Source: Selaginella tamariscina | Lineage: Eukaryota > Streptophyta > Lycopodiopsida > Selaginellales > Selaginellaceae | Reading direction: 5' to 3' | Length of the DNA stretch: 64,000 nt | NCBI GenBank assembly: GCA_003024785.1 | Contig: PUQB01000679.1 | Span: forward strand, 51,091-115,090 | Shown: positions 1 through 64,000 of the stretch, piece by piece | Position numbering within the stretch: the first letter of the stretch is position 1 | How the letters are laid out: every line of letters starts with the position of its first letter | The notes under the pieces: generated by a model | The model's database searches: none | Told to the model about the DNA's origin: nothing | The model's input: the letters and a program-made list of their open reading frames with translations, nothing else | Translations under genes and position numbers: made by a program

Positions 1-245
1 AATTTGCAATTGCATGGACAGTATATAAGAAGCAAAACAATTTTAAAGTACAATATATGAACTTTGGTAAAAACAAGTAGATATCTTTCAAAATGGAAGT
101 ATTTATAAAATATGTATGATATATTGTATACAACCAAAATATATATTATTTAAGAATCCCTATTATGTTTTTTTAGAAGCTGTATACACGTGTACGTATT
201 AAACTGAACCATTTCAAATTTAATATTAATTTGTTTGACAGTTTT
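1..245. repeat. AT-rich direct repeat, copy 1 (second copy near 10.3 kb)
   Basis: About 230 bases starting with GCATGGACAGTATATAAGAA and ending with TTAATTTGTTTGACAG recur in the same orientation near 10,305-10,485 with small indels. The two copies bracket the PPR remnant and the MULE. No TG...CA ends are seen and no reverse transcriptase lies between them, so they do not look like LTRs of one element. The family is not recognised. Confidence 0.7.
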
Positions 246-469
246 AAATAATGTAAAATAATGATTTGTACACTAAAACTGTGGGTTATAAGTGCCTGAT
301 GTTTAATTAAATTTTTAGAAACCCATATGTATTATTCTTACATACTGTACGGTATATACACATGCAAATACCGTACGCTGCTTTACACTATGTAAGTTCG
401 AGGATACCTTAGCATAATCTCTCGCGAGAACCTATGAATGAGAAGAGCGAGATACATTTGCACGAGCTC

Positions 470-830
470 CAGAGAAGGATGACAAGATCCCGTCACCAGA
501 TTCTTGCATCTCATCGAACGATGCTGCGAAAGAAAGATCCTTCCTGACGCAAAACAACTGCACTCTCATGTTCGCGAGCACAAGGTTCCAGAGGATGGCA
601 TCGTGGGAGCAAGCCTAGTCCGAATGTACATCGAATGCGGAAGCACAAACGACGCAAGGCAAGTGTTCGATGGCATGGTACACAGACACAACATGATCAG
701 CATGGTGGCTGCATATGTGAACGAGGGAAACCACGGAGGGGGATGGAGTTTCTAGTTAAGAATGCAACAGGAAGGTGTTCTTCCAGACAGAGTTACCTTC
801 ATCAACATCCTGATTCCCCACACTTGTTAT
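470..830 (+). pseudogene. Pentatricopeptide repeat (PPR) protein fragment
   Basis: The + strand encodes typical plant PPR repeat text in more than one frame: KQLHSHVREH, GASLVRMYIECGS and DARQVFDGM, followed by VAAYVNEGNHGG and GVLPDRVTFINIL-like sequence near 770-815. PPR proteins are organellar RNA-binding proteins of hundreds of residues; only about three repeats remain here. There is no start context, no targeting peptide and no C-terminal E or DYW domain, and the reading frame changes at least twice. The downstream sequence to about 990 shows no PPR similarity. It is best read as a truncated gene copy, though frame changes elsewhere in this window suggest that some are sequence errors. 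Confidence 0.7.
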
Positions 831-999
831 TATGTGGGAAGATGGTTCATGACATGAGACATACTCTTGCGATGGCTATGATGGTTACAGCATGGAAGAC
901 GATTGATATAGTGAAAGCCCAAATACAAGATCTCAGTATGGGAAAGACCGTGGTAGAAGCTCCCCAGATAAGCATTACATATATTTAACATGTGTTTGT

Positions 1000-1388
1000 C
1001 TCTTCAGGTAAATCTTCATATGGGGATCGTTCTCCCAGCGACAGGCAAACTTAAATTAATTCATTAAAAAACAAATTGTTTAAGAAAAAATATTAAATAT
1101 TTTATTTGTATATTTAATTTAGTATAAGTAATTAAGTTAAAATCACCCAAGAATTTGTACAAAAGAGTCAAAGAGAGAGCGAAGATGTAAAAAAATCAAA
1201 ATTACTATTATTGTTTTAAATTATTCTTTTTAATATGTCATATTAAGGATTTAAATGGTGAATACATATTTAACTTATTTTGGACACTTATAAAATAGAG
1301 CCCCTCAAGAAATTGAAGGAAAAGTAATATTACCTTAATTCTTAAGGTTTCTTGATTACGTTTTTAAAATTCTTTCAATCAGTGTGCA
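1000..1388. other. AT-rich spacer, nothing recognised
   Basis: AT-rich sequence between the PPR remnant and the transposon. No open frame, RNA gene or repeat is supported. Confidence 0.5.
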
Positions 1389-1397
1389 TTATGAACC
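1389..1397. repeat. Target-site duplication, left (TTATGAACC)
   Basis: The 9-bp sequence TTATGAACC abuts the left end of the MULE and is repeated exactly at 9307-9315 beyond its right end. Mutator-like elements typically make 8-11 bp duplications, usually 9. Confidence 0.85.
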
Positions 1398-1502
1398 GAG
1401 GATTGGCAAAAACCGGGCTTCGTACAACGGGCTTTTCGCATATTCCCCAATATCCAGGAATATTCTATCAAATAAAGGGAATATTCTAGAATATTCTGCC
1501 AA
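1398..1502. repeat. Left terminal inverted repeat and subterminal AATATTC motifs
   Basis: Reads GAGGATTGGCAAAAACCGGG inward, then GGGCTTTTCGC and repeated GGAATATTCT. It pairs imperfectly with the reverse complement of 9195-9306. The first ~55 bp are the best matching part; the inner AATATTC block is a loose subterminal repeat. Confidence 0.6.
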
Positions 1503-1531
1503 GTAGATTATCTTTAACTTTCATTATAAAA

Positions 1532-1591
1532 TGCCGACCAACAAGTGAAAAACGCTAATTATTTTGCCGACTAGACTTTACTATACCGACT
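1532..1591. promoter_or_regulatory. Left subterminal CCGAC(T) half-sites
   Basis: Three copies lie at about 1532 (TGCCGAC), 1565 (TGCCGACT) and 1585 (ACCGACT). Each equals half of the palindrome GTCGGCATGCCGAC that is arrayed at 5270-5686. A matching half-site lies at the other end of the element (9180-9187). That a single element-encoded protein binds all of these is inference. Confidence 0.4.
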
Positions 1592-1699
1592 AAACTTAAA
1601 AAGTCGCAGGTTTGACATTGCGCTTGCAACCAACCAATAACCGATGCACTTCTGCTGGAGTAAGGGTCCGCCTCTGTAAGAAGTAAGTAATCGTTGGGT

Positions 1700-4600
1700 C
1701 TAATCCAAGAACATGAGTGTACACAAATACATGTGTTGGCAGGGGCTCCAGTTCTTGGCTTTCTGAAAAGTTGCACAAGTGCATGACGGAACAGCAGAAA
1801 TTGTTACCTTAGCAGATTGCATGCCTGCAGAGACAATGAAGGCCTCAGTCTTCCCTCTTTGAACCACCTCCACGTTGTTGATCCGACCTTGAAGAATTTT
1901 TGCCTGGTTGTAATGTTTCTCATGTTCCTTGAACATTCTTGTTGGTGTTCGCACACTCCGTCCATGGTATGTTGGTACTCTATGTGCTCCCTCTCCTCTT
2001 GGTGGTGATGGTGTTCGATCCATTCGGCTACTACTGTCGTCTACCATTTCTTCAAATCCCTCCAACTTGAATCCTGCTTTCAGAAGAGCTTCAACCTCAT
2101 TTGCATTCAAGTTTGTTCCTTTTTGAATTGGCCAAACCTCTGGAACTTCTGGAATACTCTCAGGAGGAATCCCTGCATATGGTCGTCTGAAGCAACAAGA
2201 ATCGCGTGGGCAGAACCATAGCATCTGATGAGTGAACTCAATGTTCCCAAATGCATTTGTATATTGTCGTCTACCGTGAAATCCTGGTGCGGTACACGAT
2301 GTGGATATCCTATGGGTCTGCCACACTTGCTGTTACCGTCCTGAGTGAGACCTAGACATTTCACCTGACTTGCCTCCCCAATGCGTCTGATGGCCCACTG
2401 AGTCATCAACGTCTCTCTTTCAGTGACATTGACATCTTGAAACTTGAGTTTTTTTCCTGCGTGCATTTGGGATGACTGTTCTGCATATTGTGTGTCATGT
2501 CTATGTGTACGAAGTGCATCAATCCCATGGTCCCCAGTTGACGGTTGACGAATGGTTCGAACACGAACATTTGTTGTAGAGGCAAACTCTGGACTTGCAA
2601 GATGCTCTTCATCACTAACAAGATTTGCAAAAGTTGTTGGAGACACTAATTTTCCCGCTGAAAGTTTCTGCTGTGCACGTTTCAGAAGAGTTTCCATGGA
2701 AGGACCTGTGCCTGAATATCTCCCTTCAAATGATGCCTTGACCTTTGCACTTTGGAAAACAGCATCTGTTAAATCTAACATTGTTGCCTCCAACAAAGGA
2801 ACACGCTTCGTCAGCCTTGCTCTTCGTGCTCTTGCATGAACAACTTCGGAGTTGTTAGTGATAGGCACATTCGCAACACCATCTTCTGTCAAGTCAATTA
2901 TCTCTGTCATGGAAATATGATCTTCATGTCTTGCCCACCATGACAGCCATGTTTGCAAAGCGCTAACGTTACTGGACCTGCCTTCCCAAAATGACTCCAA
3001 CATTACTCGTCGTTCCAACTTATCTTGGTTGGTTAGTGCTGCAGGCCATGAGCGTGCAAGGTTCATGTGCTCCTCCCTGTGTTCCTCAAGTATCCACTTC
3101 TTTGTAACTTGACGCACTGACTGCATGTAATGGAACAAACAACTCTCTCATCTTTGACCCATTGTTGAAAACTTGATGCAATGCTAACCAAATTGCACCT
3201 GACTCATCTGACATGAACCCCCGCAAAGTTCACATTATGAAGTCCTTGCTTGCTGCACACTTGAAGCATAGTGTTCAAAAATTTGATCACCGCCACACTA
3301 TCCTCCCTGATCATGTCACCATAAGCAAGTGTCACCATCGACCTTAAACTGCACAAACATAAGTGCATTATATTAGTAAGTATTTTAAAACATAGATATG
3401 TTAATACTTACAATGGATCATAGAGATGTATTCCCAGTGTACACCAATCATCAATACGATATGTGTGGTCTAGCACCACCCACTGCTGTTCGAGATCACC
3501 TCCAGATTGACACCTTCTAATGTAGTCTATTCCGGATCCTGGGCCGGCAACTGTCATTTTGAAGATTAAAGGCTGCTCTTCAGCTCCGTTGAGGTCCATT
3601 CCGGGTATGTGGATAACATGTATGAATGGGATTGATAGCTTCTTCTTTAACTGCAGAAGTCCTTCGTAACCTTCTTTGAAACGAGTGTCTGTTGTTCTAG
3701 CCTGAGATATCCATTCTCTTGTTCTACATTGGAAAGGTTAAGCATCTCCAAAAGGAAATAATAATTTTTTTGCTTACCGGCGGTGATTTGTGAGTGGTAG
3801 TAGATCTGACAGAACCTTGTCGTATGATACATCTCCAGAATCTGTTACCAGTTTTTCCAAAATTATATTGCGTGCTGCTTGAAACTCTATGACACGTTGA
3901 TTAGTTCTTGGGGTTGCAGCGACTGCTTTGTTGATTGTCTCCTTAGCTCTGTCTTTAGAGACCATGGATTCGGGTGGTCTACGTGGGTGTTGATGTTCTC
4001 CAAGATGGATGAAAAGCCTCGTGCATGTGATATCATCTGGAATTATGTAATATGCAACAACGGAGCATGTCTGCACTAGAAGGGGCTCATTGTTGCAATG
4101 CACACACTTCATTCCAAGCACTCTACCATCTGAAGATAACTGGACTTTATCAATGGTGCCCTTAAATTGGCAGTCATTTGCTTTCTTACTGAAGCTGATG
4201 AACGGACATGTTTCCTTTACGCATTTCATGTGGCCAATACATGAACTGCGACTAACACGAGCTGGAACATTCCAATGTGTTGTGCAGCGTTGAGTCCAGT
4301 AATCACACCCATCCTTCCTATTCATCCCTTTGTACTTGTCCTTCATTGTTTCGTGTGCTGGCAACTCGTAAATCACATTTCCGTTGCAATCTTCTGGGAC
4401 CTCAGCAACTTGCTGAATCGATGACGAGACCACCAGTTGCTTCCCAATCCTACATCTCTGACTATTGCGAAGTATTGTTACCATAGAATTGTCCCGATCT
4501 GTTGTCTCCAACCGGAATAGCGGTCCTTTGGAAGGAAGAAGTGTGTAATACACAAAACTGCTAGCTCTTGCCCCTTCTGGTTCTACCTCAACATTCGCAG

Positions 4601-4757
4601 CATCTCCACCAACAACAGACATCAAATGCAGCACTTTAAAAGATTGCCAAGGTGGAATGTCAAATGCAGACCTGAGATCTGTTTCAAAGACAAATGCAAT
4701 ACCATCTTCATCTGCAGGGAAGTCCTTGTCAACACCATTGTAGCTGATTCTTGCCAT
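1700..4757 (-). CDS. MULE transposase (zinc finger, MULE core, SWIM)
   Basis: The gene runs on the - strand from an ATG at 4757 (MARISYNG). Exon 1 (4757-3778) ends in a C-C...H-H finger (CVKETCPF...CVHC...HLGEHQHP) resembling WRKY-GCM1/FLYWCH DNA-binding domains. After a 54-bp intron, exon 2 (3723-3412) carries LDHTYRIDDW, a likely first catalytic Asp region. After a 63-bp intron, exon 3 continues with FMSDESGAIWLALHQVF and CLFHYMQSV, matching the MULE second-Asp and C...H regions. Near 1740-1800 is a SWIM finger, CTCATFQKAKNWSPCQH (CxC...CxH). It would cut and integrate the element at its inverted repeats. Frames shift near 3220 (G run), near 3150 and between 2110 and 2330, so the protein as read is broken. 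The C-terminus is uncertain. Confidence 0.75.
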
Positions 4758-4799
4758 GTAGCAAAAATGGAACAAACAAAAGTTAAAATTCAAAGACAA

Positions 4800-5269
4800 T
4801 GAACATATTACACACGATGGTTAATGTGTTTGTCAGTCGTGAGGCAATCATTTCATTGACAAATATTAAAAATAATATTAATTGCGTGCGTCTGGGTAGA
4901 AGAGTGAAATTAATTTACTGCGTCTGGGTAGGTTTTTTGTAAATTAAAAAGTTTTACTATGTACAAGTGGCGATCATGCATGCAATATGTTTACAGAAAT
5001 TAGGTTGGTTTTTAATTGATTTAGGGCGGCTAGGGTTTGCAATTAGGGCGGCTAGGTTTTGCAATTAGGCTGGGCAGCGAGGGCGGCTAGGTTTTCGTGG
5101 AGCAGCGGCGCATTTGGGGGCATAGGTGGAGCAAGTGTGGCTCCAGGGATTAATCACAATAGGCTTCCATTGAGGGGGTGAGTATTTTCTGATTTCTTCA
5201 TGATCTGCTCATGATCTTTTCATGATCTGTTCATCTTTTTACATCTCTTCACAGTTGCAAGAAATCCGA
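4800..5269. promoter_or_regulatory. Divergent intergenic region, transposase side
   Basis: Spacer between the two divergent genes. It contains repeated GGGCGGCTAGG(GT)TTTGCAATTA units (about 5024-5095) and TCATGATCT repeats (about 5190-5235). It presumably holds both promoters, but no TATA element can be assigned with confidence. Confidence 0.4.
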
Positions 5270-5686
5270 GTCGGCCTGCCGACTCGGACTGACTTCGTTG
5301 TCCGTCCCAGTCGGCAGGCCGACTGGGGTGGACTGTTCCAGATCCAGTCAACATTTTGACCGGGGTTGACTGTTCCAGCCCCAGTCAGCATTTTGACTAG
5401 GGTTGACTGTTCTAGTCCCACCTAGCATTTTGACTGGGCCTTGTTTCGTTCCCAGTCCCAGTCGGCATGCCGACTGGGCCTCCCTTTGTTGCCAGGCCCA
5501 GTCGGCATGCCGACTGGGACTCCCTTTGTTGCCAGGCCCAGTCGGCATGCCGACTGGGACTCCCTTTGTGCCAGTCCCAGTCGGCATGCCGACTGGGCTC
5601 CCTTTGATGCCAGTCCCAGTCGGCATGCCGACTGTTGTGACCAGTCGGCATGCCGACTGGGACTCTTCAGCAGTCGGCACGCCGAC
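5270..5686. repeat. Array of GTCGGCATGCCGAC palindromes
   Basis: Six exact 14-bp palindromes GTCGGCATGCCGAC start at about 5461, 5501, 5541, 5580, 5619 and 5644. Three one-base or near variants lie at 5270, 5310 and 5673. Three degenerate CAGTCAACATTTTGACCGG-like units lie between 5340 and 5440. In the core the period is 40 bp, with the spacer CTCCCTTTGTTGCCAGGCC; the flanks extend most palindromes to CCCAGTCGGCATGCCGACTG. The array sits directly upstream of the ParB-methyltransferase gene. It resembles an iteron or operator cluster rather than a random minisatellite, because the palindrome is better kept than the spacer. Confidence 0.85.
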
Positions 5687-5775
5687 TGTGAGGGCTAGTA
5701 TGTTTTTTTTTAATTTTTATTAAACATCTTTGAACATTTATTACAGTTTTTTGTTAAACCTTATTGCTTTTGTAG

Positions 5776-8700
5776 ATGCGCTCTTCACAACGTTTACAAG
5801 AAAAGAAGATGAAGGAGCCTACTGAGAGAGAAGCAGAAGCTAGAGCTGCAATTCAGAGAGGGCGTCGGGGTCGTGGGAGAGGAAGTAGGAAGCTGGCTGT
5901 GGTTCAGGAACAAGGACCTTCAAGTGATGCTCCAGTTGAACAGGCAAGCCAGCAGGACTGGTCAGGAGAGCAAGAGGATGTAGTTCAACCCCAACAAGAA
6001 CAATCAGACTTTGTTGAAGAAGTTGAGGATGATGTCTTACCACAGGAGACACAGGAGCAGACAGAAGGCACACAAGCCTCATGCGCAGTGACTTTGTCGA
6101 GTGACGAAGAGGATGAACCCAAGAGCAAGAAGAGACGACGCAAAGCTGCTGGAGATTCAGAGGCTGCTAAGAAGAAGAAGAAGGGGAAAGCAGAAGTGCC
6201 AGATAATGAGGAAGTTTACAACATTGCAGCCAGCATGCATTCGGAGAGTGCAGTGCGTCTTCTCGCGAAGATCACAATCCGAGAATATGGAGAGGCACCG
6301 GATGTCCCTATTTGCCGAATTCTGGGAAATGAGCAGGTGCGGAGAGTCAATCCAGCGGATCTGGAATCTTTGACTAGGAGTTTCAAGAAGGCAGTTGGTT
6401 ATTTGCGCAACACCACTCAGTTCATCCTTCAAGTTGGGGACCCCATGACAGATGCAGATCTGGCAGCATTGAGAAGCGATGAAGCGATGTATGCTCAGCA
6501 TTTGGCTTTTGAGGAGGAGCTTCAGTCCGACATGTTCCGGCAATGGGCACCAATGCTTTCGATGAAGAAGTTCATCTGTTGGGATGGTAATCACAGGCTA
6601 AAGGTGCTTCAGAAGCTGTACACAGAAGACACGGAAGATAAGATCAGTGGGCAGTGAGAGTGCGTTCAGGCTTCATCCGTGCTGGGGTCATGGATAATCT
6701 TCAGCTTGTGACAATGTTTCAGCAAATTAATAGGTAAACATAGTGACCTCTAGATCATAGGATTAACTAACTTCGAGCTTTTCAAATATGCAGTTCCTCC
6801 GCAACGGCAGTGCAAACCACACTGCCACATCTTCTGCTATCTGTGAAGACATGTTGCACCAGTGAGGAGGGCACAGCGAAGATCTTGGCCAGGCTCAGTG
6901 ACAAGGAACGAGATGACATAAGAAAGTGGAAGGAAAGCGCGACTGGACAACAAGCTTGGCATCCACTTCCGAATTTGATCTGTGCAAAGATCTTTTTTGA
7001 GGTACCATGTCTCACACTTATATCTTAGTTGATTACGTCTGTGAATTACAGAGTGAGATTGAGGATGATCTTGAGAAGGCTGCAAGGGCATCCAAAGGCA
7101 ACAAATACCAGGAGCAACAACAGGTCTACATTAAGCATGACAAGCGCATGATGAAGATCTTAGCCATCATCGATCCTGCATTGGGTGAAGAGTGGTTCGA
7201 CAAGGTGACCCAAATCACATGGAAACAATGCAGATGGATGGGGTTGGAAAAGCTGTACGCGCTTTCAAGGGCGAGAATTCCAAACGAGACGAGAATCATG
7301 TACTTCAATAAACTGGTACGTCTCGATCTGAAGAGAGAGCAAGAGACACTTGGATTGCCGGGTGTTCAGGATAAGGAGTGGATAAGGTGGTTTACTATCG
7401 ATTTGTATTGGCGGGCAATCAGAGAGGAGGCAGTACAGATTCTCACGGGACTCATCGAGGATGGCGAGTGGAGCAGGCCGGTTACAGATTTCACGACTTG
7501 GTGCGATGAAGTGCGGGTAAAATGCAAGAACGTGATGTTCCAGCCATTCCATGAGTGTGTGAAGTTCACTTACTCCATAGAGCCGAAAGAGTTCCTCGAA
7601 CACGAAGAGACAGCAAGAAGGATGATTTGGAGGTAAGGATGATCTTCTTGACATTGTTACATTCTGACACTACTATATGTTCATTACAGGTATGTCGCAG
7701 CGAGAAAGGTGCCTCACACACAGACTATGGTATTCTGGTCAGATTACATGGAAGCACCACACATGTGGTCGAAGACAAGATCTGGCCTGACAGAGTTCGA
7801 GCGTGTACACGTACCGTTCTGGCTTGATTATCCACCTGGGCAACCACCAACATGGGAGAAGGATCTCTACAATGAACACTCAAAAGATCTCCCATGCATC
7901 TCATGGGATCCGGCAGAGGTCGACTTCATTAAGAAGACAAAGGCCAAGGCAAAGCGGCGTCAGCCTGTGCAGCAGTCAAAGAAGACCTCAGATACAGTAG
8001 CTGGCACCTCCACTACTCGCGATCCAGCTGCCTTCTTCAATTTATCTGAAGTGCTACCATCGCAGGGAACCATGGACATCAAGGATGACTTGGTCACATT
8101 CGTCCCTTCACTTGCTACAACTCGAGGTGATAATTTCTTGGCGATTGATGACATCGAGGAGATGCAACAGGCCGTGCTCACGGATGAGAAGGAAGAGGAG
8201 GTTCCTGACGCTAGACTGGTTCCTTATAGAAAAGTTCAGACACAGGTGGCCAGGTACCATACAGCTGACAGCCAGACTCGCTACCAGCATATTGCGGGAG
8301 AATATGGTTTCAACTTGGTGATCTTCGACCTTCCAAATGGGACCTTGCCAGGAAATACAACGAGTGATACGCCATACCTCTACCTTGATCCAGTGAAGTT
8401 CGATGAAGCACTCCAGTTTGCAGGTATGCATATGGCTGCAAATGGTTGGTTGGTTGTGTTTGCTGCAGCAAACACCTGGGATCAAGTTGTCCGAGCTGCA
8501 AGTGTGGTGGACCTTCAACTTGCTGCAACGTACTACATCTACAGAGGGCGTGGTTGGGGCTACCGCAACAAGATGAAGGTACTTTTTTCTTTATTCATGA
8601 AGTTCATTAATGATTTTGATGTTTTAACAGGAGAGCATCCTGCTCCTTCTTGTCTTCCAAGATGCATCTAGAGGATTGCGCGATAATCCACTGCGTTTGT

Positions 8701-9091
8701 CATCAACAATTCTTGTTGATAATCCTGAGCGGTTCCAAGAACATGGTAGGCATTTCATTTCAACAATTAAGTATTTACCATTATCTTCACATGCAGGATG
8801 GACTACCAACCGAAGAGCACTCGATTGATGCAGCTCGTGATAGAACGACTCACCCGGCCAGGTGATCTTATCTGGGATATAGGCAGTGGTACGGGGTCCT
8901 CAATGCTTGCAGCTATCGAGCTGGGGAGAAACATTGTTGGGACTGAGAAGAACCCTGAGCTCGGGAGAATTGCTATGAACAGGATTAAAGAGAACATCCA
9001 GCCAGAGGAAATCCCAACCCAACCAATAGCGACGTCAAGTAGGACTGGTGGTTCACGAATTGCAGCATTGCTCAATCGTAAGAAGAAGTGA
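5776..9091 (+). CDS. ParB-like domain fused to beta-class DNA methyltransferase, MULE-borne
   Basis: Six exons are read: 5776-6733, 6794-7001, 7052-7632, 7690-8578, 8631-8745 and 8797-9091, with GT-AG introns of 50-60 bp. The N-terminus is basic (RGRRGRGRGSRK), then acidic, with an NLS-like KSKKRRRK...KKKKKGK. A ParB/sulfiredoxin-like domain follows (ICRILGNEQVRRVNPADLES ... WDGNHRLKVLQKL). After a long middle region of no recognised fold comes LVIFDLPNGTLP (motif IV position), then QPKSTRLMQLVIERL and WDIGSGTGSSMLAAIELG with GTEKNPELGRIAMNRI (motif I and its following region). The IV-then-I order is that of beta-class N4-cytosine/N6-adenine methylases. ParB-methylase fusions are known from phages. 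One-base discrepancies occur near 6650 and at the exon 5/6 junction. The catalytic tetrad reads DLPN rather than (S/N/D)PP(Y/F/W), so activity is uncertain. TTTTGTAG just before the ATG could be a 5'-UTR intron acceptor. Confidence 0.8.
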
Positions 9092-9179
9092 CAAGTGTTG
9101 AATTGTACTCTTTGGTGTTGAAATAAAACTTTAATAATACAGTATAAACATGGCTATGATTAAATATTTTTTTGTTAAT

Positions 9180-9187
9180 TGCCGACT
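9180..9187. promoter_or_regulatory. Right subterminal TGCCGACT half-site
   Basis: TGCCGACT near the right end of the MULE matches the left subterminal motifs and half of the internal palindrome. A role is inferred from the repeated motif only. Confidence 0.35.
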
Positions 9188-9194
9188 GAGCCAA

Positions 9195-9306
9195 AATCCT
9201 AAATTCTAAGAATATTTAGGAATATTCTAAGAATATTCTGGTAGATTCTTTAGAATATTCCGGGTCCAAGCCCGGAAGCCCGGAAGCCCTCTTTTCGTCG
9301 GGACTC
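9195..9306. repeat. Right terminal inverted repeat
   Basis: In reverse complement this reads GAGTCCCGACGAAAAGAGGG inward, then CTTCCGGGCTTCCGGGCTTG and GGAATATTCT motifs, paralleling the left end at 1398-1502. Confidence 0.6.
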
Positions 9307-9315
9307 TTATGAACC
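9307..9315. repeat. Target-site duplication, right (TTATGAACC)
   Basis: Exact second copy of the 9-bp sequence at 1389-1397. Confidence 0.85.
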
Positions 9316-10004
9316 CATTCACGTATACATTCAACCACGAAAACATATTAATTTAGAAATACATAATCGTAAATAACATTGCATCTTAATCCATAATAAA
9401 TTCATGATTCTAAATTTTTTTAAAGATTTTACCCCATGTCATAACAATAATGCAACTTGAATGTAAACACCACACTCAATGTGTTAAATAAAATATATTC
9501 TACGTATTACACGGTCCGTAGGTATATAAGTTCCTTAGGTATATTTTTGTTTTGAATAACTTATTTTGTGAATAAATTAAATTCAGAAATCATATAATTA
9601 AAAAATATATTGCTTCTTCTTGCTTTAAACTTATATTATTATTTTTTAAAATATAATTAATGTTAAAATATAATATATTAAATTTTTTTAATTTTAAACA
9701 AGTTAAATTAAATTTCCTAATTAAGATATACCTTAAAAATACTGATTTAGGCAAAAAATGGAATGATATTATCATTTTTTTGAATAAAATATATATATCA
9801 TGGATATATTAATATTATCTACCGCAAGTTAAGTTTCTCACTTATGTCTAGAACAAAGATAAAACAACTAAAATATTATTGATAGATTCTATATTACAAT
9901 ATTTAATAGTGCCTCACATTTTTTGTTAACGGTGTGCTGACAGAGACCATGAGTTTTGCAACTCTGTAACTTAAAACAAAGACACGGATGCATATATTGA
10001 GCAG
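9316..10004. other. AT-rich spacer, nothing recognised
   Basis: Very AT-rich sequence with runs of A and T. No supported gene or element boundary. Confidence 0.5.
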
Positions 10005-10009
10005 GTTTC

Positions 10010-10170
10010 ATAGGAGGGTTTTACTGACGGTTTAACAAGGACTTTGGTGGTTGTGGCTGGGAATGATGTTCATGTAAAAGTTGTGGAGTATGAAGATCTG
10101 CTCATGCCTTCTATCTTGATCCACGGAACAAAGATGTACGAGTTGGCAAGATTTGCAATTAAACACGTAA
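10010..10170 (+). pseudogene. Short coding-like remnant of unknown identity
   Basis: One frame stays open for about 50 codons with non-repetitive composition, including RTLVVVAGNDVHVKVVEYE and LLMPSILIHGTKMYELARF. It is more GC-rich than its surroundings and looks like one exon of a lost gene. I do not recognise the family. No splice sites or start are convincing. Confidence 0.3.
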
Positions 10171-10304
10171 TTATACAAATAAATTTTTAAGAAAATTATT
10201 AGTAAACATCAAGCAGTTGTGTGTTTAAAGCAGCTAAGTTACTTAAAAAATTTAAAGTCCAGATTTATATTAAGTAAATTTAAAATTTAAGTATAAATGT
10301 ATTC

Positions 10305-10485
10305 TTTGTATCGTGCATGGACAGTATATAAGAAGCAAAACAATTTTAAAGTACAATATGAACTTTGGTAAAACAAGTATATATCTTATAAATAATATAT
10401 GATATATTATGTTCTTTAGAAGCTGTATACACATGTACGTATTATACTGAACCATTTCAAATTTAAATATTAATTTGTTTGACAG
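10305..10485. repeat. AT-rich direct repeat, copy 2
   Basis: Second copy of the repeat at 1-245, same orientation and slightly shorter, again ending TTAATTTGTTTGACAG. Beyond that point the two sites differ. Confidence 0.7.
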
Positions 10486-10710
10486 ATTCTGCCAGCATCC
10501 AATAGGCTCCTTAAGTTGGCAGAATCTGTCAAACAGTTGAGGAAGCTTAAGATGGATCTTCTTCTTCTGGAACTCCTTTAGGTGCTGATCAAGAGCATTG
10601 GGGTGCTGGATACGGGTGAAGCAGCTCTTAGCAGCAGCTCTTTTGGGAGATCCAGCGATGTCAGAAAAGGCTTGGCAAGAAACGGGGATGATCGCCGAGG
10701 CAACTTTCAT
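10482..10710 (-). pseudogene. Fragment of an unidentified gene with presequence-like N-terminus
   Basis: On the - strand an ATG at 10710 opens MKVASAIIPVSCQAFSDIAG, which resembles an organelle-targeting start. About 70 coherent codons follow (KSCFTRIQHPNALDQHLKEF, LPQLFDRFC) before the frame runs into AT-rich repeat sequence. The 5' part looks like a real gene; the rest is missing. A 38-bp part (10518-10555) recurs at 14,642-14,682. The family is not recognised. Confidence 0.35.
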
Positions 10711-10780
10711 GCATATGTAAGTCGGATTCCGATGATGAACAAGAAGAAGAAGAAGATGGTAACGACGATTTTTCTTTTGC

Positions 10781-11188
10781 TTGCAGGCACATGGAAGACC
10801 GTCTCTGAAGCCGTTGCTTGAACGCTGGAACCGCGTTCTGCAGCAGGAACAGGAAATGCGACCGGCTCAAGTGATTTCGTTGCAGAATGAAGCAGTTCTG
10901 GAGAGCTTGTCCGAACCAGCGAAACAGGCCGCGATCGAGATCGTTCCTCCTGGCTTTGTGCAACAGCAACAGAAGACTTCATCGTCGTCAGCGATCACAG
11001 GATCATCAGCGATTCACTGCAGCAGCTCCAGTTCTTTTGTTAGAAGCTCCTCAACCAACAACAAGGACGACGACGACGACAACAACAACAGTCACAACAC
11101 CTCCGCTTCTGATGGTGTGACTCGCAAGCAAGGATTCGTTTTATTCGCCAAGTGGCTATTGTGCATGCTTTTAGGGTGTCGGGGATGA
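10781..11188 (+). CDS. Hypothetical protein segment, Q/S/D/N-rich
   Basis: An open frame encodes SLKPLLERWNRVLQQEQEM, then VISLQNEAVLESLSEPAKQ and low-complexity Q, S and D/N tracts, ending just before the MSL1-like start. A GT-AG intron (about 10,709-10,786) could join it to an upstream + strand exon (GEAALSSSSFGRSSDVRKGL). No domain is recognised. It may be a separate small gene, a 5' exon of the neighbour, or a remnant. The upstream exon overlaps the - strand fragment at 10,482-10,710, so at most one strand is likely real there. Confidence 0.3.
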   Translation: MQAHGRPSLKPLLERWNRVLQQEQEMRPAQVISLQNEAVLESLSEPAKQAAIEIVPPGFVQQQQKTSSSSAITGSSAIHCSSSSSFVRSSSTNNKDDDDDNNNSHNTSASDGVTRKQGFVLFAKWLLCMLLGCRG

Positions 11189-12912
11189 ACAGGAGGAAGA
11201 TGATGAGCTGCTTGAGCAGACAAGCAGGGATTTATGATGGACGCAGTTTTTTCAGCCACCATCAGCAACAGTCGAGATCTTTGAAGATTTTGTTTCCTAG
11301 CACAGCAGCGCCTTGGTTTACGGCATAATCACTCGCCGATCGCTTTGCAGCAGCAGCAGCATGTCAGGCATTTCGCAGCAGCAGCAGGTTCCGACTCAGA
11401 TCCAGGAGTAGAAGCAGCAGCAGCGAGTGGTGATCCGAGTTTGAGCAGCGCTGCGAGAGAGTGGGAAAGCTTCAAGGTGATGAGCGGTGAAGCAGTCGAC
11501 TTCACCAAGAAAAAGTGATGCCCAATCTTCAGCAGCTGCTTGATCCGGCATCACCCTACACAATGCAAGGCTTCCTTCCCACGACTGTTTCACTCGCCTC
11601 TTGCCGGCTGCTTGGCTGGTGATCTAGAGTTCTTCGTCGCCTGCATATCTATGTGGAGAAGGGCCGACTGGTCATCACGCTAAGCCTCTGCCTTACGAGA
11701 TGAGTGTGTGGGCTGCGTTGGAGGATCCAACGCGACTCTTTGTCACCCTCGTCGCGTTCTCGCAGCTGTAAGTCGTCCTTCGATTCAGAGATGTTTTTTT
11801 CTTCTTTTGTTGAAGTTTTTGTTGATTGATTCATGCAGGGCAGCAGTGATTGCGCCAAGCACAGTCGCAGCTCACTATCTTGAGCAAGTTTGGCGAGGCG
11901 GATTGGTACTGAGCTTGCTGTGGTTCCTCCATCGCTGGAAGACGGTAGCGTTTTCGCGAATGCTAATCGGGAAAGCATCCACAGCGGAGGAGCGCGAGCG
12001 GTATTTAGCTCTGGACAAATTTTCGTCGGTTGGAATCATTATTTTGGGGGCGATGGCCATGGCTGAAGCTTCCGGAGTGGCTGTGCAGTCGATCCTGACT
12101 GTCGGAGGAGTCGGAGGTTCGTTGTTTCAGCGGAAAAACATTTTCATAAGTTCCTCATGCTTTGTTTTATCTTTCTTTTCTGTTTTTTGGAATACAGGTG
12201 TTGCTACTGCCTTTGCAGCTCGGGACATACTATTAAATGCTTTGAATGGTGTAATTCTTCAGTTCAGCAAGCCATTCTCCGTAGGCGATCTGATCAGCGT
12301 ACGTAATAAGTCTTTTGTGATTGAGCTTGATCGGATTGATTTGTTTGGATTCAGGCTGGGAATATTGAAGGACAAGTCGTGGAGATGGGGCTTCATTCAA
12401 CATCTCTCTTGAACAATGACAAGTATCCGATGATGGTTCCGAATTCCTTCTTCTTCAGTCAGGTGAGTTTTTTTATTGTTTGTTTCGCTGACAGATCGAA
12501 CGAATCGTTTTGTAGGTGATTGTGAACAAGTCCCGAGTTCCTAAGCAATCGCTCAAGTCGAGGCTGTACATCCGTTTCTGCGACATTGACAAACTCCCGG
12601 AAATCTCAACGCAATTGTGGAGCTACTCAAAGCTCACCCCAAAGTCACGTTCACGGAACAAGAAGCACCTCTTTGTTACCTATCAAAGACTGCTCCGAGT
12701 CACTTGGAGATTGTCGTCAGTTACGACATTCATCCTCTGGTAATTGATTTTGTTAAAGCATTCCCGTCTGAACTTGGTTTTGTATTTTGGTAGAACAAGC
12801 GAGAAACTGTGGCACTCGAACAGGAGATTCTGGTGAAGTTGTCAAGAACACGGGTGCGATGCTGGAGCTGCTGCTTAAGTTTGATGGCAAATTACATAAT
12901 TATGTAAAATAG
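11185..12912 (+). CDS. MSL1: MscS-like mechanosensitive channel, mitochondrial type
   Basis: The gene encodes a small-conductance mechanosensitive channel of the inner mitochondrial membrane class. The likely start at 11185 gives an Arg/Ser-rich presequence (MNRRKMMSCLSRQAGIYDGR). YEMSVWAALEDPTRLFVTL precedes a 71-bp intron. Transmembrane text follows (VLSLLWFLHRWKTVAF), then the pore helix and MscS signature (VAVQSILTVGGVGG, then ATAFAARDILLNALNGVILQ, FSKPFSVGDLI), the beta domain (VEMGLHSTSLLNNDKYPMM, VPNSFFFSQVIVNKSR) and a C-terminal alpha/beta part to a stop at 12910-12912. Exons: about 11185-11767, 11839-12116, 12198-12298, 12355-12462, 12516-12739 and 12794-12912. The frame breaks near 11310, 11670, 12615 and 12840, mostly by one base. 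The N-terminal third (11310-11600) is hard to read. Confidence 0.8.
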
Positions 12913-13668
12913 TCCTTTTATGTTTTGTTTTTTGTTTTCTCAAATATTTTGAAAATAAAATTTAATCTTTGAAAATTCCCTAAATACTACCTTGGAACCT
13001 TAATTTTGGAAAGGGTAAATGTTGTACAACCGATCAATATACTCAAAAATAAAATTTAAAAATGCAGGGTTTAAAACTTTATTAAAAATTTCGAAGTCGA
13101 TATTTTTTTTAAAATTAATTGAATCCATAAATCTAATTTGACTGTTTATTTAATGAGCTTGATTTATTATTATGTGAAATATAAATGGTTATGATTAATG
13201 TTAATAATTTCTTGGTGTAATTTGAAAATTTAAATACTACTTAATATTTGATTTATTATTCAATATATTTTTGAAACCGTCCATTACGAATAAGATAAAA
13301 TAGCACACAGAGTGCATATAATAAATTTTTCTGATGAAGGTTACCATCTGATCATCTCATTTGGTATAAGTGAACTTAAACATTTGAATTTTAAATTGTT
13401 TTTACGCCATTTGATCATTTGATCCTCCCAGCCACAGCGTGCCGCCCACTGTCGGAATGTGTCGGATGCGATCCAACGGCCAGGAATACTTCGCCATTGG
13501 CCAGCAGAAGGGAAGGAAGCACCGGCTGAGAAGCCAAATGACTTTGCCTCCTTCTCCTCCTAACCCCGACGCTTAATCCTAACCAAAGCACCTAGAAGAA
13601 GATAGCGCTCTCAGCAGCATTTGGATTTCCTTCTTCTGCTGTCTTGTTCTTGAGGGGTGATTGCGGCC
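12913..13668. other. AT-rich spacer and GAPA 5' region
   Basis: AT-rich until about 13,420, then a GC-richer stretch up to the GAPA start that probably holds its promoter and 5' leader. No TATA box is assigned with confidence. Confidence 0.5.
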
Positions 13669-15830
<2,162 letters not shown>

Positions 15831-16200
15831 GCACAACTCGGAAAACATCTCAGCAGAGAGTGATCTCTTGGACAGATTGTCCGAGACTGCATGCCCCAGG
15901 ATGGATCCTGAAGACTTCCATAGATTATTAGATGTGTGGTCAAAGCAAAGTCGTGGACCTCAGGTAGCTTGGTGTATTCCACTTTCACTGCCGAAACGGA
16001 TCTACTTCATACAACACAAGCTCTTGTGAGCCCGTCATGACAAACAATGTCGTTTCTCTTGTGGTCAGCTGCTTCAACAAGGGCAACTACACCTCAGGTC
16101 TTGCACAGATCCTTTCTTATGATGGCAACACGAGGATGCACACCCCAGGCCTTGTTGAGTACATAGTACCGCGTCAAGAATATCAATGGACTATTTCAAA
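15831..16200 (+). other. Coding-like remnant, unidentified
   Basis: GC-richer than the following DNA. It includes an open stretch with SESDLLDRLSETACPRMDPE-like text (ending at 16029) and a second stretch with VVSLVVSCFNKGNYTSGL. No family is recognised. It could be a continuation of the neighbouring retroelement or a separate gene remnant. Confidence 0.25.
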
Positions 16201-17602
16201 TGTGCGATTCTAGAAAACATGCGTTCACCATTCCCTTTACAAAATGAATTCAAGCATCATTACGGTTTAAACCCTTATCTCTATACCTATTCATTACACA
16301 ACTGTATTATAGTACTTCCTCATAACTAATTTTCAATTAAAATAGATAAAAACTCAAACTTGCATAGTAATGACCATTAATTCATAACTAACGTTTGAGT
16401 CGTTAAAATATGCACTGTAAAATTGTTGTACATAAGAACATAGTATTAATAGTAAAGTTTTCTATATAAAATCTTAATTTATTAAACTTTAAATTGCTGC
16501 ACATGAAAACATAATGTTAACCTCATCAAGCGGTGAATAAAAACATCCTTTTCTAATACTCCAAAAGTGTGGGGCAGTGAATGAAAACATTCTTCTCTAC
16601 ATAATTTAATAGTGTTGATGTTAAATGAAAACATCCTTCTTTACATCTATTTCCAAGACATATAACGTAATAATGTTTCTACTTGAAGTATATTTAAATT
16701 TAGGAAACATAATTAAAAAATAAACATCTTGCAATTGCATTTAAATATTATAATAGTGTGATTCTGTATTTTTTATTTAAGAAGCCATCTTTCTGATATG
16801 TAAGATTGAATAAATATTTGATAAATGACACAACTTGAAGAGTCATCCTTAGGGATATACCTTAACAAATAAATTTACATATTTTCTTTAATAATTTTAA
16901 TTAAGTCCAAAATTGATGTTCATTCTTACCTGTAAAATTTTTTAAAATAAAAAAGATACAAAGATTGACTTTACAATTAAATTTTGGGATCAGTTATATG
17001 TATATGTGTATTCGATTGATTATGGAAATATAAATTAATACTACTTTGTTTAAGGTTTTAATTACAATGAGAAATGGATTTGAAACACTTTTTGGGAATT
17101 GAGACAAAAGTAATTATGTAAGAATATAAGATATTTCTTATAAAAAATATATCATTGGTTAATAATATTTTCACTATTAAATATATAATTATACTTTAGA
17201 TGTTAAAATATTTATAATTTGTCATTCTTATGCCAAGGACATATAGTGTATCACAATGAAACACATTATATAAATACATTTTTAAAAATTGTCTTGTCAT
17301 TAGTGTTGAAATGACAATTACCTAGGTATATATGAATTAATTATTTAATTTTTTTTCCTTTGTATTGATCTTTATAATGTTAAAGAATCCATATTTAAAA
17401 ACGTTAAGAATTGATAGTGGATAAATTGGTAAATCACATTTTTTGATCTTGCTTTTCATGTGTATCGATGTATAACTCAATTTTTATTGTATATTATTTT
17501 TTTTGTGAATAAATTTCTTTTTGCATATGTTTAACATTGTCAAAATCCAGTTTAACATTATTACAATATTGTTACTTAAATATCTTAAAAATCATGTAAT
17601 AT
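16201..17602. other. AT-rich spacer, nothing recognised
   Basis: Very AT-rich sequence. No gene or element is supported, apart from weak similarity among AAACATCCTT-type motifs near 16,530-16,640. Confidence 0.5.
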
Positions 17603-17610
17603 ATATAATC

Positions 17611-17732
17611 CAGTGTTATTCACTGAAAGCAAATTTACTTTCGGATTACTATTCATATGAAAGCAAATTTTGCAAATTGTTTTCATATAAACAGTAATTC
17701 GAAAGCAAATTTGCTTTTAGTGAATAACACTG
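17611..17732. mobile_element. hAT-type foldback MITE, 122 bp
   Basis: A nearly perfect palindrome: CAGTGTTATTCACT at the left end pairs with AGTGAATAACACTG at the right, and the AAAGCAAATTT arms pair inside. It is flanked by the exact 8-bp duplication ATATAATC (17603-17610 and 17733-17740). CAGTG ends with 8-bp duplications are typical of hAT elements. It is non-coding. Confidence 0.85.
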
Positions 17733-18036
17733 ATATAATCTAGTTTATGTGATCATTCTTTAAAATCAATTTCTTATTAAATTATTTATTTGTTTGTTAA
17801 TTATTTAATTCTTTAGTTGAATATTAACTTTTAAAGTAGCATTCTTGACTATCGACATAACTTTCTTAATAAATATAAAGATCTTACTCAAATGTTTAAT
17901 AAATAGGTCAAGTGACAATTGTTATTAAGATAATATATGCTTTAACACATTGCATAAAAGCATCAAGTTTTATAACATTCATAATGTCTAGTTTTTTATA
18001 TATCGCATATGAAGCATCATAATTCAATAAGTTGAC

Positions 18037-19782
18037 TGTCAGAGTTTTAACCCAAAGGGCCAACACGTGGTTGCCAGGTGGCCATTTGGCGTCATCACCT
18101 GTGTGAGCAACGCTAAGTTTCCCAGAACAACCCCAACGACCCCTAGGGTTAGACTCTAATGCCCAAGTGGACAAGAGACTTAGGGTTTAGCCTAAGTCTC
18201 CCTAGAGTGTCTACCCCCAAAACCCTTGAGGGATAACTCTAGTTGATTTAAGGTTTAGCCTAAGTCTCCTAGAGTGTCTGCCGAGGGATAACCCTAGTTG
18301 ACTTAGGTCTTGCCCTAGAAAGACCTAGACAGGCTCATGCCCTAACCCCCATCAAGGAGACATGTGTTCCACACATATCCCTAAACAAAGCTAAGGCATC
18401 GTCACTTACCCCTTGAGGAATCACCCTCATCCGGGAGTACAACCCCTTTAGGGCGACAAGGGGTACCCTGAACCACGACTAACCCCTAAGGGTTTGAGTG
18501 GCCAAGTTATACCCTAGACCTAGAGCTAGTACTTAATGAGGACATGAGTGTGCGTCGTAGGCGAACACGAATGTGCTGCTAAGCAAACTCCCTAAGGTTA
18601 GGTTTGGGATAACCCTAAGCACATGACCTTGCGAGTGCCTCACGAAAGGGCTCCTGCTAACATGTTTAGGTTGTTCAACTCTTGAATTCCAAGGAGAACA
18701 CTCCCCTAGCCAAGTGTGCTAAAGCACACCTAGTTATGAGACCTAACCTCCCTTGAGCAGATGCCCAAGGCTTAGCACCCTAGTGCAAGCACAAGCATGT
18801 CTGTTTGTTAAAGTATCAACCCCTTGGCAACAAGCCCATGACATAACCCCAAAGGCGTGCCTCAGACGTTGTACCATTGTGACGTTTAGCCCAGTGTCAC
18901 AATCTCCATGTGACACTGCCTTCCCGATGTGGCTATCATACCATAGCCCTTAGATTCAAGAGTTGCACCAAGTACCACAAACGTGGCTCCTAAATGCCAA
19001 CTCTAGAACCCCTTTATGAACCCTCAGGAACCAAGTAACGTGAACCTGTCAAACAAGATCCCACGCCCACAGTTGAACAAGGACACGGATGTGCCTTGCT
19101 TGGCCGTGAGTGCTCACCTAACTTGACGTGGAGGAGGAGGGGAGACAAGCCTCAACCTCTGCCTCTTGGAACGTGCATTCCGACAAGACCTCCCAGGCAT
19201 GGATTCGCCAACGTTAAGGGTAAGTTACCCCGAAGATGGGACGTACCCTGGCATCTGGAAGTTAGGGCGGCACAACAGAGGTTGTGCCTTGACGACACAA
19301 GCTAGAGCTTGCACCGGGAGAAGAGTAACGAGCTCAGTCATGAACCCAGGACCCTCACTCCTATATACTACCTTATTTATGTGATAGAGGCCCCCCCCTG
19401 TTTTCCTGTTTACATAAGTGGGCTAGCACTGAAATCTCATTCCCAGAGGGAACATACTTGGTGAGTTATCCATCAACCCCTAAACCCTAACCTGTCAAAC
19501 CTGGGGGTATTTCTAAGCATATCCGACATGCCGAACTCACCGGAACTAGCCATTAATCCAACCGGGACACAGAAAACGAGGGTAAGAGTTTTCTAGAAGG
19601 TAAGTGCTACTTTCGCTTAGAGTTTCTCGAGATATCTAAGAATAGCCGGCCGGACTACCCTTAACAACCTAAGTGCACTAAGCGGGGCTGTTTCTCACTA
19701 CATCTAAGGCTTGTCAACATAGTACAGTAGGTAACAACAGTCAACGTCCAAAGTAAAAAGGATCATAGTAAAAACTATGACA
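18037..19782 (-). mobile_element. Solo LTR, family A, copy 1 (1,746 bp)
   Basis: Bounded by TGTCAGAG and CTATGACA (TG...CA ends, TGTCA/TGACA inverted tips) and flanked by the exact 5-bp duplication TTGAC (18032-18036 and 19783-19787). Copies at 56,889-58,553 and 60,971-62,781 match in the opposite orientation. There is no internal coding region, so it is a solo LTR left by recombination. The exact duplication suggests it is the youngest of the set. Strand is set relative to the other copies only. Confidence 0.85.
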
Positions 19783-19787
19783 TTGAC

Positions 19788-20790
19788 ATTAAAGACGAAG
19801 AATTATTATTTTCGGAGCTCTATGCATTAAAATAATTATAAATTATATTAAACATAAATATAAAACTTACTTGTGTCCAATGTTCTTTTCTCACCATCCA
19901 CTAAGTAAAAATATTTATTTATTATATTACTAGATAAATTCCTTCTTTACTAAATTAATGTTATTCCTCCAAATTTTTAACACAATAATTGAATATATTT
20001 ATGAACTTTTGGAATTATATATTTTACAATGTGTTGATCATTATTGTATAATGAAATCAGCATCTACATTTTCTCAAATTAATAACTACTTCATTACCTA
20101 TGAAATTTAAGATTTATAGTATTTGAATTTTATAACACTAACAAATTTCATGTGCAACCACATCTTTAACGATCGTTCTTGCATATTAACTTTTAATCTT
20201 CTTTACATTCAGAATTTAATATTCATCCAATTTTAATTCTTAATTTGTAAAGCTTATGTTACAATGAAAGGTTAATATTTTTACCTTGTTATTAATAATA
20301 ATTCAAATCGATGACTTGACATAATTGTTATCAACACCTTTCATTATTGTTAAGACTACAACTTGTTACTACTAATTGTTTAACAATCTATAAAACCAAA
20401 TTAAAAAACATACTAATTTTGGATTTAGGTTTGGACAAACTACATCAATGTTTAAATTTTTAATATAAATATACATATGCATTACTTTATTGTATATGTA
20501 AACATAAAAAAGGGTTTGAATTCTCAATATTTTTTGCATAATTTTAAATAAATGTTAAAATGTTTTATATATATTAATGAGTTTTCACATGTGCACCTTA
20601 AATAAAAGTCCAACTTATAAATTATACAAAAATATTTCAGTTACAAGGTAACGATAAATCCAACAAGAGCCGGAGATAAATAATTGTGTGTGTGTGTGTG
20701 TGATGCATGAAGCATTAAGTGGTGTGGTGTGTAGCATTAAGTCCATCCACTTAGAAAAGAATACAACAAAAAGTATGCTTTTAGTCTTGA
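19788..20790. other. AT-rich spacer with a GT microsatellite
   Basis: AT-rich, with a (GT)n run at about 20,685-20,701 and a local TGGTGTGGTGTGTAGCATTAAG repeat. It includes the 3' flank of the DnaJ gene. No other gene is seen. Confidence 0.5.
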
Positions 20791-20874
20791 GAAAACTATG
20801 AGATGCGTCTTTGTATCGTCTTGAACTTCAGGTGGCCATAAAGACGTACGTGTGCGTGGTCAAAGAGCTTTGAC

Positions 20875-21500
20875 TTACCAGTCTTCCCTGCTTTTGTTGA
20901 CCTTAGACTTCCTGTTCCTGACTTCCTGAAACGCTGCTTCATCCACTGTTTCATATATTGCAGGACTGCTTCCGAATATCTCTTCGAATGTGAAGCCCTC
21001 TGATAACCACTCGTCACGGACTTCATGTGTACGTGCTTTCTCCGTACATTCTTCATATATTTGCCCCTTAGATCCTTTCACCAGACACTGGCGGAATACA
21101 AACTTTAGAAATGTGTATGTCTATATTACTAAAGATTTGCAATAGGCAACTCTCTCTCACAGATATCAATAATTGGCTTTACCTCATAAGCAAGATTGAT
21201 CTGAGCAAACATGTGTTCATTTCCTCGGCCATTACATACATCCGGATGATACTGTAAGGCAAGGTTTCTGTATGCTCTCTTGATCTCCTTCTTAGAAGCA
21301 TGGTGATCTAATCCAAGTATCAAATGGCTATCTGACACCGTCGATTGGATAGCAGTCACAATCCTGGCCGAAGATCTGTTCTTTAGAGTGGGAGCTGCAA
21401 AGGAAGTGGATGCTCGCAGCTTTCCCCTGTAATGAAGCTCGATCTGAAACAGCAATCCATTTTCGAAATCCGAAATTTGAAATTTGAATTCGAATTTCAA
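20875..21500 (-). CDS. Small DnaJ-domain protein, probably chloroplast-targeted (copy 1)
   Basis: A J-protein of 176 residues in two exons, 21500-21183 and 21087-20875, joined in phase across a 95-bp GT-AG intron. It begins MKFEFKF; residues 27-55 (KLRASTSFAAPTLKNRSSAR) look like a transit peptide. The J domain (about 58-106) carries KKEIKRAYRNLALQYHPDV with the HPD motif at residues 85-87 that stimulates Hsp70 ATPase. The C-terminal 70 residues are charged, with no Gly/Phe or zinc-finger region, so this is a short type III J-protein similar to plastid J8/J11. Both exons are intact, unlike many neighbours. A TTTCAG just upstream of IELHYRG could instead be a splice acceptor, making the true start more distant. 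A paralogue lies at 32,819-33,176. Confidence 0.8.
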
Positions 21501-21869
21501 ATCTGGAATCTGCTTAAGAAACGAAGGGCTTGTTTATAAAGGGGAGGAGGCATGGTTCAAAAACGTGGGACAAAGACAGTACAAAATCTGCTGTAAGCCC
21601 AGAACTGCTGACCAAGACAGCACACGCGAATCATGCACGTGGTATTTTATTCAATTTCTAAGAAATTTTAATTAATACGTTTCTTAATACTTATTTCTTT
21701 AGTAACTATCTAGTTCTAGAATTATTTATAGATTGGTGGCATCACACTTTCTATTAAATAAAATAAAGCTTTTAAATCAATACTTAAATATGACAAATCC
21801 GGGGGATAGCCAGATTTGGTAAAATCTATTATAATAAGGGTGACAGATATATATACTGCAGTATTAAAC

Positions 21870-22160
21870 TGGAGGCACATAGACAAAACACTATGGAGGC
21901 CAGCTAATGCTAACTATAGCTTAAAATGTAATGAAGTAATTTCCCACCCTTTAATTATGCAAGTGCAGCAAGTGCAGGTAGATTCACAATCTCCTTCACC
22001 TCATAGTTTCAGTGCGTAAGAATCAATATAGAACCCTCATTCTTATTATCTAAGATACTTTCAAGAGTCATTAATTTGTATATTTAGAAATGCGTGACAC
22101 ACACACATGCATGTCAATATATTAATGTTGAAGTTTACAAGTCAAATATTATAGTGTTAT
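21870..22160. repeat. Dispersed repeat B, copy 1
   Basis: Contains AGACAAAACACTATGGA...GC then, further on, ATCAATATAGAACCCTCATT, CTAAGATACTT and GCGTGACACACACACATGCA. The same ordered motifs recur at 23,200-23,600, and a weaker third copy at about 25,890-25,970. Family unknown. Confidence 0.6.
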
Positions 22161-23061
22161 AGTTATTTACGGGGTCTATATCATATTTTATATCCATTAT
22201 TAAATTCTAAATCTCATTTACTAAAACTTGATTTCATATTACATCTCAAACAATAACATATTAATTTACATATAACTTTAATAAACTTATTTAATTATTT
22301 TATCAATTATCATAATATATAACATCTATATACACTACAAGGAACAATATAGACCCTCCATGTTTAGAACCTAAAATACGTTTAAGTGTGTGATAGGAAG
22401 ATATTTATTAAATATTCCATGCCAAATCAATGTCAAATAAATGTCACATGTACATTTATTTAAAATATAAATGAAGAGTATAAATGTAATATATACGAAT
22501 TGGTGATTATCAACACGATTATATTTTTCATATATGTATAATTAAAGTAAAAGATCTAAATCATCGTCCTTAATATATTATATATGTATTATGTTATGTT
22601 GGTTAATCACAATGCTTTAATGTTATGTAAAATCTTTTTGCATTGTGTAGTATAACTGATTATGACCATATAATACATAATAGTAAAGTCAAGTGTATTG
22701 CATTTGCTTAAAATGGGCAATGGAATATGATAGTTTAATTTTTTAATATTAAATCAAAAATAATTTTTCCTCATTTTATAACTAGTATAACATTACACTC
22801 AATTAAATAATTTATAACATTTTCTTACGTAAGAGACTTAATTTATTATTTAATTATAAAATTGGAAATGTACTTATTATTGGTTACTATTTATGTTGTT
22901 TATTGTTGAAGCACTTTATAATTACCAGGTTAATGTACTTGATTACTAAGAGTAAATTGATCATTATATTTAATTATGTAAGTAATGTTGATTACAAGTG
23001 CTGGCGGGGGAAGGCTAGCTTTGAACTGTTTCAAATCTATAGAAATATATATAATAATGTT

Positions 23062-23065
<4 letters not shown>

Positions 23066-23119
<54 letters not shown>
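23066..23119. repeat. (AT)n microsatellite, about 54 bp
   Basis: Uninterrupted TATATA run. It generates long Tyr/Ile open frames on both strands that are not genes. Confidence 0.95.
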
Positions 23120-23121
<2 letters not shown>

Positions 23122-23199
23122 TGAGAGATCTGAGATAGGCCAAAAAGTTCCATATATGTTACTACAGCTATAATATATACGACGGGAGGTACACTCTTT

Positions 23200-23600
23200 T
23201 AGACAAAACACTATGGACGCGAGCTGATGCTAAAAACATGTTAAACGAGTTATATATATTAAATATTAACATATAATTAACAGTGTCTTTAATGGTTAAA
23301 ATATAACTAAGTCCGCGTTTAAAAATTAAAGAAATTGATTGGTGCATCTGATATACAAGTGGGTCCAAAACGTTCATATACAATATATTAGTTAGATGTG
23401 TTCTCGTGTAAAAGATTATATACAGACATATAATTGACATTCATAATTCAGTGCATAAAGGATCAATATAGAACAATCATTCTGATTATCTAAGATACTT
23501 ATTTATATATTTTATAACGCGTGACACACACACACATGCATGTCAATATAAATGTTCAAGTTTACAATGTCAAATATGCATAAAGTATTATAATTATGTA
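23200..23600. repeat. Dispersed repeat B, copy 2
   Basis: Same motif order as 21,870-22,160 and the same orientation, about 1.3 kb downstream. Confidence 0.6.
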
Positions 23601-24697
23601 TACGAATAAGTTTTAAACATACAAAATATAATATTGTATTTTACAAAGAAGAAGCTTAGTGTTTATTATTGAGTATAATACTATATATTAATGTTAATTA
23701 CTAAAAAAAAAATTGATAAACATAATTAAGACTTAGTTCGAAACTATGCTACTAATTTATTTTAGTAATGAATTTTTAATTTTAATTAATTGTAGTAATA
23801 TGATAGTGAATCGTGTTAACATGTATGCATGAAATGCTCAATTCTGTTATTACATTTGATTATAATTAAAATATATATAATATGAATTATTATGTAATGT
23901 AATAATATATAGCTTATGTATATATATCAATGCCATCCCTGTAATATACCAAGGCTGCTCAGAATGATTTTCAAAGGTTGTTTTAATTTAGACGACTTCA
24001 ATCAAATTAGTTGTAAAACTATGTGTGTGATATGTTTTATATTACTCCTATATATACTTTATATATAACATAGGACATTATTAATATATTTTAATTCTTT
24101 TTATTATTACACTATTTTAATTAGAGTTTAAAATTAAATCTTCTTTTATAATAAATTTATTCTGTATGTTTTATCACAAATGTAAATCTTAAATTGTCTT
24201 ATTAATGCCATCTTAAATCTTACATATGTATTATGAATGGTCAAATCTAAAGACCATTATATACGTGTCCTCCACCAACTTAAAAGAGAAAAAAAGAAAA
24301 AAATTATCACATATATGTTATCACATATACATATTACATTTACTTAGATATACACTCAAATTAAGGTTAAAATAATAATTCACTTAAGAGTTATTAATAA
24401 TTAAGTAAATTCACCAGGTTAAAGAATCCAACTTAGAGATAAACTTATAAAATTAAAAATAATAATTAAATTAAAAATCCATTAATTAATAAATTATTAT
24501 TAAATAATTAAATCCCATGGAATAATACTAGTTTAATTAGAAGTTATTTCAGTATGTATGAATATATGTTTTAAAATTAAATTAAACAATTCATTTAGAA
24601 ATATGTTTAATCTATATTGCATTATTAGAAAGTTAGTAAACTTATTTTATTAAAGTTTACTTAAATATATTCTTTTATATTTACAAGTACATAGCAA

Positions 24698-25645
24698 TCA
24701 GGATTCACTCACAAACACAGATATCTTGTCCAGAAGCTTGATCGTGTCCTCACACTCAAGATCCCCATAGAAAGCATGACTCGCATTCTCATAAACCACA
24801 AACTCAACATCCTTATTAAGTTTCCTCAGCACCTCCACATACTCAACCTCTCTATCATGCAGTACGTCCTCCCCTCCAGCAATCACAAGTGTTCTCGGCA
24901 AATCAAACTCTGCGCACTCCCTCAGCTTCGCCGGCACGTTAGAGTAAGCATGGTCCCTGTTCGAGTCTTCCGGAAGTGCAAACTTCCACAGTATGTCACA
25001 CATCTCTGTCGAGATCGAACCCCTCGGATTCAACTCTGAGTTTGTACGCGAAACTCCACCAAAGAACGGCTGTATGAGGATCTGAGCAGCAATGTTCAAG
25101 TTCAAGTTTCTCTCTTTTAAGATTTGCAGTGAGACATGGTGTGCAATGTTACCGCCCGCGCTATCCCCATGACAAACATCCTGGACAAGTCTGCACCTAT
25201 CTCAGATGCTTCACACTCCAGCCACTTGATAGCTGCCAGTCCGTCCTCGTAAGCCGCTGGAAGCCGGTGTTCCGGTGCCAACCGGTAGTTAACAGACACA
25301 AAATGATACCCAGCTGCTGACATAGTTTCCTCACGAATCTATCAAAGTCTGGATAATCCGCACTCGCCACGAGAAACCCACTACCATGGTAAAATACCAC
25401 GACGGATAGCAGCTTGCTCTGTCTTCCTGGGTTTGGGGATGAGAGAGAGAGAGAGAGAGAGAAGACAGTTACCTGTTTGGGGGGTACACTCTCACCCACA
25501 GATTTTTGTCCTTATCAATTGTGAAGTCTTTAGTCGCCACCCCATCGACAAAGTCGGGATTTGCAGGAACTGTTGGGATCGACTGACGGACAAAGGAACC
25601 ATCCGGATGCAGAGTGAGACCAGGAAGCGCAATGCTATCGTCCAT
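24698..25645 (-). CDS. Plant carboxylesterase (CXE, alpha/beta hydrolase)
   Basis: A plant carboxylesterase of the HSL/GID1-related family, which hydrolyses short acyl esters in the cytosol. It starts MDDSIALPGLTLHPDGSFVR (25645; an in-frame ATG at 25657 is possible). A 46-bp intron (25427-25472), mostly GA repeat, separates exon 1 from exon 2. Exon 2 has the oxyanion-hole motif as YHGSGF rather than HGGGF, then HFVSVNYRLAPEHRLPAAYE, the nucleophile region (GDSAGGN, if one G missing from a G run is allowed), the acid in GGEDVLHD and the catalytic His in ENASHAFYGD near the C-terminus. Frame breaks are of one base, near 25,335 and at the GDSAGG G run near 25,165. Otherwise the length, about 310 residues, is normal. 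Confidence 0.85.
25427..25472 (-). other. 46-bp intron made largely of GA/CT repeat
   Basis: On the - strand the donor GTAACT and acceptor CCCAG enclose a CT repeat that supplies the polypyrimidine tract. It is among the shortest introns here. Confidence 0.7.
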
Positions 25646-25659
25646 GGCTACAGACACGG

Positions 25660-26180
25660 GATACTCTTATTGTGATATTATTTGTATTATAAATGTGACA
25701 GGACGTTTAAATTTTATTTGTTTTTAAAATATTAAAAATCAAAGAATAATTATATAAATTATGTGTTCTTTCCTTGGTTTGTTGTCTATTCAAGAGTCGC
25801 TTGAATTATATTCTCCATATACATAATATGTTAATTAAATATATAACATAACAATTAAAGAAATTTGATCGATATGTTCTCATATCAAATTTCAGTGTAT
25901 AAAGAATTAATATACATGCAAATCAATATATAAATATTCAAGTTTAACAATGTTAGATATGGTGATTAATGTTACACGGTATTATTATTGTTTTTGGTTC
26001 TTTATAATTATGTATGGGGTCCATGATATACTTAAAATATGATAAAGACATATATGCATAATAAGCTAATGAATTACATATGATAAGTGATGTAAAACAA
26101 CCTTAAATAGAATAATTGTCAAATCAACGTGGCTACAACATACCTTTCATCAACCACAGAAAGCTACGTTTGAGCTTGGT

Positions 26181-26237
<57 letters not shown>

Positions 26238-27200
26238 AGACAGACAGACAGACAGACAGAGAGAGTTTTAAATTTGTTAAAATACAAACTATATTGTATT
26301 TTATTATTTTATATTTCTCAACCTTAACATATAAAAGTATTATTTGAAAAAATACAATATATAAATATTTATATTTATAAATAATATATATATATATTAT
26401 ATATATATAGACAATTCAAACTACATGTGAAAACATGGAGGTCTTATTTAATATTCTTAAAGATACTTAAATTTCCTTAGACTGAATATTCTTAGTATAT
26501 TTCAGCATATTCTTATGATTCATGGTTCAATTGAATCTTACTAATTTGTCTTTAGCAAATTTACATTGTTATTTCAATATTAATTTAGATAAGTTTAAAT
26601 TTTTTATTAAAATTAAGTAATTTTTTAATTGTGGAGAGAGAGTGTGTGTAAATATTTAGATATGACCATAACATATACTTAGAATACACGAGGAATCAAA
26701 CATTCATTAGGCATTTAAAAAATAACTTTAACATATAGTTCATAATTAATTTATATTATTAATAATGTTGTAGTGACATAGTTGGTTTGTTTGAAACTTA
26801 ATAATATTTTTAAAATTAAGCTTAAAAATTTAATATTTATAAATTTAATGCAACACAATAAATTAAAATATATTAAATTAAAGTATGACAGCATATGTGT
26901 TGTTTATTGGACTCTTATTCATGTTATACTTATTTTATATACAATTTATATTTATGTTTTTGTTTAATCTACATATTTGTAAATGATTTATGATATTGAT
27001 ATTATAGGCCCACCAATTTCTTTTAGTATTATTCATCACTTTGAGCGCGATAGTTCTACACACCACATAGCTTATGACTAGTTAAATTAAGATTAAAAAA
27101 ATGATTTTGATATTCATTATTATAATTCTTATTAAACCAATAATTTACTCATTAAACTAGTAATTATCTCATTTGTTAGCCATGTGAGTTATATATGTAT
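25660..27200. other. AT-rich spacer with microsatellites
   Basis: Carboxylesterase 5' flank, then AT-rich DNA. A compound (GT)n(GA)n(CAGA)n microsatellite lies at about 26,179-26,267. A weak third copy of repeat B lies near 25,890. No gene is seen. Confidence 0.5.
26179..26267. repeat. Compound (GT)n-(GA)n-(CAGA)n microsatellite
   Basis: Consecutive GT, GA and CAGA runs, about 85 bp. Confidence 0.95.
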
Positions 27201-27224
27201 ATATATATGAATGTTATTCATGAA

Positions 27225-30200
27225 TCTTTTTTTTGTAACATGGTATTAAAGTTAGATATTGTGATAAGTTTTTGGAGAGAGTGATTTTAAGATTTTATGT
27301 TTTTTTAATGTAAATTTCGCTTTTATAGTGCAACATGAAGCTAGTTTGAAAAGGTAATGATCTTTTAAATTATCCATTAGGAGTTTTTTTAATATTTAAG
27401 TCTTTATTTAATGCTTGGATTAATGATTTATTTGTATGGAATAAGAAGAATCGTTTTACTTAAGGACTTATATTATATGCTTTAAAAAATCTATATTTAA
27501 ACTTTTATTATTATTTATTAAACTTATGTTGAAGTTTGAATGTATTTGCATCGTATATATATTTTTCATACTGCCCAAGAAGTTTAAATTTTATTAATTA
27601 TTTAAAGTCATTAAAGTATGATTACACTTGTAATTTAGTTAAACACTAAATACATTCAAATGTTTTGACTTTTTTAAAGATATTGTCCATTGTTAAATCT
27701 TATATTATTATTGCTTCTTGAGTTATTTATTTAATAAATATTTGCCCATTCTTAACTATTGAAGACATTAAAGTATAATTACATTCATAATTTAAATGAA
27801 GATTTTAACTATTTTAAAAAATTATTAAATAATTATTTATTATTGAATCTTCCATTACTTATAACTAAGAAGTTAATCATTTAATAGATATTTGTCTCTT
27901 TCTAATTAAAAATTTATTATTTAAAAAATGTATTGTAACTTAAGTGAACATTTTGATAACAATTATTTATTAAATCTTATATTGTTTCTTATTAAAATCG
28001 TTATTTCAATCTCTTTTATTTTATTAATTATTAAGATAAATCAAATTCATAACGTTCTTTCAGTAATCATTACAAACAAATGCAATTATGTATAATAGAG
28101 GTGCATATTATAGTGGGTCGTAAAATATACATAATTCATAAAATTATCATAATATTTTATATTAAATCGATTGAGTAAAAGTAATTACTTATATGAATTA
28201 TAATTCCAATTAATTTAATGATGTGTAATATTAACTTTAATACATTTATCTTATTATGTTATTTTAGATCGATCATATTATATTTTATGATGTTTACAAT
28301 GTACTTTAAAGCTTTAAAGATAACATTCTTAAACTTTTTAATTAAGTTCACAAGGGAGTTATTTATGTGGCTTTTATTCTTTATTTTGTTTTATAATGTT
28401 CTAATGGTTAACATAAAATGACTTCAGCATATTACTTTAGAAAAACCTTTTTATCATTATAATTATTATAATAATAAATAATTATGCTAGACAATTTGTA
28501 TTGCTAATTTTTATGATGCAAAACAAGCACAACATAAAACAAAAGATAAAGCTCATATTGTTAAAATATGTTAATTTATATTAATAAATTAATTTTATTT
28601 AAATTAAATTTTACCTTTGGACATCATATTTATTATAGGTTCTAGAGTTATTGTTCACATGATTTTGAATAAATCTTTACTTTTTAATTATCGCTATTTA
28701 ATTATTCCTTATATTCATGGAAATGATAATTTACTTTAATTGTTAATATTACACTCCTTTTCATGTTCAAGTTATTCTTAATCTTTTTATGTACCTAGTG
28801 AAATTTATTACATATTAATTGACTCATATATTTAATTATCATTATTCAATTGATTCTTAAGTTTATAATTTTATTTATTACAACTATGTAATTATTTCAT
28901 GTTAATAATATATAAGCTTTGTTGTTATTCAAGCAAGTCATAACAACATGATTCTTTTAAAAAAAATTATTATTAAATTTTATTTATTTATTGTAAAGTT
29001 TGATTTGGATTCGTGAGGACTTCTTTTTTTCCGATATGAATAACACCGATGCACTAAAAATTCAGCAAAATTATCTTGTTATAATAACAATATTTACTTG
29101 TTTTAACTTAAATTAAGAGCTTGTTAAGAGAGTGGTAACTGTAAAAGGTTTGGGCTTTAAAAGATGAAAATTAATTTTATTATGAATAATTTTTTTTTAC
29201 TTTCCCATTTAAACCTTTTCATTCTTGTTAATTGAAACACATGCTTTGGAAAAGCTCACATAAAGTTTTTCATACTTTTGTTTTTTTTAACTTGTCCTTT
29301 CATATTTATGTGGTTCATTTGTTTTCTTTTATTTTTATTAACGACTTCATTTATGTTTACAATATTTATTTTTTGAAGCTTAAGTTAAAGTGTTTTTTTT
29401 TACTTTTGTTTGTTAAAAAAATCTTGTTAAGCTTTAAATTGAACATATTTTATAACGGTTTCATTAAAATAATAAGAGAATTTAAAAAATGAAGTTTTTT
29501 TTTAATTTTTATGCAACTGATGGGATTATTTATGATCTTATTATACCCTATACACCTTAACAAAATGATATTTTGTGCCATCCAATGTGAGATTTGTGTT
29601 TTGATAGTGTCAAAAGTATTATTGAAGAAGGGAAATGTTGTAATTTATGTTTAAAACTTATTATTTATTCTTTTATTAATTTATTTTCTTCATATAAGCC
29701 AGTTTAGTAAATGATTAGATGTGAATCTTTTATACATAGTTAAATGGTTATCATTTGTTTATATCTTACATGCTAAGGTTATATTTTTAAGATATGCAAA
29801 TAAACTAAGACATACAAGCTTTATGCTTGTAATTTAACATGTATTATTATTAATCATGATTGGGTTTTTCATAAAGATTAAATGGTTTTACCACTTCATA
29901 ATGTTGTTATTTTTTGAAGTTAATCAAGAGCTTTAACTTGTTATTAGATAAAAAGTACGTTTTTACTCTCCTTATTAATGAATCATCTTTTATTCATTAT
30001 TACTTTCTTCCTCCATTCAATTTTGATGCAAAAGTTATTTTTTAATAATTTTATGGAGTAATTTTTGATGTTGAAGATAATAATATTAATTATCACTACA
30101 ACTTGAATCACAAAATCATTCTTAATGAGAATCGAACTCGGATTACTCTAATATTAAATGTCAAGATCATTTTCTATGGCCCTTAGTCACGATAACCTAG

Positions 30201-30990
30201 GTTTATTTGGGTTTTTTTTCCACATATCTCATATCTCATAATTTTTATTCACTCACCAAGTTAAAATTATAACAATATAAATTTTCAACAATGTGAACAG
30301 TGGTTTAAGGTTATATTAGTTGCTTATTACACAAAAAACTTAGGAATTGATTGAGTAATCTTTACCCAAGTGATCGACACTCAGTTAAACTATGACAATA
30401 TGAATTTTCCATAATGTGAACAGTGGTTTGAGGTTATGTTAGTTGTTTATTACACAAAGAAATTTAAGAATTAATTGAGTTATCAATTAATCATCAAATA
30501 ATCAAGTGCAAATGAATTTTTCACATAAGAATGAAAGTTAATAGAAGATTTAACTTGGTTGGTGGCTAAGGGTTTCTCAAGTTACATGAGTGGATTATTA
30601 TGATACTTTTTTAATTTGTTTTACCATATATGCATATTATTGGTGTATGCTATTGAGTGTTAAAATTTTTCATACCATCATATGAATGTTAAATAACCTT
30701 TTCAAATGGTGACTTGAATGAAAAAATCTACCAAAAGGATCTATTCAATGAGGTCCAAACATTTTATCTATCACTTGCATAAGTCTTTGTGTGGATTAAA
30801 ACAAACATATATTAATATTCCGTTATTTCTCTCTAAGTGCTATGGATCCCAATTTTATTTGAAATTTGATGGTAAATTTGTCATTGTTACTATGTATGTG
30901 AATGTTGTTCTAAATAAGCTATGTGAAATGTGTTTATTGAAAATAGAATTGAGATTCAATACTCAGCATTATTAGGCTCTTGTAATTGTT
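27225..30990 (+). mobile_element. Ty1/copia retrotransposon fossil (heavily decayed)
   Basis: A tRNA-Met primer-site-like sequence (ACATGGTATTAAAGTTAG) lies at about 27,237. At about 30,560-30,975 the + strand has copia reverse-transcriptase text such as LVAKGF, then FSNGDLNEKIYQ and HKSLCGLKQ. What lies between is AT-rich and barely readable. It is broken many times and old. That the two ends belong to one element is inference; the RT fragment itself is well supported. A SINE-like unit at 30,110-30,260 interrupts it. Confidence 0.55.
30110..30300 (-). repeat. SINE-like repeat C, copy 1
   Basis: Shares with 59,150-59,300, 59,447-59,760 and 61,122-61,283 an ordered series: a B-box-like GGTTCGATTC on the - strand, TAATATTAAATGTCA, GGCCCTTAGTCACGATAACC and CACTCACCAAGTTA. 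A tRNA-derived SINE is likely; the A box is less clear. Confidence 0.45.
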
Positions 30991-31514
30991 TTTTTTAGTT
31001 TAATTAAAATTGTTTTAAATTTTATGTGAAACAATCTTAAACTTACTGGGTACCCTTTATCTTACAACTTAGTAGCCGCAACTTACGTTATAACTTACAG
31101 TACCCTTACTTATTGGGTACATTTTTTGCAGATTGGGTATTACTATTTGACAAGGTACCCAATTTAGTATTATTATTAAAACATAAAATAGCTTTAATTA
31201 AATTAAAAAATAACTATTTATGTGGTTACCCATAGGTCCACACGTGTCCGAAGAAAATTCTATTTGTTGTGAGAACCACATAGAGTGCACACGAGTTTTG
31301 TGTGTTTTTTATGTGGACATATGTCTGTGCACGTGTGTGTGCGTTATATGCACAAGTTGCAACATATAGCCTGAGTTTTCCATTTATCATATGTATGTAT
31401 ATACTTTATGCATACATATATACATAACCAAATACATATATAGAAGACTTGGTACGTTTCTGGTTGTTTAGAAGAATATATATAATTGGAATTATGTACA
31501 CATGTAATTGTTAA
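30976..31514. other. Spacer with a short TE-like unit
   Basis: At about 31,048-31,165, TGGGTACC ends face GGTACCCA, with other GGTACC/GTACCC motifs inside; this may be a short non-autonomous element, without a clear target duplication. The rest is AT-rich flank of the next gene. Confidence 0.3.
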
Positions 31515-32019
31515 TCAACCCCATATAGACTCAAATGGGAGCGTATCAAATAGTTTCTCTATGGTATCTTCTTTAGAATCTTCGTATTCGTATGGAACTT
31601 GTTTTGAAGAACGATTTAAATTAAATCTTGCCTCCCATGGAGCATTGCCAGCCTCTGTTTGATAGAAGCCTTGGTTTGCCACCATCTGATCAACAACGTA
31701 ATTATATTGTTAATATAATTATTAATATTATCATTTTATTGTATATATAACATCATATTACCTCATGAGTTTGCAGAAGTTTCTCCTTGATGTTCGGAAC
31801 TTGATGTCTCTACATAATCATCATATATGTGACAGATATAGACATGGAGATATATATACATACATAATGAGCTTAATTATTTAACTATACCTTAAGAGCA
31901 AACGCATCTTGGTTTGAAACGCACAGAACCTTGGGACGTAGAAATCCTGCTGTAGTAGAGGGACATTTTAATAAATCAACAGTATGTGAATTACAGACTG
32001 AATTGCGAAGAGCATCCAT
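31515..32019 (-). CDS. Small three-exon gene, 115 residues, function unknown
   Basis: Three exons on the - strand join in phase with GT-AG sites and no frame breaks: 32019-31891 (43 codons), 31809-31762 (16 codons) and 31685-31515 (56 codons plus stop). The introns are 81 and 76 bp. The protein begins MDALRNSVCNSHTVDLLKCP, a Ser/Thr-containing N-terminus with no acidic residue after Asp2 until Asp15, possibly a plastid presequence. It continues FLRPKVLCVSNQDAFALK, then RHQVPNIKEKLLQTHE, MVANQGFYQTEAGNAPWEAR, and ends LFDTLPFESIWG. I do not recognise the family. It is charged and mostly soluble, with no membrane segment. Exact exon phasing, codon-like composition and clean ends support a real gene. 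Exons of 48-171 bp in AT-rich DNA make it easy to overlook. Confidence 0.7.
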
Positions 32020-32818
32020 TTTATTTTTTTTTTCTGATTAGGGGAATTTCCCAAATTATTCATTTGGTATGTGTGCCGTTTTATATGACCCATTTGATGT
32101 TAATATGTTACTCTCAAATTTGGTTGCTGCCTACCAGTCAAAAATTAAAAGTACAAATATTATATTAAAAAAAAAAAACATTTAAATTATATTGACCAGT
32201 AGGTTTAGTGCTCGTCAGCATGATAATAATGTTTAAAAAATTGTTGCCCAGAATCGAACCCAGGTAGAAGTTATGAAATGAAAGTTCTTTCGTGGAATCG
32301 AACTCGGGCCAATAATAAAAAAATAGTTGCGGCTATGCCAACTACATCTTCGTTTTTTAAGTGTTTATAATTGAATACGAAAAGTATACTTGATATCTAC
32401 GACAAAACAAAATAGGAACTTAATGAATATTCAACGTGAATTAATTAATTCAAGTAAGACGTGCGTTTAACAAGTCAATACAGTGTTTTAAAAGCCGTGT
32501 TCAACTCGATGAATATATTCTCACTCAATCATTCAAAAGTATATACGTAGTATAATCATATACATGCTCTCATTCATTGGTAGTTTCTTACTGATGAAAT
32601 GAAACGTCCAACTACAGTAGATTTGGATAACTCTCACACAATATCCACAAAAAAACACTGTACATTCCATTTAGAAATTATCATTATATTTCTCTATACT
32701 GTACACTTTGATTTCGATCCATATACCACTTATCCCTGTTTCTATACAACTATATACACTGGGAGAGAAACAGAGGAGAAATTCTTCAAAATACCCAGGC
32801 TCCTTCCCATCCTGCTTG
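32020..32818. other. Spacer between two - strand genes
   Basis: Holds the 5' flank of the 115-residue gene, a SINE-like unit (32,170-32,355) and the DnaJ 3' flank. Nothing else is seen. Confidence 0.5.
32170..32355 (-). repeat. tRNA-like SINE candidate
   Basis: On the - strand, TTGGCATAGCCGCAAC (A-box-like) is followed about 45 bases later by GAGTTCGATTCC (B box), and further on by a second B box (GGGTTCGATTC). No full cloverleaf can be folded by eye, so a tRNA-derived SINE or tRNA pseudogene is more likely than a functional tRNA. Confidence 0.35.
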
Positions 32819-33176
32819 CTACTGTTCATCTTCCTCCTCGTCTGTCCAGTATTCTTCCTCAGTGTCAGCAGAGTGATTCGAATTCCCTTGTAGAGCCTCA
32901 TAAGCCGCCGTGATCTGATTGAATTTGGGTACACAGTGCTCTCCCTTGCAGACATCTGGATGGTACTGAAGCGCTAGTCTCCGGTAAGCGCTCTTTGATG
33001 TCCTGCTTCGTGCTCCCCGGTCTAAGTCCGAGAGCCACATATGAATCGCCCTTATAAGCAGGATTTGTTGAAATCGATTTCTGTGATGTGTACTTGGCTG
33101 TTGCTTGTGATGATCTTCTGGGTCGCACCGGATTTGTACAACAAGGGGAAAAATTCATGCTCGATTGCAGTGCCAT
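32819..33176 (-). CDS. Small DnaJ-domain protein, probably chloroplast-targeted (copy 2)
   Basis: A single-exon J-protein of about 118 residues, starting MALQSSMNFSPCCTNPVRPR (transit-peptide-like, rich in Ser, Pro and Arg). The J domain has SYVALGLRPGSTKQDIK, then YRRLALQYHPDVCKG with HPD intact and FNQITAAYEALQGN. It ends in an acidic tail (EEEYWTDEEEDEQ). One extra A in the run at about 33,003 breaks the frame inside helix II (ATCAAAGAGCGC), most simply a homopolymer error. It is a paralogue of the gene at 20,875-21,500, with the same targeting and J-domain plan but no intron and a different tail. Confidence 0.8.
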
Positions 33177-33958
33177 TCAAGGATTTATCGACGAATTTAA
33201 TGAAATTCTATGAGAATTGAATGAAATTCTATGAGAATTTAATGAAATTGAATGAAATTCTATGAGAATTTAATGGAAGAATGAACTACTGACCTAAAGA
33301 GTGTAGGATCTCTTGCTTATATAGCAAGAAAGGTTATAAAGATAAGTCATTAGATAAGCTTGATTAAGTAGCGGATTAGAGAAAATTTGAAATGTTTAAT
33401 AATGGATAAGTCTGAACAAATAGATTAGGGTGTTCTTCGACTGGCACGTTGGCATCGTATTATTTATGTTGTGTACGTGTCATTGCCACTGTGGAGTACA
33501 GTTTTTTGGCGTGGAGTGTGATAGGTTTGACGTGGCTTTTACGGACGGGCGGTGTACTTTCGCTTTTTAGGTTAAGTAATTCACACGGTTAGCGTTTGCG
33601 ACGTGGAAGCTTCGATTTATCATGCCAAATCTGTTTATCGTACATTTCAATTTAAATATTAATTTATATAATTTGAAGCGTTTTAGTTTGTTAAAGTCTC
33701 ACTGCAAAATGGTTTGCGAGCAGAGTCGAACCTCCGACGTATGTTATGACAGTAAATCGAGTTTACATGAGTATATAAATGCTTGTAAAATATAAAAATG
33801 ATAAAGTGTGTTTGAAAAATGATTAAAACTTTTTTTCCGCGGAAACGAGCGGTATCGAGCTTTACCATTCTTAGGTAGACATGAAATCCATTGCTTTTCA
33901 TGAAACACCATTTTTATACATTTTCTTGAGCTGGCCAAGAAGGAGAAGGACCAACAGA
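33177..33958. other. Divergent promoter region with short tandem repeat
   Basis: Lies between the DnaJ (-) and glucanase (+) genes. A 22-bp unit (AATGAAATTCTATGAGAATTT) is repeated about three times at 33,197-33,272. The rest probably holds both promoters. A tRNA-like GGAGGTTCGACTCTGCTC at about 33,720 is not a tRNA gene. Confidence 0.45.
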
Positions 33959-33970
33959 ATGCGCAAGGCG

Positions 33971-36876
33971 ATGGCGCTTCCCTCCGCGGCTTGATCCTGC
34001 TTCTCTCCTTTTCGTTAATCCTTCGCAGGTAAATCCATGTTTTGTTCTTGTTTTTCCGTGTTCTTCAGGTATTTCAATCCTCTGTTCATCCAAAGATTAA
34101 GGAAAAACCGGTTTTTTCATCTTTTGTTCTATGATTTTGCCGATTCTTGTCCGTTTTTCATCGATTTTGGCTTGTTCATCTGAAAAATCCGTGGATTTTT
34201 CCTCTTTTTCCGTGTTTTCGCAAGGATTTCGTAATCTTTGTGTGTGTTCCGCATTGATTCTTGCATGCCGATTCATGAAATCTTAAAAAATCCAGTTTTT
34301 ATGTGCTTTTGTTCCGATGTTCTTGGTCGATTCCTTCATGCATTCATTCGCATTTGACGGATAACGTTCTTTCTTTCTAGGGATTCATCGGCGTGAATTG
34401 GGGTAACATGGCGTCGCATCGGCTCCCGAGAGACGTAATGCTCCAGTTGCTGAGCGCCTCCAATATAACTCGGATTAAGCTCTTCGATGCTGAACCAGAA
34501 ATCGTGGAGATCTTCGCCAACAGCGGCATGGAACTCATGATCGGGATTCCGAACGAGATGCTCGAGAGAATCGCCTCAAATCCACAGGCCGCCATCGATT
34601 GGGTTAAGGAGAATGTCACTCGCCATTTGCCTTCCGTCAAAATCAGGTCCGTTTCTTGCCGCATGAATCTTTGTTTTCTCGTATCAATTTATTAACGTAT
34701 TGTATAATTTATTGGGTCATTATATATAATCTGCTGGGCCAAGCGGAATATATCCCATATGTTATAAATGCTTCACTTATACATCCTCTGTATGTGTTAT
34801 GGAGTTACCGCTTTAACGTTTTTTGTTTATACCGCTTTTTAGAGTTTTTTTAATATAATCTATTTTATATAATATACTGGTAGAATAATATTTACTGGGT
34901 CAAATAAAATGCTTCACGTCCCTTTTTTAATGAACATATATGTGTGTGTGTGAGAGAGAGGGAGAGTATTCTTATGGAAGTTACCTCTTTATATACTGTC
35001 TGTTTTAGAGTTTCACAAACACAATTTCACATATATGTTGAGTTTCCCCACAGAAGTTAATGTGCATTATAATCTCAATGACCTCGACGCCGGAGTTGTC
35101 ATTGTCATGTGTACTCCTATATATATATATATATAGAGAGAGGAGAGAGAGAGAAGAGGAGAGAGAGAGATGAATATATGCACGTTTATTTGAGCATCTC
35201 TACCATTTATGATGGTATGTGTATACATAGTATACTGCGTCTTAGATGGTTGTCTATGCTACATTATATATACAAACAATCCTGTAATTATTTTGTTTAT
35301 TTTATATTTTACAGCCATGTAGCCGTGGGTAACGAACCGTTTCTAAGGGCTTACAACGGAACGTACTCAGACGTAACATTACCAGCAGTTAGATCGATCC
35401 AGGCAGCATTAAGCAAGGTTGACACCGATGAACCAATTAAGGCAGTAGTCCCTAAACGCTGATGTCCTCAGTAACGCCGGGTCCATCCTGCCGTCAGCGG
35501 GCAATATTCCGTCCGGACTCCAGACACTCATGGATCTCTCCATATCTTTCCTGGCCCGACACGTGCTCCGTTTGTGGTAAACATATATCCTTTCTTAAGC
35601 CTTTACCAAGGATGCACACTTTCCTAGAGAGTTTTGCATTCTTTGACGGAAGTTTGAGTCCTGTTAACGACTTTGGCAACATGTATACAAACGTCTTTGA
35701 TGCGAGTTATGATCTTCTGGTTTCTGCATTGAGGAAGAATGGGTTTCGGAGATGGAGATTATTGTTGGAGAAGTTGGATGGCCGACTGACGGAGAGCTTA
35801 ATGCTAATCCGATAATGCTCAACGATTTAACCAGGCACTTATAAGACACGTCTCAAGCAACGATGGTATGATATTATTATACTCGTTGATATATGTGTAT
35901 ATATATACTCTCAGTACACATATCAATTTGCATTATCTTGACTTACTTTAGGATAAGTGGACTATCAGTGCACTTAACATTTCGTTATTCTATAATAATA
36001 TAGCGTAGAGAACAGTGTGTGTGTGTGTGGAGCAGTTCGTAGATTAGAAAGAGGTACAAAGATATTAAGAGTTATATCGAAGTATCTATGTATATATTGA
36101 ATGTTCATATGTCAATTAACATGGACGGGAAGTTTTCCGTGTATCTAGGTATAAACTATGTGTCGATTGTGTTATTTCACAAGTATACACACGCACACAC
36201 GCCTTTATAAACAAGTGTATATATAACATTACTAAACACGATTATCACACGGTGTTTTAGGTACTCCACTACGTCCAGGCCGGCCTTTAGACGTATACTT
36301 ATTCGCCTTAATGGACGAGGATCAGAAGAGCATACTTCCTGGCAACTTTGAGCGACACTGGGGAATATACAGATACGATGGAAGACGAAAATACAGTCTG
36401 GACATCATGGGTTCAACCCTTATGAACGCATCAGACAACGTCAAGTATTTACCATCGAGGTTGTCTAATCTATACATGTCTACGTGATATATTTACGTGC
36501 CTGTTTTACATACGCTTACATCCACTATGTATACAGGTGGTGCGTATTAAACCCAGACGGGAATATGACAAAGCTGGCGACGAACGTAGACTACGCGTGC
36601 ACACACGGGGACTGTACGGCGCTGGTGTACGGAGGGTCGTGTAACAACATTGGGAATAACGGGAATGCATCGTATGCATTTAACAGCTACTATCAGATCA
36701 ATAACCAGCAGGATTCGAGCTGTGTCTTCGACGGTTTGGGTATGGTTACCAACGTTAACCCTTCAGCAGGTACTTGTGAGTTTAGTATTCAGTTAAGTCC
36801 TTCTGAGTCTGCTGGCTTTCAGTTGAGGTCTATTAATCTGGTTTCGTGGTTGTTACTAGTGTTAGTACTAGTTTGA
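33971..36876 (+). CDS. GH17 endo-1,3-beta-glucanase with X8 (CBM43) domain, GPI-type (copy 1)
   Basis: A cell-surface beta-1,3-glucanase that would act on callose or wall glucan. A short signal-peptide exon (33971-34028, [11 protein letters not shown]) is followed by 34381-34646 ([20 protein letters not shown]), 35315-35865, 36261-36459 and 36537-36876. The catalytic acid is in HVAVGNEPF and the nucleophile in [11 protein letters not shown]. The last exon is the X8 glucan-binding domain (WCVLNPDG, then [22 protein letters not shown] and further conserved Cys) ending in a hydrophobic GPI-signal tail ([14 protein letters not shown]). Frame breaks occur in the signal exon and about five times in the GH17 exon at 35,440-35,820, mostly single bases. 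The X8 exon is clean. It converges tail-to-tail on a paralogue 75 bp away. Confidence 0.85.
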
Positions 36877-36951
36877 AGTAGACTCCCTTTCTTTTTGGTT
36901 CCTCATAAAGGAACAGATATTTTGATATAATGAACACGAGTTACATAAGCA

Positions 36952-38613
36952 TTACATTAGCATGTATACGAAAATAGCAGCAAGTAGTATCATAAACCTC
37001 TCAATTGTTAAAGTAGGAGAACCAGACCAAGGCACAATCTGAACCTTAAACTCGCAGTTCCCACTAGACGGATCAGTCTCAGTAATCATCCCAAGCCCAT
37101 CAAAGTCACAACTCTCCGTCTTCTGGTTGGTCATCTGGTAGTAACTGTTGAATGCATATGAAGCATTCCCAACCTTTCCAATATGGTTACACGATCCCCG
37201 TACACAAGCGCAGTACAATCTGCGTATGTACATGCATATCCGATCGTTCCCGGTAGCTTTGACGAATCCTCCTTGTCAGGGTTCAATATACACCACCTGG
37301 ATGGTAAGTATTTCACTCCTGACACAGTTCTTAAACTGTTCCTCCCTTGCCCGGTTATATCGAGTGGATACTTTGGCTTACCGTCGTAGTGGTATATCCC
37401 CCAGTGACGCTCAAAGCTACCTGGTAATATACTCTTCATGTCCTCATCTACGAGGCCGAAGAGGTAGACATCGATCGGACCTGGTCGTAACGGTGTACCC
37501 TTCCCGCTCGTAATGTGCCGGATAAGCTGCTGGTTAAACTTTTGAGCGTTCTGTACATTGGCATTGATATCCCCGTCCGTCGGCCACCCGACCTCCCCTA
37601 CCATAATGCTCATGTTGGGGAACCCCTCGCGAGCCAGGGCGGACACAAGCAAGTCATAGCTCGCATCGAACACGTTGGTGTAAACCTTGGATCCGTCTTT
37701 GAGAGTGTCCCGACTGTCTTCGAAGAAGGCAAAGTCCTTGGGGAAGTGTTTGTCCTGCTGTAAGCTGAGAAACGGGTACATGTTAATGATGAAAGGCGCA
37801 TTGTGGGTGTCTAGGAAACCCAGTATGGTTCGCATTAAGTTCCGGATATCCGGACGAATTATTCCTTGCGAAGGCCTTCCGGATGTACCAAGACTTGTGA
37901 GGATGTCTGCGTTGAGTGGCACAACGAGCTTCACCTTGTGGTCTATCCTGCGTGTTCCATCGCCTTCTGCATGTTCTTGAGTGCAGGAACTGTTACGTCT
38001 TCGAAGGCTCCCTTGTATGCCTTTAGAAATGGCTCATTCCCTATTGCAATGTACCTTGTGAAATTAAAAAACAGCATTAAAATAAATTAATGCATAATGG
38101 TATCAATATTCTTCTTTTCAGAAAGCATCTGAAAAAGTGGTGTGAGCCTTTATGCACATTCTATGCCAACTTTACAATAAAAAAAAGCTGGAAAAACCAA
38201 TACCTTGCTTCACTTACGTTTTGAAAGCTACATATATATAAAACATGTATAATGAGCTAAGAAACACACACGCACACACACATACCTGATGTTAACACTG
38301 GATAGGAGCCTTGTAATGTTCATGCGGACAAACCGTCTGGCGGCCCGCTCGCTAAAGGCCATGTCCTCGGACGGTCATTTGGCAAGGCCACCATGAGCTC
38401 CATATTGGTGCCGGAGAATGCATTTATAACACCTGGATCCGCATCGAACAGCTTCGCTTTGGTGATATGCATGTCTTTGAGAAGACTCACAATGGTCTTG
38501 TCCGGGAGCCTGTGGGAGGAGACGGTTCCCCAGTTTATACCAAGCGAATCGGAGAGCCTCAGTAGAAATATGATACAAATCACTAGTGAAATCCTGAAAT
38601 GTGCACGCTCCAT
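36952..38613 (-). CDS. GH17 endo-1,3-beta-glucanase with X8 domain, GPI-type (copy 2)
   Basis: Paralogue of the preceding gene on the other strand. Exon 1 (38613-38286) encodes a signal peptide ([20 protein letters not shown]) and the GH17 start ([20 protein letters not shown]). A 231-bp intron follows. Exon 2 (38054-36952) carries the rest: the acid in [22 protein letters not shown], the nucleophile in [25 protein letters not shown], then the X8 domain ([29 protein letters not shown]) and a hydrophobic GPI tail ([14 protein letters not shown]). Copy 1 has three introns where this copy has one long exon, so introns were lost or gained. Single-base losses break the frame near 38,365, near 37,945 and in a G run near 37,195. 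Confidence 0.88.
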
Positions 38614-39024
38614 ACCATCAAATAGAGAGGACAGAAATGAGACGCACTTGAACAATAAGAAGAGAGTTTGTGTAAAAATGGACGGTCCATGGTTTGTGGC
38701 GCGATCCGAGACGACACGTGGCGACAGTGGATATTCTTTGGATTTTTTTTTAGGGCTCCTCGGTAAAAAAGATTCTGACGGAGAAAGCGTCAATGTAGAC
38801 AGGGAGGGAGAGCTGGCAAGACGGCAGATTTAGGGCTTGTTCGGCGGGCCGAGGATGCGCCTTGTCGATTGCTAATAGTTGCATCATTTTCCCTTGAAAA
38901 TCCCGCGAGATCATCGATTTACACGAAGAATTGCGAAGATCTGTACAGAAAATCGGTCTTTTTGGTTCATTTTCACAGAGAAATGCACATATAGGCTTCA
39001 AGTGAGAGAATTTGTGGGGGAAAA
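38614..39024. promoter_or_regulatory. Shared upstream region of the glucanase (-) and EFR3 (+) genes
   Basis: A 411-bp divergent spacer. It contains an ACACGTGG (ABRE/G-box-like) motif at about 38,714. A role is inferred from position and motif only. Confidence 0.4.
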
Positions 39025-42000
39025 ATGGGGATTATGTCGAGGAGGGTATTGCCTTTGTGTGGTCATTTGTGTGTATGCTGTCCTGGTTTACGTTCTAGAT
39101 CGCGGCAGCCCGTGAAGCGATACAAGAAGCTGCTTGTTGACTTGTTTCCAAAATCCCAGGTTTTGTGTTCTATATATGTGTATAGACACACACACGTGTA
39201 TGCATGCATGCAACATTTATATATATTGTTATATATGAACATCGATACATACGAATGAGTGTGTGTTCATATCAGTTGCTTAAAGCTGTATTTTTTTTTA
39301 TACAGGACGAGCTACCCAACGATCGGAAGATTTCCAAGTTGGCCGAGTATGCTGTGAAGAATCCGTTTAGAATCCCCAAGGTTTGTATTCAAATTTTGTA
39401 TTATATAGTTTAGTATATATATATTATATATATATATATACGTCAATATACACAATGCAGATGTCCGTCATTTGTATATACATGCATAACCCAATAACAA
39501 AATGTTTGTACACACCCACCCCACCCCACACCACGCATTATGTATATATGTTGTGTGTGTTTATTTACTTAGTATCTCTAAAACGATACAGATTGCCAAA
39601 AGCTTGGAGCTTAGAGGCTACAAGGAGTTACGACATGAACACTATGGATCTGTTAGGTGATTATGCGTACATTTTCTAAGCTCTTTTCGGCCTGCAAAGA
39701 TCAAATGTAAGTTTGATTTACACTTATCTAATACTTACTATTTATGTACACTTACTATATTCTTTTCGTTTTTCCATAATTATTGTTTAGTACATTTGTA
39801 TGTACACATATGTACGCGGTTGTGTGTGTATGTTTTTAACTTAGGATGACATTTATAGAGGTTATTATATAGATACTTTCATTAATATGTGATTGTTGCA
39901 GGCCATTGTTTGCCATTAGTGCGTTGAACATGATTCATTGTCTTCTCGAGCAGCAAAATGATGAAATGCGAATCCTTGGCTGTACTACGGTTGTTGATTT
40001 TATTACTCAACAGGTCAGACAATGTGTCTATACGTTTATATTTTCCAGTTAATATTTTTACATAGCAATTCGCTATGACATTAGCTATTTCTTATGCTAT
40101 TATCAGGTTGATATAACATATATGCCACAACCTTGAAAGTTTTATTCCGAAATTTTGTTCTTTTGCTCGGGAAACTGGACCTGAGCAGAGACGAGATCCC
40201 CTGAGAGCTGCAGGATTAGAAGCTCTGTCTGAAATGGTAATACAATATATATATATATATTATATGTATGTATGTATGTATATCTACATATTTATAAAAT
40301 GTCTGTACACATGCATACACACACACACAGATATATTATGGTGTTTAGTAAACATTTGCCTTACCGATTGTTATTGTGTAATTGATAGTTTACGATTCAT
40401 GGGAATTTTCCATGCCTCCAGATTTTTGACGAGGTAAACTTCTAACTGTATGTATAGTCATTCCTCTCTCCACACACACACACAAAACACACACACACAC
40501 ACACACAGTGTATACAGGATGTATGATTGATTTACCATTGGTGTACAGATAGTTGCTGTTGCTTTGGATAACTATGAAGTAATCCCGGAGACTGAAGGCA
40601 GCAATGGAAGGGAGTCTATCAAAGTCTAGTGCTGGGACTTTGTAAGGGAACAGCTGCCATGCGTGATGCGCTTGCAAGATTCTCGTTCAACATGGACAGC
40701 ACTCGTGAGAAACACAGTAGAAGCCTTACCAAGTATGTTGTCTATCTATATAAACATCTGGATTCTAATGGATGCATTCATAATATATATTGCATATATG
40801 CGTCCATAAACCATACATTTATCCATTTGTCATGCATAACTATTGTGTATGAACCTACATATGTCAATTCAAGGTAACATAATGTGGTGTCTAATGCGTA
40901 TTTGGTCTGTCTTTCATGTCTTATACCAATTGTGTGGGTTTCAATTTCTTTAGATTGCTATTATATGTATATGACATACACATATACATGTCATTGACAC
41001 GAAATAGAAGAAAGAACATTAAAATTAGTACCACTACAGATATATATCCTTCTCAGATTGTAAATTGTAAGTTGGAGGAGACATTTAATGTAGATGTTTA
41101 TAAATGTAGATGTTTACAACACAAACACACACTCACATTCACACGCACACGCACGCGTACTCGCATTATTATTTTATCTTTTAATGTATTGCGTGTATAT
41201 ATTCTATATATTCATGTCTGTACGTAAAATATATGCGTCTGTTCCGGCATTACACAGACTTTGAGAGCGATCTTATATATATACATTATGTCTGTGTTGG
41301 CACCATACAATTGTATGTGTTTAAACACTTCCGTTTTCCTTTCTTTTAGAGAGGAGAGTCAGATGCCAAAAGTGTGGTCTCAGGTTTGCGTGCAAAACAT
41401 GGCGTGTTTAGGCAAAGAGGCTACCACTATACGCCGTGTTTTAGACTCAATTTTCCATTATTTCGATATAAAGAAGTCGTGGTCACCGGATTCCGGAATC
41501 TCACTTTCTGTTCTTCGGGATATGCTCTTTCTATTGGAGAAACAGGTGTATATATATAATAGACTATACAGAATATATATTACTCGATGTAATGTGAGAA
41601 CCTCTCTATATTATAAAAGCATTTATGATTAATTGAACTTTTATTATATTATTTCTTACAGGTAATGATCATCTTATATTGGGAACGCTGGTGAGACACC
41701 TAGACCATACGAATACTGCGAATAATCTGCAGCTGAAGACAGATATAGTGAGGTAAGTATTAATGCTTATATTATAAGTTATACACACACCAATATATAT
41801 ATGCACGTGTCTGGTGACGTGATACATATACATTATAGGTGTATTCCTAATGTTTGTTACACAAATGCGTAGGCATATATCGTCTCTCCCTCTCTAACAC
41901 GCATCTATGGATTATGATGTGGGTTATAAATACCATGGGCTTGTTTGTTATATGGGCTATTGAACACATCCATATATCAACTCTCTTTATATATATACCG

Positions 42001-45000
42001 ACAAATGTGTCCATTCGTGTGTATCTATCTATATGTTTATGTTTATATATTATGTATGTATATGCATGTGTAACAGGATTACGACGGTCTTAGCAAGATA
42101 TTCCAAACCGAAAAGCACACACACGGAAGTTGGTATAATTAGTGATTTATCTCGTCATCTGAGGAAGAGCTTGCAGCTGTCTTTGGAAAATCCAGAGGTC
42201 GATTTCTCAATGAATGTCTTCAGGCCATTGAACGCTGTCTTATAGAGCTTGCCAGACGGGTGCGTATATAAACACACGTGCACAGTATACACATGCTGTT
42301 CATTAAGTATGTTGTATCTATATATAATTTCATGTAGTAAGTATGTAATTCTTATGCCACATTCCGTATAAATAAGTTTCTCATATGTATGACATTTATC
42401 TCTATATCCATATACATGTTTTAATTTTGTACCATAACGATGTCTTCTTGATTTGTTTTCATAGCTACTCGTATATGTTTATCATATGTATACTAAAGTT
42501 TATGTATGTCTATGTATACATAATATATTTATGCATGAATATAAATATGTAGGTTATTCATTAATTAAAACCGTTTACATATTTGTGTATACGCAGGTTG
42601 TGCATCATGTAGATACCTATCTAGGTATCACAGAGTGCGTGTATAAATACATATATCTCTATAAGTTTGTCATGTGTTGCACATAGTTGATAATTGTTTT
42701 CCTATGGTGTACCTATCTGTATATATACGTACTTTGTATGTATTTGACATAAGAATATGTACGTATCTTTGGTACGCCATATTGTCTATAAACATATATC
42801 CATGTATGCAAGTTTCTCATGAATATTGATCGTTATACTGGGTGTTATATGTATATATGTATTATAGATGGTCTCTGGGTGTAAATGTATAACACGTACT
42901 TTCTACATTCATGTATATATTAATATACAGAAACATGGCTCTACTATAATGATATATTCTTGATATACTTCTGAGCTTCTAATATCTCCTTGGTGCAGAA
43001 TTTAGTTCACTCGCATATTGTATATGCAAAAGTGTATGCATATATTTTAGACACAGAATCAGTTTTAATAGATCGTTCATTTACCTAGTTACAGTTTTTA
43101 TTTATTTAACTTAATTATTTGTGTGTGTGTGTGTGTGTGTATTGTTGTTTTATGTATATATCTAAGTTTTCTATCTGTAAAACACAAGTTTACGACGTGT
43201 TGTGTATCAATATATCTTTGCACTCATTATATCTATTCAATATCTAATTAGTATTTATTTAGTTTACACTAATGTTTATATCATTTAATTTTTCAGATTG
43301 GTGAAGCTTCAGCTATTTTGGACCAAATGGCAGTTATATTGGAGAAACTTTCTTCTAAGCACATTGTAGCAAGAACAACGATAGAGGCTATGGCTGTTCT
43401 TGCACACATCGTTGTTTCACTTCCTAATAACGATTTCCACAAGAAGGTTAGCATCCTAGTTATAGATTGGTAATTTTATTAGACGCATACACGATTGTCA
43501 ATTCTCTCTCTCTCTCTATGTATGTATGTATGTATGTATAAGTATAGCCTAGCATAGCGTATTTATGTCGCACATGCAATACATACGTATCTATATACTT
43601 ACACACTTATATAGGAATGTATTTCTATAATATGTACATTCACATATACACCAATGTTATACATGCATTGATTTCAAGACTAGCAGTTCAGTTATATAGT
43701 TCATAAGTTTTCGTTTATCTAATAAACGTTATTATCCACATAGATATCGTGTATGTAGTCTTGCATACATTGGATATGCAAAAGTGTATAGACATTGCGT
43801 GTTTGCAACGTCACATAATTATAGTGCTAGGAATGGGTCGTATGCTACCTACATTATTATTACATATTTTGTTAGTATATATGTAATATGTATGCCTATT
43901 GATAAGTATGTAATGGCCGCACACCAAACTAAGAACAAGTCCTCGAATAAGTGGATATAGAGGTTCTCAACTAATTACCCCAACAAACCCATACATGAGT
44001 ATTTAGGAATATTCTTAACAAATTGTTGATGCTGATCTTTGTAGGTCTCTTACTCATCACAAATTGCATTTAAGCTGTACATATAATATTACAATTCTAT
44101 ATAAATGTGGGGGAAAGGGGTGCAAATTATTGAGTTGTGTCTCTGTTATATACAACCTATCAACATCTCGCTATGCATACGTACACATACATAACCATAT
44201 ACATACATTTAATGTGTGTATTTACATGTTACAGGTATTTCCAGAAGCTTTACTGTACCAACTTCTGCGTGCAATGGTGCACCCTGACATTGAGACTAGG
44301 ATTGGTTGCCACCATATATTCTCGGTTCTGTTAATACCGCCTTCTGGGAGTGATGCAGTTCTTGTTAAGGGGGATGTTAAGGTACTGTTCAGGGCACCGT
44401 CAAGTGCAACAGCTGCATTATTTGATAAGTTAATAAAAGATAAACAAAGAAGCATGGAAAACGTTGGGGAGGACTTTAAAGATGCTGAGGAATCTTGGAC
44501 GTCATCAAAAGAAATAGTACGTATCTTAGTCATTTTCTTTATTATGGTATTGTTTGCATGTGTGTGTGCGTGACTCTGATATACATGCACATTAACACAC
44601 CCACACACACACCACAGTTACACACTTACAATGATGCGATGCGTATTTTATCACACATATGCTTATGTTGCTCATATGCATTACAGCTTAGCATATATAT
44701 TGTGTGCACTCTCTCTACAGACATGTTAAATATGTGATATATTATATTGAAAGATGGCGATATTATACGAAAGAATATTTTTATCAGAACCTACATAAAA
44801 TGAATATATAACATTCTCTCTCTATTCATATATTGCATGCCTATAATGTAAGACTAATTTATTAATTTCTTATATAAGTTGTGGTTTGTTTATATTATTT
44901 GTAATATTTGTGATTAAACTATATGCAATACATGCACTATAGGCATGCATTTGTATATACACATGTAATGTCTTACATAGATATAATGTAAGATAGGTTG

Positions 45001-47324
45001 TAAATACGTAGGTACATACATTTTAATTTTAATAATGTTTTTATACAGGAAATGACGCCAGCTAGGTTGAGAGGTTACCAAGCATCCCTGCTTCTCTCTA
45101 GTCTTCTTGTTCAAGCAACTATGAATGAGAACACACCACCTATATATGAGGCCCTTGGCCACACTTTCAGTTTGACCCTACTCTTTTCTCGACCCAAGGT
45201 GCGTTATATATATGCGCGCGCGCGCGTTCATGTATATGTAGTGTATGATGTCATAACAAACAAACACATACGTAACAACAATAAACAAGCCATTTCAAAC
45301 GTCAGATTCTGACATATATATTATAACATATCTAGTGACTAAGAGGCACAGACCTGTTCTATAGCATTGTAAGCATGTCTACATTTTACTACATACAGGT
45401 TTATCTTAATACATTATATATATGCTCGTCATGTGTGTGTGTGTGTGGGTGTTGTATACGTGTGGGCTGATTTACCTTCAATAGACTTCAAGCTGCAGCA
45501 TATGCACGCGTGCTTTTCAGCTTGGTCTCACTCTTCCGGACACTCTCTACAGATGCAAAAGGCCGTATGTTCTCTCTCTCCCTCTCCCTCTCCCTCCCCC
45601 TCCCCCTCTCTGTCTGTCTCTCTCCTCTCTCAGTTTTCTTTTTATCGTTGCAGCTGTGAAAGGCTCTTGTCAACGGCGGTCACTGTTTACACTCTCAACT
45701 GCAATGCTTATTGTTGCTGCTACTGTTTACGACGTGCCTGACATCATACCTGCTTTAAAGGCTTCTATTACAAAGGAGACGGTACGTGCGTGTGCATCCG
45801 TGTATCCAGGCATACGTACATAAGATGTATATTTAAAATACAGAAGAATTGAATATCGTACATATACCTGAATGTGTAACTATATATGTTACCTTGTATA
45901 CATGCACACTTTGCTTGAATATGTGACTAGCTCTTCTATGGGTAAAATAAGATACACGCATATACTATGCACTCACGGAGAGTCTCTCTCTCTCTCACAC
46001 ACGCTCGCGCGCACACAGAAACATATTAATTTTGTTAATGAAGTCGTCATTACTTGTTTATACTATGATTAAGTAATCAAAATAACCCGAATTTATATGT
46101 ATACATGCAGACATACACGCACACACGCACGAACTCAATGTATGTATTTTACCTTCATGTTTGCGTAAGTATATAAATTGATAATCTCGCTATTACATGC
46201 GTGTGTATATAAATATTATGTATTTATTTGCTGTTTATTTGCAGAGAGATCCTTTCCTAGAGATAACAGAGGACAACAGACTTAAGCTTTCTCCTCGTAC
46301 GAACCGGGAGTATGGATCTGAGAACGAAGAGATTCTCGCATATTCTGCCATGTCACAATTGTCGATTCCACCAGATGCTTCAAACGAGAATATTGTTTCT
46401 ATGATAGTCAAGCACGCACCAGCTCATTTAGAGGTACATATTTCATTGTATATTACTTGTATAACGCACACCAAACTCTGTTTTTTATACTGTGTAGACC
46501 ATTATATGCATGCATACATTTCTTTTGTTTGTAGCTATGTACTGAGCATGGATATACATCAAAATTCAACAATCATACTGTTATATACTGTAGCTGGATG
46601 CATGTGTATGTTGATGCTTAATATGTACGTTGGTAAATCTATAGTACGTACATATACGTACATACATATAAGTGCATATTAATATATATTGTTTAGGGTA
46701 ACATATTGTTACATGTATATGATTATATAATAACAATATGTTAAATGTTTATTATACAGATGAATGAGAGCCAGCTGCTGCAGAAATTTACACCAGACGA
46801 AGCTCTTGCTCTTGGTTCAAAACTTCACTTGGATGCTTTCAGTTCTCACATGGGACTGCAATCGATGTCTTTCGATGAGGTGTGTGTGTGTGTGTTATAC
46901 ATAAATATATATCCCGTGTGATCATGCGTACTTAAGAGAACCTCTAAATAACATACATATACATGCACATAATATTGTTACTGTACAGATTTTACCCTCA
47001 ACAGAAGATGATTTATTAAGTCCAATAGGCGGTATTCCTCATTTGCTGGCAGATGTACCTGTACCTCCGCAATCTAATGGTGCCATGGGTGTTAGCCAAT
47101 TACTTGAATCCGTAAGTGTATATATTATCTTCAATACGTAATGTGTGTGTGTGCAGGAAATTTCTTAGACATTGCAAAAGCATCTATACGCACATACAGG
47201 CACATGTATATATGTTATGTGTATTACACTTTGTGGATAATACCATGGGTGTATACAGCATATCTCTACACGCAGTGTCTCTGTTTATATAGAACTATAT
47301 TTATTAAATATGCATGTATACATA

Positions 47325-47366
<42 letters not shown>

Positions 47367-47947
47367 AATTTATTTATGTGTCGTTTTTATGCAGGCTTTA
47401 GAAGCGGCTGGACAAGTAGCGAGTATTACAACACCAACATCTCCTGTTTCATATCGGGCACTTGCAGATCAATGTGAAGCTTTTGTTACTGGAACACGGA
47501 AGAACATGTCCATTGTTATGAGGCTGGACGTTAACAAACCAAAGTCCGCTGACGAGGTATATACATATATACACACACGCTTGTATACATAATACATACA
47601 TTATATAAACTTACTGTTGTTCTTTATATTTCCTTTAACGACCTTAAATATATCCAGTTTTAAAAACTTGTTGATCCATACTAAATACAGTGTTAGCTAT
47701 ACCACTCCACACGCATATTTACACATACACGCACGCACGCACACACACACACAGTGTTAAAAATTTATTTATTCAGGTGGCAAAAGGTAAATGGACACAA
47801 GCAGTGGGGACAAGGAGCAGAAGTTTAAACGAGAGTCCAGTTTTCAGTCCACGTTGGATGACACCTTCACCCGATGACACGTGGCCGCTTATCAGGCTGC
47901 CACCTGCCAGTCCATACGACAACTTTCTAAAGGCCGCTGGATGCTAA
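39025..47947 (+). CDS. EFR3: EFR3-like (EFOP/SEMI-ROLLED LEAF2 type) plasma-membrane scaffold
   Basis: EFR3 proteins are palmitoylated ARM/HEAT-repeat scaffolds that anchor PI4-kinase III alpha at the plasma membrane. Exon 1 (39025-39159) gives MGIMSRRVLPLCGHLCVCCP, with the N-terminal Cys cluster, then SRQPVKRYKKLLVDLFPKSQ. Next are 39306-39380, 39592-39706, 39902-40013, 40107-40236 and others near 40,390-40,735, then 41350-41545, 41662-41752, 42077-42259, 43297-43446, 44235-44516, 45049-45198, about 45,485-45,567, 45655-45780, 46245-46433, 46760-46879, 46989-47111, 47395-47556 and 47777-47947. The C-terminus LPPASPYDNFLKAAGC is the diagnostic plant EFR3 ending. From exon 43297 on, almost all exons join in phase. 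Upstream exons show frame breaks (near 39,656, 40,124, 40,400, 41,545 and 42,200), some of one base. Introns are long and packed with GT, AT and CT microsatellites. Confidence 0.85.
43120..43142. repeat. (GT)n microsatellite in EFR3 intron
   Basis: One of many short GT/AC, AT and CT/GA runs in this gene's introns (also near 40,480, 43,503, 45,432, 45,575, 46,880, 47,325 and 47,735). Confidence 0.9.
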
Positions 47948-48169
47948 ATACACCTAGTTTTGTAAGTATACATATTTAGCTTTTTTTTTCTATGGGTCCT
48001 GTTTTGTACTTCGGATCCATGTATTTATTTGTGTGAGTATGTGTGTGTTTGTTTTTAAATAATTGATCTTTTTATAAATAATCTCTCTCTCTCTTAGCCA
48101 TATACACATTTGAAATTGCTTAAATGTAAAAATAATACATTACTTAAGCCCAGGCTCTGTTTCGTTTAA
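47948..48169. terminator. Convergent 3' region of EFR3 (+) and RAF2-like (-) genes
   Basis: 222 bp between opposed stop codons; both 3' ends must lie here. No poly(A) signal is singled out with confidence. Confidence 0.4.
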
Positions 48170-49939
48170 CTAAATCCGAGTGTTGATCTTATCAATTTTG
48201 GCCGCAAGAATGTAATCGTTTTCAGTCAGACCACCTGCATAAGAGGTCATGTAAGTGCGTGTATGTGTGTGCGTGTGTGGGTGGGTGCGTGTGTGAGTGA
48301 CAGAGAGAGATGTGTGTGTGTGTGCGTGTGTGAGTGACAGAGAGAGGGGTTACCAAGAGATTGTGTCCAGATATCCACTTTGGCTACGTTCCCTTGTTCG
48401 AGGTATACATTGGGGTAGTAGTTCTCTGCTTCTGCTATGGCTGCTATTCTCGAGAATAGCTCCACTCCAGCACTGAAGCTCTTTAACTTCCACTCACCTT
48501 GCAACTTCATGCATCCGTCCTCGTTCACCAGCCTCCATCCCACCACCTTCATACACTCTATCTTAATTTATGTGCTCTCTCACGGGTACATAGGATGGGC
48601 TATGCTCTCTCTCTCTCTCTCTCAGAGTTCTACTTGACAGCATTACCACGGACGGGTGGGCTATGCTCACTTGACAGGTAAATATGGGTGGGCTATGCTC
48701 TTCTCTCTCCGGACTTCGACTTGGCATTACCACGGACGGGTACATATGGATGGCTATGCTCTCTCTCTCTCTCGTAGTTCTACGTGACATTACAACGGAC
48801 GGGTACATATGGATGGGCTATTCTCTCTCTCGGACTTCTACTTGACATAACCACGGACGGGTACATATGGGTCTCTCTACTTGACAGGTACATATGGGTG
48901 GTCTCTCTCTCTCTACTTGACAGTCACATATGGTTGGGCTATACTCTCTCTACTTGACAGACATTCTCTCTTCGGACTTCTACTTGGCATTACCACGGAC
49001 GGGTACACATGGGTGGGCTATGCTCTCTCTCTCTCTCTCTCGGAGTTCTGTGCGACATTACAGGTACATATGGGTGGGCTATTCTCTCTCTCTCGGACTT
49101 CTACTTGACATTACCACGGACGGGTACATATGGGCTCTCTACTTGACAGTTACATATGGTTGGGCTATGCTCTCTCTACTTGACAGGTACATTTTCTCTT
49201 CGGACTTCTACTTGGCATTACCACGGACGGGTACATATGGATGGGCTATACTCTCTCAGAGTTCTACGTGACATTACAACGGACGGGTACATGTGGGTGG
49301 GCTACTCGGACTTCTACTTGACATTACTACGGACGGGTACATATGGGTGGGCTATGCTCTCTCTTCTCTCTACTTGACAGGTACATATGGGTGGTCTCTC
49401 TCTTCTACTTACGGGTACATACTCTCTCTCTCGTCGGACTTCTACTTGGCATTACCACGGACGGTACATATGGATGGGCTATTCTCTCTCTCACACACAC
49501 ACATGTACTATGTACAGTCCCCAATGGAATTTAAATTCAAATGCAGGCATGCAAGGATATATATGTGCTATCTCTCTCAACACACACACACTCGCACGCA
49601 CGCACGTATTATGTATGATAATGTGGTATCTTAAATACAAATGCAGTACCTTGCGGAGCAGAGCCTTGGCGTCATCTGGGTCATGGGCTGCAATGCATTT
49701 GCAAACTGGGAGCAGGATTTCTCGGCGAGTGCGAGAGGCATTTTGGGAATGAGAATGAGATGCTCCGTGCTGGCATTGCCGATCACCTTTTCTCCAAATT
49801 TGCTCTCGATCTCTGCCGGGAACGGATCTCGGGCACCGAGTTCGGATCCCGCCGAAGCTCTCGCACTGAATACACTCCTCTTCTGTCTTCCGGATGGACA
49901 CCGTATCCAAGGCGCTCCTGGCCTCACATAGAGCGCCAT
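48170..49939 (-). CDS. RAF2: RAF2-like (pterin carbinolamine dehydratase-like) chloroplast protein
   Basis: RAF2 is a PCD-fold chloroplast factor that assists Rubisco assembly. Exon 1 (49939 to about 49,650) begins MALYVRPGAPWIRCPSGRQK, a transit-peptide-like start, then ELGARDPFPAEIESKFGEK and STEHLILIP, the segment typical of plant RAF2, ending DDAKALLRK. A one-base break lies before DDAKA. A roughly 1.1-kb intron, largely minisatellite, follows. Exon 2 (about 48,563-48,354) has MKVVGWRLVNEDG, ELFSRIAAIAEAENYYPNVY and KVDIWTQSL. Exon 3 (48234-48170) has GGLTENDYILAAKIDKINTR before the stop. True PCDs have HHP and TH where this has YYP and TQ, so pterin dehydratase activity is unlikely. That supports an assembly rather than enzymatic role, by inference. 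Confidence 0.82.
48580..49490. repeat. Minisatellite in the RAF2-like intron
   Basis: About 16 copies of a variable 45-75 bp unit: GGACGGGTACATATGGGTGG, GCTATGCTCTCTCTC, then CGGACTTCTACTTGACATTA and CCAC. The CT-rich part varies most in length. The unit produces several open frames that are not genes. Confidence 0.9.
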
Positions 49940-52900
49940 CCCCTGAAATAAGGATATTCCAATAATATTACTTCTAATAATTTAAAATCAATAATAGAAT
50001 TTATTTAATACGATTTTAAGAAAAATAATTTAATCTTTAGCATTTCAAATTTAAAGTACAGTTCCTTAATATATATTACATCACTTTAAGAAAAAAATAT
50101 TATTAGATTTATTAAATAAAACTTCATATTAAAATAAAAGGTTTTGGTTTTAAATATGGTTTTGTATAGTAGATTCGGTTGAAATTATGGTTTTAGAACT
50201 TCTTAAGTTTGTTTTGGAAATTTGCTTAGTATGTGGTTTTTTATATGGTTTTGATTAAAAATTGAATTTTATATTTATAATTAATATAATATTTGATATA
50301 GTTTAATCAACAATTGTTCACAATTAAGAAGCATTTATAATGTGGTATTCAGAGTTTGTTGTTCTCAAAACTTTATAAATTTATTTACAAATTATGAGAT
50401 AAGACTTTAGATGTTGTGAATATTAAGAATCTCCTGAACAACAACTTCTTCTTCATTATCCTTAACATTTTGAATTTGTGCTTGAACTGCTTTAGAATCA
50501 TCATTTCAAAAGTAGCCTGTATATATATATATATATCCATCCACTGTAGCTTCTTCCATAGGTTCTTCTATATTATTGATGTCATTGACATGGTAGTAAA
50601 ATCTTAATTATAGTACTTCCTCTCTAAACCCTTGCATGAACTACACTTACACAAAATGTGCCTTGCTTTTTCACCTCTTGTTACTATAGCTTCATTTTAC
50701 ATGTGATAAATACAGTGATAGATTGACATTCTCAACAGACTATTGACAAGTTTATATGGTTATTTACATAGTTTTCATGTACTTAGCTAGCAATTAGTTA
50801 ATTTCACCATCTAATTTAGAAATAGCATATAAATAAGGACTAGGGTATGAGATCCTATGATAGTGGAGAAGCAAGGAAGGATAGATGTCACCTCTTCATG
50901 CATGTTAAGCTTTGTAAATACGTTCTAGAGAAGGTTCTGCCTTGATATCTTTGAGTACCTTTGACATTTTGAAGGAGAGTATAGAACAGTATGTTGAATC
51001 CACATTGAAGTTGAAAGATTGATGCGAGCTAGGTTGCAATGTAGGTGAAGCTCGATACTTGGAAGACTTGCTTTGAGTGAAAAGGACCCATGATTTCCAG
51101 GAAGCAATGGCATCAATTGGTTCATCAAAAGTGACTCCAACTTAGACACATTGTAGAAGTGGAGTCATCAAAGACGAATTCGAAAACACATATCCAGTTG
51201 GACGAAATGTTAAGAATGAAGAGGAGTAAGAAAGCATTCCTGAGATGTATTGTCTTTGGTATAGAGGTTGTGCTGCCAAAGTAAGAAAATTTGACCAACT
51301 TGAAGTAAATAGAGACATCATTTTTTGTAAAAATTTCATTTTTAAATATGTTTCATGTGAGGTTCATCAATAAGAAACTCAGTTGCAAGAGGTGCAAAAC
51401 AAGTTGTAGAAGACTACAATATTATCATGGTCGAAACCAATAATAGAATATAAATGAAATTGATTTAGTAAAGAACTAGAATGAAATATATTAATTACTC
51501 AATATTAAAAGAGATCAATCAACAACTGGTGTTGAGTTGGAATTCTGAAACCCTAACTTTAACCTCCGTTATATATTAGGACCTAGCGTCCTAGTTCACT
51601 GGTTATGAATTTGAATCTAAACTCTAGTTTTAAAATTAAATATGAACCTTTAATTATGAATTTGAATTTGAATTTCTAATTCTAGATCTAAATTTAAATA
51701 CCAATTCTTAATTTTAAAATATTTTAAAAGAATAATTTAGTGTTGACATATTTTCATAACAAATCAGTATCAACTTGGTATATTTTGGTGGTTCATGAAA
51801 AATATTAGGTATTATCTTTTTTTTAAACATAAGTTAGTGAACAGTTTTGTAAGTTGATCTCCACCAAAGGTCCCTTTTAAAGAGCTACTTGTTGCTGGGG
51901 AATTAGCAAGCACTCTAGCTAGTGTTGCAACCACTAATCTAACGAGTCTTAAAGTAAGCACACTAGCCACTAAGCACTCTATTACCTACAAGTGCTCAAC
52001 CGAAATGTTTCATCTATTCAAGTAATCAATGAGTAGCTTCAACAAGGTTCTGGAAGTGTGTTACCCAAGTGAAAGTATGTGAGTTGTTTTTTTCCTAATA
52101 TATTATTAATAAGTTTTTGTTTAGAAAGTTAAAGAGAAGACAATGTGTGGAAGGACAATGACACTGATAAGCAAAGTCACTAGGTGCACCATGTGAGTTA
52201 TATATGTATGTATATACTTCAAATGTATTAAGACTTTTAAATGTAGAAGGGTGTAGTCATGACTTAAAGAAGAGTTTTTTTTTTAAACTTTAAGAATTTT
52301 TCATTTTTTAAAATTTGTTTTTAACATTGTCTTTATTAGCAAATGTTAGAAACATTTGATTTGAAGAAAATGACTATGGAAGATCAGAAGTATGTTGCTT
52401 CAGTGTTGTTTGCTATATATGTTGAAGAGTTTGACATTCCAAGTGTTGAAGTCTTTATGTGCTGCAAAGAATAAGAAAAGATCAAATATGTTTGTGCTTA
52501 AAATAAATGTTAAGCAAAAGGGAACCTTTAGTTATGTGTTTTGTAAAGCTATTGAGCTTGATTTATTTGACATTTAACCACATGCATGGGTTTGGGACAA
52601 GATAACTATTAGAAAAGAACCTTATGAATAATGTTGTAAATTATATAGCAATTTAATTAAATTAATTATAGAAACCAATTAACGGGTTCATGATGATGAA
52701 AAAAACATGAAAAACCAATGGCTGAACTTTAAATTAATTAATTAAAAAAAAACTAATGATTGAACTTTGGACTAACTATACTGATTAAAGAAATCTAATG
52801 GCTGAACTTCAAATAATCATATTGACTAACTAAATCATATAAAAACCACATTGTAAACCATGTAAAACCATGTAAATTTATGGGGAAATGATATCAAAAC

Positions 52901-53040
52901 CACCTCATAAACACTCAACAAACTATTATTCCAAAACCAACTAAAAACCATGTCACCTTTATATGGTTTCAAAAACCAACCTAGTTTTTTCATTTAAAAT
53001 TTAACCATTAGTTTTTTATATGGTCTTTTCAATTAAAAAA
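49940..53040. other. Repeat-derived AT-rich region, no gene recognised
   Basis: RAF2 5' flank to about 49,960, then AT-rich DNA. Related ATGGTTTTTTATATGG motifs lie near 50,215-50,245 and 53,010-53,035. A roughly 40-bp tandem unit (AATGGCTGAACTT...) occurs about three times at 52,718-52,815. A GC-richer stretch at 50,860-51,340 has open frames without recognisable domains. Old transposon remains are likely but unclassified. Confidence 0.4.
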
Positions 53041-54480
53041 CCATGTGTTGTGACTTGTTGTGCACGCCTCCATTTCCATATGCCCTTTCTCTGTCGGCAA
53101 CAACACCATACACCGACATGGCATCCAAAGAGAACTTCCCACCCACTTCCCCATACATATCTTGTTGAAACAAGGTAGCTTCTTTATATGGATTGTACAA
53201 GAGGTCGCGAACCTCTTATGTGACTTAGGAATGGTGGCATACATAGGTTTAGAGGTGAATTCTGAAACCTAAGGGATAAGTTGATAAAGAACAAATCCCA
53301 AGGGCAAGGAAAAATACACTAGAGAGGTTATCAAGCCTGCAAGATCATGAAACAATTCTTAAATCTTCTTTCTGATGAGATTTGAATTACCACTCCCAAC
53401 AAAAAAAAATTCCCATGACATAAGTGAAAAAGGAGTTGGACAATAGTCTAAGAAGACTAAAACAAATATCACCCCAATCAAAGTCATCCCATACAAATAT
53501 ATATCATCCAATAGTGATCTAGTTACCCATTGAAGAGATAGATGAGCTATATGTGACACCACCAACCAAGTTGCCAGAGGGAAATTGGTAGATGGCAACA
53601 CACCAAGGACCAATAGTGGACAAATGGCAAGGAATTTTAGGTGGCACATGTTTGATAATCCCAGTCCACCCACTAAAATTAGGACTGGGAGAAGATATTC
53701 TAATAGGGGATGCACAACCGATAGCTAGTACAATAACCACAAGCCTAAGACTGACCCCATCCAAACCCTCCAGAAGTAGTATCACAACATTGGCTAAAGG
53801 TAAGAGATGTGGGAGACCACTCAGGAGTAAGAACAAAAAGAATAAGACAACAAAGATTTCTACACATCAACATGTTGAAGTGCAAAAGCATGTGGGGGAG
53901 GCACACAACTAAACACGGGAGCCCCAAGCTTGGAGATGTAACAAATGCCACCTCCTCACAATCAAGGTATTATAGAATGGAAACAATTCTCAATGGGTGA
54001 ACAAGCACAAGCCATGCAAGCCATGACAAAATGCCTCTCACATGCACAACATACACTGGCAAATGCAACATCCACTACAATTTGACTCTAACTACGCATT
54101 CCCAGTGCATTTCAACTATGGGAAACATGGGGACCATAACGGAATATAGTTGCTAATGGAACCAACTTTCCTCATGAATCTGAGTAATGGGCAACAACAT
54201 TGTCCTTTAGAATATTTTGAGCTATTAAACCACATTGCACCACTTGGACTACAAGATAGAGTAACATCTATTCAACTTACAACATGGAACCAAGGAAGTG
54301 AGCATCCTTCTATAAGTTAGAAACCAATTTAGAGAACTTGTAAGAGATGGACCAAGAGAGATGAACACATAACTTAGGATCAAGGCCTCAAAAAAACACT
54401 AACGGAGCAACAAACAACAAGGCTTGACCATGCCCTCTAGCAATTTTATAGCTAAGTATTAGAAATATTATCATCTTATC
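53041..54480. other. Unclassified repeat-like segment of moderate GC
   Basis: Higher complexity than its flanks, with a + strand open frame (53592-53912) containing an AT-hook-like KRCGRPLRSKNKKN and no other recognised domain, and overlapping - strand frames. Probably a transposon remnant. I cannot name the family. Confidence 0.3.
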
Positions 54481-55540
54481 CCTTGAAGATGTAAAATAAT
54501 TAATTTAATTCAATTTCAATTTTAAAACTTTACAAAAATGCTAATTATAAAAGAAATTAATAATATTTTTTATTTAATATAAGATTATTGAATAATACTT
54601 AAAAATATATTTTAATTGAATGACTTGGATTTTATTATACATTTCCTTTTTTTATATTATTTTAGTTCTACATTTTATTAAATACCAAGTATTTACGACA
54701 ACATGGCTGGTTTATCTTGAAAATTAATAATATTTATAAAATTAAATTTTAAAAAGTAATATATGTGAGTTTTAATTAAAAATAATTAAATTAGATTATG
54801 CTAAATTAAGATTTAACAACATATTCTCTAAATTAGGTGGTAATTTTGTTATTTAAAATGTTATATTAATATTTATTATTAAAAAATAACCATAATTATA
54901 AAAAATAGTCAAAATTGAAATATAACACTTTATTTAATATGTGCACATAAGATTGAATGTACCCTTTAGTTAAATTATATTAATAATAACTCCTTTTCAT
55001 TTCTCTTTAATTTAAATAAATAGTACTAAAAGTGACTTTTTAAACTAATTTATTATATTTAATAAACAAAAAGATGCAAAACATACCCTTTTTGTTTGGA
55101 CTCAAAAATTTTTAATTTCTTAAAAGGAATAATTAATTTTGTAAATTTTCATTTAATTATATTTATGACTCTTAACATAAAGTGTATAACACTTATAGTT
55201 TCATTCATATTGATAAATTACATGGTTTGTGGGATTATAATATTAAATATTAATAATGAAGTGTACACTAAGAATATATTTTACTTTAATGTTTTTATTG
55301 AAAAGATTATAATTATAAGAATCTAAAATATATTATAATATCCAATGTTTAATAGAAATATTGTATATTCACCTTGTTAAGTGGTATAGATAATGCCAAT
55401 TAACCTTTTACTTTTTTGGTCGGGGGTAGAGGGAACACTATTACAGTTACTATTAGAGGTGACTTGAGTTTAATTTCCATCCCTATTGTCAAGCTTCTAA
55501 ATGTAATAAAAAACAATCCTTCTTAATTTAATTGGTTATC
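54481..55540. other. AT-rich spacer, nothing recognised
   Basis: Very AT-rich. Open frames are low-complexity Ile/Asn/Phe runs. Confidence 0.5.
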
Positions 55541-56015
55541 ACTAAATACTTTAAGAAACTTTAGATGAAGGTATAACTTACCTTTTAAAAAAACCCCTCT
55601 TACTTATCATTAGACACCTTAAGAAATTTTAAATAAAGGTAGAACATACCTTCAAGGAACTTTCTCTTAGTGAGCTTGATATATCGAATAGGTTTAGGAA
55701 TTACCCAAAGGATATGCCTTGATGACACAAGATGGGTTTATATCAATGAGGACTCTTTTGAATCACAAATATGCTCACTCACACTTATACTAAATATCCG
55801 TGATGAAGCCCTTGTCCCTCTACTCCCTTTTTTGTTTAAGTAAGTGGAGGGGTTAAGGCAACCCTAGGCCTCAACTTCCAATTTGTATAGGTAGTCAAAC
55901 CCTAAAGGCTAGCCTACTTTTGGTGAATCTGCACCTTAGTGTGAGATTCTAGGGTTGACATTTGGTGAGTTACATACTAAGCACCAAGTAAAAGTCTACC
56001 ATTTGATATCAAAGC
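55541..56015 (+). mobile_element. Copia-type LTR 3' part and primer-binding site (fossil)
   Basis: LTR-like sequence ends at about 55,997, followed directly by TTTGATATCAAAGCAAAG, which resembles the TGGTATCAGAGC primer site of plant Ty1/copia elements. The internal region is not recognisable, so this is a broken relic. Confidence 0.4.
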
Positions 56016-56888
56016 AAAGTTTTTTGTGACCAATAGAACATCCTAAAGTTATAGAGTATTCTAAAAACTTTAGCAAGTTAAAATTTGTTTTAATTAGTTC
56101 TAAGTCTTAAAACACTATATTACGTTCAGATGATCAGTCTATATCTATATAGAGTTTGTTCTTGTGACGCTAACACGTTTTAAGGAACACTTGCTTAGCG
56201 AGTTGATGTAAAAGATTAAGTATGTTCAATGTGATTTTTTTGTTTAAGTTGATGCTTGTGGCTATTCAACATATGTGGTTAGGAACATTCAAAGTATATT
56301 CTTTAAGTGGTGATATTTGGGTTCAATACGATGAGTAAGTGAAAGTAGGCAGACATTGAGGCAAAGAGGGTTGTCTCATATGCTCAAAATGAAGGGAATT
56401 ATGCACAAGAAGCAGTGCCTCAACCTCCCAAGGTTAAGCAACAATTTAATTAGCAAGAAACTATTATGGAAGCCTTTAATGAACTCAAAGAAGATTCTGT
56501 TACAATGCTCTCAGAAGTCGTTGTGTTCATATATACCTTATAGACTAGCAATTCTATTGTGCAACCCATTCTACACAGGTACCATGTTTAAGTGGTCTGA
56601 AACGTTGGTACTAGGTGGAGGTCTAAGTGATCTATAATGTTGGTACTGGGTGAGGTCTAAGTGGTTTGAAATGTTTCCAATGTAATTTAATTGGGCATAT
56701 AGTTAGGCAGGGTCTAACATTGACAATTGGGTCATTTCAAGACTATGGTAAAAAGTGAGGGTTTTGAGCAAGAAATGCTTGAAGGTTTGAAGAAGTATTG
56801 TTACAATCCTCAGTAAACCACACCATTTATTTGTAACTTCAATATCTTGAAGGTCTAAAAAGGTATTGTTATAATCCTTGGTAAACCA
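56016..56888. repeat. Short local tandem duplications
   Basis: A 30-45 bp unit (AAGTGGTCTGAAACGTTGGTACT) repeats at 56,590-56,680 and an approximately 70-bp unit (CTTGAAGGTTTGAAGAAGTA...) repeats at 56,775-56,890. The rest is not recognised. Confidence 0.4.
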
Positions 56889-58553
56889 TGTCATAGTTTT
56901 TATTATGACTCGACCCTTTACTTTGAAGGTTGACTATTGTTACTTACTGGATTATGTGACGAACCCTAAAAGTAGTAAGAAATAGCCCCACTTAGTGCAC
57001 TTAGGTGTTTAGGGGTTGTCCGGCCAGCTATCCCTAAATATCGAAAAAATCTTAAGTAAAGGTACACTTACCTTTTAGAAAACTCTCCCCTGATTTTGAT
57101 GTCCTAGTTAAGTTTATTGATTAATGCAGATGAGTCTGACATGTTAAATAAGGTTAGGAACCCCTAGGGTTGACCATAGAGTTTTTCTAACCCACGTCCT
57201 AAAATCCCCACCCCCTCGGGTAGGGTTTAGGGATAGGAGTTAAAGTTTAGGTAAGCTCATCTCATTAACTAAGGGACTTGCATTCCTTGCTAGCCCATTT
57301 ACGCATATAGGAAAAGGAGGGGGAGAGGGGGCGGTGGGGGGGAAGGGTTGCGCTCTGTCACATAAATAAAGTAGGGTATCTGTAGAAGAGTTCTTGGGTT
57401 CATGACAGAGCTCATTATTTTTCTACTAATGCAAGTTCTAACTTGTGTTGTCAAGACACAACCCTCTGTTATGCTGCCTCAACTTTCAAATAATAGGGGT
57501 ACATCCCACCTTGGGGTAGCCCACCCTTAACATTGATGAATCCATGCTTGGGAGGTATTATCGGACTACTCGTTACAAGGGTCAGTGGTTGAGGCTTGTC
57601 TCTAGCCTCGTCATGCACGTCAAGTTAAGAGTAGCACTCACAGCTAAGCAGGGCACATTTGTGTCCTAGTCCAACTGTGGGCGTGGGATCTTGGCTGATA
57701 GATTTTCTTTACTAAATTCATGAGAGATTCACATAGGGGTTCTAGAGTTGGCATTTTAGAGGCACGTTCGTGGCACTTGGTGTAATTCTTGGATCCAAGG
57801 GGCTATGGCATGATAACTCACATTGTGGGAGACGGTGTCACATGAAGATGTGACACTAGGTTAGACGACACACAATACAACGCTCGAGGCATACCCTTTG
57901 GGGTTGTGTCATGGGTTTATTGTCAAAGGGTTGGATACTCTAGCAAACATGCATGTTTGTACTCACACTAGAGTGTTAAGCCTTGGGCATCAGCTCAAGG
58001 AGGTTAAGTCTCATAACTAGGTGAGAGCACAAGGTCGTGTACTTAAGGTTATCCAAACCTAGCCTTGGGGAGTTTACTTAAAAATCACTTGTGTTCGCCT
58101 ACGGCGCACACTCATGCTCTCACTAAGTACTAGTCCTAAGTCTAGGGTATAACTTAGCTACTCAAACCCTTAAGGGTTAGTCATGGTTTAGGATACTTCT
58201 TGTCACCCTATAGGAGTTGTACTCCCAGATGAGGGTGATTCTTCAAAGGGTAAGTGACGATGTCTTAATTATGTCATGGGGGTATGTGTGAGACATGTCT
58301 CCTTGATGAGGTTAGGGCGTGAGCCTGTCTAAGTCTACTAGGACATGACCTAAAGTCTACTCTGGTTATCCTTTAGGGTTTGGGGATAAACTTAGGGTAG
58401 GACTCTAGGTCACCTACTTAATTAGGCATCTGAGTTATGCTCTTAGGGTCATCTTGGAAGACTTAGTGTTGTTCACATATGGTTTTGACGCCGGATGGCC
58501 ACTTGGCAGCCACGTGTTGTCATGTGTTGGCCCTTTAGGTAAAAACTTTAACA
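56889..58553 (+). mobile_element. Solo LTR, family A, copy 2
   Basis: Starts TGTCATAGTTTTTATTATGA and ends AAACTTTAACA. It matches copy 1 in reverse complement and copy 3 directly. No clear target duplication (AACCA and ATTCC flank it). Older or rearranged compared with copy 1. Confidence 0.75.
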
Positions 58554-58556
58554 ATT

Positions 58557-59140
58557 CCATGATGTGAGCTATCATGTTATAGCCCCTTGGATCTAAGTGT
58601 TACACCAAGTGCCACAAACGTGACTCCAAAATGCCAACTCTAGAACCCCTCTATGGATCTCTCATGAACTCGGTAAAGAAAACCTATCGGCCAAGATCCC
58701 ATGCCCACAGTTGGACTAGGACACGAAAGTGCCCTGCTTAATTGTGAGTGCTACTCTTATCTTGACGTGCAGGAGGAGGCTAGAAACAAGCCTTAACCTC
58801 TGACCCTTGTAATGAGTAGTTTGATAATACATGGATTCATCAATGTTAAAGGTAGGCTACCCCCAAGGTGGGACGTACTCCTATTATTTAAAAGTTAAGG
58901 CAACATAATAGAGGGTTGTGCCTTGACAATGCAAGCTAGAATTTGCACCACTAGAAGAATAATGAGCTTTGCCATGAACCCAAAACTCTCCTACATATAC
59001 CTTACCTTATTTATTTTAGGATATGGGTTAGGTCAACACTCATCTGCATTAATTGATAAACCTAACTGAGACATCAAAATTGGGAGAGAGTTTTATATAT
59101 GGATTCTCTTAGAGTTTCTCGCGATATCAAATGTCACAAC
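58557..59140 (-). mobile_element. Truncated LTR fragment, family A, opposite orientation
   Basis: Continues directly from copy 2 but in the orientation of copy 1. It matches 18,925-19,640 (GTTACACCAAGTGCCACAAACG, ATGCCAACTCTAGAACCCCT). Together with copy 2 it forms an inverted repeat of several hundred bases. Confidence 0.75.
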
Positions 59141-59149
59141 CTTTTCCTT

Positions 59150-59760
59150 TCCCCTTAAGCGAACTAGGCAAAAGGCCAATTAATGTTTATGAGAGGGCTC
59201 TTGGTCATGATGACCTAGTTACACTTGGGTCTTTCCCACATATCCCACAATCTTTACCTAGGTAGTCAACTCACCAAGTTAGAACTATGATAATCTTACC
59301 CATTTGAGAAAGTGGATGCCCTCCTCCAAGGGTCACTCATGATAGGCTATAGCGATCTCAAGGGTTGCTACCATGTCTTCCTAAAAGACTCACTCTCTAA
59401 AAGGTAAGTGCTACGTTCTCTTAGAGTTTCTCGCGATACTAAATATTAAAACTTTTCCTCTCCCCTTAAGCTAACTAGGCAAAGGGCCAATTAGTGTTTA
59501 TCAGAGGGCCCCTAGTCATGATGACCCATTTATACTTGGGTCTTTCCCATGTATTCCACAATCTTTACTCAAGTGGTAACCCACCAGGTTAGGATTATGA
59601 CGCTCTCCACTCATTTGAGAAAGTGGATGCCCTCCTTCAAGGGCCACTCATGATAGGCTATAGCGATCTCAAAGGTTTATTCACAAGTTCACCCCTGATG
59701 GGAATCGAACCCAGAACCACTCTAATATTAAATGTAACAACCTTTATCCCATATTATTTT
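59150..59760 (-). repeat. SINE-like repeat C, two tandem copies
   Basis: Two copies about 300 bp apart (59,150-59,345 and 59,447-59,680) share GGCCAATTA...GTTTATGAGAGGGC, CATGATGACC and CCACAATCTTTAC. The second is followed by a B-box-like segment, GGGTTCGATTCCCAT on the - strand (59,699-59,713). Confidence 0.55.
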
Positions 59761-60600
59761 AATCTTTTTTACCCTATTAATTATTAAATTAGACTGAATT
59801 TAAAACCTCACAATTCATAAGATTCTTATTATATTCCCATTGACCAACTAAGTAAAGGAGTAATTGCTTATTTAAACCCTTGTTCTAAATGGGCTTAACC
59901 ATAGTGTGTAATAGGTACTAGATGAGGTAATGTTGATAATCTACCTCATTTGTTATTTAAAACATGACTGACCCTTTGTTATATATGACATGAAATGTAT
60001 GAGAGGACTAAGTTAAAATGATGATACATGAGTGATATACATTTTCATATTAACTAGTCTAATTATATAGCTTGTTGATTAAATTTGAATGTAACATAAT
60101 ATATAAAACAAGATAAATTTTCGTAAAGATTTTTAAATATAGCTAGGGCAATTTCCATTAAGGCTAAGTTAAATTTAATTATCTTGCTTATGATTAGGTT
60201 CAATTTGTGTTGAGTATGGATTGATTCCACAAACATGTAATGTCAATGATAGGATTGAATGATAATCATATTACACTCACGACAAACAATGAAGGTGATA
60301 AAGAAATGACATTGAAAATGAGAATGCTAATTGACAAGCAAGGACTTAACTATGTTCCTTACCTTTTTATAGTTGGTAAAAATGGATAAACATTAGTATT
60401 CCTAACAATGGTCTTAGAAATAAGTGAGTTGAAATTAGAAGATGGATATGAGCATGTTTATAGTCATAGTGTGGATGTCTTGAATGTGTTTAAGGATGTT
60501 TGATTAGAAGGCTTATCACCTAGGTCACCTTTTTAATGTGACGTGGATCATAAGATAGAAATTTTATAAAGTTTTTTTTTTTTAACAAAGGCCTCTTATT
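59761..60600. other. AT-rich region left of the gypsy fossil
   Basis: Possibly part of the gypsy element, but no gag, protease or LTR sequence is recognised. Confidence 0.35.
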
Positions 60601-60970
60601 AATTAACTCCCCAATAGTTAGCAGAGAAAAATATAATTAACATAATTGATTCAAAGAGGACACATTCATTCTAGTTAATCACTGTACGGTGCACCAATCT
60701 TATTTGTGATGAAGAAAGATAACACAATGTGTATGTGAGTGAAATATTGAGTATTGAACACAATTATTATCAAGAATAAATATTCTTTTTTGTGAGTGGA
60801 TGACTTGTTTGATAAATTAATAAAGATAAGATATTTTCAAGGATAGACTTAATATCTAAGTACATTAGATTTGGGTAGTCGAAAATGATGCTGAGGAAAT
60901 TTCTTTTTGAACATGTTATAGGTATTTTTGAGTTTTTGGTTATGCTGTTTGAATTGTGCAATGCTTAAAC

Positions 60971-62781
60971 TGTTATAGTTTTTATTATGACTTCTTTTTA
61001 CTTTGGACATTGATTGTTGTTACCTACCGAACTATGTTGATAAGCCCTAGATGTAATAAGAAACAGCCCTGCTTAATCGGCCGGTTGTTCTTAGATATCA
61101 CGAGAAACTTTAAGTGAAGGTTGTTATAATTCTAACCTAGTGAGTTGACTACCTAGGTAAAGATTGTGGGATATGTGGGCAAAAGACCCAAGCAGACCTG
61201 GGTCATCACGACCAGAGGCCCTCTCATAAACACCAATTGGCCCCAATTAGGCAAAGGAGAGAGGGAAAGGTTGTGACAAAGGTAGCACTTACCTTTTAAA
61301 AAACTCTTACCCTCATTTTTCGTGTCCTAGCTGGGTTGATGGTTAATTTTGGTGAGTTCGGCGTGTCAGATATGTTTAGAAATACCCTTAGGTTTTGACA
61401 TATTAGGGTTTAAAGGTCAATGAATCATTAATTAACTCACCAAGTATATTCCCTTTAGGAATGAGATTTCGTGCCAACCCACTTATATAAACATGAAAAT
61501 GTGGGTGGGGGGTGCTCTATCACATATATTAAGTAGTACATGTAAGAGAGCTCCTGAGTTCATGATTGAGTTCATTGCTCTTTTGCTGGTGCAAGTGTCG
61601 TTAAGGTACAACCCTTTGTTGTGCCGCCCTAACTTCCATATAATAGGGGTATGCCCCACCTTTGGGGTTGCTCACCCTTAACATTAGCGAATCCATGCAT
61701 AGAAGGTCTTGTCAGAATGCACGTTTCAAGAGGCAAAGGTTGAGGCTTGTCTTCAACCTTCTCCTCCACGTCAAGCTAGGTGTAACACTCATGACCAAGC
61801 AAGGCACATCCGTGTCCTTGTCTAATTGTGGAATCTTATTTGACAGGTTAACGTTACCCAGTTCCTGAGGGTTCACTGAGGGGTTCTAGAGCTGGCATTT
61901 AGGAGCCGCATTTGTGACACTTGGTGCAACTCTTGAATCTAAGGGCCTATGACATGATAATCCACATCATAAAAGGCAGTGTCACATGGGGATGTGACAC
62001 TGGGTTAGAGATCACACGATACAACGCCCGAGGCATGCTCGGTTGTGTCATGGGTTTGTCGCCAAGGGGTTGGATACTATAACAAAAAGGCGTGTTTGTG
62101 CTCGCACTAGGGTGCTAAGCCTTGGGCATCCTCTCAAGGGAGGTTAGGTCTCGTAGCTAGGTGCTTTGGCACACTTGGTTAGGGGAGTGTTCTCCTTTGA
62201 AATCCAAGGGTTGAACAACCTAAGTTTATTGGCATGACCCTTTTTGTAAGGCACTCACAAGGTCATGTACTTAGGGTTATCTAACCTAGCCTTAGGGAGT
62301 TTGCTTAGTAGAACACTTGTGTCCGCTTATGGCGCACACTCATGTCCACACTAAGCACTAGCCCTAGGTCTAGGGTATGACTTGGCCACTCAAACCCTTA
62401 GGGGTTAGTTGTGGTTTAGGGTACCCCTTATTGCCCTAAAAGGGTTGTATTCCCGGATGAGGGTGATTCCTCAAGGGGTAAGTGACTATGCCTTAACTCT
62501 GTCACGGGGGCATGTGTGAAACACATCTTCTTTGTGGGGTTAGGGCATGTGTCTAGGTCTACTAAGATAGGATCCTAAAGTCTACTAGAGATATCCTCTA
62601 GGGTTTGGGTCTAGGGGACTTAGGGTAGGACTCTAAGTCTTCTGTTTAACTAGGCATCTAAGTCAGACTCTTGAGGTTATTTTGGAAGACTTAACATTAC
62701 TCACACAGGGAATTAATGTTGGAAGGCCATTTGGTGGCCACGTGTTGCCAAGTGTTAGCCCTCCAGGTCAAAACTCTGACA
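60971..62781 (+). mobile_element. Solo LTR, family A, copy 3, nested in the gypsy fossil
   Basis: Starts TGTTATAGTTTTTATTATGA and ends AAACTCTGACA. Flanking pentamers TAAAC and CAAAT are a plausible diverged duplication. It lies inside the reverse-transcriptase region of the gypsy element, whose coding text resumes directly after it. It carries its own SINE-like insertion at 61,122-61,283. Confidence 0.8.
61122..61283 (+). repeat. SINE-like repeat C inserted in solo LTR copy 3
   Basis: About 160 bp absent from copies 1 and 2 at this point. It matches 59,150-59,300 in reverse complement (AAGATTGTGGGATATGTGGG, GGGTCATCACGACC). This shows that repeat C moved after LTR copy 3 inserted. Confidence 0.65.
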
Positions 62782-64000
62782 CAAATAATTTTTTGCACAA
62801 TGATGCATAATGTGTTTAAATTACCTAGTAGAGTTCATAGTGGTGTATATTAATAACATTCTGGTTTTTAGTTCAATAATTGAGGAGCATGTGAAACAGT
62901 TACAAATAATGTATCAAAGGTTAAAGGAAAAACATTTATATGCTAAGGAACACAAATGCACGTTTGGTCAAATTAAAATGAACTTCTTGGGACATATAAT
63001 TTCAAGTGGACAAATTGTAATTGATTTGAAAAAGGTAGAATCTACTATTGAATGATCGACACTAAAAGATGTGCATGAAGTCCAATCATTTCTTGGATTG
63101 ACAGATTAATATTAAAGGTTCATAAAGAATTATTAAGAAATTGCAACACCATTTACAGATTTCACAAAAAATGTTCCATGGCACTAGACTCTTGAGTGTC
63201 AATAGGCACTTGTCAAACTTAAAAAAAACCATCTCCTCTTAGATTGTGTTACGGTTGCCAAACTTTGATGAGTTGTTTGAGGTGGAATGGGAGGCATTTA
63301 ATTTTATAATTGGTGCCCTTCTATTACAGAACCTCCCTAGACTATAATTGTCTATAATAGGCCACCTCACCTATCATTGAACAGACACCTAGAAATGTTA
63401 TTCCGAATCTCTTTGCTATCAAAAGGCTACATTCGATATGGCAAAGTTATCAAAGGAAACATGGTTCACATAAGTTATTTAGGGCAAATTGGTAAAGAAG
63501 CAATTACTTATTTAGACCCTTATTCCAACTATATTTATCCCATATCTAAGGTGTGTGACACCTTTTACTCGAATAATTAGATGCAACTTAGACTCGGTGA
63601 CCTACTCATGAAAAAGAGATGTATGTTATCGTTGCTTTTTAGAAGTATTGATAACATTATTTTCCAAGTCATAGTATTGTAGTTTGGATAAATAGTGTAA
63701 TTTTAAAATACTTTAAAACATGGCTAAAGTTATAACTAAAATATACTTATTAACAACAAAATTTAGCCCAATTCGATCTTGAAATCGTAGGAAAAGACAA
63801 TGTGATAGTAGACGCTCTTAGTATGAAAGCTCGTCTTCGAATCATGCCAGGCCCTGATAACATAGAGAAAGCATATTCATTTAGCCCAAAGAGGTGGTGA
63901 TATCCCAATAGAGATGGAATAAGTAAATGCACTCAAGTGAGAGCATTTGGTGGTGTGAGATGGAGTTTTTTACCATTAAGAAAAAGAGGCTCTATGGTTC

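Follow-up and report, generated by a model that had tools for sequence, protein, structure and literature searches.

In the lycophyte Selaginella tamariscina, a transposable element family (family A) carries two genes that move together, a transposase gene (gene 1) and a gene (gene 2) whose product resembles ParB and an N6/N4-type DNA methylase in separate parts. Gene 2 has been conserved between this family and a second, diverged one (family B), and the two families share the half-site of a palindrome array that lies between the genes in family A. This array is a new observation, absent from the original prediction. Our preferred reading, in which we place a guarded, evenly balanced confidence, is that gene 2 would be an element-specific DNA-binding epigenetic helper of a two-gene cut-and-paste element, analogous to VANC of the Arabidopsis VANDAL elements.

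The family A element occupies positions 1398..9306 (7909 bp) of the window, the 64-kb stretch of DNA that was analysed, and is flanked by the exact 9-bp target-site duplication originally described, TTATGAACC at 1389..1397 and 9307..9315, for which the probability of a chance match is about 7e-6 with boundaries taken as fixed. The four other full copies compared are ~98% identical; each has both genes and sits inside its own duplication. In copies L040 and L041 the duplications are of 9 bp and the boundary is identical to that of the window copy; in L039 the boundary is ambiguous by a base or two because 11 bp are shared at the ends, and in L042 a one-base shift is needed for an exact duplication, which leaves its boundary uncertain to the same degree. 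Family A is thus a real element family, young and abundant. The inverted ends that had also been proposed are weak, as no long terminal inverted repeats were found and the best end-to-end match is 14 bp of the subterminal motif GGAATATTCTA, reached by 1 of 500 shuffles. Short indels have damaged the window copy itself: six in gene 1 set it apart from all four of the other full copies, two in gene 2 (near 6642 and 8741) set it apart from three of them, and the frames of both genes are shifted as a result. Some of these indels may be assembly errors.

Gene 1 lies on the minus strand at 1596..4760, with exons at about 4760-3778, 3723-3412 and 3348-1596 (boundaries set by hand). Read in the frame of the window copy, it stops at 1700-1702; copy L041, which retains one open reading frame per exon, places the stop at about 1596 (set by hand). 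The original prediction of a MULE-type transposase with a SWIM finger was not confirmed by profile: the spliced protein from copy L041 gave no Pfam match to PF10551 (MULE DDE transposase), and the CxC...CxH of its C-terminal SWIM-like finger scored below the Pfam threshold (E 0.025, 14.5 bits vs a cut-off of 19.6). An hhalign comparison with MULE domains of the S. tamariscina genome was not significant (47 of 60 shuffles were equally good), and is a weak test either way because its nine sequences include several near-identical ones. The stretches DHTYR, SDESGA and CLFHYMQ are, by eye, what we take to be MULE-like. MULE target duplications are 8-11 bp long, usually 9 bp, and 9-bp duplications were found at the window copy and at all four other full copies, with the L039 and L042 boundaries uncertain as described. 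In the accessible parts of the literature, 9-bp duplications are given for several MULE groups and the terminal inverted repeats of VANDALs are described as absent or degenerate, so long ones are no requirement for a MULE. The element is most likely a two-gene cut-and-paste, non-TIR, MULE-like DNA transposon.

Family B also contains both genes, with 37-71% protein identity to family A by exon. The genes are visibly divergent in three of the six family B loci and stand on the same strand in L050, while L048 and L051 showed no transposase within the stretch examined. No target duplication was found for L049 or L052.

The intergenic array of family A, at 5269..5687 in the window, consists of nine copies of the 16-bp palindrome AGTCGGCATGCCGACT (six exact and three with one mismatch; 0.05 expected), the half-site of which is TGCCGACT. 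Exact palindromes number 2-11 per copy and are mostly 39-40 bp apart (30/30 partial copies, that of the window included), and the genome contains 1142 occurrences of AGTCGGCATGCCGACT vs 0 of its reversed control. All 17 instances of TGCCGACT in the window are located inside the element and outside the coding exons, with exon ends set by hand. When all k-mers were counted, no 9-mer common to the intergenic regions of the window copy and of family B locus L049 was more frequent than TGCCGACTG (14 and 7 copies, respectively), and the two regions are otherwise alike only in short stretches; the half-site therefore recurs in family B, and is paired as 16-bp palindromes in family A. In addition to the array, a motif count placed one isolated TGCCGACT site close to the left end, downstream of gene 1 (1565..1572, plus strand), and another lies 89 bp past the gene 2 stop (9180..9187, plus strand). 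In 4/4 other full family A copies the latter site follows the stop by 91-92 bp, and in 6/6 family B loci it follows the gene 2 match by 80-102 bp; L048 and L050 have this 3' site only. A motif search also revealed clusters of GAATATTC palindromes on the left (1457..1497, including the HSE-like motif GAATATTCTAGAATATTC at 1479) and on the right (9203..9261). The right cluster is present in L049 and L052, and a comparable cluster is seen on the left in one locus of family B (L080), while neither TGCCGACT nor GAATATTC was found in the left-end stretch of L052 (L081).

These repeated TGCCGACT sites may be the place where the gene 2 protein binds. According to our preferred reading, the transposase would act at the element ends, the gene 2 protein would enter the nucleus, and its ParB-like domain would recognise TGCCGACT half-sites and load on the array, in the promoter region common to the two genes; its SAM-binding domain might then change or block the silencing state there, such that both genes would stay expressed and the benefit would be limited to copies with sites. 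An alternative is that the transposase, or a host factor, binds these sites, the array being an autoregulatory promoter or a transposition enhancer, and that gene 2 has an unrelated role such as integration. The single sites that adjoin both ends, as well as the array, fit a transposase role, and mudrB of MuDR is apparently needed for integration, as far as the available text indicates (PMC6446971). However, the ends carry the separate GAATATTC clusters, and the dense array sits in the promoter region, as VANC targets do; we consider this alternative possible but rather unlikely.

Gene 2 (5776..9091, plus strand) is divergent from gene 1 and encodes ~1015 aa as read across copies, in six exons (5776-6733, 6794-7001, 7052-7632, 7690-8578, 8631-8745 and 8797-9091) separated by five GT-AG introns of 50-60 bp. 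The divergent, intron-containing gene originally described is thus present, as are the basic runs at the N-terminus of its product. The N-terminal part resembles ParB with moderate profile support over 6193..6733, a region with a WDGNHRL motif and an insert of ~45 aa: none of 48 column shuffles reached the hhalign score against eight phage ParB-like proteins, with the insert in or out. The untouched profile gave a probability of 16% (local) or 33% (global), and 91% was obtained with the insert removed, a removal chosen after the alignment had been inspected. The eight reference proteins were taken from the 33 phage records that proved homologous to one viral DGNHR protein; all eight are annotated as ParB or ParB-like and none carries DGNHR; they replaced a set of viral proteins chosen by the DGNHR motif, because that choice was circular. 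The motif is indeed undiagnostic, as the seven viral DGNHR proteins scanned of 18 found gave mixed domain matches (two ParB_N just below the cut-off, one DndB, one weak DUF1015, one HTH_ParB and two nothing). The ParB-like domain of the original prediction is upheld to this extent, with no direct match in Pfam (PF02195 included), NCBIfam or PHROG.

The ParB-like signature, together with clustered 16-bp palindromes, is reminiscent of bacterial ParB-parS systems. The bacterial parS site is also 16 bp long, although its sequence presumably differs from AGTCGGCATGCCGACT, and no ParA accompanies the element. It is conceivable, but in our estimate improbable, that a ParB-parS-like nucleation system was acquired, which would load at the array and end sites, spread or bridge, and, with a possibly non-methylating SAM fold, unsilence chromatin or join the ends.

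The last exon of gene 2 (8797..9091, plus strand) encodes the SAM-binding half of an N6/N4-type DNA methylase (QPKS...WDIGSGTGSS), with a match to PF01555 (N6_N4_Mtase; E 7.5e-10, 39.6 bits vs a cut-off of 26.7) and an hhalign score matched by 0/32 shuffles; the SAM motifs X and I of beta-class N6/N4 methylases are present, and are conserved in family B too. Profile comparison thus recovered similarity to ParB, at moderate strength, as well as to a methylase. The putative catalytic half (8315..8575, plus strand) was by itself no better than shuffles in hhalign (15/32 local and 24/32 global shuffles were as good), and its DLPN falls opposite DLPY/DPPY solely in a global alignment. Motif IV of the beta class is (D/N/S)PP(Y/F/W), and the DLPN found at this position in both families has no aromatic residue, which suggests altered or lost catalysis. 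The proposed beta-class methylase core is therefore solid, as judged from these alignments, only for the SAM-binding half. A further alternative is that the gene 2 protein actively methylates DNA, as an N6-adenine or N4-cytosine methylase, and thereby marks its own element; this has been put forward, in the available text, for algal ParB-methylase transposon genes and for Sola1-1_Ec32 in particular (PMC12477816). The PF01555 match above the gathering cut-off and the SAM motif conserved in both families speak for this, but against it stand the DLPN of families A and B and a catalytic half no better than shuffles, so that marking of element DNA by methylation, as originally suggested, is unsupported and to our minds doubtful.

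Throughout the 300.7-Mb genome, gene 2 was found divergent at fixed spacing beside 110 of the 122 scored gene 1 matches; the predicted travel of the plus-strand gene with other copies of the element is thus borne out. The scored lists comprised 122 of 1903 candidates for gene 1, 134 of 1492 for gene 2 and 150 of 739 for the methylase part, and the linkage count drew on 134 gene 2 rows out of 136, after removal of two second-piece rows, and on 149 of 150 methylase rows. The 12 unpaired gene 1 matches may represent solo copies or have partners that fell outside the scoring. In the comparison of family A with family B, gene 2 shows pS of 0.78-0.88 (saturated) and pN of 0.20-0.43, a divergence similar to that of gene 1 (pS 0.66-0.78, pN 0.29-0.30). 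The gene 2 test leans on sequence pieces, and stop codons were left out because several family B loci have broken frames. Given this saturation at synonymous sites and the conservation of the amino acids, these codon comparisons place gene 2 under purifying selection, as a selected partner. Passive, Pack-MULE-like capture of a host or foreign gene with no function for the element, for which one might cite the frame-shifted window copy, the stops in some other copies and the common capture of host gene fragments by plant MULEs in the available literature, is contradicted by the 110/122 linkage and the selection between diverged families, and we give it hardly any credence.

The proposed bacterial or viral source of gene 2 was not supported. 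Exon 3 (the middle region) had no phage match, scans of viral contigs with exon 3 and with the last exon found no relatives, and the ParB exon gave a single chance-level match (E 9) among phage records. The last exon matched 277 phage records, the 15 listed being mostly annotated as DNA methylases. A scan of genomic contigs gave 127 loci, and 76 of the 80 listed were from Streptomyces; most of the matches covered roughly residues 13-66 (of 97), where the SAM motif lies, and they were not counted as a sign of origin. One viral contig (L066/L071) encodes, like gene 2, a single protein with a WDGNHR stretch followed by an N6_N4 methylase with motif IV before motif I, a layout that counts in favour of the preferred reading. 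Unlike gene 2, it has DPPY at motif IV and a weak HTH_ParB match, below threshold (19.1 bits vs a cut-off of 22.6). A viral contig search found no second contig with such a fusion, and no phage record covered 80% of it; 234 records matched, in the methylase part for the 30 listed.

A ParB-methylase transposon helper is a known kind of gene, from algal transposons: the available text on Ectocarpus describes an opposite-strand ParB-methyltransferase accessory gene in the Sola1 transposon Sola1-1_Ec32 (2025), and cites red and green algal examples (PMC12477816). The original statement that this combination was undescribed thus fails for transposons in general, while no published description of this element in a lycophyte was recognised in mostly non-subscription literature, at the level of titles and abstract openings. 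Compared by description, Sola1-1_Ec32 has the same layout, its accessory gene lying on the strand opposite the transposase, and joins in one protein (1104 aa vs ~1015 aa for gene 2) a ParB-like part and an N4/N6 methylase, the two domains to which gene 2 shows the similarities given above. However, Sola1-1_Ec32 measures 21.5 kb, belongs to Sola1 and comes from a brown alga, whereas the S. tamariscina element is a 7.9-kb element of a vascular plant, and is set apart, as far as that account goes, by 9-bp duplications, two diverged families and the site array. The comparison with VANDALs, already drawn in the original prediction, is strengthened by the repeated-site array. As described in the accessible portions of PMC5735166 and PMC10398659, VANDALs are multi-gene elements that have 9-bp duplications and whose TIRs are poor or missing, and VANC targets are short motifs in dense noncoding repeats, varying in number between copies (PMC5735166). 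In these portions, VANC is not called a ParB or a methylase, the motifs of VANC21 and VANC6 differ from each other whereas TGCCGACT is common to families A and B, and the arrayed motifs of VANC21 all point the same way, in contrast to TGCCGACT, which is palindromic in family A.

Taken together, our analyses extend ParB-methylase transposon helpers, described for algae in the available text (PMC12477816), to a vascular-plant element with 9-bp duplications, and place such a helper in two or more families that diverged long ago, of which one is young and abundant. By naming a concrete candidate binding site, they make testable the general idea that transposons bind and epigenetically mark themselves. 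They also suggest that sequence-specific anti-silencing may have had more than one origin, with different proteins.

Exact copies of TTATGAACC flank the element at 1398-9306, hereafter family A, as expected from the 9-bp target duplication of the original prediction. The genome searched comprised 300,702,823 bases in 1391 contigs, and the full-length comparison was made with four other full copies (L039, L040, L041 and L042). All four are approximately 98% identical to the window copy over nearly their full length, with one 496-bp piece of L042 at 95.8%, and each carries its own target duplication: exactly 9 bp in L040 and L041, with the boundary as in the window copy; ambiguous in L039 because 11 bp are shared; and matching in L042 only with a one-base shift of the 9 bp. 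The inverted ends of the original prediction are weakly supported, and the element ends are poor inverted repeats, the best match being a 14-bp subterminal stretch equalled by 1 of 500 shuffles. By eye, a PPR-like fragment was also observed at 483-988 of the window, as was, near 10320 (10320-10500), a close repeat of its first bases.

Gene 2 (+ strand, 5776-9091) has six exons separated by five GT-AG introns of 50-60 bp each, in line with the intron-containing second gene originally described. In the window copy, both genes are broken by differences from the other full copies: in gene 2 by a one-base difference near 6642 and a further difference near 8741, each from three of the four, and in gene 1, the transposase gene (- strand), by six places that differ from all four. 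Of 30 partial copies, 19 carry an extra base relative to the window at the 6642 site, 10 agree with it (including the window copy itself) and one did not fit the pattern. In L041, gene 1 has one open reading frame in each exon.

Genome matches numbered at least 136 for gene 2 exon 1 (73-100% identical; 134 of 1492 candidates scored), at least 122 for gene 1 exon 1 (122 of 1903) and at least 150 for the methylase exon (150 of 739). Linkage was counted with 134, 122 and 149 of these, respectively, and the linked counts, coming from the scored candidates, are lower bounds. Gene 2 exon 1 lies on the opposite strand 1.5-2.5 kb away from at least 81 of the 122 gene 1 matches, the methylase exon 4.0-5.3 kb away from at least 79, and one or both are linked to at least 110, with neither linked to 12 among the matches listed; for a single match, linkage by chance is about 0.0006. 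Gene 2, the absence of which from other copies had been named as an argument against the original prediction, is therefore a regular companion of gene 1. A piece of gene 2 exon 1, 93% identical, was also seen at 243293-244009 of host contig C515, within a 1417-codon open frame containing one TAG.

A gene 2 homologue is encoded at six loci whose methylase exons are divergent (L047-L052), designated family B. Between the families (L047, L049 and L052 compared), gene 2 identity ranges from 37-49% in exon 4, through 50-58% in the ParB exon and 63-66% in exon 3, to 69-71% in the last exon, and the gene 1 homologue is 54-56% identical over the compared part of exon 1. The latter is divergent to gene 2 in these three loci; none was found within the fetched stretches of L048 and L051. 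In L050 (host contig C516, 756200-761900), the two genes share a strand, which points to an inversion within the element or to a composite copy. Between families, pS is 0.78-0.88 (saturated) and pN 0.20-0.43 for gene 2, and 0.66-0.78 and 0.29-0.30 for gene 1. Among 30 family A copies, exon 1 has 185 synonymous and 679 nonsynonymous sites, at which 4 and 1 distinct changes, respectively, were counted; all 30 copies were kept, and their choice as best protein matches biases the count. Thus, selection has maintained gene 2 from before the divergence of the two families onward.

In the last exon of gene 2, Pfam N6_N4_Mtase scores 39.6 bits (cut-off 26.7, E 7.5e-10), and phage DNA methylase families match as well, phrog_67 the best of them (E 9.7e-13); its NCBIfam matches are far under the cut-offs, some being to non-DNA methylases. 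When the C-terminal regions of families A and B combined were compared by hhalign with five viral DNA methylases, the local score of 95.1 was reached by none of 32 shuffles; the putative catalytic-motif part alone scored 13.0 locally, which 15 of 32 shuffles matched, and 1.9 globally, which 24 of 32 matched. The global alignment places NLVIFDLPNG opposite DLVLCDLPYG of Pseudomonas phage Lucjan, and DLPN also occurs in family B (L049 and L050, the loci with an aligned view of that part); common to both families, the change is therefore old and retained. The predicted methylase core survives as a SAM-binding DNA-methylase-type domain, the catalysis of which is doubtful.

No match to the ParB part of gene 2 was found in Pfam, PHROG or NCBIfam. 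DGNHR, searched as a DNA pattern, occurs at 18 viral loci, and among the seven scanned, two gave ParB_N slightly under the cut-off, one DndB, one a weak DUF1015, one (L066) a sub-cut-off HTH_ParB match with a strong N6_N4_Mtase, and two were blank; with such mixed domains, the motif alone is therefore not diagnostic. On the L066 contig (L066/L071, IMGVR_UViG_3300040801_004430), a single gene fuses a WDGNHR ParB-like stretch, the sub-cut-off HTH_ParB match and the N6_N4 methylase, the latter with an intact DPPY; its domains are ordered as in gene 2. A less circular comparison used eight phage proteins annotated as ParB or ParB-like, none of which has DGNHR. Their profile against the domains of both families gave a local hhalign score of 25.9 (Prob 16%), which none of 48 shuffles equalled. 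With an insert of about 45 aa removed from the query, a cut chosen post hoc, the score was 42.4 (Prob 91%, P 1e-6), again equalled by none of 48. The ParB-like domain of the original prediction is moderately supported by the shuffles and not by the profile databases.

Profiles did not confirm the MULE transposase with a SWIM finger of the original prediction. Gene 1 ends in CTCATFQKAKNWSPCQH, a SWIM-like finger with a Pfam score under the cut-off, and no MULE profile match was found in this gene. An hhalign comparison with nine MULE domains of the same genome gave no significant match, 47 of 60 shuffles scoring as well, and the best alignment covers the expected D and C-H positions. Considering the 9-bp duplication and motifs that we take to resemble those of MULEs, the element may be termed MULE-like, an unproven assignment. 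Another MULE family, with the canonical PF10551 domain, is present in the host genome (contigs C102, C158, C169, C291, C447, C476, C593, C715 and others; L001-L008); its 16 matches have an identical score and open frames of 433-673 aa, apparently young, and none of the loci compared with gene 1 (L001, L003 and L008) showed similarity to it.

The stretch separating the two start codons contains nine copies of AGTCGGCATGCCGACT, six of them exact (expected 0.05). The window has 17 TGCCGACT over its 64 kb, every one of them within the element, 15 in this array and single ones at 1565, beyond the gene 1 end, and at 9180, 89 bp beyond the gene 2 stop. Exact palindromes number 2-11 in each of the 30 partial copies (the window's included), mostly spaced 39-40 bp, and the AGTCGGCATGCCGACT palindrome occurs 1142 times genome-wide, its reversed control 0 times. 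The first 50 of the 1142 form eight clusters, of which seven, matched by eye, adjoin gene 2 or methylase matches and one (contig C13) does not. Family B has six (L047), seven (L049) and eight (L052) intergenic TGCCGACT, with about 0.03 expected, and one lies 80-102 bp beyond the gene 2 match in all six loci. With all k-mers counted, TGCCGACTG is the commonest of the 9-mers present both between the genes of the window copy (14 occurrences) and between those of L049 (7); otherwise, blastn found short stretches only (best E 0.04).

Clusters of GAATATTC lie near both ends of family A (the right one at 9203-9261) and, in L049 and L052, at the right end; the left region of L049 (L080) has a cluster next to two TGCCGACT, and the left-end stretch of L052 (L081) has neither. 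The order GAATATTC-TGCCGACT-gene 1-TGCCGACT array-gene 2-TGCCGACT-GAATATTC is thus whole in family A and one family B locus, and it persists between the families despite saturated synonymous sites. At 1479-1496, GAATATTCTAGAATATTC, the sole one in the window, is a four-unit motif that we liken to a heat-shock element; GAATATTC and GAATATTCTAGAATATTC could be transposase sites or genuine heat-shock factor sites.

In the mechanism we propose, the transposase would act on the element ends and the gene 2 protein on the candidate TGCCGACT sites, which, by analogy, it may bind. In the VANDAL elements of Arabidopsis, VANC is reported to bind a nine-base motif that recurs densely in the noncoding parts of its own element, which leads to methylation loss, and the number of target repeats varies fast among copies (PMC5735166, PMC10398659). 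Gene 2 is likewise proposed to act on a repeated site of its own element; however, VANC as described there has protein domains unlike those of gene 2, and the VANC21 and VANC6 motifs are unlike each other, whereas TGCCGACT is common to families differing at about one-third to one-half of amino acids. The main text of a MULE survey (PMC6446971) mentions neither ParB, methyltransferase nor Selaginella, and passages of a study of adenine methylation across eukaryotes (PMC12695648) mention neither Selaginella, lycophytes nor land plants. Accessory genes that join ParB and methyltransferase domains are already described in algal transposons, one of them on the strand opposite the transposase of Sola1-1_Ec32 from Ectocarpus (PMC12477816). 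Compared with these known cases, the element differs in its type, with 9-bp duplications, in its host, which is probably a vascular plant, in its two old families and in its candidate binding array.
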